Assembly (NCBI RefSeq): GCF_002234675.1
Contig: NC_019875.2
Span: 26,524,318 to 26,588,317, forward strand
Direction of reading: 5' to 3'
DNA: 64,000 bases
DNA from: Oryzias latipes
Lineage: Eukaryota > Chordata > Actinopteri > Beloniformes > Adrianichthyidae
A model generated the notes under the pieces. It ran no database searches, had not been told where the DNA came from, and saw nothing but the letters and a program-made list of their open reading frames with translations. Numbering within the stretch: the first letter of the stretch is position 1; every line of letters starts with the position of its first letter. The translations under genes were made by a program, and so were the position numbers. Positions 1 through 64,000 of the stretch are shown here, piece after piece.

Positions 1-3000
1 AAACTTAAACAAGAACTTTCAAAAAAGACACAAAATGCATGCTTTTCACGGCATGGACAGACAGACATGAAGAAACAGGCAGAGTGAAACCATCATGAAG
101 AAACGCTCCATAAGCTTTCTGATGATGACTAAGAACATGTACATGTTTGTGCAAAACCACAATGTGCCGGTTAAACACTGTGACACTGGAATAGTAGTTT
201 CAAAACATAGCTGTCAAAATACAACTATTAGGGACTGACAAAACATTTTCAGGTGGGGCGCATTTTTAAACGGTTTTCATAAATCACATGGAGAAAAAAA
301 AGGAAAGGTGCAATTGAGCCCCTAACTCAGAGGTTACCCACCTTAAATGTCAAGATTCTTGAGCCAAATTTTGGAAGATCTGAGGACACCCAGAGCTTTG
401 CACACAAAAGCATGACCGGCTTTCAGTCAACATCTTCACAGATCATTTTTACATATGAAACCGCTGTTTACATGACTGAGATGTTTTGCAAAGTGGAAAT
501 AGTTTCTACACACATTTAAAGGTTAATCTATTAGGAAATTGTGCTCTAAAATACTGACCGAACCACATTGCTGTGATGATATGTACTGTATGCATGCGTT
601 GATATGTTATGCATTTTCTTGTTTTTCCTTAATGTTGGGAACATGTTTGTTATAACCAGTCATGTTCTTCTTGCATGTGCATGATGTTTCAACGATGTGT
701 GCTCAAATATGGAAAAGAGTTATTTCTCCTATCAAATAAAAGAGTTTAGGATCATTTTCCTTTTTGGTTAACGCCCATTATGCAACAAAAAGCTCTTAAA
801 AAATGTACCTGTAAAGTCCATGTCCTTGTGTCATTTTTTTCACATGATTGCCCTCTTTGTAAAATCTGCAAACACATTACCTCCACTGATAAACAGTAAA
901 AAGGTATTTGGATTTCATGACTGTGTTTTGTCTCACAAGTTCAGACAATGACTGTTGAGCTTCGGTGTATTGTTTCCTCACATATCTCTCCGTAGACTCA
1001 GCAACAGCGATGCAGATTTAATGCAAAAGTGTGAAGCTATCAGCTTTTTAATCTCTCACAGTTTATCCGAGGTTGAAAACCACACCTTAGCTCCTTCTTG
1101 CCACATGGGCAGAAACGTGATTTTTGTTTTAGCACTATATTTAGAAGGAGATATATTTGACTATTCAATTTGATTTTTTATGTGTGTGCAATTAGAAATA
1201 CATCTTTAAAAGTTTAACTAATGCAGCACTTATCTTCACCTTGATGGAGGACCTAATGATCTAGCTTGGGTTTAGAAAGTTGCTTTGTCATATTTGTTGG
1301 AATTTTACCTCAAGTAATTGTAAAATACTTTATATTTCCTTTTTTAAAGGTACTAAATTTTTGAATTTCTTTTCAGTAATTGTAAATATCTAACTCTTTG
1401 AACAGGTAAAAAAAAACAACAACATTTTTTAGTTTCTCTGAGCATAGTGTTTTTGTTTGACCCATCAGAACTCATGGTAACATCAGTGAAAGAGAAAAAC
1501 ATCAGAAATGTGTTCTGTGGTCCACCTAATTAGTGGTACATCTCTCTTAATACCCAAGCTAATATTTCAGCTAAACATGTAGTCACGGTGCTCCAATTAA
1601 CTATACTGTGTTCATTAAAACCCAAATCTCCATTCTTTTGGATGCAATGCAGGTCATAAGAGGTCAAGGAAAAATGGCTTTGGGTTCTTTTAGGTTAACT
1701 TACACAAATTTTTGGTCAGTTTTTACAACTACTTTGGTTATTTTTCTAACATCACGTTATTCAAAATTACTTGAAAATGATCTTTTAGCCAGTCAGTTCC
1801 TTCATGTAGTTTTTTCGTCTTTATTATTTTGATAGAAATAAAATGTAAACATTCTAAAAGGTTATCAGATTTTTCTGAAAGCTATGTCTGTCTAACCTTG
1901 GCCCTGTCAGCGATCATACTTTTGTTTTTCACATGACTACAAGTCTGACTATGCAAATATCAGTGTCCTCACCCGCCAAAACTAACGTCAGAGCTACTGC
2001 ACTAAACCTTTTTATTTGAAATCTTAAAATCAGCTTGTATTGTGACAGATGGAATTTTTATGGCTTGGTTGAAGGTGTTGTTGTTTTATTGTTCAATCAA
2101 AACTATATTTCATTCTGTGGATTTACACCAGTCGCTTGCCAAAACTGAACCTGTCAGATAAGACAGGTTTTATTTTAAGTGTCTGCAAAGAGGCGGCTTG
2201 TAGTTGCTTATTGTTTCCAAGGTGCCTAGAAACTTCATAACACTTGTGTAAATCAGACTGAGCAACTGAGGGAAACAGAGCTGCAAGGTCTTTAAATAAA
2301 TTCAATTAAAACATCTACAAAAATGTCTATAAAGTAAATGTTTAGGGTAGAAGAGCATTCATTATTAGTGGTTTTAGTTTTTTAACTTAAAATGTATACT
2401 ACATAGTTTTATCATTAAAAAGATTTAATATCTTTTTTGTTTTGTAATCTTTTGGATTAAATTGAAATGTAAAAGTGTTACAAGAAGACATCAAGATCAC
2501 ATTTGCATACTTAAAGAGGATTTAAAAATAACAAGGATCTTAAAAAATATATTAATAACAATAATTACGAGGCCGTAGCACAAAACGTAGTCTGTAATTA
2601 GAAAAAATGCCAGTGTGTGCAGAAAAATAGGCTGTGACCTCTATACAAGCTGCTGCTTGAAGTGAAATAACGAATATGTTTAATTTGGACTCTTTGTCAC
2701 TGTGTGGTTTGCTTACACAAATACTCCTAAAGGGAAACTATTCACAACAGTGACTTCAGCCCAGCTTTGTTATCACATACAGCACAAACAGATCATTACT
2801 GGAAAATCAGAGCAGCCACACCAGAGCAAACACCTCAAAATAATAGGTTGCATAAACAAAGGTGAATATTTTTGGTGAAAATATCTCCATGCTATGAAAA
2901 AAAACTTTTTTTTTCCAAGTTAAAAATGAATATTTTTAATGATGCAACAAACTGCCATGTGTGTGTTCATATTGTGAAATTTTGACAGATATCTGAAGTT

Positions 3001-3325
3001 TTTTCTTTGGTATAAAGACCTTTCGTGGGGGTACCAAAAAAAATCCTCCCGGAACTTTTATTATGGAAATACACGCCCTCTGGCGTCTCAGGTAAAACAG
3101 CTTCAGGTGAAAACCACGTCAGGTGTCACGTCTGTCACAGATTAAACTACTTTGCAGAGTTAATGGGTGGAAATAAATACTATTACTTGTAAATGGGAAT
3201 TTCAATTGATGGTTATTTGCCTCTTTTGTGTTTTATCCAGATAAGTTCTCGCTCTGTAAAGATGTTTTGTCCTCTTTTGAAATCACTTCTGGCCCCTCCC
3301 GTTGGGCTGGTCGTGAGGTGAGCTG
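1..3325. other. upstream intergenic DNA, no gene seen
   Basis: AT-rich sequence without a supportable coding region. The open frames here are short, show no family resemblance and have no splice context. The last few hundred bases before foxq1 become less AT-rich and probably hold its proximal promoter. In the human cluster the next gene on this side is HUS1B/EXOC2, but no exon of either is recognisable here. Confidence 0.6.
3074..3087 (-). promoter_or_regulatory. CTCF-like motif upstream of foxq1
   Basis: Read on the - strand the bases are GACGCCAGAGGGCG, close to the core CCAGAGGGCG form of the vertebrate CTCF site. It lies about 430 bp before the foxq1 start codon. Motif match by eye only; occupancy is inferred. 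Confidence 0.35.
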
Positions 3326-3333
3326 GATAAAAG
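3326..3333 (+). promoter_or_regulatory. foxq1: TATA-like box of foxq1
   Basis: GATAAAAG lies about 180 bp before the chosen foxq1 ATG, which would put the transcription start near 3355-3365 and give a 5' UTR of about 150 nt. No better TATA-like sequence was seen between here and the ATG. The transcription start is inferred. Confidence 0.4.
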
Positions 3334-3509
3334 GTGCTGATAGCGCACCGTATAGGTAAGAGGAGCTTCGATGCTGTGACAGGTATGACTGCAGAGGCGC
3401 ACTTCTTTGGAGAGACTCAAAAACACTTCGCGTCCTGACGCACAGAGAGCTTTACGCAAAGGACTCCACAGAGTTGAAGACTGAGCCGTGCTCCCAGATA
3501 GCAGTGAGG

Positions 3510-4286
3510 ATGAAGCTGGAGGTGTTGTGTGGAAACTATTATGATACGAAACACCTGGAAATGTCTTGTGATGCAGAGGGGGCTGCCGTGAGATCTCCTG
3601 TCTGCGCAGAGGAAGAGCTGGGATCCGATGGAGACGTGGCCCACAGCCCCTCACCTGTCACCCCGTGTGGGAGCAGTAAGTCCAAGCCGTACACACGGAG
3701 ACCCAAGCCCCCAATTTCATACATTGCTCTGATCGCCATGGCCATCCGGGACTCTCCTTCTGGACGTCTGACCTTGGCGGACATAAACGACTATCTGATG
3801 AAAAAGTTCCCGTTCTTCAGAGGCAGCTACACCGGCTGGAAGAACTCTGTCCGACACAACCTGTCTCTAAATGACTGTTTTCTCAAAGTGCTTCGGGACC
3901 CGTCCAGACCCTGGGGAAAGGACAATTACTGGATGCTGAATCCCCAGAGCGAGTACACCTTTGCTGACGGGGTGTTCCGGCGCAGAAGAAAGCGCATCAA
4001 TAAAAGGTTCGGCAGAGAGCAGGAAGTTTCCGCGCGCGCAGAGGAGTCCTCGAGCGTCCACAGAACTGATCCGGGTCCCAAGTTCAGCAGCTCATTTGCT
4101 ATTGACAGCATCCTCAGCAAACCGTTCAAAAGGGACTTGAATGAAGGACACCCCCCTCTCTTTCCCGCCGTCAGCTGGCCTTACTGCCCAGAATTCATGG
4201 CGCGTCATGCACCTGTTCCAGCTCCGTACTTCAGTGCGTCCTGCCATCTTTACCCAAATGCCTACAGCTCTGGGATGATTTCATAG
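3510..4286 (+). CDS. foxq1: Forkhead box protein Q1
   Basis: A 258-residue nuclear winged-helix transcription factor in a single exon, as is usual for FOXQ1. I start it at the ATG of MKLEV, the N-terminus shared with mammalian FOXQ1. The frame is open for 12 more codons upstream but contains no other ATG. The forkhead domain spans about residues 66-162: it opens with KPPISYIAL, has recognition helix [13 protein letters not shown] near 112-124, wing 2 follows, and it closes with a basic RRRRKR run that probably serves as nuclear localisation signal. An eh1-like motif FAIDSIL at about 196-202 fits Groucho/TLE co-repressor binding. The protein is shorter than human FOXQ1 (about 400 residues) because the low-complexity flanks are short, as is typical of fish copies. 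It is first of three tandem forkhead genes on this strand. The a/b teleost paralogue cannot be assigned without a tree. Confidence 0.96.
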
Positions 4287-4565
4287 ACGGAAGACGCAAC
4301 ATTACTGAAGCAAATTCACAGACTTTTTCAACTTGAATCAGATTTTACTGTGTGTTTTTATTTTTATTTAATTTTTTTTAATCACAGATGGGTCTTTTTT
4401 CTATGAAAAGCTCACATCTCGTCTTTATTTAAAGCAGTTTTTACATTTTCGTTAAAAAGGTTACAGAACACATATTTAAATCTCCTTTTTACTTCATTGA
4501 AGAATCATTTTAGAATGTGCACTTTGTTCTTATTTTATTTTGTTTTTCCTTAAAAGTAACTTTGC

Positions 4566-4571
4566 AATAAA
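4566..4571 (+). terminator. foxq1: poly(A) signal of foxq1
   Basis: AATAAA 280 nt after the stop codon, followed within 20-40 nt by a GT-rich stretch (GTGACTGTGTTTGCTTTTGT), the usual layout of a vertebrate cleavage and polyadenylation site. Confidence 0.75.
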
Positions 4572-5224
4572 AAGTAACGAGCTGTAAATTGTGACTGTGT
4601 TTGCTTTTGTTACTTATGAAAACAAAATGTCCAAGCAGGTGTCCACAAAGAATGAGACTTCCTTGTTTTGACCTTAATCTTCAAAACTGAAAAGCCCTGG
4701 AGCCCTTTCATTGTTTGCATTTGCGGAATTCCCTGTTGTATATATTCCTGATGTGACATTTACATTTCCGTCACTTAAGTCACATCACGTGTGCAGGAAG
4801 TGATGCATCCTGGATGCGCTGAATCCAAATTTACATTAACAAAAGTTCTTTTTAAGTTTCTTAATGCTCAAGGAAATTTATTTTCAACCAATAGTTCATC
4901 CTGACATCCTGGCTTCAAGATGTAGTCCTGAATTTTTTGTATTTTATTGATTCTAATTTTACTGCTTTAAATATAAGGTTAATTTAAAAAAAATCAGGTT
5001 CACGACACTTTCTTTGATTTTTTTTTGTATCTCTTTACAAATGTAATCCTAGTAAGGCGCGCTGTGTGTGGTTTTGGCACGCTCCGATGGGGAAAGGAGC
5101 GATAATCTCAGATAACTAAAACTATCTTTTGATATAGAGCAACCATGTGGCCCATTGTGTTGTGGGATAAATGAGGTTAGGTTGATTTCTTCTGAAAAAA
5201 ATAGTTTTGATTTAAACATTTAAA
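4572..5224. other. foxq1-foxf2 intergenic DNA, first part
   Basis: AT-rich spacer of about 650 bp. No coding region or named repeat was recognised. The full gap from foxq1 stop to foxf2 start is only about 1.8 kb. Confidence 0.5.
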
Positions 5225-5642
5225 CATATCAAAAAGAATTTTGGAGATTGCATGCCAGCTGTCAGGCAAGAGGTCTAGAGAAAGACCAAAGAGGAGGTTC
5301 ATGGATGCAGTGAACGCAGACATGAAGGTAGCTGGTGTGTAAGTTTAGTGTTTCCCAACCCTGGTCCTCGAGTCACACTGACTGGTCCTGCGTGTTTGCC
5401 AGGTTGTTCTGCTTATGCACACCTGATTCAGCTCATCATCAGGCTCTGCAGAAGCATGACTATGACAGTCATCGAAGGCAGGTGTGTTTGAGCAGGGTTA
5501 GATTAAATAAATGCTGGACAGTGTGCCTCGAGGACCAGGGCTAGGAAACAGTTGAGTAAAGGATGCAGAAGACAGGGTTAGATGGAGAAAGCGGATTCGC
5601 TGCGGCGACCCCTGAAGGGAAAACCCGCAATGAAAAGAAGAT
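5225..5642 (+). mobile_element. RTE-type LINE 3' end, split by a MITE
   Basis: Bases 5262-5340 translate to a worn copy of the Gly-Lys-x-Ser-Arg-x-Arg-Pro-Lys-Arg-Arg block found at the C-terminus of RTE-like LINE reverse-transcriptase ORFs (GKRSRERPKRRFMDAVNADM). After the inserted MITE the match resumes with an acidic stretch and the tail GGCGACCCCTGAAGGG typical of these LINE 3' ends in teleosts. It is 5'-truncated, as target-primed insertions usually are, and degenerate, so it is not functional. It ends about 460 bp before the foxf2 start codon. Confidence 0.7.
5350..5549. mobile_element. hAT-like MITE nested in the LINE remnant
   Basis: A 200-bp non-autonomous element with terminal inverted repeats of about 23 bp: GTTTCCCAACCCTGGTCCTC at the left, and its complement with two changes at the right, each running into CTCGAG. 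The flanks AGTTTAGT (5342-5349) and AGTTGAGT (5550-5557) match at 7 of 8 bases, as expected for the 8-bp target duplication of hAT elements. Removing it restores continuity of the RTE tail, which shows the order of insertion. It encodes nothing. Confidence 0.7.
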
Positions 5643-6101
5643 GCGTAAAAGAGTCGTTAAAACGAGAGTACCTCTTAGCCATCGGAAATCGGTTATACAG
5701 GACATATTCATTTATTGTGAGTTCTGAAAGTTACAGGGGATATATTTTTCGTTCGGCTCCTTTGGATGTTCGCCAGATGGGGAGGGAGAGCTCCTTGCCA
5801 ACAGCTTGGAAGGATTTAAGGGATGGGAGGGGGTTTGGTTGAAAGGAACAGACATAATTGAGAACTGAGGTGGTCCAGTTGGATTCGGCCACCTGTATCT
5901 GCGCAAGTTAAGACGGGGAGTGCTGTCTCCCCTCTCGTCTGGGATTACCGCCAGGCATAGACTGCGAGAGGAGAGAGCAGCGCGTGGTCTCATGTCACTG
6001 TTAGAAAGGTGCGCGTCTCCGACGGAAACCGTTATGATAGTGAACGGTAAAATTTCACTTTTAACTCGCAACACCGCTGGAATCTACCAACAAGCGCAAA
6101 A

Positions 6102-7109
6102 ATGACGACCGAGATTCTGCAGCAGCATTTGGATCCGTCGGATCCTGAGCGCTCCAGACCAGCTGAGAGCGCAGCTCTTCTAGATGCTCACCGGGGGATG
6201 GAGAGCGCCCATGACGCAGCAAAAGGAAAACGAGGAAGTTCAGGTATGAGGCGCCCAGAAAAGCCTCCATACTCTTATATTGCTTTGATTGTCATGGCAA
6301 TACAAAGCTCTCCGTCCAAAAGGCTCACGCTGAGTGAGATCTATCAGTACTTGCAGGCCAGATTCCCCTTCTTTAGGGGGGCATATCAAGGATGGAAAAA
6401 TTCCGTTAGACACAATTTGTCCCTGAACGAGTGTTTCATAAAACTTCCCAAAGGACTGGGCAGACCCGGTAAGGGGCATTACTGGACAATCGACCCCGGC
6501 AGCGAGTTCATGTTCGAAGAGGGCTCTTTTCGTCGCAGGCCAAGAGGCTTCCGCAGAAAATGTCAATCTTTCAAGCCTCTGTACAGGATGGTGAATGGCG
6601 TCGGTTTCGGTGCTGCGATGGTGCCGCAGAACTTTGATTTCCAAACCCCCTCTGGCTCACTGGGATGTCATACCAGCTACAGTTTAGACTTGATGGGCAA
6701 CACGGTTCCCAGTGGCTTTGAGGGACTCGGAGGAGGATACCACTGCCAGCATGTGTCCTCAAACTCAGGGTCAAACTACATGGCTGCGTGTCAGGCGGTC
6801 TCCAACTCAGACTATGGTCCGGACTACAGCAGCAGCCCCCAGCAGTCCTCCCCAGCGCTGGACGGCCAGTCGTCGTATGCAAACGCAGCCTCTCAGTGGA
6901 GCACACCGGGACTGTCCTCATACATCAAACAAGCACCTCTGGTTCCGAGCAGCCCAGACGCCGGGGCCGTGCACGCGAGCGGGTCAGGTTCCTCTTTGGA
7001 GCAGAGCTATCTGCACCATCACGCACGAGATTCATATGAAAGCACAGGTACATCGTTTGGATTTCAATCAATATTTCTGATTAACAAAGCAAATACTTCA
7101 GTTTTTAAA

Positions 7110-7154
<45 letters not shown>

Positions 7155-7997
7155 CGAATTTATCACATACGGGATCAATTAATAAACCAAAGACCCAAAA
7201 ATGGTTGTTAACTTGCATTTGATGAAAATGAGAAGGAAAAAAAACACTTCTCCAAAGTCCACCTCTAATATTTCAACCAAGAAATTAAAAAAATCATGTA
7301 ATAATGCAATGACAATAGCTATTTATATTTGTTATATGAATTTATGGTGTGGACATAAGAAACAACCATCTTACTTAAGGACGTAAAGCTTAAGGTCACA
7401 ACTCTGAAGACATTAATTTAAGATCCTTTAATACTGATTTAAAACAGTTTTTATTTGTCCGCATTTTACATTTTTTATTCTGTGCTTTTTTAACCGTTTT
7501 CTTCCGAGAAGAAATATTTGCTAAAAAAGCTCTGCACATTTCTCAAAATACAATCCATGGTTCACGTGACAAATGCAAATAAAAATTTGATTCAGATTTT
7601 TAATATGTTTAATTTAGTTTTGTTTGAATATAATTATTCCAAAAATAAGTTTCTTGTCATTCATTCTGCATTGAAAGAAAAATATGTTGTCTTTTCATCC
7701 CAGTCAATTCATTGAATATTATAGTATGTTGCTTAAAAAAAACTTCAACTTCCTCATTAATTAAAATATATTTGTATATTTTTTGTCGGTTTTTGCTTTG
7801 TGTCTTTTTCAGTGGGATTGTCCCGATATTCCAGCCACGCCACTGCTCCTGCGCGCGACAAGGAGTTAGTTTTCAACCTGAATGGGATCACCTCTCTTCA
7901 TCCCGGCACTGCAGGACCATATTATCACCAACTTTATCATCATCACCATCATCAGCACCAAAGCGTGTATCACGATGTGAAGCCTTGCGTCATGTGA
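6102..7997 (+). CDS. foxf2: Forkhead box protein F2 (exons 6102..7047 and 7813..7997)
   Basis: A two-exon gene encoding about 376 residues. The start is the ATG opening MTTEIL. The forkhead domain covers about residues 52-150: it opens [16 protein letters not shown], has recognition helix [13 protein letters not shown] near 100-112, and ends in the basic stretch [11 protein letters not shown] Ser/Gly/Tyr-rich activation region follows. Exon 1 ends at 7047 before GTACAT and exon 2 begins at 7813 after TTTTTCAG, with one codon base carried across to give a valine; the joined reading [15 protein letters not shown] matches the FoxF pattern. Exon 2 encodes a His-rich stretch and the conserved FoxF terminus DVKPCVM. 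FoxF2 acts in mesenchyme, pericyte and craniofacial development. If the intron is read through, the exon 1 frame runs into a poly-lysine stretch from the intronic poly(A) run, which is an artefact. The a/b teleost paralogue is not assigned. Confidence 0.96.
7048..7812 (+). other. foxf2: foxf2 intron
   Basis: A 765-bp GT-AG intron at the position typical of FoxF genes, near the 3' end of the coding sequence. It is AT-rich and contains the 38-bp poly(A) run at 7113-7150. The acceptor is preceded by a T-rich tract (TTTTTGTCGGTTTTTGC then GTCTTTTTCAG). Open frames inside it are spurious. Confidence 0.9.
7113..7150 (+). repeat. 38-bp poly(A) run in the foxf2 intron
   Basis: An uninterrupted run of A about 65 bp after the splice donor. 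No retroposed sequence was recognised directly upstream, so it is either an expanded homopolymer or the remnant tail of an unrecognised insertion. The length may be affected by sequencing or assembly error. Confidence 0.9.
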
Positions 7998-8216
7998 CAG
8001 GGGCAAACACAAGCCAACGCCAACAGACTCTTTCCCCGTGTGCGCAGTAATGAATGCAAACCTGCTTCCGGTTGGATAACGTGGGAAAGTTTCACAAGGA
8101 CTTCATGTAAAAGCAAAACCCTGTCAATGTGTACTTTTGGTTTTACTGTCTTTGGTTCCGGTTTGTCAGAAACACTTGTAATTAATGAGATTGAAGTTTT
8201 TAATGCTATGTCGGAA

Positions 8217-8222
8217 AATAAA
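8217..8222 (+). terminator. foxf2: poly(A) signal of foxf2
   Basis: AATAAA 220 nt after the foxf2 stop codon, followed by a T-rich downstream element near 8239-8252. This gives a short 3' UTR of roughly 240 nt. Confidence 0.7.
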
Positions 8223-8625
8223 CATTTCCTTATTCAGCTGTTGTTTTTTTCTCTTCAGAATCAAACAATGATGTAATCACTCTCGGCTTTTTTAGAGATA
8301 TATTAAAATAGTTTAGATTAGACACTCTTACTAATTCATTTTTTATCGTTTTGAAGTCAATATTTATTTTATTGATGTTTTAATTGCAAAATATATAAAT
8401 ACAGGAATATTTAACATGTTAAAATATCCTTTCAATAGAGACTGTCATGGATTTTTATTTTTATTTCTACACTTTATATTAAAAACCATCACATGTTTTA
8501 TAGCACAAAAGAATTTCATTGAGTTTCAGCTGCTCCTTTAACTTGGTTCGCGACTTGTTTGAGCATTTTTTAATCCTAGCGATCAGAACTCAGCAGGTTT
8601 GACGTTTTTCCGAGTCAATGTTGTA
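8223..8625. other. intergenic DNA after foxf2
   Basis: AT-rich, with no coding region and no recognised repeat. Confidence 0.5.
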
Positions 8626-8642
8626 GTGCCATCTAGCGGCAC
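8626..8642 (-). promoter_or_regulatory. CTCF-like motif between foxf2 and foxc1 (points left)
   Basis: On the - strand the sequence is GTGCCGCTAGATGGCAC, which fits the CTCF core CC-x-x-TAG-R-TGGC. It sits in a locally CpG-containing patch (GGCACGCGCGAGC) within otherwise AT-rich DNA. Orientation is opposite to the motif at 13183. By-eye match; binding is inferred. Confidence 0.45.
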
Positions 8643-10741
8643 GCGCGAGCAGCTCGAGATAACGGAATGTTTGAACAGTTGAGTGTCAAGTGATTTAGCC
8701 ATAAACGATACAGAGGACGTTTTCTTTTAAATAAAGTGTAGGGAGGTTACCCCACATGTGTAAAATAAGGCAAAAGTAATTAATAAATATTTTTGCAGTC
8801 ACAGTTTTATACTCAATAGCTCAGTCCTGTCTTTGCTGTCCATGGTCCTGAAAAAAGTACATCTTTTCTTTAGTACCTGCTAACATTTTAGCTCTGAAAG
8901 GTTACATAGTTTGATTGCATGTTCCTTATTTCTGGTTGTCAAAATCACTTTTACTGGATGGAACAAAAAGCAAAAAACAAATCTCAGGTGTGGTTTTGCT
9001 CTGCTGCATGCTTCTCAGCTGTCTTTGATTAGCCTGTCACACAAATCAGTCACATCTTTGAATCTGTTCATTCTTGTCAATCAACTGTAGCAAATATGGA
9101 AGTGTGGTGGATGTTTCTGTCCCTGAAACGACAGGTTTGTCCTTTCCATCATGAATCACTTCTTTTAGAGGGGTTGGCTTAGGTCCTTCATTTTCTTTTG
9201 GTCTATCCATGAAAGGAGGAAAAAAAAAACACACAAGATTTCCATTTCAACACAAATTTACTTTCTTTAAAAAAATACATCAAGAGTTTTAATAATTGCT
9301 TTCCTTTGGTCGTCACTCTTCAAGGTTGAAAATTTACAGAAGTAAAAGAAATACAGTATGATATAAAACATTTTTGTTACTGGATCTGGTTCCTTATGGC
9401 GCAAACATGGTGAATGGGAAATTACATACTCTTATAAAATAATTTTAATCTTCTTTGAGGGCCCAAAGCGCTTTACAGTCACATTCCTTCATCAACACAC
9501 ACATTCACACACACTGATGGCGGCTTAGTTGCCAAACACTGGCCCCAATTTTCAATTTAACAGGTCACTCCATTTACCTATTTGTAATTACAACAACAAC
9601 AATGACAATAATAATAATAATAATAAATCTACTTTTCAGCTCTTCGAACTGCTTCTCCTCAGGAAACCCAAATCCACTCACAGTAGTTTCCTGATGAGCT
9701 CTCATAAAGGCCAAGTCTTCCAAGGGCTGCCATTCAAGAAAAGATAACACCATACTGGTCCCATTGGGGAAATGTCATTGTCTCAGCAGCATATTGGAGA
9801 ACTTTAAAGTTTAGTTCAACAATGAAGACAGGTCTTGAGGTGTTTTGCTTCTTGCAAAATGTACAAAATATACTGTAAAATAAATAACATGAAAAAAGTG
9901 TTTAGAAATACACAGACTTTGAAAAGAAGTGAGACATAGGGATTGTATAAAGAGTTGTGGAGTTTAACAGGCATGAGAATAAATTACTTGTGAAATCTTT
10001 AACTCTATCCCAGAGGAGCTCCAGTCTACAGATACTGTTGGACCTCCACTGTCAAGTTTTGGCCAGCTTCCTCCTCCAACATACTTCTCCTTCCACAGTG
10101 TCTTGTCCCAGAGTCGGCCCTCCTGACCAACTTGTTTAACTTGCAACAGTTAAAGAAAATTGGAGCATTTAAACAGTAACAAAAACACATAAAAATTATT
10201 CAAACCTGAAAAATAAAAATATTTCACAGAAACATTTACACATTTTCTGATGAACAAACATCTCACAGGTGTAATCAATCTTCTAATCACTTTCAAGTGT
10301 GTTCACCAATCCTCTTTTCAGTGTTATCACTTATACTGTGAGAAATGGTTTTGGGTTTTTTTGTGCACTTTCATAGTGGACAGTGAAGGTACCCAGCTGA
10401 AATAATTCTGCAGCATCGATACTGTGAAATAAATGTGTGGGGGATGAGAGGTTGGAAGTCTGCAGCCTCTGACCCGCCAGGCCACAGAGAGGTGAGCACA
10501 AGGGTGAGTAAAGCAGACTTCATTTGTATGAGTGTGCACGCGACAGGCAGTTTAGGTGTGGGTTTAGTCCAGCATCAGTGTCAGACCGTGCTCCAACTCC
10601 GATGTTGGATTTTACGTTTAGTCTTTTAAACCTAGTACCGGACATTCATGGATATGCTCATCACCTCTGTAAAAAAAACTCATATTACAGCAGCTTTTAC
10701 AGCTGAAGCAGCGTGGTGTTAGAAGAAAGATGGCTCTGGAG
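8643..10741. other. foxf2-foxc1 intergenic DNA with minor repeats
   Basis: No gene seen. Around 9455-9560 there is a fragment of a dispersed teleost repeat recognisable by GCGCTTTACAGTCACATTC and CACACATTCACACACAC. A short (AAT)n run lies near 9607-9626. The rest is AT-rich and featureless to the eye. Confidence 0.5.
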
Positions 10742-11740
10742 CCCCTTAATTCAATTCAATTCAATTCAATTTTATTTAAATAGCCCAAATTCACAACAAC
10801 AGTCATCACAGTGGGCTTCGCACTGGTAATTTTAAGGTAAACATAAAATAGAAAGGATTATAAATGCATAGAATTGAATAGGATAATCCTAAAACTTTAA
10901 CTAAACAGACTAAACTAAACTGGCATCCCTGCCCTTAGACCCTCCTTCCCAGTAAGGAAAAACTAAAAAATAAAAACGGAATCCGGAAAAAAACGAAGAA
11001 ACCTCAGGTGCCAACATGAAGGAGGGATTCTTCCCAAGGACGAACAGGCGGTGTACCAGAACTCTTAGAGAAGAATTAGCTTATCTAACTCCACAACTAC
11101 ATATTTAAAGTCCAGCAAATGATCTTCATCCAGATGAAGTTGGGGGAAGGCTGGTGGCACGAGACGAGCCGGAGACAGGATCCACAGCCAAGTGTAGGAG
11201 CAGTAGTAGAGGCAAGCCAGAGACGAGGTACACGGTCAGGTACAGGAGCACGGATGAGCCAAATGAAATCTGGAAGCACTCCCACTCGCCAGGAAGGGAG
11301 AGGGAAAGAGGGACAGTACATGAATCGCACTGCACCAAACAGAGGCATGGAGTCTACTAAATGATGAATAATAATCAAGAATAGAGAAGAGAAGGAGAGT
11401 AGAAGTAGATGACAAAAGAGGACAGAACCCCAGTGCTCCATAGTTTCCCCAGCTTCAAACTTCTAGCAGCCTAGTGACAGCTTTATTGTTATTGTTAAGT
11501 TTAATTTCAAAAGAGTAACAGAAAGGTAAATAATCTCTGAATACTAACTAGTCTGACAATAAGCCTGTCCAAAGAGGAATGTTTTAAGTCTAACTTTGAA
11601 TTTATAAACTGTGTCGGCCTCTCTTACATGAGCTGGGAGTTTATTCCATAAAACAGGGGCTTGGTGTCTGAAGGCTCTACTCCAACTATGCTTTTATAAA
11701 TTCTAGGAACCACAAGCAGTCCTGCATTTTGGGAGCGAGT
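10742..11740. mobile_element. teleost dispersed repeat, about 1 kb
   Basis: It begins with an (ATTCA)n run followed by ATTTTATTTAAATAGCCCAA and GTGGGCTTCGCACTGG, and further in has CCTTCCCAGTAAGGAAAAAC and, near 11700, TTCTAGGAACCACAAGCAG. I recognise these blocks as a common interspersed family in fish genomes but cannot name its class with certainty. The frames that cross it (11097-11441 - and 11119-11364 +) have no known domain. No terminal repeats or target duplication were located. Confidence 0.55.
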
Positions 11741-12019
11741 TTTTTAGTTCTTAAACTGAAACTGCAACCATTCCTACTTGCTGTGTTCTGTTACCGGAAG
11801 TTATTGTAAAAATAACAGAAAATGTTTGGCTCATTGATCCACAGACTATCCCATACTCCAAAAAAGAAGATTGAAACTGATCTCTTCTGCATTCAAAAAC
11901 TGGTTCTTTACATTCCTTACAGCTGAGATATTTTGTTTGCAGTGCTTGACTTAACTCGGACAGTTTTTGGTTCTTTACATTGTTAGGAAATTGCAGCTGG
12001 ATCACTCACTTTAAGTGCA

Positions 12020-12280
12020 GAACAGGCTAATAGGGAACCAGAGTTTAATTCCCAGGTTCATCCAGTGTGGGTCCTTGGGCTACTGCCCCATTGTGTAGCC
12101 GCAAAGGGGCCCAAGTCCGGGGGCCCCTATGCCAGTCCCTAGTCCAGATAAAATAAAGGGCCATGTTAGGAAAGGCATCTGGTGTGAAATTCTCTGCCAA
12201 AATTTACATGTGTGAATCAGTTTAAGCTGATTTGCTTTAGCGACCCCTGAAGGGCTACTTTACATAATTAGGAAAACCCC
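12020..12280 (+). mobile_element. tRNA-derived SINE with an RTE-type tail, degenerate
   Basis: The head has a B-box-like GTTTAATTCCCAGG. The body carries GTGTGGGTCCTTGGGC and GGGGGCCCCTATGCCAGTCC, and the tail has AGGAAAGGCATCTGG and then GCGACCCCTGAAGGG, the same 3' end as the RTE remnant near 5600. This pairing suggests mobilisation by an RTE-type LINE. It is worn and has no coding capacity. Confidence 0.6.
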
Positions 12281-12516
12281 TGGATGCCTGAATTTATTTA
12301 CAGCTATTAAAAAAATCATGCTTTTACTTTAAAGTAGATAAAAAGGTATAAGTAGGCATCAAGGAGTTAAACAAAAACATATGCTTCATGACTAAATGTA
12401 AAGACAAAATATTCATATTTAATCTCAATTTTCTTTTGATGAACTGGCAAACCCCACTTTTACTTGGTAGTAACATGGACCTAACAACCCGGAAATGGGA
12501 AGAAGCTGGAATAGAG

Positions 12517-12634
<118 letters not shown>

Positions 12635-12854
12635 AACTTTATTAATCTCCCAAAGAGAAATTCAGGTGTCCGGTAGCAAAACACACAACCACACGCAATA
12701 AACAACAGTAAAATGACAGTTCACAAAATAAAATATCAGTTCATCGGGCAAGACGGATGGATGGATGGATGGATGGATGTATAGTTAAGACAGTTAAATG
12801 AGTATGTGCTTAAATTTCATTTCACAATAAACAAGCATCACATTTATGTACAGT

Positions 12855-12868
12855 CCCCCCCCCCCCCC
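12855..12868 (+). repeat. poly(C) tract
   Basis: A run of 14 C. Similar C or G homopolymers occur near 17397, 20305 (17 G), 22374, 31569 and 63883. Confidence 0.9.
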
Positions 12869-13182
12869 TCGTTCCTTTCAATTGTATGTATGCATTTATT
12901 TATTTAGGCCCTTTTGCCACCACACAAGAAATGATCAAGCTTTTTTGGAAAGGCATATATATAGTTTTCTTGGAAATTGTAAATTGTCATTCATGTTATT
13001 TAAATCTACTGCTTTTAACATAATTCACTAAAGAGTCTTTTGTTTCGTCCTCGTGTGAAGAGTTTTTTTGCATTTTCATACGCAGATGGTCAATATTTGA
13101 ATATCCTATTTCTGAAGAGTTTTCATGTTTGCTTGCAGATTGCATGTCCTGTATGTCAGTGTATTGTAATACTGAGACGTGT

Positions 13183-13198
13183 CACTAGGGGGCAGCAC
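13183..13198 (+). promoter_or_regulatory. CTCF-like motif between foxf2 and foxc1 (points right)
   Basis: CACTAGGGGGCAGCAC is an almost ideal vertebrate CTCF core. A weaker same-strand match, CACTAGAGGGAGGC, lies about 280 bp further on (near 13460). With the - strand motif at 8626 this makes a divergent pair between foxf2 and foxc1. Binding itself is inferred. Confidence 0.55.
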
Positions 13199-13960
13199 TC
13201 CTTAATAAATATTTTTTCCATTTAGGAATGTTGCAGTTTTCGGTTTAAAACCGAACAGTATGTTACATCTGTAAATCCAACTGTGGGGAAAGTGAATCGT
13301 TGCATCTTTATTGCGTACATTTGCCCATTTTTACGTTGAATGTCTCAAAAACGTGTGTTGAGCTAAATTTAATATATTTTAATATATATATATATTTTAT
13401 GACATCTCACCAGTCATAGTCAACTTAAAGTTTCCCTTTTTAACAATACTAGTCATGAACACTAGAGGGAGGCCCTACACAAATATGACGGTAAATCTGG
13501 GCTTTAGTTCTGTCCTCTCCTCTTACTCCCTTTCAGACTCAGGGCAGCAACGATATGGATCTAAACAGGACTTTAATTTTAATTTTTATTTCTTCTTAAC
13601 TTTAAATGTACCTCTTTCATTAACCAAGTCATTGAATAGTTATTTGGTTGAACCATCTGGCGTAGTATTTACAGACCTGAATAATATATAATACATTTAG
13701 TTGTTTAGGACTTTGTTTTTAGAAGAAACAATTACAATTTAACAGAGTCGGAATTTAGTTATAGGCTACAGTTAAAATGACTTGATTTCTATTAATAAAG
13801 GAGTGAACTCTAAATAAATGATAGCAGAAATGAGGGTTTTCCTTAGATGGTTACAGCCAGCATCCATATTGCACATTTTTCTTTTGTGTATTATTTTGAC
13901 GCTCGACTAAGCCTTCCAGTGAGCCTCAGTCGAGAATGCTTTAAATAATGAAAAGCTGAG
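13199..13960. other. intergenic DNA upstream of foxc1, first part
   Basis: AT-rich with no gene. Apart from the weaker CTCF-like match near 13460 I see nothing specific. Confidence 0.5.
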
Positions 13961-13969
13961 GAGGACTGG

Positions 13970-14230
13970 GTGGGCAGACTGTGGTATTAGTAAAAGGCCC
14001 GGCTTGAATTATGTAAACAGCCAAAGGGCGGTGGAAAAAGTTCATGCCCAGGTCCATGTAAGGAGAAACCGGCGCAGCGCTGCGGGCCTCCGCACGGACA
14101 TTTAATTAAGACGCCCTGCGGAGGATTGGAACTGTAACTTTGCCTCACAATGGTCATTAACAATTTCATGCGTCGTCGCTAGGGCCGACGGGAGAACGCA
14201 GATATCGAGACTCGACTTTTTCTTTTTTGG
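13970..14230 (+). promoter_or_regulatory. candidate cis-regulatory block upstream of foxc1
   Basis: A GC-richer island in AT-rich surroundings, 1.1-1.3 kb before the foxc1 start. It contains several motif-like words: a SOX-like CACAATGG, a homeodomain-like TTTAATTAAG and the CpG-containing CCGGCGCAGCGCTGCGGG. It is called only on composition and position. Cross-species alignment would be needed to show it is conserved. Confidence 0.25.
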
Positions 14231-14770
14231 TTAAAAAATAAGGCCTTAAATTCTTTGTAAGGCAGCTACGGCCTTTTATTTCTTCATGCAGATTTTAGAG
14301 ATGATAAACGGCCCAGAAACTTGCTCAAAAGTGTAAACTGTAAAATAAAATAAATGTATATATATACATATTAACTCTGTTGAAGATAATTAACTAAATT
14401 TGAGTAAAAAGAAAGAAACGTATGAACTTTCTCTTTTGGCCCTATGGAAGCTTCTGAAATATTTGACGCCAGCGCGCTTGGGGGTGTCGAAGTCAGGGCT
14501 ATTTGTTTCCTCGCTCGCTCGCCCGCGCGCGGATGGAGGCTCGCGCGCTCAGCACAAATTGTCTTTTAATTCCCGCAGTAATGTGATCGCGCTCAGACGC
14601 CCGCTGCGAGGGAAGAAGAGGTCTGTTCCTGCTTTGATCTCACCCGGGGCTGCTGGTTGTGGTGTTGACTTGAAACTGCCCATCAGAAGATGTGCAAATG
14701 CACCAAAGGCTGGCTTTTACCCCCGTGGGGTTGGAATCTTTTAATCTCTCAAGCAATTGATTAAGGCCAC

Positions 14771-14772
14771 AT

Positions 14773-14819
<47 letters not shown>

Positions 14820-14821
14820 TT
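14771..14821 (+). repeat. (ATTT)n microsatellite
   Basis: About 12 units of ATTT, uninterrupted, 480 bp before the foxc1 start codon. Confidence 0.95.
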
Positions 14822-14977
14822 ACCAATCGTCCAATCAATCCACTGATTGAATGATGCGATCGTGATCATTGTCCTCAACCTGCTCCGTCCTGTCTGCGGC
14901 TTTTTGGAAGGAGTGGGTTGGGAGTTCCAGCACCTCATCAAACGTACTTCCAAAAGTGTCAGTCGGCCCGACTTCCC

Positions 14978-15010
14978 ATTGGACGACCTGTGCACTTTAG
15001 TGGGCGGGGC
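14978..15010 (+). promoter_or_regulatory. foxc1: CCAAT (inverted) and GC-box pair before foxc1
   Basis: ATTGG at 14978-14982 is an inverted CCAAT box, and GTGGGCGGGGC at 15000-15010 is a strong Sp/KLF GC box. They sit about 290-320 bp before the foxc1 ATG in CpG-containing sequence, which fits a TATA-less promoter start. The transcription start is inferred to lie between here and about 15100. Confidence 0.45.
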
Positions 15011-15299
15011 ATCCCCGTCCCAACAGCAAAAAAAGAAGGAAAGAATTTAACTGCGCAGAAGTGCTGCGCGCTGACGGATGTCCAAAGTTTAGAACTTTTT
15101 CAATCAATGTGCGTCTCACATGGTCTCGAGGATGGGGACGGCTTAGACGGAGCAAACTTCTCCGTGCTCAAAACGTTCCCCTCTTTTTCTTCTCTGCGTG
15201 ACGTGCTGCGGGGAGCTGTGATTTCACCGTCTTCAAAAGAGGGACACGCGTGGCGCGCGCTCTCGGCGTATTTTGGAGCTTTCCTCTGAGCGTGAAGTC

Positions 15300-16715
15300 A
15301 TGCAGGCTCGATACTCCGTCTCCAGTCCGAACTCTCTGGGCGTCGTGCCGTACATCAGCAGCGACCCCAGCTACTACCGGGCTGCAGCCGGTGGGGGGTA
15401 CACGGGTATGCCAGCACCCATGAACATGTACTCTCACGCGGCGCACGACCAGTACCCCGCCAGCATGGCCCGGGCGTATGGACCGTACACCCCCCAGCCT
15501 CAACCCAAGGATATGGTGAAACCCCCATACAGTTACATCGCGCTCATCACCATGGCTATCCAGAATTCGCCTGACAAGAAGGTGACCCTGAATGGGATTT
15601 ATCAGTTCATCATGGAGAGGTTTCCCTTCTACCGGGACAACAAGCAGGGCTGGCAGAACAGCATCAGACACAACCTCTCCCTCAATGAGTGTTTTGTCAA
15701 GGTGCCCCGCGATGACAAGAAGCCCGGGAAAGGCAGCTACTGGACCTTGGACCCGGACTCCTACAACATGTTCGAGAACGGGAGCTTCCTGCGCCGGAGG
15801 CGGCGGTTCAAGAAGAAGGACGCGCTAAAGGAGAAGGAGGAGCGGCTGCAGAAGGAGCTGCCGCCGCGGCATCAGGGCCGGGAGCAGGAGCAGCCGGTGC
15901 AGGGCTCTCAGCCCGTCCGGATCCAGGATATAAAGACCGAGAACGGGACAGTCACACCGCCACAGGCCAACTCCCCCTCACTAAACACCGTTCCCAAAAT
16001 CGAGAGTCCAGACAGCAGCAGCAGCATGTCCAGCGGGAGCCCGCACAGCATCCCCTCCAGCCGCTCTATCGTAATGGACAGCTCCGAGCAGCACCACGGG
16101 CAGGCCTCGACGCAGGGCTTTAGCGTGGACAACATCATGACCTCTCTGCGCGGATCTCCTCAGGGCGCGTCGGAGCTCAGCTCCAGCCTCAGCGCCTCCA
16201 GCAGGACAGGTATCACCCCGTCTTTGTCCCTAAACTATTCTCCCAGTCAAACGTCTGTCTATAGCTCACCCTGTAACCAAAGCTCCATCTCCACTACCTC
16301 CAACGCCACATATCATTGTAACATGCAAGCCATGAGCCTTTACGCTGGGGACAGAGCCAACCATCTGGCACCGAGCACCACCGTGGACGAAACGTTGCCT
16401 GACTACTCAATCACAACCACCTCATCCTCTCTGACCCACGCGAATCTAAATTCCGGCCAGGAGGGCCATCCCTCCCACCAGGGCAGGCTTGCCTCCTGGT
16501 ATCTGAACCAGGCCGGAGACCTGGGCCACCTGGGCGCCTCTTACCCGGCACAGCAGCAGAACTTCCACTCAGTCCGGGAGATGTTTGAATCCCAGAGAAT
16601 TGGCCTGAATAACTCATCTGTAAATGGGAATAACAGCTGTCAGATGTCATTCCCACCGAGCCAATCCATCTATCGCACTTCGGGAGCTTTTGTATATGAC
16701 TGCAGCAAGTTCTGA
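15300..16715 (+). CDS. foxc1: Forkhead box protein C1
   Basis: A single-exon gene of 471 residues, near the length of zebrafish Foxc1a. I start it at the ATG of [11 protein letters not shown], the conserved FoxC1 N-terminus; upstream codons in this frame contain no other ATG. The forkhead domain spans about residues 73-172: it opens [16 protein letters not shown], has recognition helix [13 protein letters not shown] near 120-132, and ends with a basic RRRRRFKKK run for nuclear import. Further features are two SUMO-type sites (IKTE near 211-214 and PKIE near 232-235), an eh1-like [10 protein letters not shown] at about 274-283, Ser-rich linkers and the conserved C-terminal activation region ending [12 protein letters not shown]. 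FoxC1 regulates somite, vascular, neural-crest, kidney and anterior-eye development; in humans its loss causes Axenfeld-Rieger anomalies. It is last of the three forkhead genes, and the following 47 kb holds no other host gene that I can see. No truncation or frame damage is visible. Confidence 0.97.
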
Positions 16716-17161
16716 CCAAAAAAATAACTAAAATAAAAATTAAAAAAGCCTTAACCTTCCCCCACATCTCTGAACTGCCATTTTTAAAATCCCTTTTGGG
16801 CTGAGACAGAAAAACACAACAGACTTGATCTTTGCTTTTTTTAAAAAGAACAAATGTTACAACAGATATCACGTAAGTCTCTTTTTTGTTATTTTTGTGG
16901 CGTTATATGTAAAAGATGTGTCACTTTTTTGGAAGCTGTAAATTGCATATAGTAATTTATTTCTAAACTGTAGCCGGATATTATGGACCAAACACCCAAA
17001 AGTGTTTCTAATCTAAATGATCACAACTGTCCAAAAGCTGCTGCATTATCAGACTTTAAAAAAAAGAAAACATGGAAAAAGGAAGGAACGTAGCTTATAT
17101 ATCATCTTTTTAAAGATTCTTTATTTGTTGATAACTATTCTGAAGGATTTGTTTTTCTTTT

Positions 17162-17167
17162 AATAAA
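17162..17167 (+). terminator. foxc1: poly(A) signal of foxc1
   Basis: AATAAA 447 nt after the stop codon, followed by a TG-rich element (TTTTTTGTGAG). The 3' UTR between carries AT-rich blocks such as GTAAATTGCATATAGTAATT. An earlier AATAAA just 17 nt after the stop is too close to be the main site. Confidence 0.65.
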
Positions 17168-17396
17168 TTGTCATTTTTTGTGAGTTAACGTGCCTCCTTT
17201 TTTTGAAGACATGAGTACAAGTGTTTACATTTTTTGACTAATTTTGTAGCAATAATTATTTAAACTTTGTGTAAAAATGAAAAAAATAATAAAAAATAAT
17301 AGAACAGGGGAGTATTTTCCTATAATTATTTAAATAAGATAATATTAATTGTTGAGAAATGTATTTAAATTGGGTGAGATTGTTTTACGAAGCAGA

Positions 17397-17422
17397 CCCC
17401 CCCCCCACACACACACACACAC
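17397..17422 (+). repeat. poly(C) followed by (AC)n
   Basis: Ten C followed by about eight AC units. Confidence 0.85.
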
Positions 17423-17804
17423 GCGCACGGCACAACTTTGTTTTGGATCGCGATGTGTGTTTACTGGCGAATACCAGCGCTGACTTAATTTCATACCACT
17501 CATTCCAAAAGTATTCCCGTTGTTCCCTTCAGTTTTGACGCTGGACTCGACTTGTTTGCGCTCCTGACCTGTGACGCTGACCTGGAGAAGGAGCTCATGT
17601 CTTTAATTTTTTTCATTCTACGGGATTTTATTCCCTGAAGCATTTCTTCATTTTATAGTATTTACTTTAAGCAATATCAAAATAAAACATCCCAATTTTT
17701 TAAACAGATTTTTCAAATATTTAATAGAAAACGTCTCGCTTTTATTCAAGATAAGATCAACTTTTGATTATATTTTTGCAACAAAATTATATGAAACCCC
17801 TTAA

Positions 17805-18009
<205 letters not shown>

Positions 18010-20844
18010 ATACATACACACACACAATTTAAAAGGCCACTGCCAATTTATTATCTACTAATAGCTGAATACTGCAGCTCTTCTGCAATGTATTTTTATG
18101 TAATATTAGTGATAATATTGTTATAATGGAGATATTTGTCAGAGTCTTAAAAAAACATTTGTCAACGTAAATAGAAATTTTGCTCATTAGTTTAAGTTTT
18201 TTTTAAATAAAATAATTCTATCTCATAAACTCTGAAATTGAAGAAAAAATGCACATGTTGGGATGTTACAGTTTTTAAAATTGTATTTTATGTTTTGAAA
18301 TTATTATTTTATTTATCTATTTTATCCCCTGGTTGTATATATATTTTTTTTCTTTGGAGATGAAATAATTTTTCTGTGAAAGTCAGCAGTGCATAAGCGC
18401 GCCCATTAAAGCCAAGATCATTTTACGAATTGTAGGTCCAACAAACAAACGTCGTGTTAGCCCAAAGATTGATGGCTCTCTTGCAGAAAAAAAGAAAACA
18501 AATGGTCAGGAAGAAATAAAATTCAATCAGAGACTTGAAGCCGTTTTTCATGAGACGGAAACGCCAGAGAGGGAGACGGGGAGGTCAAAGAGCAGAATGT
18601 CGACCGCCAAGGCACCGTCAACAATGCAACAGAGCACAAAGATGAGGAGCGTTCCAGCAGATCCTAGACCATGTGTTTCTTAAAACATAGAATGTAACCT
18701 GCGCGCAAATAAGACGTTTTGATTTGAAACTGACATTTTAATTAGCTGGAGTCTAGAGTTTCCTCTGCAGGCCCTTGGAGTTTAATCTGTGCCACAAAAT
18801 AATTTTTTATTCCACTTTCATTTCCCTTTTCAGAGGAGCAGATAACAGACTGTTTGTTTTCTTGTTTGTGCTCACAGCCAACAGCAGAGATGGTAAAGAT
18901 AATCCAGTGCCACAACAAAACACACTCATCATCAATTGTTGCTCGCAGCTCTTTAAAACGTCTTCCTTCCAAAACATCTTATTTCAGGGCGTCCTGACGC
19001 GCAGGCAGAGCTCCTCTCCGGTCTGCGCGCAGGCTTCCCGAAGCGTTCCGCCACATTCCTGAAAACACGAACTTCCTTCACGCTTTTGGGTCAAATAGCA
19101 AAGACAAAAACCGCAGTGTCGGCTGCGTCTTTTCAAACTCGGAGAGTCAGGACTGCGCTTTTGATTGCGATTTGTTAAATGGGTGTTTAAAAAAAGAGAT
19201 AAGACTGACACCACTTATGGTTTCTCACAGAACCTTAAGTAAAGCCAAAAGGGGGAAGCAACCAAAGCGAAATACTTGGACCGCTAAAGGGTAAAATAAA
19301 ATTATCACAATTTCATGGATCTGATTTTACGCAAACGTGCCATAGGGCTACGAGCTTAAAAGTCAGGTCAAGAAAGTGGTATTATATTTCTTTACATTCG
19401 TTTAATTTCAAACCAGGTAGCCTATATAATTTATAATTTTTCAATCAATTAAAAAAATTAGTTACCAAAGGCCTTTTCTAAGAAGCTTTTCCCTCAAACT
19501 CAAAACAGTGCTGCACTAATGCATAACGTCGGACACGCGTATTTAAGTCATTCCATGTCCCGTTAAGTTTACAGGGGAGGGTGGAGAAAGAGGGGGCGCA
19601 TAAATGAGCTGCAGGCTTGCTGAGCCCCTGCAGGCTGCGTGCACCTGTATGGCTGAGTGACCGCAGCTCACTCCATGGAAAATGCTGTGTTTTACCTCTA
19701 AGCCGCATCTGTTTCTAATTACGGGCTCATAGAGGCGATTTCTGTTTCTGTTCTGTCTGCTCTGCTGCAGCCAAACGAAAGGAAGGTTGGAGGTCCAACA
19801 CTTGTCTCTCAGAGGGGAAAATAACCACCACAGCCCATTCTCCTGCCCCATATAAAAGCTTTTTTTTTTTTTTTTGTAGAAAATGAATTCTGAAAATACC
19901 CCAAAAGAGATTTGACGCTGTAATCAAGCAACGTCTTATAATGAAATGTAACAAAGTGGCACTGAAACCTGCGGGACAATGGGGGTAGTGTGAAGTTAAA
20001 CCGGGGGGGGGGGGCGACCTGCGAGTAACCCCAATATTCTTGGCAAAATACCTTTTAAAAAAAAGAGAACAGAGTTGCCTTCAAGTTCCAATCCAGCTTT
20101 TCTGCAGCTCGGGCTCGGGCCGCGGTTTCAAAGTTTCAAACTCTTCAATGCTTCAATTATGCAGCGAAATATGAAATAATTCATTGTTGAACCTAATTTA
20201 TGAAAATTAGTTTCAGGAAACGACGGACTTTGTCACAACAACAGGGAGAAACGTGCAAAACTTGATTCTATATTATAAGTAAAATTCCTTTTTTGCTTTT
20301 TTTTGGGGGGGGGGGGGGGGGTCTTTTAATTAATTATTTTGCGTTTAGACGCGTTATAAATCCTATCACTCCTTTTTAAATTTTAAACCACGTTAAAAAA
20401 GGACAATAGTTTAATCAATATGTCTGTAGCTTAATGTAATATATATTTTTTCAGTAAGGCCAAACTGCACTCGTATTGGCTCTCCTACCAGGACGCACGA
20501 GCGCATGGATCCATGAAGCAGACTCGCGGTCCAAACGCAGCCTCTGCTGTGCAGCAGGAGCGACTGAAGCTGAACAAACTTGATCTCTGGGTCCTTCCAG
20601 AGCCGTCCAGCTTCTGCCATTTGAGCCACAGTAGCAGTTGTTCGGGGTTTTCGCGGCTCTCATCTCATTTACAAGCGCGAGGCCGTGAAAATATCAACCA
20701 CGCGCTCTGCAGGCCGCGACTAAATCAGGACTTCTAACCTTGTTTTTGTTCAAGCTTCTAAAATTTTTAGGTTATAAATTTACAAATGCAATTTCGATCC
20801 TAAAAAATAATATATTAATATAGTAAATAGTTAAATATATATAT
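18010..20844. other. foxc1 downstream DNA, no gene seen
   Basis: No coding region supported. Between about 18,980 and 19,850 and again at 20,480-20,730 the sequence is less AT-rich than its surroundings, with scattered CpGs, and could hold regulatory DNA or a non-coding transcript. That is composition only. A 17-bp poly(G) lies at 20305-20321. Confidence 0.4.
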
Positions 20845-21163
20845 TGTCAGGGTTCTGACTTTTTCCTTAATAAAGAAAAGAACCACACAGGAGATGAGAA
20901 CTTTTGACTTCTGCAGGAGAATCGGTCTGTGACAGCGCGAACTGTCACAGAGGAGTTAAGCCTTCTCCGTGTATCCAGTCTGGTTTTATTGGTGACCGGG
21001 GTTGATAACATAAAAGTAGGTCATTCAATCAGGCGGTAAACATCATATTCTTGTATAATCAGAACTTTTCAGGTCATTATTTTCTTACTGAAAGATAGAA
21101 CTGAGACAATCATATTAAGGTGAAAATAGCGTGTAAGCAAATGATAATTACATAACTCTGACA
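20845..21163 (-). mobile_element. LTR with adjacent polypurine tract, rest of element not seen
   Basis: The 319-bp segment begins TGTCAGGG and ends CTCTGACA, so it has the TG...CA ends and short inverted termini (TGTCAG/CTGACA) of an LTR. On the - strand it is preceded directly by a purine tract, AAAAAGGGAGGGG (21164-21176), as a 3' LTR should be, and carries AATAAA inside (near 20986). No gag or pol similarity was recognised on the internal side and no second LTR is visible, so it is a 3' fragment or a badly eroded copy. No target duplication was found. Confidence 0.55.
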
Positions 21164-21176
21164 CCCCTCCCTTTTT

Positions 21177-21370
21177 ATCATTTCAAACACGTCATAAGTA
21201 AACGCAGATAAATGGAAGGTACATACGTGAAACATGGTTATGTAATCATAAGAAGAGGCCATCAAAACATAATTTTTATTACATAAAAATATATGTATAT
21301 GTATATGTAAAATATATTTACTTATCTATCTATCTATTTATGTGCAAGATATTTTATTTTAAAAATATCT

Positions 21371-21403
<33 letters not shown>

Positions 21404-24400
21404 ATGTTTTAGTTAATGTGATGATTTTCAACTCAAACGTTTTTTAAAATAAAATATCTGTAATAAGGTCAAATTTAATAACACTAATCCTACTAGTATC
21501 GATAATAACTGTTAATTTGCAAGAAAAATAAATCAGAAAAATCAACATATTTCCTTGTTTTATTTGTTAAATTATGAAAAGATGCTTCCTGAAAAAAAGC
21601 ACTGAGTGACAGTTCTGAATACCATCTTTAGTTAATTTAAGGGATGAAATTGGTTACAAGTTACATTACAGCATACTATAAAGTTGCTTATAAAATTGGA
21701 TCCAACCTGAGAGATCTGTGAGACAATAAGCCTAAAACTGTAAAGGAAGCGATGCTGACAACGGCTTGACAGAAACCGCTGACGGCAGTTGGAATATATA
21801 AAATTCTGCCATTACAGTACACTTAAGCCAATATATTAAAAGCAGACAAGTCGACAGATTAAGTCAGAGATGACAACATCTGATATCGTGTTCGCAGAGG
21901 CGATGAAGTTATCTGACAAATCCCTGTTTTTGACAGATAAAGTGCTACTGCAGCTAATCACAGTGTCAACAAAAACCCTCTTCTGTGTCGGTCCTTCCTG
22001 CTTTGCTGACAGATTCAGCAAGTGGAGTTCAGATAAAGTTTGGAGACCTCATCATTAGTTGTTTGTCTGAGACCAATTTCTGTCATGGATTCCTTGCATC
22101 CACCATGGTGAAACTTGTTTTTATCAAGATTCAGCATCATTTTAAGCTTGAAAGGTGATCATGAAATAGTATTTTAAGAATTCTTTTCAGCTGTTGTTTT
22201 GTTTTCCCACAACCCGCTGCAGAAGGATGGACAATAAGAAACTGCCTGTGTGCGTGTTGTGTTCAATCCTGTTCTCATGTTTGAACCAGGCCGTAATCAG
22301 TCTCTGCATGCAGAAACGCAGGAAGTAGACATTTACCTGCAGCCCCTCCACCTCCTCAACCTCCACTGTACAACCCCCCCCCCCCCCCCGCCCCCTGTTT
22401 TCCACACACGCAATATGCTGCGCTGAAGAATTATTATGCAGAAAGAGGTGTGAGGTGAAACACGGGCAAGGAAAAACAAACTGCTTAAAAGAATAACACT
22501 GACCTCAGCCTCAACTGTTGCACATTTTTACAATTTCTGCAAACTTTTGGTTTATGTAAAACAGAACCACAGATGGAAAAGCCTATGGTCACCACGTAGA
22601 TCCTACTGGCACCATAAATCTTGACTCCCGAGGCCTGAAATGGCATTAAAATGCAATAAAAGGCTGACGATTAAAAAGAAACCTGAGCCGGTCTTCGTGT
22701 GAAAAGCATTGCACAGCTTTCTGCAGTGATTCAGAGTGTATCGCTAATGTCAGCTGTCTGAGCTTGTGTCAACATACAAACTGCCCTCTGACCCCTGAGA
22801 GGAAAACCCTTTCCTTCTGACGCTCTTTTCAGCAGCCAGTTGTTTACTCTCCTGCTAGTTAACTAATTTGCTTTTTCTTTACCTGGTTCCACTGCATTGT
22901 AAAGAATATTCCATACATAAACAGAGAGGTGAAGAAAGAAGCTGAAAGAGTTTGTCAAGAATGCAAATGAGAGAAACTCTATCCAAGACCAGCAAGAAAG
23001 TCGATTTACCATCAAATGTCAGTGTTGTCACTTTCAAAAATGAAAAGTCAGCCAGTGCTCGTCCACTGCTGGGATGAATTCTGAACTTATCTGAGCATCT
23101 TCTTGAATATCTGTAGGATATGTGGGTGTGAGGTTGTGTCTGTGCACCATGAAGCAGCCAGATGGTGTTTGTGTGTGATGGCGAGCAGCGGCGATACAGC
23201 AGTGGTTCCTTTCACAGATCAGCACTTCTATCTCTGTTCCATCTCCAGGCTCCCTGCTCGTATAAACATCCCAAGTGCATGGGCCTCTGAAGTTTCTGCC
23301 TTTGTGTTTACAGTGAGAAGTCAAGCAAATACATGAACTTTAGGACAAAGAGAACTAGGATGAACAATAGTCCCAGATTGCTTAAATTATTTCCAGAGAG
23401 CGATTATACGTGTTCTATGCAAGTGAAAATTCCATGATATTGAAAGATGGGTTCAGCCAAAAAAGAAAAAAAACACAGTTTTGACATTTTGATTTTATTT
23501 TTAAATAGTAAAAATCTTGTTTTGTAGCTTGTTTTCCTCTCCTTTTTATTTCAGAAATTTTACAACTGTATAGTACAGAGTTTGATTGAGTCTGAATAAA
23601 GAAGTGAGGCTTCAGAACATGCTGTTCTGGAGACACACAGATGTTTACACACCATTCCACCAGATGGATAAACTCTTTGCAAAGGAGCAAATGAAATGTA
23701 GCATTCACTTTTGAAAATGGAGCTTTGGCTGAAATTAACCTCAGCAAAAAATAACCGTGAACATTTCCAATCGAACCCTCTTACAATGCTGTGACTCTGA
23801 CATCAAAGCGCGCTTTGGAGCAATTGTCTCCCCCTGCTCCTTTCAAATTGCCCGTTTTTCAACTTTGGAAAGAAGAAAAATCCCCTGCACATCAAAGTCG
23901 GAGACAGAGAAAGTCATTTAGTCTTATCTTAATTGAGCTGCAATTTTAATAATGATCTTACACATTGGGACCAAGTAGAAGAGGAGGAGCTGCGGGAGGA
24001 GAGACCAGTTCGTCCATGCTCCACTGCTCCACGCTGTCTAATCTCAGCTCCAGACATGTCATTGGCCAGTGATTTATGATGACCTAATGTTTTGTTTACT
24101 TCATGGTCATAACAGGCAGGCGGATTGCATAGGGCATGCGGTATGGGGAAACATGAAAGCACTGGTGCTGCTTGGAGTACCGCAGTCCCCGGCAGTTCAC
24201 AGAAATAAACAGCTGCGTGTTTCTGCCACCTGGAAGAGCACAGCTTTCAAATCGCAGCCCGGAACTTCTGGCCACTCAGGAGCCTACAAAAGTCCAAGGT
24301 TGTGTGCTTCACTGCTTGTCATGACATCACCATCAATCTGCATCATAGAGGTTGTTCACTTAACCTAAAAAAAAAAAAAAGTCCCTCCAAATAATTGACT

Positions 24401-26769
24401 GGCCTCAGCCGTATAAGAGTGTAAACACATGTGGTCTGACAACTACTTGACAGGTCAAGAGTCTAAGTCAGTCCACTTTTAGACATCCTGGATTCAGCTT
24501 CTGCTGCTTTTCTGGTGTTGAAAATGAGAGGATTCAAACAGACGACGCAATCTACGAAGTGCTGCAACTGCAAAAAAAAAAAAAAAACAACAACCCAAAA
24601 CTGAATGATTTATAAATAATTTCAATTCAAGTTTGCTTCATCAACGAGGATGTCGAACTGAGACAAATCTGCTCGCATTTACGTTTCCTTTTGATTCTTG
24701 CACATGCCTCGTCCTGCATATCTGATCTCAAAGAAGTGCCTCAAGTGTCTTTTCTTTCAAAGCAAGACGGAGAAATATTTGCAGGGTGGGGGACATGTTG
24801 GCGGACAGTATAAGGCCAGCAAGACAGGGGCCGTGTCTTCTCCTGCTGCGAGGGTACATAAAGGTTTCACCTTTCTGATGCGGGCAGTGAAGACGCTGCC
24901 AGCAACGCGCGTTTCATTTTCAGCTGCAGTCATAGGATCAAGATCTTACAACATGAGCTTCTAAACAAATTTATGGTGTTTTTTTAATTACAGCCAGAAT
25001 ATTAAAAAAAAAAAACATTTTAAGGTGTCTTCCATTTCTTAAAAAAAAAAAAAAAAAACTTTATGATTTAAAATTTTGACCAAATATAATAAAACTTTCA
25101 TGCTGCTGATACTTAATATATATAAGTATACGCCATTTTAATGATCCCTTCTTGTAGGTAAAAAAAAAAAAACGATTGAAAAAACAATACAAATGAATCT
25201 GGAAATTGGAGTTTTAAAACATATGTATTGCCTTCTAAAGAGAATGGAACTCAACTTTGTTAGAAACAGAATAAGCATAAAAATGCATAAAGTGTTAAGG
25301 TTTAAATGATTGATTTCAAGCAATTTCTGCAATATAAACAAAATATAAAAATACAAATGTATTAAATCTCAATAGTAAATCAATTCATCAGTTAATAAAA
25401 AAGATGCCATCTCTTGACGCTATATTTGCTTCTAAGCATACGTAGACATATTTGCACTTTTACATATATAGTACACACACGACACATTGAATCCATTAAA
25501 TATGGTTGTCAAATAGTTTGATTAATCAAATAATGCCAACTTTTACTCTTCATAAATTTAGAAAAAGGGATTTTTTTTCAAGGTAATTCAGAAATCTTGT
25601 GTTTTGATTATAGAAGAGCAGAAATATCTTGTTTTATGTAATAAAATAACATTTTCAAATTGGTGTTAAAAGATAAAACTCAAAAGCATGAATCGAATAT
25701 TTTAACCATACTCTTTGTCAGTCTGTGTAGGACAGGGGCAACATATATTAATATAACATTTAAAAATGGAAATATATAAGATTATAGCCTTTTAGGCTCA
25801 TTTCTATCTTTAATTCCATCTCTAATTTCTATATTTATTGCTTTAATTTTGTCCAAATGTGGTGATGGGGTCTATTTTAACTTATTACTGGTAATGAAAT
25901 TTTCAATTCAACAATGAGATGATCATCCGTCAGCAGAGGAATCATCCATCTAACATCCTCTAAAATGAACTTCTTTATAAAGGATGAGATTCTGGTGCTA
26001 AGTGAGTTTTAATCGACACAAGCCTTAGTGAATGATACAAAAGACGTAACAAGTTTCAAATGAGTTAAAATGAAAGCCTACATATGTTGATGCATGCAAA
26101 ACTGAAAACAACTCTAAAACGCAACTTTCTTGTCATCTACATTGAGCTATCAAAACTATTTTCTTTACAACTGTCCAAGATTTTTGGTGAACTTATTCAA
26201 TTAAGTTCGGTATTTTAGGATTTTATTTCTGAAAGTTAGTTACCCCTCCGTGCTGCATCTGCACTGAAATATGAAACACTCTTTTTTGTCTATTACTTGG
26301 CCAAAATATAGTGAAGCTATGATTTTTTTCTTTTTTTCAGAGGGGAAGCCGTCATGGTCGCCATCAACACACTTCTTTTTCTTGGCTGACTTACACAGAC
26401 TTTGACATTCAGATGAGACCATATTTTTTTAGTTAGAGCATAAGGTCAATTAAAGAATGCAGTTCATAAAAAGACAGATAAGCTAAATGTATATAGTATG
26501 ACACATCCAGAAATGGATTGAAAAAAATGTGCTGGTTTAAAAGAAATGTCAAATAGTTAGAGGGGGACCTGGTTGCAGACAAAATGGCAGCAAGACATCA
26601 GTCAGAAAAGGAAATGCTACATGTTTTCAGAATTGTGGCACCTTTTATTGAAATCTTTTCATGTGAATTAACGGTTCAGTGCGCAACATGAGCTAAAAAC
26701 AGAGCAAAGACTCTAATAGTTTTAGTCCTTTCAAAAAGGATATAATTTAAAGTGTTCAGATTTGTAAAA
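21177..26769. other. gene desert, first stretch after foxc1
   Basis: No gene recognised. It contains short AT microsatellites (near 21370), a poly(C) tract at about 22374 and several A-runs (24367, 24571, 25041, 25158). Unique-looking stretches at about 22,500-24,500 could include conserved enhancers, which cannot be judged from one sequence. Confidence 0.45.
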
Positions 26770-26773
26770 CTGT

Positions 26774-27020
26774 TACACCGGAGCTTTAGCTCCAGTGTTT
26801 ACATGCCTTAACAACCCTAACTTTTCAACCCTTAACATGATCAGTGCATTCTGTTGCAAAGAAAAGCGGCTACGTCCTGCTATGTAACACTTTTAATGCA
26901 TATGCTTTGAATTGTTCCTTACCGGCTTTTCTCTGCCGATCAGCTGATTCACGTTGATCGCATAAGTAATTACGATCAGGGCAAACCCGGCTTTGACGGA
27001 GACTTCTCTGGTGTAAACGT
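26774..27020. repeat. unclassified modular repeat, copy 1
   Basis: It opens with ACACCGGAGCTTTAGCTCC, a near-palindrome, then GTGTTTACAT and a word like AACTTTTCAACCCTTAACAT. Near 26920-26990 a related block appears in reverse orientation (CTTTTCTCTGCCGATCAGCT). The same words recur near 37450, 39966, 40490, 49196 and 53330, so this is a dispersed family made of about 40-bp blocks in both orientations. Confidence 0.5.
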
Positions 27021-30000
27021 TTTTATGCTGAAAAAAACTGTAACTCTTAGGGTCACCAGTTAAATGAGTGTTTTTGGACCAAAGTGGGGAGTCGTGAACT
27101 TCTGGTCCTGGATTCCTGTTCCAGCTATTGAAGTTTGCAACCAGGGCCACTTGAATAATTCGGGCCTGAGATGTGTGTTGGCCTACAGGATGGACACTGG
27201 TGTCTTGAGGACAAACTGGAGTCAAAATCATTGATTTAATGTTGAAATTTGATTTTCTCTTGAAATGGACGTTTAGAGATCTGCTCTTTGGTAAGTATAA
27301 AGGTAAATATGACTGCTATCAAGTTGTATGTCTAAAAAGGATGAGCAGTCAACTGGAATTGGCTTATCTTCTATTAATGAAGATGTTCGAATCGTCTTCA
27401 CTATTAAAAAACAATCTAAATCCAGTTAACTTCTTATTTTATTTTTATTAATAATTACAACTTGGATGGAATTCCTCTGGATAAATGAGAATCAACACAA
27501 ACAGTCATTTCTCTTCAAAAGGACTCTAAAGTACAGTCAATCTAAGCTGTATAAATTTGAACCTAACTTTCAGTTAACTACTTTAGGCTTTAATTTTACT
27601 TTTGTATTCCTTTTACATATTCAAAATAAGACACTAAAACCTCTCTAGCTCTTGACTTTGAAACTATCAGATCAATACCATCTACAGATACAGATAACTG
27701 ATAATTTCTAATTGGTGATTTTGTTATTCTTCTCTCAAGTATATTACTTGTTATCCTAAAAACAAATACCAACAAAAACTGGCCAGGAAACAACTTTTTT
27801 GTTTAAGGTTAAAAATACGAGACCGCAATTTGTAAAATCACCGTGCTGCTTTTGCTAAGGGTAACATGCACGACTCCCGGCTCCTCTGGTCATGTGACTG
27901 ATGTTCAATATGCAGTGGCCTCATAACCACCATATCAAAAAAACACACATGCACTTTTATTTTGTCATTTATTAATTTGTAACCAATACTTTCAAGGGGT
28001 AGTCGATACCAAAATTGTTGTACGGATATCAATACTTCTATACCTTGGTGTCGATATCCCTATACTAGAAAAATCTTGGGAAACAAAGTCATAGATGTTT
28101 CCTAAATTGTTTTCTCACTCCTACTTTACGCTACAAACTGTTGTGCGTCTTGGGCAACCTCAGTTTGAAAAGGTTATTAATGGGACAAAAATAAATCTCA
28201 TATCCGACGATCAAAATGTGCAAAGACAAAAATAACATTCATGTGTTAATTCTCGGGTTTGTTTGGAATCCCCACAGTAAGATTGTAACTTGACACAAGG
28301 TGACTTCTGTGTCTAATCCAAGAATTCTTTTTTGTTTTTGCTTCACAGTCCTGGTCTACTGAACATAAAATTGTTGGGCTGTGTTTTTCAGTTGCTGTGA
28401 ATGCTAGCCAGAGGCTGTGCCCACAATGCAATGTGATGGAGATGTCACTTGTGTAAATATTTTCCTCCCTCCAGTCTAGCCTTTCAAAACTCAATTTGCA
28501 AATCCCATCAGATAGGAATTTCCTCCTCTGCACCAGCAGAAAGAACACTGGACTGCAACTTTCTTATCAGCAGCAGCAATCCTGCATCATGTCATGCCCA
28601 TACAGAGGAAATAGAATCAAAATAAAAGTGGCACACATTCTAAAATAAAATCTTCTAAACCCCTGAGTTCTGTTTTAATATTGCGTTCTTGTCAGGGAAA
28701 AGGTGATGTAAAACTAATTTCTTGTCCTAAAACTCCCTCCACATAATTTTGTTTTTTCTCTTCTTGCATGATAAGACCACTTAAGCTGTAAGCTGTGTGT
28801 AGGTCTGAGCAGGAAGCAAAGCAAAATCAGTTGTGTAGTCCATTAATGACAGCTCTGCTGCCGCCAGAGCTGAGAACAATGGCCACAGCCCTGTCCTAGT
28901 AATGGAAAAACTTGGTCAGTCTGTAATCTTACTTGCAATGACAGAATAGATAAAGTTAGGAGGAAAATGAGGGAAGTAATCTAGATATTGGTTTTACTGC
29001 CACGCAAAAGCAATGTGGTCATATATGAGACATTAAAAGATAAATCGATGACCTGTAGGTCTGATTTAAAAAGGAATTTTTTGGCCTGAATGGCCTGCTG
29101 AAGCTCTATTTACCAAAACGGACCTGGTTGCCGTGTACAGTGCATCACCGAAAAGTGCACATTCCTGCCATGGCTTTCTTAACACAGCAGGAAACCTAAC
29201 CCCGGTCGCGCAAATGCAAAGTAAAGGCTAGATACACAGTGAAAACAAACAAAGCCTTGTTAATGCAGGGCCACAGCATACATTATTGTGGTGGGGGCAT
29301 TTCTGACTTTGAACGCCGATACATTCCGCTCTCAAATTACACACACAGGGGAGAAAAAGCAATCAATAATGTGGTCATTTGTGTGAAAATGACCGCTGGT
29401 AAAGATGTAATGATGATAGATTGAATTGCTTCTGTGCAGAACAGTGCTCAAGCTTCTAAAAAAAAAAAAAAAAAACTAAACACAAAGATTTTCTGGTCAA
29501 AGCAACACACACAAACACACTTTGGCGCACGCTTTGTCTTAGACAGGATACTGTGAGTACATCTCAGTGTTCGCTCACTCACTTTGCAGGGGAAGTTGGT
29601 TCTTGTGGTTGTTGGATGACATCAGCCCTGCAAAAGTGACACCATTTATCACCGACCACTGCGCATGGAGGCATTCATAACATCCTGACAGGAAGATCTT
29701 GTGGAAAATAATCACTTGGGCTTGGATAACTTTTGTTCATTATTTAAAGAGCCTTGTTCTAATGAAAAACACTTTTATTCCAACCCGCACTCAGGATTGC
29801 ATTTTCTGTGTGTCTGAGTTTAAAGCATTTTCAAAAGTTGTGCACAAAACATTACACATCAACCAAATACAGTGTACACTTCTTCATTTCCATCATCTCT
29901 TATAGAAGTGCGTCCATCTGTGTGATTCATACGCCGGCAAAGGAAAGGAAAGATGAGAAAATCTTTCCAGAACCCAAAGGTTAGTCGTCCTTTTCCTGTT

Positions 30001-31689
30001 TCAGAGCCTGCAGGAGCAATTGGTAAATGCCCTCTTCTCAGTTTCGGTCTCTTTTTGTCCTGGAGTGAGAGTGGAGCTTTTGTCATATGTCAGACGAGCA
30101 TGGACTGCAGCCAAGCCTGTCTGTTGGTCTTCCTATTTTGACACCCCAAAGCACCTGCCCTCACTGAAGCATGACAGGGAGCACAGAGAGAACAATAGAG
30201 AGAGGGCTGCTTTGCAGCCACTCCCCTCTGGCTGATCATGCACGGACGGCCTCTCTCTCAGGCCTATTAAAGGTCAGTGTAGCTTTACCACACTCCAAGC
30301 TCCTGGAGGACACATCCTAATGGACCTCACCAGTTCAACACACAGTTTTTCCTCTCAGACGTTTCCCCTTTTACTATCAAAGATCATAATAGGGGGATAT
30401 CCCAGAAGGAAATGCCTGAAGGAGGTGCTTGTGGTTTCAATCTCCTCCCCATTACTTTTAGCATTGTGGTGGGTGTTATCAGGCTTATTTAATGGAGTGC
30501 TGATAATAGGATGTCAGAAGAAATCTGAGTGCACCTAATTCTTACACTTTTCTCAGCTTTTTTTTTTGTTTGAAAGGGGGGGTGGTGTGGAAGTAAAAAA
30601 TATCAAGCTAACTCTTAAAAAAGGTCAGGAACTTTTTCTTAATTAGCGAAAGGGGGTTCAAAAAAGCATGTCACATTGATTTAAAAGAGAAACTTTGCTT
30701 ATTTGTTTTGAAAAGGGTTTAAAGATTGCACTTTTTTGTAGGCGTGTCTGAGACTTCAAACAGGAAACCTGAACTTCGAGTCTGGCAAGGAGTTGTGATG
30801 CGACATGTTGCTGACATCTTAATTTAGGGTGTCAAATAACAGCTGGAGAAACATAATATTTTACATTTTACCTTCAGTCAAATCCCCTTCCTCACTTTGT
30901 AAATCTTGTCAAATATACATAGAAGAAATCAGACGCAAAACAAAGAGATTGCATATATTCTATCTCTAATTGTATGGCTGGAAGAGGAGTGAAAATAAAA
31001 GTGACGCACACAAAAGCAGGCGTGTTCTGTTATATTAGCCGTTGCATTCCAGGCCTAAGTCTGACTGAAAGAAATGATTTAGGTCTTTCCCTGTTGATAA
31101 ATGCATACCTTCACTGCAGTATTATGAGGGGGTTCAGGGAAAGAACGATGAGGCACCTGAAGCACTGAAACCAAGTAGACAGGCCGCTCTGGTGATATTT
31201 ATGCAGCACCTAGTTTGTCTCTGATGTTGTGTAGACAGATAAATCTCTTTTTTTATGGCAATTCCATCATCACGTTCAGGAGACAGAGCGCCTGCTGCCA
31301 CAGTGCTGATGACTCACCCCTATCACTGCTGTGCGGAGGCCTTCAGTACAGAAGGGTTGCGTCTGACCGCCTGCCCAACTTATCCATCAAGACAGTGAAA
31401 GGCCTTCATTTGTTTTTTCTTTTGGCTGAAATGGGGTGTACTCATGTGGGCAGCTTTGGACATTTGTAAAACACCTTCAACAAATATTACAATTTGCTCA
31501 CATAGGCCTGTTTGAAAGAAAAAAACACAAAGTTACACAAAAACTACTTCAGCAATACCAAAGGAGACCCCCCCCCCCGAAAACCGTATTCAAGAATGTA
31601 AATAGCAAAAAAGACACTTGATGAAAGAAAAATTAGGATCGAAAAAAATCTTTGACCTTGAAAAAGTCATGTTAAACAGATCATGATAA
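27021..31689. other. gene desert, no gene seen
   Basis: About 4.7 kb without a supportable coding region, RNA gene or clear transposon. Short A-runs near 29458 and a C-run near 31569 are the only simple repeats noted. Confidence 0.45.
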
Positions 31690-32093
31690 AATACGATATT
31701 TTGGTGTATATGAAGTCTTAGTTTTTTAAAAGATTAACAGTGCGCCTTATTTAATCAATGGTGGTTGACTTTACTGATGTTGAAGCAATTTTGAGAGATT
31801 CAGGAGGCTCTGAAAAAACATTATTCTGTTTTTTTATGGGTTGCAAACACAGTTGGGTGTTGTACTAACACAGCCAGGGGCGGGGCTATCGGGGGGCAAC
31901 CCACAAAAGCAAAAAGTTTTGCCACAAACGTGCCAAAAACAAGTTCTAGATTTACTGTGAACCTAGCTGATAAAGTCGGACTGATTGACTCTCGCTTAAT
32001 GTGTCTTTAGGTTTGCTGTGCTGTATAGATGACATAGGTTCAAATATAGACCATTCATTGATGGTGCGCCCTATACTGTGGAAAATATGGTAT
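31690..32093. mobile_element. possible mariner-like MITE
   Basis: The left end reads TACGATATTTTGG, and the right end on the opposite strand reads TACCATATTTTCC, giving imperfect inverted termini with TA at each edge. Inside are GTGCGCCTTAT and GTGCGCCCTAT blocks that I associate with a fish DNA-transposon family. No coding capacity. The edges and class are tentative. Confidence 0.35.
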
Positions 32094-32194
32094 AATGTCC
32101 AAAAACTTTGTTTGTTTCCGAGGAACAGCATTGATGTTTGTTTCTATTTGAACTACAAATAAGTAACTGAACCCTTTTTATTTTATTTTGCCAA

Positions 32195-32470
32195 CTCAGT
32201 GGCCTTGTGGAAGAGTGTCCACCCTGAGACTGGAAGGTCATGAGTTCAAATCCACAATGGACTCTAAAAGGGGGGCCCAACGTCTCCCTGCTTGACACTC
32301 AGCATTAAAGTGTTGGATTAGGGGGGGTGAACCACCAAATGGTTTCCAACCGTGGCTGTGTCTGCAGGTAACCGCTTCCTCCGGGGATGGACCAAATGCA
32401 GGAAACAAATTTCACACATCTATGTGTGACACCCAATGGGGCTTCAACTTTTAACTGTAACTTATATCTT
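32195..32470 (+). mobile_element. tRNA-derived SINE
   Basis: An A-box-like TGGCCTTGTGGAAGAGTG (from 32200) is followed by the B-box-like AGTTCAAATCC (32243-32253), at tRNA-promoter spacing. The body has CTGCTTGACACTCAGCATTA and ACCACCAAATGG, and the tail AATGGGGCTTCAACTTTTAA is typical of this teleost SINE. It is transcribed by RNA polymerase III when intact and mobilised by a partner LINE. It shows scattered differences from what I remember of the family. Confidence 0.7.
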
Positions 32471-32997
32471 ATCTTAACTTATAAATTTTTATACTGATCA
32501 CACTAAATAAAGCAGGAAATTGTTTAAAATGAAAAAAAAGATAGTTTTTTTATTGCAAGACCAGTCAGTTTGACCCAGAACATGGAGAGTTAAAAGAGGT
32601 GGGTTAAAAAAATACAACTCTTTTTAATTGGAAGGACACCCACCAAGAGTATTGGTTACAGACCAAAAGAAAAAGGTTACGAGATCACAAATGCAACTGG
32701 TTAAAATACGCTTGCAGAAAAGCATGGCTGGGCAAGCTACAGCCCTGAGAAAGGAGCTTTAATATCTGGATGGGGCAAGACGTAGAATTACCAGTCATTT
32801 GCTTCTAAAGAACCTGGTTAGGTGGTTTGGCCTTCTGGTTGCCACCTGGACTCTTTCCACTGCGAGGTGTTTCATAGATTTCTTACCAGTAAGAGACTTT
32901 GGTAAAAAGTTCCAGGGCAAACTGTAAGAATGATACCTCTCAGTCAACGTCCTATAGCTGAAGAACTAAGCGGTTGAAGAAAAAGAAGGTTTTGGAA

Positions 32998-33740
32998 TAA
33001 TAATAATAATAATAATAATCCATTTTATTTAACGCGCCTTTCGTGAAACCCAAGAACACTTTACAAAACAAAGGTTAAGAATAGACATTAAAAGCACAAT
33101 AATTATAAAAGGCAAAATCAAAAGTAAATCAGGATGGGAAGGCAGAAATAAACAGATGAGTTTTGAGTTTAGATCTGAAAGTTGGAAGAGAGTCTATGCT
33201 ACGGAGGTCAGGCGGGTGGGAATTCCAGAGTTTGGGAGCTGAGCAGCTGAAGGCTCTGCTTCCCATAGTGATGAGTCGGGCCGGGGGGACAGAGAGCTGA
33301 ACAGAGGAGGAGGACTAAGAGAACGAGAAGGGGTTTTGACATGGATGAGGTCGGAGAAATAAGGAGGAGCCAGGTTATGGAGGACCTTAAAGGTGAATAG
33401 GAGGAGTTTGAATTGGATTCTGGAGATTGTGGGAAGCCAGTGCAGCTGGTGGAGAACCGGGGTGATGTGACGGAAGGATGGGGTTCTGGAGATGATGCGG
33501 GCAGCTGAGTTCTGGACCAGTTGGAGCTTATTGAGAGTTTTTTGGGGGAGACCAAAGAGGAGGGAATTGCAGTAATCTAAACGGGAAGTGACCAGACTGT
33601 GAACCAGGATAGACGCAAAGGGGAAAGTGAGGGAGGGGCGTAGACGATTAATGTTATGTAGATGGAAATGGGCTGACCGAGTAATGTTATTGATGTGGGA
33701 CTGAAAAGATAAGGAGCTATCTAGGAATAACTGCTAAGTC
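32998..33740. mobile_element. teleost dispersed repeat, about 740 bp
   Basis: It begins with (ATA)n, then TCCATTTTATTTAACGCGCC and AACACTTTACAAAAC, followed by purine-rich blocks such as GTTATGGAGGACCTTAAAGG and GGGAAGCCAGTGCAGCTGG. I recognise these as a common fish interspersed family of uncertain class. The 115-residue - strand frame inside it has no known domain and is not called as a gene. Confidence 0.55.
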
Positions 33741-33954
33741 GATCCCCCACACGACCAGCCTCATCCTTGATAACAAAACGATGAATGCATTGATGGATTC
33801 CACATGTAGGGAAACTTTAAAGACAACCTCTCTTTTTTCTGAAGGAGGAAAGTAAAAAAAAAATTACTTGATAGAGCTCAACTTGCTTTAGAGTCCATTT
33901 TGGGATAAACATTTTAGAATTTAACAAACGTTCCTAATGTTTCCCAGTCCTCTA

Positions 33955-34062
33955 CAGCAGTGGTCTCCAACCTTATCCAGGCCAAGGACAGGTTTAATGT
34001 CGGAAAATACTTTCACGGACTGTACAAGGCTGAAGTGGGCGTTTGATTTTATGTTCCTTACA
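33955..34062 (+). mobile_element. fragment of a DNA-transposon-type repeat
   Basis: CAGCAGTGGTCTCCAACCTT, GGTTTAATGTCGGAAAATAC and TTTCACGGAC match the start of a hAT-like fish repeat that I recognise. Only one end is present. The TTAA-type MITE begins just after it. Confidence 0.45.
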
Positions 34063-34078
34063 TTTGAAATAACTTTAA

Positions 34079-34723
34079 AATCCCACTCCAATCATCTTTT
34101 GATCAGTTTTATTAAAAGCATTCCTAGTAGTTTTTTAATTGATTTTTGCCATTTTTTTTAGGCAAAATTTAAAAAACCTGTGTTGTCTTCTAGCACAAAG
34201 ATTGTGCAGTGTGACAGGGGTTCATCAGAAATTAGCCTCTGAATTGTGAGTGGGACTGTTGGCATGGGAGTATCCCTCCACTGATATCCCATCATCCCTT
34301 TGTTTACACTCTCTCCCATTATCTTACAGCCCCTTATGATCCCAAACTAATATTAGCATTGCGACAAAAATTGCGAGCAATATTGTAGCTATCCAGCCGT
34401 AGAGTTATAAGCCAGATGCCAGCTCAGACGAAGAAAACAAAGATGTACATGGAACTCCTTCTCTGCAAGTAGAAGCATCTAAATGGAACGGAGCAGGGAG
34501 CTTGTTGCCCACCGACTGTAGCACCTGTGTCACTGCTACAGGCTTTTTCCAACAGCGTTCTTTCATCTACTCCTGATTCCTCCTGACTTGAATAAAGACT
34601 TATTTAGATATTCAGTTTTAATCTTTAATTATTTTAAATATATGTCCTCAATTATGAGAAAATATACAAGAACATGTAAAAAAACAAAAAAAACAATAAC
34701 ACGATTTTCCTTGGAGTGGGTCT
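34079..34723. mobile_element. TTAA-flanked (piggyBac-like) MITE, copy A
   Basis: Inverted ends: AATCCCACTCCAATCA at the left, and the complement of TCCTTGGAGTGGGTCT at the right. It is flanked by TTAA (34075-34078) and TTAT (34724-34727, one change). Internal words such as GCTATCCAGCCGTA and AAGCCAGATG are shared with the copy at 49458, which proves a dispersed family. No transposase is encoded. Confidence 0.65.
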
Positions 34724-34727
34724 TTAT

Positions 34728-37449
34728 AAATTCATTAATGCAATACTTAGCTGTAGATGAAAAATTAAAAGAAACATAGCACAAATAATCTCCACCTTAA
34801 TCTCCTTGGGATTTTAGTTTAGCTACAATGTGAATAACTCCTGACAATTGTGCTTTTCTTCCATTTGCAAGTAAATAAATCTGAAGAATGTGAACCCATC
34901 AAACATAAGAAAATGGTTGACTAAACAAAACTGAGTCATAAACCATGTGAACAAAGGAGATGATAGCAGGTCGCCTGCCTTAACCAAGGCAGCTGTCAGC
35001 TTTGGCTCATGGTTTCTTACTTTGGGTCAGAGGTTGTCCAGCTGTGACTCCCTCTCCCCTTTCTTCTACTGAAACAGCAGATGTGGTCGGACCACCATGG
35101 CAAGGGCTTGACCACATCTGGCTCTGATTACAGCCAGACAATCCAGCTTTATCAACTCCATCCACTTCTCTGAGCGCTGCTAGACTTATTCTCCCAGAGG
35201 TGATGTGTGACACGTTCTCAGCTCACCAATAGTGGCTTTAATGAATGATTTATATCAGTTTATATCACCAAAAACTGGGTTAAACTTTGCTGAAGTTGCA
35301 CATCCTCCTATCTTTAAGACCTATAAATGTCTTTAAACGTTACAATAACTGGAGTAAGAATGTCCAAGCTCCTTTTATGGTAAATCATGTTCTTCTGACC
35401 CTTATTTACATCAACTTTCCACTTAAAGAAAAGGAATAAGTCTCTGCTTTTCAAACAAATCTTATGACAAATGACTTAATGATATACCACTGTCTCTGAG
35501 GTTCACTGCTGAACCACGGGCAGTTAGTCACCTTTGGTTTGCCAGCACTCCAACACGTCTCTGTTCAATCGACAAATCATTACCCCGCGCAAATAGCACC
35601 TTCGTTCGGATGAGCGGTCACATGTTTAGAGTTAGAAATATGTCACACTTGCTGAAAAAAATCCCAACATCTATAAACATAGGAGTTTGAGAAAGGATTG
35701 TGTTGCATACAGGGATCATGGGCTGCAGTTTATTTTCCCAGGGAGCCTTTTTCATTATCCCCAAACCATTTGCCAATGAAATCTCTACAGCTCGTAGCTC
35801 CTGTGGTTACATCTGGATATCTCAAATCACTTCAAACAAACAGCTCGGAGAGACGAGACTGATCTTCGTAAATATGAAAATATGGACCTGAAATTGAGCC
35901 TCTTATAAAATTTCATGCAGGGAACTGAGGAGGTTAGTTAGAACCAAGGTAAGAGTAACCCTTTTCACACAACCTTTTCTTCGCATCCCTGTAAGCTCTT
36001 GTCAGATGTGTGAACTGTCGAAGCAGCAGTGAACCAACAGACTCCTCCATCCCACTTTCCGGAGTGAAAATACAAAGCAATGTGGTTTTGCAGTGGAGTT
36101 TTTGTGGACCAGCAACAGTTCTTTTCGACAGATTAGAAAGAACTCTGTGTAAAAAATACCCTATATCTTCTCTTTTTTTAAAGTGTTCTCTGGTGTTGAC
36201 TGCCAACTAAGTTATTAGTACATCAACATTTCAGAGTGTCACATTCATTCAATGCCTTTTCTGACCTGCTGGAAGAAAACGTCTGGACGCTTATCTCAGT
36301 GCTGTAAACCTTTGAGACTCCTCTATCCTTCCAGCCTTCATCACCCACTTTAACCCCACTCAACCTTAACAGAAGGCCAGAGCTGAGCTACTCTCTGCAG
36401 GCTACCACATGTCAGGGGGGGGTCCCCTCAGCCGTCCACTTGCAGGGACGCAGACTGTGCACTAAAGCTGTCACCACTTTCATGAGCTGCCAGCACAGAC
36501 GGTTATCTTCCTCACAGAGGACATCCCACCAAAAATCTGATTATTCACCATTAATTCCAAAACGCTATTGATGACGCAACAGCAGGGGGGAAAATGGTCA
36601 ATATCTGTGGCTAAAATTACCCCAAGAGATAACAAGTAGGTTTGAGAATTTTAATTTAAGCTTTTCAAGCTCATATTTGTTTATTTACACTTTGAAATCT
36701 CTTTATAATATTTAAAATAAGCAGGAAGGTCTTTCTAAAAACAAAAAAATACTGACAACAACAGAAACCTGCACATGTTTTCCTTTCAATTTGCAGAAAA
36801 AAAAAATTCTGTCTCTGTCACAGAAATCAAATACATTTAATTCACCAAACAAAGATCAAATATTGTTTTTTTTTGCTGAATTCTAATCTTGCTCCATTTT
36901 TTATTGGCAACTTTTCAAGTTTTCAAATTGAGAGAAAGTACAGAGGCCTGAATGCCCTTTTAGTCTTTAGGGGGAAAAAAAAATCTAACTTGAAGCAAGG
37001 AAACTACAATCTTTCTTTGAGTGCAAAAAATCCGATCAGATGGGCTGCCAACTGGCTGAAGAGTTTGCAGCTTTTTAGGTGTCATCAAAGTCCCCCAGTT
37101 GGTTAAAACTCCAACATGTGTGAGAGTGTTTTCTTTTGGGGGAGGAGTAAAGTTCTTGGGGACTGCAGGGAGCTAATTAGAAGCTATTCTCTAACTTGGG
37201 GCCAAATGGAGTAATTATCTGGCCGAGTGAGTAGATAATTCCCTCCCATTCATCTCCCACTGTCAGGGTCTCACTACATGGGCTGAGGACATGCTGGAGA
37301 TTTTAGACGCCCTTTTATTCCCCCTCTCCCCCAGTTGTCACATCTCACCTTTACAGAAATACTCCAATAATTTAGCATTACCTGATGTTTCTCCCATGGT
37401 TTTAATTCCCAACTGCAGGGAAGACACACAAATAGCTCTAATCAACCCT
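34728..37449. other. gene desert, no gene seen
   Basis: No supportable coding region, RNA gene or clear mobile element. Confidence 0.45.
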
Positions 37450-37640
37450 ATAACACCAGAGCTTTAGCTCCTGTCTTCTTTGAAGTACCATAACTTTTCA
37501 ACCTTTTATGCACTTAATGTTATTCCTGTGGATTTTGAAATGGAGAGAAGCAGCTTTGCAACAATTTCTTAACATAAAGATTTGCTCAAAGCCACTTTTC
37601 TTTATGTCAGAATCCATTGAAATTACATTGACTGCGTAAA
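37450..37640. repeat. unclassified modular repeat, copy 2
   Basis: TAACACCAGAGCTTTAGCTC is followed by CCATAACTTTTCAACC and AGAGAAGCAGCTTTGCAAC, the same word order as the copy at 26774. Confidence 0.5.
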
Positions 37641-38829
37641 CAATCAATATGTTATAGTGATTCAAAGAGTGTGTGTTGTTTTACTGTCATCGGCAACAGC
37701 TCCAATGTAAAAGGTTTGAAGACATAGACTATCAAAGCGAAGGATTACCAAAGACGACTATATCAAAGACTAAGAAAAGGCCAGCAAATGTGGAGTACCT
37801 GAGCGAATCACAATGAAAAAGATCTTGGTTGCCTCACAGGACATCAGCTGTTTGTGCCAGAGTACATTTGACCCCAAAGTGCTGTACCCCAAAATGACTG
37901 TGATCCCTCTGGTTCTGTTCTCAGGCACAGAAAGCTTCACTTGTTTGCTGTGATGCACCAGGGCACGGTTACCCTGTCTGAGCCATGGTATTGAACTGTA
38001 AATGCAAAACATGACAGAGGAGATAATGAAGCCTTGATATTGTGAAGCAATATTGCAACTCATGGCCTGCAACCTGTTGGAACTATAGACAAAATATTGG
38101 CAATGAAACTATTGGGTTGGCAACAAAAAAACTCACAAACAGGATGAGTACAATGATTCGTCTGGCCTATTGAGATTACTATGCCCACTGAAATGACTAT
38201 TGTATTCAACAAAAGTGGACTGTTGGTGTCGTAGTGCTTAAATACGTGTTGAAAGTGCACCTTAGAGTATTGGAACAAGTATCACCTTTTGCATTGCCAA
38301 ACCATGTAACTTTGCCCAGGTAGAAATTGTAGAAGACTATTTTGAGAGCAGTCAGGGACATCGAGCATTCTGCCGCTTGTCATGTTTTTGGCCTATGTCA
38401 AAACAGATGTGCTGTTGGAAAGGCCCCTATAAACTAGTATTTTACCAGTTATGAGTGCTCTTTTTCAACAAATTACTTTACTGAGGAGTAAATCTTTCCT
38501 AAACCAAAGTGTATTTGACTAGTCTTTTGTGAAAATGTGGGAACGTACATTTTCTACACGTGGAGCCCGGTGACCAGAGTTTTACTTTTCACAGCACCTC
38601 AAAGGTTAGAAGGTAACTTCATACTGTTGACAGAAGAAGCGATTTCTTACAATATGGATGTCTTTCTCTTTGCGAATACAAGAAGGGAATCCTGTCAACA
38701 CATTTCCTCGTCTGAAAGGAGCTGTTGAGAAAGCGAGGCCAAAAGACTTTCTTCATGCAGAACAAAATATGCGAGTTATGGACAACAGGTGAGCTTACAA
38801 TCTAAGAGGTTTGAATATGAGTTTCAGCC
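37641..38829. other. gene desert, no gene seen
   Basis: No supportable coding region or clear mobile element. Confidence 0.4.
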
Positions 38830-39045
38830 TTTCACAGTTATCACTTTCACCTCACAGCAAGAGGTTCAAATCCCAGCTGGGGCTATCCTGTGACCAGGAG
38901 GTGTATTCTCCTGGTGCCAGCATGAGTTTTCGGCAGGAAACCCGGCTCCCTCCCAAGCTTGAGAAACTCTCCTGTTAAGTGAAATGGTCATTTTAATTCT
39001 CCTTCACCGCGAGGCAGCTGGGATAAACATTGACCACTTAGTTAA
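38830..39045 (+). mobile_element. degenerate dispersed repeat with tRNA-like B box
   Basis: CACCTCACAGCAAGAGGTTC then AAATCCCAGCTGGGGC, and later CATGAGTTTTCGGCAGGAAA and CCCGGCTCCCTCCCAAGC, follow the pattern of a widespread teleost repeat whose intact form carries GGTTCGAATCCC and a cysteine/tryptophan-rich pseudo-reading of CATGTTCTCC. A second copy lies on the opposite strand at 62405-62570. Confidence 0.5.
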
Positions 39046-39965
39046 GGGGGATATTTGATTTCATAAGTTTTCAGTCTGAATCTGTAGTGCCCAAAGTCAA
39101 TGGACATGACAACATAGTACAAACGTTGCACACAATACATAATTTTATTTAATTCAAACTGAATTTGATATTGTTTTCACAGCTAAGTAAATGTATTTCG
39201 TAAGTTTTCACCATAACCATTATATATATATATATCAAATAATACCTTTTTAAGGTTTACATAAAAATATGTGAAACTCTTTGTCCTCACATCCAAACAG
39301 CTGGGTCACTGAGAAAGAAGAGAAAGATGGAGAGAGATTTTAGGAATGTCTGGGGCTGCATGGTCTGGGTGCCTCTAATGAAATATTCAATCACAAAGGA
39401 TGGAAGGAGCACTGAAGACAGTGCCTTGCCTCCCCTGTCCTCCCACCCCCAGAAACGAATGCCTTACCACACCCCCAAGTAATCTGTATTCTGAGATCAC
39501 TAAAGGTCTGTGTGACAGAGTTAACTTTTGCAAGCCTTGCATTCTCCGTCCCCCTTTTCTCCCTCACTTCCTCTTCTTCTCTTGCGGCTGAGGTAAGCAG
39601 ACAGGGTGAGAGGAAAGGGGTGGAGGCACACACATGACCTTGGAATTAGTAGAACTCCTGGGACACCGCTTGCTGGGTGGGAATACATTGGCAGCTGCTG
39701 CTGTTTTTTCTCCAGAGTGTACAAGATTAATGTATGCACTGGGGGTTCAGTGGTTCTGAAGCAGTGGGGAGTTTGGAAGGGGAGAGATGTGTAGTTGCAC
39801 CAAACATGATTCAAAATGGGTCTGCTGGAAGGGACTAGTGGATTATACAGTGATGAAAAAAAGAGTGTAAAAGGGTATTATAAGTTGAAAAAAAAGAAAC
39901 TGTCTTTACACTGTCACTTTGGATAAAGAGCAACTGTACATTACATAATTGTACGTAATGTTTTG
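39046..39965. other. gene desert, no gene seen
   Basis: AT-rich, with a short TA run near 39222. No gene. Confidence 0.4.
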
Positions 39966-40110
39966 ACCCTTTTACACAGAAGCTTTAGCTCACGAGTTTA
40001 CATTCTTTCGATTACCGTGAAGCTTTCTTTACTCTGACCTCAGCGAGGTGCGTTCAAAGGACCACTTCCAGTGAAAGGTCTATGTAAATGTACATTTCAG
40101 GCTTCCATGT
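39966..40110. repeat. unclassified modular repeat, copy 3
   Basis: ACACAGAAGCTTTAGCTCAC followed by GAGTTTACATTCTTTCGATT, a diverged copy of the family seen at 26774. Confidence 0.4.
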
Positions 40111-40489
40111 TCAAAACTCTTGCACTCACGCGTTGCTACGCAAGTTTTAAGTCGGTTTTTGGGCTGTATGCTCAAAATAAAACAGCCATGAACACTCGTT
40201 GAAAGTTCAACCAGTTGAACTTTGACCAATCAGAGACTCTGATTTCGTTTTGATGTATGGGTTACGTCGTTTTCAATACAGCTGTCTGTAAATTGATCAT
40301 GAAGGAGAAATTAATAATTGCGGTTTGTGCCCGGCCGAAATTAAATGACACCAAGTCAGTCAAATGTTGGACCGGAGCTGTAAAATAAAAAGCCTGGGGC
40401 GTTTCGCACCAAGCCTCTTCCATCTACATGTGCTAGTACTGGATAGTGACAGTCCAGTGTGAAGACCATATGCTAAAAGTGTGTTCAAT

Positions 40490-40695
40490 AACCCATGTTC
40501 ATCGCATTCTTGATTGCGCAACACATGCCCGGTGGGAATTTATCATAACTCTTCAACGCAATTAAGGTAATTCTAGCTGATGCTGTCATGGAGAATAGGG
40601 TCTTTGTGCCGGTATGCAACACTTCAAGCTCTGAAAACGTTAACGTCCAAAAGACCGCTTTTCTCTGCAACAGAACCAGTTGATTCACGGATATC
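40490..40695. repeat. unclassified modular repeat, copy 4 (two inverted blocks)
   Basis: TTCATCGCATTCTTGATTGC and ATCATAACTCTTCAACGCAA at one side, and CGCTTTTCTCTGCAACAGAA with CCAGTTGATTCACGG at the other, are the family words in opposing orientation. Confidence 0.45.
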
Positions 40696-42949
40696 ATGTA
40701 AATGGCTAGAAATTGTTAGATGATCAATAAGAACAAATAAGCAAAAATCAAAATAAAAAATTCTCGGTATTTAAATAAAACATGCCTACAACAATTGTTA
40801 AAGTCCACCACATCAAAGAGTTTACAGAATATTCTACCTTTTCGGAATTAAGATGCTTTTTTAAACACTTTGATGAAATCCACATTTAATTGAATATATA
40901 TATTTATTTATGAGATCTGAATAGTATCAATTATAATATGTTGAGTGATTTTGTAAGTTATTGCTCACAAAAATGTTGTACCAGTGGAACGATGATCCAC
41001 TAAAGAGCAGAAAACATGTACAATGAGTTTTTAAAGCGTTTTGATCATAAGATATGAGATGGGGGGTCTCAGACATATATTCTGTATTAGATGAACCTCA
41101 GCTTTAATTTGGAAATTTAGAAGTTTTACAGTTTTTCTTAAAAGATTGTTAAACTGTGGAACACAGAAGCCTGACAGTGAAGCTGGATTTTGTTGCTTTC
41201 TAAATTCTCCACCACAGTTGTCTTTCTTTTGTTTTCTTTTTAGAAGTTTGATTGCACATCTAACAGATCTAAAAGTTGTTTTGTTCTTCTGTTTTTTTTA
41301 AATAAATGTATCAATTAACAGATTAAATATAGTTCACACCTTAATTTCTACCTGCCATTAAGTTGGAAGATCTTTTTTGGCTGATTTTCCGGAATTGCAA
41401 GTCTTCAGCGGCTTTGTTCTTGAGGTCAACACCCCAGAAATGGTTTAAAAAAAAAAAACCCCTCCAGACTCTTGCAGTTCAGGCAGTCAGTGTTGTCTTT
41501 TTAATTAGGGTAACTGTACGTGTGCCCACATGTGTTTGTCCAAAGTGAGTTTGTGTAGCCTGTATGTGTGAACAAGATGTAGCACAATACATTTATCATA
41601 TTTGTGTGACATAAATCCCAAGGCCTCGGGCTCCAAGTGTCAACAAGGAAAAAATAAATACGGGGAATAAAGAGTGACTGACATGTCATCAGCCGTTTGA
41701 TTCCTGTATGTGTGTTCATGCCACATATATCTATTTATTCAAATATATTTGATTAGGTGAACCTGTTTAGGAAGATAAATGCTAGAACGATTGGGCCTCT
41801 TGTATACGGTGTGTATTTATCTTGGCGTGGTAAAGTACTCCATAAGACGGATTCAGAGCATTTTTCATCTGTAAACAGTCTCTGGGATTATGTAAAAACA
41901 TTTTAGGATTATGTAAAGGAGCAATTAATCAGCAAAATACTTGCTATGTTGCTCGCATGGAAACAGCTCGCATAGGCTCTACTCAAGTCCTTTCATCTGG
42001 TATTAATTGAGATATTTTCATTTAAGTTTCTCTCCTGTCATAAGAGTGTTTGTCTACATTTCTGACAGGCGTTGAAACGAGAAAGCTACCACTTGTTCTG
42101 ATCTTGCATGTGGTGGTTTCTTCAGTGATTTAGTGTTTTCTTTTTTTTATTCTGCACAATCTCTTTTTATTTCAACTCCCCCTGCTCTTATGACATCGAA
42201 GGCGAGGCATTTACTTAGGCTCATTCTGCTTCAGCTTTTACTGCTAAGAGTGCCTACAAAGGTGCCCATGCAGACCAAATCCTTGCTTGATTTCTCCATA
42301 TGAACTCATTTCCTTTTGGTAGTTCTCGGGTTCATGGTAATGTAACTCGAGGAGAGTGTGGACCGAGGGCCTCCAGGGGATAAAAGCATCCAAAAGCTTG
42401 AGAATTAACCCCTGGGGTCAACTGCATTATCCACCTCTATTTATAGTTAAACTTTAATTTTTACTAAGTGAAAAAAGGCAAAAATAAATAGGATTACAGG
42501 GGTCACAGAATAAAAGATTTGCAGTTAATTAAATCAATAGTATGGAGTTTTTCTCCCTCAATGGTCTGGAGTCAATAGCAAATTGTTTCAAAATGAAGGA
42601 TAGCTGTGTTTGGCAAGACGTTTCTGTTTAGGCATGCTTTTTAAATATTATTTTAATATTATCTTGCACATTACAAGTTTGTTCACAATTTTTCTAAGGA
42701 CGGTTTCGTAGTTTGCGACTTTGCTAATTCTGTTTAGTTTTTTTCTCTCACTGGAGTAAAATAGCTGGAGTTGACAACATTTTTTATTAATGTTTTCAAA
42801 GCTTAAAGAGAGAAGTAAAATGGGACACTTTTTTCTCATCAGAAGCACAACATGAACTGATGGTAGTTTAACAATAATTAGGGAAAATTATGAAGATTGT
42901 CAAAATTATAACACAAACATTTTATTGCAGAAACGTAAAAAATAGTGGC
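40696..42949. other. gene desert, no gene seen
   Basis: No supportable coding region or clear mobile element. Confidence 0.4.
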
Positions 42950-43022
42950 CGGGATTGGCTCCAGGCAGTCCCGTGATCCTGAAAGGGACAAAAACAGGTT
43001 TAAAGGATGAATGAATGGATCT
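42950..43022 (+). mobile_element. LINE-type 3' tail fragment
   Basis: GGATTGGCTCCAGGCAGTCC, CGTGATCCTGAAAGGGAC and GGATGAATGAATGGAT form the usual 3' end of a teleost LINE-derived repeat. The same tail occurs at 59411-59533 (- strand) and 59660-59795 (+ strand). Confidence 0.55.
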
Positions 43023-43107
43023 TTTTATGAATTTTGTTCTCAGGTTCAAGGTTTATGAGCATGATAACATGAGCTCAACAGTGTCATCAGAACTTTAATA
43101 TTTAATT

Positions 43108-43658
43108 TGTCATGACTATAGAACGACTGAGACCCAGATGCTGAAACCCGGAATGAGACACAGGACAGAGATGTCTTGGCAAGAAGGTAGAATTTAATAT
43201 GATGGCCAGACAGGTAGGTAACTGTTACTGGAGGTCCGAGAATGTAACTGCGGCTCGTGGCGTCACTGGTGGAACTGCTCGTTCGGGTCTGGAGTCGGCA
43301 GCGTGGGTCCGTTTCGTGAGGCAGCTGGTTCGGCAGAGGCTCGTGGTGAGGATGGAGGGAACAGACCAGTAGAGGAGTCCGGATTACGGCTGCTGTGGGT
43401 GACCACTCGTGGCTGAGGTTTCCTGGAGACAGGTAAAACAGCATATGTTAACTACTTGGCTTAAGGCAAGGCAACAAAGCATGAACTTGACGTGAGGCCA
43501 AATATGCACCATCAGGGGCAACGGACTGGCGTTGAATGAAGATCCTGGAGCTCCTTAAGAAGGCAGGTGTGTCGATGAGGTGAGTGGAAGCAGCTGGGGA
43601 TAATCAGGAACCAAGCGGAGAGGAGAGGGGGGAGGAGTCTGACAGAGGCACCATGACA
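43108..43658 (-). repeat. 3' LTR of the chromovirus
   Basis: 551 bp, matching the 5' LTR base for base as far as I can read, at a constant offset of 4899. It contains the predicted transcript-start segment (43520-43530) and a possible poly(A) signal ATTAAA (43193-43198 on the - strand). Confidence 0.95.
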
Positions 43659-43661
43659 GTA

Positions 43662-43671
43662 CCCCCCCCTC
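43662..43671 (-). other. polypurine tract of the chromovirus
   Basis: On the element's coding strand GAGGGGGGGG lies three bases before the 3' LTR and about 20 nt after the pol stop codon. It is the expected plus-strand primer position. Confidence 0.8.
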
Positions 43672-43690
43672 AACGACCGCCTCCAGGCGG

Positions 43691-46600
43691 TCAAGGGCGG
43701 CGATCCGGGTGGGCCCGGTAGAAATCCTCAATGAGCGAGGGGTCCAAAATGAGAGAGCGGGAAATCCAGGAGCGCTCCTCCGGCCCGTAACCCACCCAGT
43801 CGACCAGGAACTGGAATCCGCGACCCCGACGGCGGACATCCAGGATCCGATTGACGTCGTAAGCCGGAGCACCGTCGATGAGCCGGGCGGGTGGCGGGGA
43901 AGCGGACGGCGGGCACAGAGGACTGTCCAGAACTGGCTTGATCTGGGAAACATGAAATGACGGGTGAACCTTCAGAGCCTTGGGAAGACGGAGTCGGACG
44001 CAGGTGGGGTTGATGAGTTTCTCTATGACGTAAGGTCCGATGAATCGTGGAGCCAGTTTCTTGGAGGTGGCTTGGATGGGGATATTACGTGTGGAGAGCC
44101 AGACCCTTTGGCCAGGTTGGTACTCGGGTCCCACCACCCTGTGACGGTTGGCGATGCGGCAGTTGCTCTCCTTGGTGCGGAGGAGAGCAGCCTTAGCCTG
44201 TGCCCAGATGCGTTGGCACCGCTGGATGTGATGTTGTACGGAAGGCACCGCCAAGTCCAGTTCCTGTGGCGGAAACAGAGGTGGTGAGTACCCGAGAGCG
44301 GCCTCAAAGGGAGAGAGCCCAGTGGCAGTGGAGGGATGAGCATTATGGGCATACTCAATCCACACGAGATATTGGGACCAGTCCTGCTGGTTCTGTGCCG
44401 CCAAGCAGCGGAGAGCTGCCTCCAGTTCCTGGTTCGCTCTCTCCGCTTGGCCGTTGGACTGAGGATGGTAGCCAGATGTGAGGCTGACCGTGGCCCCCAA
44501 GGCCGTACAAAAGGCCTTCCAGACCTGAGAAATGAACTGGGGGCCACGGTCAGAGACAATGTCCAGAGGGATGCCATGGTGACGGAAAACCTGCTTGGTC
44601 ATGATATCAGCAGTTTCGGTGGCAGTGGGTAGTTGAGGGAGCGGAATGAAGTGGGCCATCTTGGAAAATCGATCTATGACTGTGAGTATGACGGTGTTAC
44701 CTGCTGATGGGGGTAACCCGGTGACAAAGTCCATTGCCAAGTGGGACCAGGGCCGGCTGGGCGTAGGAAGTGGGTGGAGCAACCCCGCCGGAGCCGAGGA
44801 GGACGTCTTTGATCGGGCGCAGGTGGTGCACGCCGAGATATACTCCCTAATGTCCTTCTCCATAGACGGCCAATAAAACCTCTTACGAAGTAAATGGAGG
44901 GTACGGTGGACCCCCCCATGGCACGCCAGACGAGACGCGTGACCCCAAGTGATTACTTCGGAGCGGAGATGAGCGGGTACAAACAGTGTGCCCCTGGGAG
45001 CGGGTGGATGGTCAGAGTCCCCTTCCAGGGCTTGAAGAACCTTGGCCTCGATATCCCAGGTGACACTTCCTATGATGCAGGATGAAGGGAGGATAGATGA
45101 TAGAGTGTTCTCAGACGGACTGTATTTCCTGGAGAGGGCATCGGGTTTGATGTTGCGGGAGCCTGGTCTGTAGGTTATGGTGAAGTGAAACCGGTCAAAG
45201 AAAAGACACCAACGAGCTTGCCTGGAGTTGAGTCTTTTCGCGGAGCGTAGGTATGCCAGGTTTTTATGGTCCGTCCAGACGATGAAAGGCTGCTCGGCTC
45301 CCTCCAACCAGTGACGCCACTCCTCCAGGGCAAGTTTGATGGCTAAGAGTTCCCGGTTGCCAACGTCGTAATTCTGCTCAGAAGGGGACAGCTTGCGAGA
45401 GAAAAACGCACAAGGTTTGAGTTTTCCAGAACTCCCCTCCTTCTGTGAGAGGACAGCGCCCACCCCTGAGTCAGAGGCATCGACCTCAACGATAAATTGC
45501 CGTGAGGGGTCAGGTTGGATGAGGATCGGGGCAGAGACAAACAGTTTCTTTAACCTGTCGAAGGCCTGTTGGGCTTCGTTGGACCAGACAAAGGGATGCT
45601 TTATGGAAGTGAGGCGTGTAAGGGGAGAAGCAATACTGCTGTAATTGCGTATGAAGCGTCTGTAAAAGTTAGCAAAGCCCAGGAATTGCTGTAGCTTCTT
45701 ACGGCTGGTTGGAGGTTCCCAGTTGGTAACAGCTTCTATTTTGGATGGATCAGGGCGTATGCAGCCAGCCTCGATAATGTAACCGAGAAACTGTACAGTG
45801 GGGGAATGAAATTCGCACTTTTCATGCTTAACGAAAAGCTGATTTTCCAATAGTCTCTCCAACACCAGGCGAACGTGATGCTCGTGTTGAGCCAGATCGT
45901 GGGAGTAGACAAGAATATCGTCCAAATAGACAAAGACGAATCGATTAATGAAGTCCCGAAGGACATCGTTAACTAGCCTTTGGAAAACTGCCGGGGCGTT
46001 GGTGAGGCCGAAAGGCATTACTAAATATTCGTAATGCCCTAACGGGGTGTTAAAGGCAGTTTTCCACTCGTCCCCTTCCTTAATTCGGACCAAATGGTAG
46101 GCATTGCGGAGATCTAACTTAGTGAATATGCGAGCCTTCTGGACGGAATCAAAAACAGAGGTGATTAATGGCAGTGAGTATTTGTCTTTTACGGTGATTT
46201 GATTTAGTTCACGATAATCAATGCATGGTCGGAGGGACTTGTCTTTTTTCTGCACAAAGAAAAAGCCTGCTCCCACGGGGGAGGAGGAGGGTCGAATGTG
46301 CCCCAGGGCGAGGGCTTCCTGTACGTAGTTCTCCATGGCTGTCTTTTCTGGTCCAGATAGATTAAACAAATGACCCTTGGGCAATGGAGCGCCTGGCAAC
46401 AGGTTTATGGCGCAATCATAAGGTCTATGAGGTGGGAGAGCACTAGCTTTGGTTTTGCAAAATACTGCTTTTAAATCATGATAACAACGAGGAATGTTGG
46501 ACAATTCGACTTGGCTATGACACTCAGCGTTAGGAGAAGTAACGGAAGGGAGAGCAGAGAGAAGACAATTAGCAAGGCAATATGGGCTCCACTGGATTAT

Positions 46601-47053
46601 AGTCCCTTGAGCCCAATTAAACTGAGGATTATGCAGTTTTAGCCAGGAAAACCCGAGTACTATGGGAGTATGGATGGACTTGGTGATGAGGAAACGGATA
46701 GACTCACGATGGTTGCCTGAAGTAATGAGCAGGATGGGTTTGGTGCGGTGGGTGATGCGGGATAAGAGTTGACCGCCTAAACCGGAAGCCTCGATGGGGG
46801 TCTCCAGGGGTTCTGTGGGAATCGACAGATCATTAACAAGTTGCTGGTCAATTAAACTCTGCTCGGCCCCGGAGTCGACCAGGGCCCGTAACTCATGCAC
46901 ATGGAGATCTTGACTTAACTTGACAGGGATTAGTAAAAAATTATTACCGGCCAGGTAGATGTTTGTTACCCCTCGCAGCCTGTCTCCTAGCGAGGGGTTC
47001 GGGTGTTTAAACGAAGCGGGCAGGAGATGACAATGTGGCCCTTTGCTCCGCAA
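43691..47053 (-). CDS. pol: pol polyprotein: protease-RT-RNase H-integrase-chromodomain
   Basis: An open frame of 1120 codons in the -1 frame relative to gag, with which it overlaps by 67 nt. It has no sensible start of its own and is expected as a Gag-Pol fusion. Approximate residues in the open frame: aspartic protease with DSGA at 60-63; reverse transcriptase about 250-430 with YLDD at 376-379; RNase H about 520-645 opening at VDAS; integrase zinc finger H712, H716, C742, C745; integrase catalytic D775, D835, E871 (35 residues between the last two, DD35E); GPY motif 1006-1008; chromodomain about 1065-1115 with aromatic residues Y1065, W1086 and W1096. All key catalytic residues are present and there is no internal stop, so the enzyme set looks intact. 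Chromodomains of this kind guide integration to modified chromatin in related elements. This copy's activity is not shown. Confidence 0.95.
46968..46998 (-). promoter_or_regulatory. frameshift-stimulating hairpin
   Basis: On the coding strand ACCCCTCGC and GCGAGGGGT form a 9-bp perfect, GC-rich stem around a 13-nt loop. It starts 6 nt after the slippery site, the usual distance for programmed -1 frameshifting. The gag stop codon TAG lies at the loop's 5' edge (46987-46989). A pseudoknot could also form but was not worked out. Confidence 0.8.
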
Positions 47054-48012
47054 TAGAAACAGGCCCCCTCCATGCGCCGTCTGCGGCGTTCCTCTTCAGA
47101 CAGTCGAGAGTGTCCAACCTGCATAGGCTCGTCTGGAGGTCTAGAGGGGCTGAAGGAGTCGAGAGGGGTGGCGTGAACAGCGTGTGAGAAGTTGGAGGAT
47201 GTAGTGGTTGCGGCACGCTGGAAAACGGGCCCTCGTTCCCTTTGACGCTCCCGCAGGCGAACATCAGAGCGGAGTGCCGCAGAAACCAGTTCCTCAAATG
47301 ACCGGGCTTCGGGTTGAGAACACAGATGATCCTTAATTTGTTCATTTAAAGACTGGTAAAAGATCCCCTTCAAAGCTGCGTCGGGCCAGCCTGCCTCGAC
47401 CGCCAGAATACGGAAATCTATAACGTGTTCACTCACCGAGCGGTTACGCTGCCTGAGCGCGAGTAACCGACGGGTTGCTTCGTCCTGTTTACGTGGTTGG
47501 TCGAAAATTAACTGGAACTCTCTGAGGAAACGTTCATAAGTGAGGTGGCTTATGGGATTGGAGGAGAGGAAAGCCTGGGCCCACTGGAGGGCTTTATTGC
47601 GTAGAGAGTTGACGATCAGTGATATTTTACTGTGATCCGACTGATAATGACGGGGGGCTTGTTGGTAAATCAGCTCGCATTGGAGGAGGAATCCTCCGCA
47701 GGCTTCGACGTCACCAGTAAATGGTTCCGGTTGCAGCCGGATGTTTTCATGAGCGGAGGGTGATCCGGAAACGGAAGTAGCCGAGTTAGCCGTAGCTTGA
47801 GCCGTATCTGTTGGAACATGGGAAAAATGTCCGGTTAAATTGTTCAATGTCTGTGTCAAACCGTCCAGGCGATGAAAAAGGTCCTGTTGGGCCGCGGCCA
47901 TCTGGGATAGGGCGTCGGCCTGGCGACCAAGCAATATGCCTTGCTGGGATACGGCTAATCTGAGTCCCTCCGGGTCAGCTGGGTCGGGATTATGGCCAGT
48001 CCGTTCTGTCAT
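46987..48012 (-). CDS. gag: gag polyprotein with CCHC zinc knuckle
   Basis: 341 residues from the ATG at 48012, which lies in the last six bases of the 5' LTR (ATGACA, then GAACGG). The frame is open a little further upstream but without another ATG. A Gln/Leu-rich, probably coiled-coil stretch lies near residues 20-60. A retrotransposon gag (capsid) region spans about 90-245 with LQWAQAFL and [14 protein letters not shown] basic RRRRR run precedes a CCHC knuckle [14 protein letters not shown] at about 318-331. Gag forms the particle and binds RNA. The last codons overlap pol; ribosomes that slip at 47005-47011 make Gag-Pol. The alternative is that translation begins elsewhere, but no other ATG fits the start of the internal region. 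Confidence 0.9.
47005..47011 (-). promoter_or_regulatory. -1 ribosomal frameshift slippery site
   Basis: The coding strand reads TTTAAAC, placed in the gag frame as U UUA AAC, an ideal X XXY YYZ heptamer. Slipping back one base converts the gag reading Arg-Leu-Asn-Thr into the pol reading Phe-Lys-His-Pro, which continues through all of pol. Gag stops 16 nt downstream. Confidence 0.88.
47995..48005 (-). other. self-primer binding site
   Basis: On the coding strand AACGGACTGGC begins one base after the end of the 5' LTR. It is exactly complementary (11 of 11) to GCCAGTCCGTT in the LTR (48419-48429 in the 5' copy, 43520-43530 in the 3' copy). It does not read like the complement of a tRNA 3' end, because TGG is not next to the LTR. 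This is the layout of the self-priming Tf1/sushi group, where the RNA 5' end folds back to prime minus-strand synthesis. Confidence 0.8.
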
Positions 48013-48557
48013 GACTATAGAACGACTGAGACCCAGATGCTGAAACCCGGAATGAGACACAGGACAGAGATGTCTTGGCAAGAAGGTAGAATTTAATATG
48101 ATGGCCAGACAGGTAGGTAACTGTTACTGGAGGTCCGAGAATGTAACTGCGGCTCGTGGCGTCACTGGTGGAACTGCTCGTTCGGGTCTGGAGTCGGCAG
48201 CGTGGGTCCGTTTCGTGAGGCAGCTGGTTCGGCAGAGGCTCGTGGTGAGGATGGAGGGAACAGACCAGTAGAGGAGTCCGGATTACGGCTGCTGTGGGTG
48301 ACCACTCGTGGCTGAGGTTTCCTGGAGACAGGTAAAACAGCATATGTTAACTACTTGGCTTAAGGCAAGGCAACAAAGCATGAACTTGACGTGAGGCCAA
48401 ATATGCACCATCAGGGGCAACGGACTGGCGTTGAATGAAGATCCTGGAGCTCCTTAAGAAGGCAGGTGTGTCGATGAGGTGAGTGGAAGCAGCTGGGGAT
48501 AATCAGGAACCAAGCGGAGAGGAGAGGGGGGAGGAGTCTGACAGAGGCACCATGACA
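48007..48557 (-). repeat. 5' LTR of the chromovirus
   Basis: 551 bp. U3 would run from 48557 to about 48430. A TTAAGG word about 28 nt before the predicted RNA start at 48429 stands where a TATA box should. R/U5 then extends about 420 nt to the LTR end, which also holds the gag start codon. Confidence 0.95.
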
Positions 48558-49195
48558 TAATTAAAACAGGTAAAAATGAAAAAGAGACATACAAGGCAAC
48601 CAGATACCTATTTGGACTTGGGGCAGTACAGAATAAATAATAAAAACAATGTTTAAATAATAAAAACAATGTTTCGGTGGTTCTTCTCCAATACATTTAT
48701 CTGTAATTTGCAGCTACTCCCTCCAGAGTAAAGCTAACCTCTGACAACAATACAAAGAGGAGCTTGTGTGACACCTACCCCACCACCCTGCTCCTTCACT
48801 TTCACCCAGGCCAGGCTTTCTCCCTTAGTGTGGCTGATGTGGTCCATTTGCTGGATGAAGGGCTGAGAGGGGAAAAGGCAAAAGTTCACCTTTCCTGTTC
48901 ACATGGCGGGGAGACCAAACTGACCCCATCAAGCTTGCTTAGGGGCAATCCCCCATATGCTTCTGCTGACTGTCAGTCCTTGTCCTTCGACTACAGTTTG
49001 TCCTATCATCTAACTAGAGCCACACCTCTGCTGTTCTAGTGTCAAAACTGCTCTTACCTAAACCATTTCCTCTCTCAGGATAGAGAAACCTGCAAATGAA
49101 TGTGCACGGGAAATAAATGCGCTCTCTTTGCATAAACCATTCCTTTAACAAATGCTGAAAAACAAAAAAAACATTCAGGATGAAAAATCCAGCAA
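48558..49195. other. desert DNA right of the retrotransposon
   Basis: It begins with the second copy of the TAATT target duplication (48558-48562). No gene seen. Confidence 0.5.
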
Positions 49196-49440
49196 TCGTT
49201 AGCTCAAGTTTACATTCTTTCAACTGCTATAACTCTTTAGCCATTTGTGGAAGTTACGTAATTCAGGAGGATTTCTGACGCAGAGAAGTATCTTCGTGAT
49301 GTTAAGCAAGTAAAGTTTTGCATATCGCTACAAAGCTGATGAAATGCTTTTCTCCAAATCAGAATCAGCTGATTTGATCACACAAATGATTGATGACCTA
49401 CGGTTTGTCATAGAGCATATTTTATTTAGGTGTCGCCAGT
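49196..49440. repeat. unclassified modular repeat, copy 5
   Basis: GTTAGCTCAAGTTTACATTC then TTTCAACTGCTATAACTC, and later CAAATCAGAATCAGCTGATT, are the family words seen at 26774 and 53330. The left palindrome is mostly lost. Confidence 0.5.
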
Positions 49441-49457
49441 GACATTTCTGGTGTTAA

Positions 49458-50206
49458 AGACCCACCCCAGTCATTTTTCAATCTCTTTTCAAAGCGTTCC
49501 CACTGGTCTTTAAATTATAATGCCGTTTTCAGCCAAAAAATAACTTAATTTAAAATAACAAAATTGTGTCATTTTCTAGGATATAGTTTCTGCAGAGTGA
49601 CAGTGGTTAATTAGAAATTTGCCTTTAGAATTGTGGCGGAACCATTAGTGCAGAACAATCCCGCCCAGTTTCTCATCACCCATAACTGAGTGCTGTCTGT
49701 TTACATGCTTTCCTGCTACCTTACAGTCCCTCACACCCCCAACCTAACATTAGCAATGCTACAAAAATTGGCAAGAAATATTTGAGCTATCCAGCCGTAC
49801 AGTTTTAAGCCAGATGTCAGGTCAGACAAGGAACACAAAGACATACATGGATCAAGTCGTCTTCTTGTTGATGCATCAGAACGGAGAATAGCAGGGAGCT
49901 TGTGGCCCACCAAGAGTATTTCCTATCTCCCAAATACTCTTTTTTTTTTTTTTCAAACAGCATTTTTTCTCTGCTTTTCATTCAAAACTATTTGAACAAA
50001 GACATACTCAGAAATGCAATTTTATCTTATATTTATCCAATATTATTGTTATTTTTATAGCACTGTGGGTTGAGAGGAAAATGTCTGTGCTGTATATCAT
50101 GTGTATACAGTATATATTGACAATAAAGCTGACTTGACTTATTAGGAAAATACAAGATCATGCATGTTAAAAACACCAAAAACACCGTTTGTATTGGAAT
50201 GGGCCT
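49458..50206. mobile_element. TTAA-flanked (piggyBac-like) MITE, copy B
   Basis: 749 bp. The left end is AGACCCACCCCAGTCA and the right end is the complement-like TTGGAATGGGCCT, with perfect TTAA on both sides (49454-49457 and 50207-50210). Internal sequence is shared with copy A. A segment near 50055-50140 ending ACAATAAAGCTGACTTGACT looks like a second, later insertion. Confidence 0.7.
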
Positions 50207-50210
50207 TTAA

Positions 50211-51887
50211 CATCTAAACCAAAACATCAGAACCTCCATTTGTTGTGGCCACACTTTTGCTGCTTATCATTTCCGAGATGCAGCATGTACAAACAAATGG
50301 CAAAGACTCAAAGATACCCCCACCCACCTACAACAATTCAGCTGTCTCTGCAAATAATCTGCCAGCGACTGAGCACATCCAGTTAACCCCCCCCCACCCC
50401 CACCCATCCCCGCCTTCCTGCTCCAAGCAACTGAACCACCGACTCCCTGACCGCCCTCTCCTACCCCTTCTTGTGAACACTCCACCACAGCCCAGAGGAA
50501 TTCATTTTCTAATTTTCCTTGACTGGGAAAACAATACACACGCCTTAACAATGTTGACATCTCTAATGCCTTCAAACGCATTAGTAAGGAAGCTTTGATT
50601 GGCAGTAAGTGGATACACTGCACTGGAGCCTTACTGACCTGAATGACACTGTCTCATAGAAGACAATGTAACCACCTAAAAATCTAAATCAAGGACCAGA
50701 AGTGTAAAATTTAAAACTTTGTTGTTTTTGCCAGGGCATTCTGTGGTGTCTAAAACATCTGGTTAAAAAACACAAAAAATGATGAAATTGCTTCCGTAGT
50801 TTCTTCTTCCTGTGAATTCTCTATTTGTGGTTATTCACTAACTACGAAGTAACACATTTAGACTTTATATGTGATTTATTTCTATTGCAAAAAAGGTCAG
50901 ATCCAACTGGCACACATAGCTGTGGACAATCATTGTTAAATGTAACAAGATAAAATCGCGCCTTTTGAGATTCAAACTTTTAATCTTGGTCGTTGGATGC
51001 GCAGAAGATAGACGTTTCTCTTTCTCTGTTTTTTTTTAAATATATTATGCTAAATCTTTGCACTATGTTTTAGGTCACTCACACTCTGTTGTGGTGTTAT
51101 ATTTTCTAACAGAGTTAGAAAAGTCTTGAAATGGCTTGTGAAACTAACTATTTTTACTTGTGCCTTAGTAATAAAATATATTTCTGTAGCACTTTACATC
51201 ATCATTAGGGTACTAAAGTGCTTTACAACACCTAAAAAACACTATAAGGTAGTGAAGAAAACTAAAAACACAAGAACAAGGATGCCTGGAAAAAAATTGA
51301 ACAAATAATTCATTTCAATAAAATACCATCAACTAATAATAAAAAGCGGTCTGGAAAGAGCTGGTAATAGAAAATGCACCGTCACCTTATAGGTGCCCAT
51401 TGAGACGTGTTTCAGTGTCTGAAATCTAGTAAATTGTGTCTTCATGACTTGATTTGAGTTTTTTCTCTTAATGTCTGAAGTGTTTCTGCTCAGCGAGGCC
51501 AAAGTTCAGTCTCCTCATCCACAGTTTGTCTGTTGTTCATTGTGGGGTTACCACACAATGACTGAGCCAAACAGAAAAACCAAAGTAGTGTGAACAGATT
51601 AGAGGTGATTAAGAAGAAATATTTAAAGTTTTCTACTGCACTCTTTTTAAACAAACACCTTCAATTTGTTTGTATACATAATTTAGATTTTCAGATGGTT
51701 TTATAAATGTCAAGCAGATTTGTATTGTACAAAAACAGATGCCTTGACATGAGTACTTATTTGCAATCTGCAAGTTGGTTTATCTTACTTTGCAGAAAGA
51801 TTTGAAAATTTGACAGCAAACTAATAGGAATGTAACTTGAAACCTTTCCCTAATAAAACTTATCTAAAAACAAATCTCAGCCATCTT
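50211..51887. other. gene desert, no gene seen
   Basis: A C-rich patch at about 50315-50470 yields frames on both strands that show no domain. No supportable gene. Confidence 0.45.
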
Positions 51888-52080
51888 TTAAGACCCACCC
51901 AGAAAAAAAATTTGTTTTTATAAAGTGGCATTTTTCTGATAATGGAGGAAATTTGTAAAGAAAATTAAGATTAAAATGACATTTCTGAGTATTTCTTTCT
52001 TCAAATTGTTGTAAATCCAGAGCAGAGAAAAACATTCAACTTGAAAAGAGCTTATTTGTGACAGTAAATAACTGTCAGCT
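51888..52080 (+). mobile_element. TTAA-type MITE fragment, copy C
   Basis: It starts TTAAGACCCACCC. The words GGCATTTTTCTGATAATGG and CATTTCTGAGTATTTCTTTC are shared with the copy at 55583. The right end is missing. Confidence 0.55.
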
Positions 52081-53329
52081 GAAACGATGGACAAACATTA
52101 TCAACCAATCAGAAATGTCCTATTGTATTTGCCTTTTCTGTTTTCTTATTGGGCTTCATTTATAACATCTCATTTCGATTACTCTAAGATATTGTTGCTT
52201 TTTTGTACTGTTATTTTTTTCTTTTTCATGGAAATTGGAAAAGAGAAATATTTGTATATGTGAATAGGAAGGGGTACTTTTTTCCACTTTACAGTTGTTT
52301 CGTTTAGACCGATCCCATTTGTTTAAAGCCTGCAACTCTTTTAGATGAACAAGGGAAAAGTATGTTTTAGAAGTTCAAAATGATGGATGCTCTATTCCTT
52401 GAGTTACATTCTGTGTTGCGTGGTCTCAGCATATACTCATTAACCAGTTTATCTCCCTTGGACACCTCTCTCTGTTATAAATAGCTAATGGTTAGCCAAG
52501 TTACCATCAGCAACTGTGTCTTCTCTGATGATTTACAGTGTCTCAATTCACAACTCGTCCCCCAAATTCACAGGATGACGTGATAATGTTGATAATTTGA
52601 CTAGACGATGACTCAAGATACTTAATTAACTAAAGAAGAAGATACTACATTTTTAGTTTTTTTTTGCACCAACTGCTTTAACATGGCTTTCTTTCTTGTT
52701 TTGACAAATAGAGCCAGTCTTAATATTTTTAAATGTTAATAGTTTGTTTTTTGACTAACATTTTGCAGTAAATCAACAATAATTATTCTTGGATCAACGA
52801 TATCCAGACCTGGTTTTTTACAGAAGACGTAAAAAAATCTATCCAAGAGGCTTTCCATTCCAGGATTAGAAAAGCATCATCTTCATCTTCATCTTGAAAG
52901 GCCTCTCAAGCCAGTATTGTTCCAGGATTGACACGGCCTCTTGGATAAGAGGTGGCATGTCTCCTGTGAAAACCAGTTCTGAATAACCTTGATTTAAAAC
53001 GAAAATCATTTTGTTGATATGGAGTTAACCCCGATGAATGAGAACCTTCATAGGGGATTTTGTAGCCAAGAAGATTGATTTGATAATGCAGTGTTTTGAT
53101 TTGGAATAGTATATTCTTAATTGACATAAAATCCCAAAATAAAGGAATTATCGCTCAGTAAAAACATTGAAAGCTTTTTATTTAGCAGTTTTCTTGGAGT
53201 TTCTTTTCTTGGAAAAAAAATTCTAATCCTCTGAATGAGCTCTTATGGCCAAATGGTTCCTAAATAAAAAGCACTTACTTAAAGCCCTAACTTTTGCATT
53301 ATTATGTTCTTGGACAAATTGTGATTTGC
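52081..53329. other. gene desert, no gene seen
   Basis: AT-rich, no supportable feature. Confidence 0.4.
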
Positions 53330-53650
53330 TTAACCCTTAAACATCAGAGATGTCCCCAGCAACACCTAATTAATAAACTCTGACATACCATACCTCTTTA
53401 ACCATTAATGCAATCAATGTGAAGCAGCTGATTCTGATATGCAACACTTTACGTTCTAATGGTTAAAAGCTACTTTTCTCAACAACAGAATCAGCATTCA
53501 AATTGAATGTGTAAGTGCTTCACAGCTTGGAAATCTGTGCAAGGCTGCTTTTCTCCATTTCAGAAACCGCTGGAAATAGGTTAGTTGCGTAAACGGTTGA
53601 AGAGTTACGTTCCAAGTCCAAATAATATCAGCACTGGAGCTGGTCAAATG
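53330..53650. repeat. unclassified modular repeat, copy 6 (inverted blocks)
   Basis: CTCTTTAACCATTAATGCAA, TCAATGTGAAGCAGCTGATT and CAACAGAATCAGC occur in one direction, and GCGTAAACGGTTGAAGAGTT in the other, so the copy is built from the same blocks in both orientations. Confidence 0.5.
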
Positions 53651-55582
53651 TACAGAATTTTTGTCATGTACATTTTTTCCCTTCAATAAATCCTCAAAGC
53701 TGCTCTTTTGACAATGATGCATTAGAAAACTTGTCACAAAACCACTCAAGCCCTTCTGATATAAGGTTGTGTTCAGGTTTGACATTTCTCCCATGTCCGC
53801 GATTGTCTGACCTCATTGCGTCCCCAGCCATTTGGGCTTCACCATAAAACAATCTGTTTCTGGCAAACCAGCCATTGAGTGAGTTATGCCTGGCTCGGCA
53901 CCCGCAAGGCGGTAAGAAAAGCAGTCTAATCCTGGAGGCAGGCTAGTTCTAGTTCAGTGGCCCACACACATAAAAAATACCCCTTCAATGATTCCCATGG
54001 CTCTTTTTCTGGGTAGTAAGCGTGGTGTCTACACTTTCCCAGGCTCCTCCTGAAAAATGACACATTCTCAGGCCAGATGCTCCACACAGCCAGCGTGAAC
54101 TGCAGATTTTTAGCAAGACCTTCTTTTTCAGTTTTAGGCAGGAAAATCTATTTTTAACCAGAGCTGAAATTTGGAAATCGCTTCACCCTTTGATTATACC
54201 TAGAAGCGAATCCAAATGTTGTTTCAGAGTACTTGAGGGGCTTCTGGAAGGCAGGGCAAGCAGACAGAGCTGTGCCATTACAGGCAATGCTGCATTTATT
54301 TCATCTCATTTCACATAATCTGCAAGTAAACGGGGATAAAAAGTACCCTTGATGAGTGAAAGGCTGTAAGAGTGGACCTTTGGGAAAGCTTTTGACTTGC
54401 CTTCGTTTTGCCCAGCAGCAGTTTCCTTTGGGATTTAGAGGAGCAGTATTTCACATACATTCCTATATGTTTGAATGGGGTTCTGCAGCAGGGGCCTGTC
54501 GAGACGACAAGCTAAGACTTAGAGCAGAATGAGGGCTGTCAAAGTTGGCCTGTATTCGATCTGAGGAAGAGACAGAACTTACAGATGGGGAAAAATAATG
54601 TCTGCTTGACAACAAGCACAGACCATTGCTGCTGCTTATGGTTCTCTCTGGACTTGGAAATGAGTTAGAAATCAAAACAGTGTTTTCATTCAAGCCTTTG
54701 CTGCCTCTCTGAAGTTCTTGTTCAGCCACAGCTGCTTGTTGTCATAAAAAACAAATGATTCAGAGCACACACTGGTAAGGAATCCAGCCTTTTCTTTTCA
54801 TGTAGTTTGTGTTCATTTACCTCCCAGACTTAGAAAAGCGTGAACTATGGAGCACGAACTGAGCCTGTGCACACGCATGAGCAATGCGCGTTGATCATAC
54901 CTACTCTGACAAAAAAGAAGTTTAATTTTTTTCACAAAATACTTTGGAAGATGGTTTTAGTCAGACTTAGAAATTGCCTGCTGCTGTTTCAGAGCCATGT
55001 AAACACAGTGAGATTTAAACCCTGAGTGTATTATGAGCTCCCTGTACAGTAGAGGGAGTGATGGTAATTTAGTTTGGAGGTCAGGCAAAGTCTCATTACA
55101 GAGCATCAATTGAACTGTTGTCAGACCTTTAAATGAGGAGCAGTCCTGCCTTTTGCACAGAAGAAGCAGCAGAATTACACTCTATCAGGACAACACGTAC
55201 CATTTAAATGTTTTTTTAAAAAAAACTGAGATTTGTAATGGAAAATGATTTCTCATAAAAAAAGTAAGGTTTTAGAGAACTAGATATTAAACCAGCACAT
55301 AACGCCTCCTGTTATGTTCATTTCTGAGGAACAGCTTTAATGTTTGTGGTGTATTTTAATTATAAATAGAGGAACTGAACCAATTTTATTTTTGTATGTT
55401 GATTACACGAAAAATGGAAAAATACTTTCAAGTTTGTTTGTTTTTTAATTTCATCAAATTCATCAATTTGACCCAGAATATAAACTAAAATATTAAAAGA
55501 AAATCCAGAACAGTTAAAACAAATATTCCAACATTTTCTAGAACTACATCTATCATAAACATGTTTTTTTTCTACTTTTTAA
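53651..55582. other. gene desert, no gene seen
   Basis: No gene supported. A weak CTCF-like word CAGTAGAGGGAGTG occurs near 55047. Confidence 0.4.
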
Positions 55583-56028
55583 GACCCACTCCAATGAAAA
55601 TTGTGTTTTTAACATGTTGTTTTGGCATTTTTCTGATGATGGCAGACATATGTTTCGAAAATTAAGCTCAAAATTGCATTTCTGAGTATTTCTTTATTCA
55701 AATCGTTGTGACTCAGGAGCAGATGAAAAAATGGCTTTTGAATAAGAGCTTTTTTGTGACGTAGAAAATATCCGGAAGGGTGTACAAGCTCACAGCTCGA
55801 AGCTCTCAGCAATGGGGAGGGGAAGGGGGAGCGGGATTGCTAGTGATCCTGTCCACTACTCAGAGGTGAATTTCTAATGAACTACTCTGCTCTGCAGAAA
55901 CTAAGTATTAGAAAAGACACCGTATTGTTATATATATATATTTTTATTTTGGTTAAAAATGGCAGAATTGTAGTTAAAGATCACTGTGAATGTTCTTAAA
56001 GGTCTCAAAAAATGCATGGAGCGGGTCT
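55583..56028 (+). mobile_element. TTAA-type MITE, copy D
   Basis: The left end TTAAGACCCACTCCAATG starts at 55579. The right end GCATGGAGCGGGTCT is an imperfect inverted match, and its TTAA is lost. It is shorter than copies A and B, but the first 150 bp match copy C. Confidence 0.6.
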
Positions 56029-59000
56029 CTATAGAACTAATCTAAACTGTTTTGAAAAAAAAGCTAAAGTACTGTTTGAGAACTACGATATTTTTTTCTT
56101 ATTTGTGTATATTTACTCCTCAAGTAGAAATTTTGGCTCATTTTCATCGTCAGTCACTCTGTTTCACGGGCAGAAGGTTAGTGTTCTGAGCATCAGCTAA
56201 AACAAGCCGGATGAATCGTGTAAATTTATGATCCACACCCATGTTCCTTTCAAGAATGCCAGCCTGCTACCAAATGCTTCACCTATACGCACATGCTGGG
56301 ATAGATTAAAAAATATTTGCCGTGTTGTCATGTTAGTGATAAATTGTTTTACTGAAGCTTTCAGCCAAGCAGCTTGCAGGAATACCTCATGCCTCCCAGA
56401 CTTCAGCCGGGCGCCAGCACTGCGCTGGAAATGACTCGGCCAAGAGGAGGAGAGGCTGGGGGAGAAGTACTATTTTAGGAGTTAGCCTGAAATATTGGTG
56501 ATAGGAATGAGTGTTTAAGTGAATTTGTGATTATAAAAACATAAATAATTGCAAGATGCAAAAAGCTGTGCTCCCATTCTATCTGCATGTGGACATGGAT
56601 ATATATGCAAAGTTCTCTAAATCTTTCCTCTGTTTAGCTCACTCTGTTTGCTCATTCAATCAGTCTTTCTCTCATCTCTCCATCTCTCTAGGGGAGGAAG
56701 GTCTGAGTTTCTCAGGAATGTTGACTTCTCTGTGCCTTGGTCCCCTGGGGGATGTTGGTAAAGGTCCTGACCTTTCTCCTCCTGTATCCCTGAAGCAGCT
56801 AACTAAGTTAGCATGAGATAACTTTCTCCATATTGCAGTTCCTTGCCCTCACCTCCCTTTTTAGTTTCCTGCGCCCTGGACAAATACAAGGCAGAAGCTT
56901 CATTAGAAAGCTGTAGAACGCTCATCTTCGGTCAGTTTGTGGAAAAACATGGATTCTGTCAGACACCCAGAATTGTGTAGCTGATCAGTTAACAGCACAA
57001 AACATAAACGATTTTTCAAGAAAAGCAATTTACCATGTAAAAATAAGAAAAAATATATTATAGGACATAATATGAAAATTAGTTTGAATTAAAACTAAAT
57101 AGAAAATGTTTAATGCAATTTACAAGATGTCTAAATACACATTTTGAAGCTAACATCTCAGTTTTTGTGACATTTTTCACCTTATTAACCTTTGACATAT
57201 AGAAATACTTTTATATTGGATTAAAAAAAAGATGACTATAAAGTTTGCCTGTTATTCAATTATTGCTGTCTGATGATGTTAAAAGTAGCTGCTCCAATAT
57301 TCATGATGCTTTTCTGATATTTTAGATTTTATAGATGAATATATTTATGGGGTTTTACTTAATCATCATGGTATCACGACAAAACTAAATTATTGAAATA
57401 TGTACATAATAAAATTTAAATAACTAAGGGAGTAGCTTTATTGCAAAACATAGCAGCACAGGTTGGTAGTTTTTTTATGCACCCTAAAAAATGCAAATTA
57501 AAGGTAGAAATATTAATCTTTTCTCTTTTACAGCTTTATCACGGAAACAGCAAAGACAAGTCTGCAATGAATAAAAAAAAAACAACTCATGATTTTCCTT
57601 ACTCAGTTTCTGCATTCTTTTATGCCCCCAAATAAAATCTGGCAGAGAAAAACATTAACAATATGTTCTTTATCTGTTCAACATTAAGAGGAGGTACACA
57701 AAAAGCAAAAGAAATGAAAACATGTTTTGTCTTTTTACATTTTTCTTTTACCTCAGAATGGTAAATTTCTTCCTTCTCCTTCTGATAACTTTAAATCTTT
57801 GTTTGATAAAAATCATTTTAAATTCTTTGATACCATGCAATAATCACAATTAAATGTATTTGTCCAATTCCTTAACATAGATAATCTGAGGCTCTAAACA
57901 TGAATCTGATCACTTTGTTTCTGCAATGCATGCAGAAATCACACTGTGTGAAATCACACAGTCGACAGTTATTTTTTATTTTAAAGTTTTTTAAGCAGAT
58001 AAGAAATCAACTTTACATTTGAAAGGTAAAACTGAAAACAGCCTTTATCCTGTGGAGCTGAATTATTAAATGTACAGTTTTTAATAATGCTTCAAATTAA
58101 GATGGATCCTGATCTGTTTCTTGTTTGTTGTGTATTTTCTCAAGACTTACTTGTTTCCCTGTGAGGTCAGTAACCCCGTAATTTTCTCCCACTCACTGGT
58201 TAGTACTGCCTGGCCCCAACACTGGTCCACCTCGTGTTCTCTCCGGTTTGAATGGCCTGGGGTGCTGCTTGAACTTAGGGACTCACTTTGTCCCTCAGTG
58301 GGAGAACTTGGGACCACGAGGAAGTGGACTGTTTCCCAAGGTTGGGACTTGCAGGGATGAGAAAACATGTGAACCAGCTTAAAAGAGGAAACATGGAGAT
58401 TATGGGGAAGAGAAAGAAATAAACAAAGAATCCTAGATGGTGTCACTGTAGCAGAACCCCCCACCCCCACCCCCCACCCCCCCCCCAAATGTGTATAGAC
58501 TTTTGTTGTGTGCACTTTTACAATGTTGGAGTCAGAGGTACACCTTAAACCCACACCCACTGGATCTGACTTCACAGTTACATGTCGACTCTTGTTCATA
58601 CGTGCTTTTGCAGGATTTAAAACATAAAATTAAAATTTGAAAACTGATTCAACATTTACATGTTTCTTTTCTGACATAGAAAATGAAAAAGCTTATACTT
58701 TGATTAAAATGAAACACACAAAATCACTGCCCTTGTCTTGAGCAATTTATTGCTCTTCTCTTAAATGAACTAGCTGCTTGCAGACTCTATTACTCATAAC
58801 TCTTCTTACTGCCAAGTCTTGGTATGAGGCCCATTAAGGTGCTTAAAGTCAGCCATTCATATTTGTTCTGGACTGCCTTTCCTTATTTTAAATATCCCCC
58901 TGAAATTTTTAATGAAATATAGCCACAGAGATTTTTTTTGACCGTACACTGCCTCTGGCTTGACCATACTTCTTTACCAGGCATCATTCATCGCCTTTCA

Positions 59001-59410
59001 TATTATAAAGACACCTTTTCATTTTCCTGCAGGCAAAAACCCACCTTTTACAAGTTTTTATTACTTACCATGTAGCTTTATGTAAACTTGAACTTTAACC
59101 CACCCAATTAAAACACCAGGACCTGAGGAAACACGTGCATATCTGACAGCAGTTCAATAGAGAATAAATTATAAATGGATGCTTGCTTAAGGTGACTGCA
59201 AACCTTAACCCATAATAACCCGGACACATTTTTTCTTAAAAATACAATTATGTGTATTTTAACACTAACAAAGTGGACCAAGATCCATTTCTGATGTTTT
59301 TCTGTTACACTGATATCACCATGGGTTCTTATGGGTTAAAAATCAATGTAATATTATAGAGTGAGTCTGTTAAAATCTTTAATATATCACAACATCTCTT
59401 CAGGAGAATC
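56029..59410. other. gene desert, no gene seen
   Basis: No supportable gene. A C-rich run lies near 58456-58490. Confidence 0.4.
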
Positions 59411-59533
59411 ATCCAGATCCATCAAGCCATTTTCCAAAGCCACTTCATCCTTTTTAGGAGCATAGGGTTGCTGGAGCCTATCCCAGCCATTGTCAGACAA
59501 AGGACCAATGCATAGTTCACCAATCCATCACGG
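59411..59533 (-). mobile_element. LINE-type 3' tail, minus orientation
   Basis: GGTTGCTGGAGCCTATCCCA and CATCCAGATCCATCAAGCC are the reverse of the tail described at 42950. Confidence 0.55.
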
Positions 59534-59659
59534 AGTAAGTGACCTTTCCAAATCTTTGAATTAATAGCAAGGAGATAAATCATCCATCTCCATCTGACTT
59601 CTAATAGCGTTGTGTTTGCTGTACTCTGAAAACAATATTACAAATTTGATCTTTAAAAG

Positions 59660-59795
59660 TTGCCCTGTGATGGACTGGCACACCATCCAGGGTTCACTCC
59701 AGCTTCGCTCGACAGTGACTGGGGTTGTCTCCAGTGACCTCGTGACCCCAAAAGGGATTCAGCGGGTTTTGGAAACAGATTGATGGATCAATAAA
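59660..59795 (+). mobile_element. LINE-type 3' tail, plus orientation
   Basis: CCTGTGATGGACTGGCACAC, CATCCAGGGTTCACTCC, GTGACCCCAAAAGGGATTC and AACAGATTGATGGAT follow the same tail. With the minus copy 125 bp away it makes an inverted pair. Confidence 0.6.
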
Positions 59796-62404
59796 CTTTC
59801 AAATTAAATTCTTGTCTTTAAAAGTCACAAAGTTTTTCTCTGTAATTCTTAATTTCTATGGACTTTTAAATGAAGGCACTATGTTATTAATATCTTAAAA
59901 GATGTTAAAACAGTTTGTCTATGTAGCTATTAACAGATAATTGTATTTTTGGCTTTGTTTCAACACAGGCTCAACTTAAGTCAAATTAAGTTAAGCATTT
60001 CTTAATTTTTATGATGTTTATTAAAATGTTAAATCAAATGAATAAAACAAATTCTAAAGTGTCAGGAGAAAGATGTTTTGCCCAGATTTCCTAAGTGTTT
60101 CTTAAACGCAGCAACGTAAAAAAAAAAGTTTGTATCCTCACCTGAAAAAAGAAGCATTATTTGAGTTTCCCATATAAGAATAAACAGTACCTTTTGTAAT
60201 TTATTACATTGTTTCCAACAAATAACTTCAACAGTTTATTGTAAAATACTGTATTTATGTTTCAGCACATGAATATTAATTATTTTGGAACAGTTACTGG
60301 GATTTATGAGAGACATTATTGTCATCAAGTGGGGACTTTGGCATTTTTTAAGTAACATTATAAAGTTATACAAATATTTTACTTACGTTTTCTAATCCGT
60401 CAAGATAAAACACTTATTGGTCTTATTTTACTTTCTAAATTCAGTCAACAGACAGGTTTGCACATTTTGTCTAATTTTGTTCTGTTGATAAAACGTTGAT
60501 GAAACTTGAATGTTGTTAGCTCTGTCCATCCTCCATCCATCTGACTCAGGTTTCAAAGGGAATGAAGCAGGTGTATGTTGATTTTTTTTTTTTTTTAGGT
60601 TTGTCGATGATCAATGAAGGAAAAAGAAGGTGATGAACAAGCAGCAATGATAAAAAATAACAATCAAATAAAATCAACAGTTATACTGTACATATTACTT
60701 GATGCTTTAACATTGTTTTGTGTGGGTGACAACATTCATATACGCTTTGTAGTTGAGTTTCTACAACCTTTCGCCTGCATCATGCCCGTACAAAAAGATC
60801 TGCATGAACATTTTTTATCCTAGGAGGTCTACCTTGACATTTCATGTGGGTCACCTGCGTGCCCCGTACAGGTTTGTTCATTTTTTACCTGCAGACAGCC
60901 TATATCCACCCATAACTAAGGCTTAAACATTAATCCTACTTTTGTGAACAAGATCTGACTGTCCAGGCTGCATCATTCTTACCATGGGCACCATAAAGGT
61001 GATTATAAGATAATTGATCAGAGTTCATGAACCAAAACAGAAACAAGGTTTAAAGGAAGTTGTGATTAAATTTCATTGACCAAAAAATGTCTAACCTACG
61101 TTAAAAGGATCAGAAGACCCCCATCAGTGCGCTTCACCCTCAAGACTAAAGAGAGGAATTATTTCAGTTAAACAAGACCTCAGTGGCTTTGGAGTCCCAG
61201 GGTTAATTGAAAAAAAAATGACAGTTCAGATAAATGGATACAAAGCATATGGGCTGCTGATTGAGACCTATTGGTTTTTAGGACCTGAGAACTGAGTGAA
61301 CAGCATTAAAATAACTAAGGAGAAAAAAAATCAGTCATGAGTTTGACAGTAGGTGTCTACAACCTGAGACTAAAGTCTGTCAGACACATTTCTAAACAGG
61401 TAGGGTCAATGGCCCTGACTGTGGATGTGTGAACATATGTGACACACAGCCATCATGCACATGAAGGTCAAACAGAAAGAGGGAGTTTTGGGTTTAAAGT
61501 TTGTTTTGCTGCAGTTTGGTGTTGCTGCAACAATTCAAATCATGAAACCTGCAAAACATTCAATGGAAATTTAGTGCAAATTCTTCATAAATGTGGAAAA
61601 AAGCATCTCGAAAATAGATGTCGAAGTTATGTTACAAGAAAAAAACAACTACTACATTTTGTTAAACTTGTTAGCAGTTGCAAACGTTTTAAAAATCTTG
61701 GGAGGTCTCCACACAACTGACAAGGATGAAAAAGTACTTTTGTTTCTTTTGTTATGACTAAACAAATCTGTCATGTGCTATAATTTTCAGGTAAACACAA
61801 TGCTTTGTTCAGTTTATGGGATGATAATCAGGCTTCAAATTGAAAGCTGGGACCAGTGAAATTAAAAGAGAAAGGAGGGACTTGAAAACAACATGAAAGC
61901 ATGAGAGGAAAAGTGCAGGTGATCCAGGGAGCACAAGCCTCTTCTGCCCTGATTCAAACTAAATATTTAACTAGAAGAGAACAAAACTGTGGAGGAACTG
62001 TAGTATAGAGCTCCTTTACATACACAGCAATCATCCAATCACTTTGATTTATCAAGTTATTGGCCTTTTAAGTAACATGTAGACAGAAAAATCCAATGTC
62101 TTTTTCTTCATTTCTTCCAGTTATCCCATATAGAGATGGCAACAGCACATCAGTATCACAAGGTTAAACTTTTTATTTTATTTTGAATTGAGTTAAATCA
62201 ATCTGAACGTTTGGCATATTTCAAAGCCAGCTACAACAACAGTATAACTGTTGCTTTTAATCTTTCCATCCTCCAATTTTCCAACCCTGTAACCCCAGCT
62301 ACTGATGGGGAAAGGCGGGGAACTCCCAGGACAGATTGCTCTTGTGTTATAGGGGTGCACAACCACACGCTCTCACAGCAAGGGACAAGTTAGAATAATC
62401 AAAT
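59796..62404. other. gene desert, no gene seen
   Basis: No supportable coding region or mobile element recognised. Confidence 0.4.
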
Positions 62405-62570
62405 AACCTATAAGCATGTTTTTTGACTGTTAGAGGAAACCAGAGGGCCATTTATGCAAGTCAAAAACATGCAAACTCCACATAGAAAAGTCCCAGCTGG
62501 GATTTGAACCAGGGCCTTCTCACTGTGAGAAGAGATTGCTAAGGACTACACCCACCATGAAGTCCATCTC
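62405..62570 (-). mobile_element. degenerate dispersed repeat, second copy
   Basis: Read on the - strand it has CTCACAGTGAGAAGGCCC, then TGGTTCAAATCCCAGCTGGG and GTGGAGTTTGCATGTTTTTG. It is the same family as 38830-39045, here in the opposite direction. Confidence 0.6.
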
Positions 62571-64000
62571 CAACCTTTTTGAGACAAAATAAACATAAAT
62601 TGTATGTATATAATGATGTTTATTTCTAAAACAGAGACATAGTTACACTGTTACTTTTGACCGTTTGTTAAATGCACATTTGGGTAACAGCTGAACTGTG
62701 TGCTCTGATGCTCTACCTAACAACAGTTCCCTGGACGCAGCACCTGTTCACTCTGCTAAACAGTTGTAGTTGATTTCTTCTTTAATAGCTTTTTTTCGGG
62801 AACGTCCAGTGAGTGTCGGAGCAGTAGGTGTGCTTCAGAGGTAGGTTAAAAGGCTGAAAGGGATGGATGAACTGGCAGGTTTTTACCACACTGCTGACAT
62901 GTTAAAGTCTTTTGCAGACTTTATACTGACATGCTGATGTGTTAAATGTCAGTTATTTCTTCAATGAATATCTGACGATACTGATATTTTTGTGCACTCT
63001 CACAGTACTTGTGAGTGTTTCTATTAAATGAGCCATGGTAGTTCAACGTGAATTAGGCTAAATTGATAAAGTAGAGAGCCCAAAAAATGACTGAAGACTT
63101 ACTTCTCTTCCACTTCTGCCTTTTATTCCATTTATTTTCATTTTGGATCCTGTTTCATCAGCTTTACATCTCTGGTTTTCCCAGTTGTCTGTTTTAGTAT
63201 CCTGGAAAGATGGATCTTTTAAATTATATCGTTGTGAAGAACAGTTGAAATTTGTAAACCAAAGCTGGCTTGGCTCAACCTTTAACATCATCAAGACAGA
63301 GTTTCTATCTGAATTTCCCAGAGTGGAGCCTTCCTGTTGTGGTTTTTTATTTCTTACTTGATTTTTTTTTTCAGTGTGTACTTTCAACAAATACTTGTTC
63401 ATTTAAATTCAAAGTTGTGCACAAATGGTTTAGGTTCCAACGAATTTCATCCTTTAGGGAATCATTGAAATATAACCTTAATGCACCATGGAAGGGCAAA
63501 TGTAATAATTTCATGAAATCAATTTCCCCTTTTCAGAGAAATAAAAGTTCAAGCCATCTCATTTAAAAGGAAAAAATCTTTTTGTAACCTTGTGTGGAAA
63601 ATGCATTCCTGTTCTCTGCGATGAGTGGCCTTGGTTACGAAGGTACGCATATACCAGGCTTCTTCCAAAAGACACAGGCCGTTCTCACATGATAGTGGTA
63701 GTTCTCATGGGAGACCTCGGCTACAGAGAATTAAGGGCCTATATATCATGCAAAATCAGCTTCTTGAGCTTTTAAGTTATTATAATGTTAATTCATCACG
63801 AAAAAACAACCCCAAAGCACCATTTTGATACATTCACGCATTTCTGAGTATTCATCCATAAAACTGCACTCTGAGCACCATACCCCCCCCCCCCCCATTT
63901 CCATTAAAATGAGCAGCTCCTCACACTGTGATATAGATAAGTGAGGAACAGCCCCTTCCAGGAAGAGTCTGTGTTGCCAGCACCGCCCCTGACTAACACA
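62571..64000. other. gene desert to window end
   Basis: No gene recognised. A poly(C) tract lies near 63883-63896. If the human order holds, gmds should lie beyond this end, transcribed toward foxc1. Confidence 0.4.

Follow-up and report, generated by a model that had tools for sequence, protein, structure and literature searches.

A putative self-primer and primer binding site in an intact Tf1/sushi-type chromovirus of Oryzias latipes whose gag start codon lies inside the LTR

Self-priming relatives and the element in the window

Self-priming of reverse transcription has been demonstrated by others for Tf1 and is described as common in the Tf1/sushi group (PMC10085805, PMC6317226, PMC4600332), and some chromoviruses are stated to use hairpin priming (PMC3601003). 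As described in passages on Tf1 and its kin Tj1, Tosmo and Tcry, the 5′ end of the RNA is complementary to a site just past the 5′ LTR, and the Tf1 group has a CA at the LTR end and a chromodomain integrase (PMC10085805, PMC4600332); the element described here shares these features, the RNA 5′ end being a predicted one. One passage presents the Tf1 structure as formed by the 5′ UTR and as a "pretzel" leader needing three duplexes (PMC10085805), whereas here the primer binding site (PBS) and the gag strand of a second helix are codons, and two helices are supported while a third was not found by shuffle comparison. Self-priming is also described for vertebrate Tf1/sushi elements (sushi-ichi; Butler et al. 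2001, as cited in PMC6317226), although the citing passages give it as described or implicated rather than as measured. To the earlier observation of self-complementarity we add a covariation test within one genome, a 10-nt register, a second co-varying helix and an overlap with gag.

The window, by which we mean the whole 64,000-nt stretch of DNA that was analysed, contains a complete Ty3/gypsy chromovirus LTR retrotransposon on the minus strand at 48557–43108 (Table 1). Pfam searches of gag and of pol, the latter cut into three pieces, found gag followed by aspartic protease, reverse transcriptase (RT), RNase H and integrase, the order characteristic of Ty3/gypsy chromoviruses. A Tf2-1-like SH3 domain (60.5 bits versus a cut-off of 30) and, at the integrase end, the chromodomain that marks chromoviruses (PF00385; 36.1 bits versus 25.1) were also found, and the gag zinc knuckle match fell under its cut-off. 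The initial annotation had called this an intact fish chromovirus, and we likewise read it as intact. As the two LTRs are identical, the insertion appears to be recent. In a search of the genome (734,051,031 bases, 25 contigs) with the LTR, all 40 scored matches, the best 40 of 2190 candidates, were at least 98% identical; since only these were scored, older LTR copies would not show. A hairpin of −20 kcal/mol (46968–46998) begins 6 nt downstream of the slippery heptamer, and we take the two together to be a standard −1 frameshift signal, which is likely to link gag to pol.

Table 1. Features of the chromovirus and its predicted priming structure (window coordinates)
Feature	Position	Strand	Basis
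5′ LTR, 551 bp, TGTCAT...ATGACA	48007..48557	-	551/551 identical to 3′ LTR
3′ LTR, 551 bp	43108..43658	-	LTR-LTR comparison
Target site duplication AATTA	48558..48562 (other copy 43103-43107)	.	abuts both outer LTR ends
TATA-like TTAAGG, starting 28 nt ahead of predicted RNA start	48452..48457	-	
Putative self-primer GCCAGTCCGTT; 10-nt core 48420-48429; predicted RNA 5′ end 48429	48419..48429	-	
ATTAAA polyadenylation signal in R	48092..48097	-	
U5 strand of predicted second helix, conserved core; predicted duplex extends 48029-48063	48030..48044	-	
Local hairpin, U5 end and PBS, gag AUG in loop; competes with self-primer	47997..48028	-	
gag start codon, in the LTR's last six bases ATGACA	48010..48012	-	
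Putative PBS AACGGACTGGC; 10-nt core 47995-48004; gag codons 3-6	47995..48005	-	
ATA at offset 13 past the LTR, gag ATG position in 7/12 other lineages	47991..47993	-	
gag strand of predicted second helix, GACCCAGCTGAC, codons D-P-A-D; predicted duplex extends 47959-47986	47974..47985	-	
gag, 341 aa, stop-free from ATG at 48012; capsid	46987..48012	-	ORF and Pfam
T TTA AAC slippery heptamer in gag frame, candidate -1 frameshift gag to pol	47005..47011	-	
pol ORF, 1120 aa, no internal stop, -1 frame relative to gag	43691..47053 (frame open from 47095)	-	
Polypurine tract GAGGGGGGGG	43662..43671	-	read beside 3′ LTR

Primer and PBS in this copy and in related lineages

Eleven bases lying one nucleotide past the 5′ LTR had been noted as complementary to LTR bases 128 bp in, and the complementarity is exact, with the complement starting at LTR position 129 and the PBS at offset 1. 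Exact matches to GCCAGTCCGTT in the 64-kb window were confined to 48429–48419 on the minus strand, 47995–48005 on the plus strand and 43530–43520, the 3′ LTR copy; a fourth site has one mismatch. When the LTR was shuffled with its dinucleotides preserved, 29 of 20,000 shuffles (~0.15%) gave a complement of at least 11 nt at offsets 0–6. The view that the match arose by chance, or solely through coding constraint on gag codons 3–6, would find some encouragement in this copy, as the PBS is coding here and 20 of 4308 internal start positions, which overlap one another, also find at least 11 complementary bases in the LTR. Since these starts equal the match, it is suggestive in a single copy and calls for a test beyond that copy. 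The family itself does not offer one because its copies are too alike at both sites: all 20 LTRs read share one primer and all 9 LTR/gag junctions one PBS, counts that include two LTRs and one junction from the window's own element.

We therefore turned to other lineages. A search of the same genome with the SH3_Tf2-1 family returned 150 scored matches, from which we chose 17 loci, mostly with long open frames and from different clusters, and the LTR ends were set from each copy's own LTR pair and then shifted to CA. In this unselected count, 14 of the 17 other copies showed 10/10 pairing with the PBS starting 2 nt after the LTR's CA; copy A1 had one mismatch (9/10), copy M paired at 9/10 with an altered PBS, and copy L was unreadable. 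For the comparison between lineages we used 13 rows, namely this element and 12 lineages with one exact copy each, leaving out L (LTR pair unresolved), A1 (family of A2), M (family of E), and O and P (same as N). Lineages A–D were split by clustering, and E–Q were judged separate from LTR length and primer.

The 13 rows carry 12 different primer 10-mers, H and Q sharing one. Cross-lineage primer/PBS pairings had a mean of 6.3 and reached 10 in 2 of 156 combinations (H/Q), and none of 100,000 permuted primer–PBS assignments matched the total of the own pairs, which are 10/10 in this set by choice, as the 12 lineages were located via an exact 10-nt match. Both sides had changed in 9 of the 10 primer pairs and the tenth was invariant, a count of lineages that are related and not of independent events. 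The whole structure was 96.9% paired, versus 33–42% after the partners were slid by 1–3 columns.

All 12 other lineages have a 2-nt gap ahead of the 10 pairs, with one extra pair in the gap in lineage H and one at the far end in lineage I. In this shared register the element reads as a GA gap followed by ACGGACTGGC, and its eleventh pair (A at 48005 with T at 48419, element strand) falls inside the gap. As the common register is 10 nt after a 2-nt gap, the eleventh pair would be extra, and the core of the primer pairing is likely to be 10 bp, versus 11 nt for the primer of Tf1.

That 12 other lineages pair as exactly, with changes on both sides in 9 of 10 pairs, argues against chance or coding constraint; in these lineages the gag ATG follows the PBS, so that the PBS is not gag coding there. 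We accordingly regard this explanation as having almost no chance of being right, and the co-variation of primer and PBS in relatives settles that the single-copy match is real. Another alternative to a self-primer is that a host tRNA primes at or near the site and the LTR match is incidental. A TGG, the complement of the tRNA CCA end, does start 8 nt past the LTR here and in lineage B, and a search for the species' tRNA genes located 62 matches. However, a TGG starting in the first 8 nt past the LTR, as expected of a tRNA-primed element, was found in none of the 13 lineages, and in 8 of the 13 no TGG occurs within the first 25 nt. Furthermore, the PBS differs between lineages and matches each lineage's own LTR, which argues against a tRNA primer. 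A tRNA primer for this element is thus unlikely on sequence grounds, and incidental complementarity beside tRNA priming very improbable.

The element shows a trait of the Tf1/sushi group, a putative self-primer complementary to an LTR-adjacent PBS. The Tf1/sushi-type self-primer proposed in the initial annotation gains its support from primer and PBS that co-vary at a fixed distance from the LTR across 13 lineages, together with the domain set and a TATA-like box in 12 of the 13 rows, and these data strongly support self-priming for this chromovirus. One fish genome with many lineages in which primer and PBS change together amounts to natural mutant-and-rescue evidence.

Predicted RNA start and leader structure

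If the primer is the 5′ end of the RNA, the transcript should begin at its first nucleotide. A TTAAGG word had been placed about 28 nt before the RNA start, and the word does start 28 nt upstream; a TATA-like word lies 27–31 nt ahead of primer nt 1 in 12 of the 13 lineages (TTAAGC at −27 in D, F, H and Q), and B fits none of the patterns used. Pyrimidine–purine was found at the predicted −1/+1 in 12 of 13 lineages (C-G at 48430–48429 in this element), versus 0–7 of 13 at the eleven positions −12 to −2, where zeros at the two positions next to the step follow almost of necessity. Since pyrimidine–purine is also frequent at +3 (11/13) and +8 (12/13), inside the conserved primer, it supports the start and does not fix the base. 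An RNA start at or beside 48429 fits these data; of the earlier claim that the match fixes the start at 48429, the location agrees with the TATA-like box and the pyrimidine–purine step, while the exact base is not fixed by the sequence. The lineage set yields exact predictions for RNA starts.

Folding of the leader together with the PBS, which had been suggested as a check, gave primer/PBS pairing with a probability of ~0.95 at 436–453 nt; the probability fell to 0.73 at 460 nt and to ~0 from 470 nt. In nested folding the pairing is lost in the longer leader because U5 forms a long stem with the opening codons of gag and the PBS folds locally. The 96-nt U5–gag stem has a folding energy of −38.2 kcal/mol (z −2.84; 2 of 200 shuffles as good), and as a duplex this second helix reaches −39.0 kcal/mol, a value matched by 3 and 4 of 2000 shuffles. 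Its core consists of 7 bp, a 3-nt bulge and 5 bp. The helix recurs in the other lineages, and in 9 of the 13 rows (the exceptions being A2, D, F and I) no more than 1% of shuffles equalled its duplex; in none of the 13 was this so for a control stretch, nt 11–70. Both-side changes were seen in 5 of the 12 pairs of the second helix and 9 of 156 cells were unpaired, in columns picked by eye on the alignment on which they were tested. At the alanine codon (column 89) this element has GCT opposite an A in U5, and in the other 12 a T faces GCA or GCG; the difference in this element is synonymous and is matched by its U5 partner.

Because the second helix crosses the primer pairing, both together would form a pseudoknot, which lies beyond nested folding; our comparisons support a leader that folds as a pseudoknot like that of Tf1. 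The whole 453-nt leader folded no better than its shuffles (z −0.13; 45 of 100 as good), a search for a third Tf1-type duplex between the sequence adjacent to the PBS on its 5′ side and the LTR found none (480 of 500 shuffles as good), and the PBS flanks paired with early R no better than shuffles did. The local hairpin that competes with the self-primer (−10 kcal/mol; 5 of 200 shuffles as good) was not seen as a common feature in the other 12 lineages. Opening it would cost 10.2 kcal/mol, and primer pairing would yield −19.7 kcal/mol before any pseudoknot penalty. In a separate scan of the element for folding (224 stretches of 96 nt, step 24 nt), the lowest z-score fell at 44478–44573 (−4.84, −44.7 kcal/mol), in the integrase part of pol.

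Proposed priming route and the gag start inside the LTR

With high confidence, we interpret the site as the self-primer and PBS of an intact, recently inserted Tf1/sushi-type chromovirus with a pseudoknotted leader. By analogy with Tf1 and with retroviruses, transcription would begin at 48429 or an adjacent base, and the first 10 (or 11) nucleotides of the RNA would pair with the site just past U5; the helix joining U5 to the opening codons of gag would cross this pairing to give the pseudoknotted leader. The element's RNase H would then cut after RNA nt 10 or 11, the freed 3′ end would prime minus-strand DNA into U5, and the integrase would later trim the 1–2 nt beyond CA. In retroviruses, 2 nt beyond the CA is what integrase trimming would remove. 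Part of the predicted priming structure falls within the opening codons of gag in this element.

All 9 family junctions read, including that of the element in the window, have the gag ATG in the LTR end, so that the PBS doubles as coding sequence, as does the gag strand of the second helix. For the other 12 lineages we took as gag start the first ATG whose frame stays open through the rest of the sequence retrieved, with the LTR end of D corrected to CA. By this rule gag begins 13–19 nt past the LTR and after the PBS: at offset 13, just 1 nt after the PBS, in 7 of the 12, and at offsets 16–19 in the other 5. No gag ATG was found inside the LTR in these 12, for which the last 30–60 nt of each LTR were examined, and an AUG in the LTR thus appears to be an unusual trait, special to this family among the lineages read. 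At 423 nt as far as the LTR end, the leader is also longer than the 106–258 nt of the other lineages. We observed three upstream ATGs in the predicted leader (48343, 48381 and 48411), the first of which opens 117 codons out of the gag frame. The distance from the self-primer to the ATTAAA is ~320 nt here (48098–48418); in the other 12, ~27–166 nt separate the primer from whichever of ATTAAA and AGTAAA comes first.

The fold-back may be real and yet act mainly as a translation or packaging switch that joins or shuts off the cap and the gag start, with priming secondary. Such a role would suit a PBS that stops 1 nt short of the gag ATG in 7 of the 12 other lineages and overlaps gag codons in this element, as well as the AUG in the loop of the competing hairpin and the upstream ATGs in the leader. 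Against it stands the constant 2-nt spacing from the CA of the LTR, which is what priming followed by integrase trimming, as known from retroviruses, would predict. The clade is moreover described as self-priming (PMC10085805, PMC6317226). We consider a mainly regulatory fold-back improbable and prefer the priming route set out above.

As a tentative extension, which we hold to be possible but doubtful, gag may have come to start 19 nt further upstream, within the terminal repeat of the LTR, which would have turned the primer site and one half of the second helix into gag codons. Priming and translation would then compete for these bases: the leader would switch between the hairpin with the looped AUG, which would serve translation, and the fold-back pseudoknot, which would serve reverse transcription, and the RNA fold would dictate the first residues of Gag. 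In the lineages whose ATG comes straight after the PBS, folding back would bring the RNA cap next to the gag AUG.

The self-priming mechanism itself is known; to our knowledge, a layout with the AUG in the LTR and priming elements within gag is a variant of it. A literature search, with most subscription journals outside its scope, found no primer site inside gag of a self-primed element and no such fold in teleosts. In Ty1 of budding yeast gag starts inside the LTR, which places the PBS in gag, so that the layout alone is not unheard of; Ty1 is a tRNA-primed copia element and belongs to another superfamily than the element described here. Elements primed by tRNA are described as vulnerable to tRNA fragments aimed at their primer sites (PMC7472051). 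Since a self-primed element needs no tRNA, we infer that this one should escape silencing by fragments of that kind.

Outside the genome, protein scans of viral contigs found no relatives, a pattern scan of the same contigs gave six loci that we took as chance, and a phage collection gave one weak match. A contig filed as an Erysipelotrichaceae metagenome-assembled genome (MAG; L007:1–5172) encodes a chromovirus RT 53% identical to that of this element; a search for an LTR pair there found none, and the contig is likely to be eukaryotic contamination. A distant contig filed as a soil Acidobacteria MAG (L008:4745–5040) carries a chromovirus with its own self-primer geometry and is likely to be eukaryotic contamination, of fungal origin. 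It has a TATA word and a 9-nt primer/PBS match 3 nt past the LTR end, this end being itself a prediction, and 10 of 1000 shuffles were as good as its U5–leader duplex. Elsewhere in the window, a perfect 80-nt inverted repeat without a spacer, possibly a simple repeat, occupies 17850–18009.
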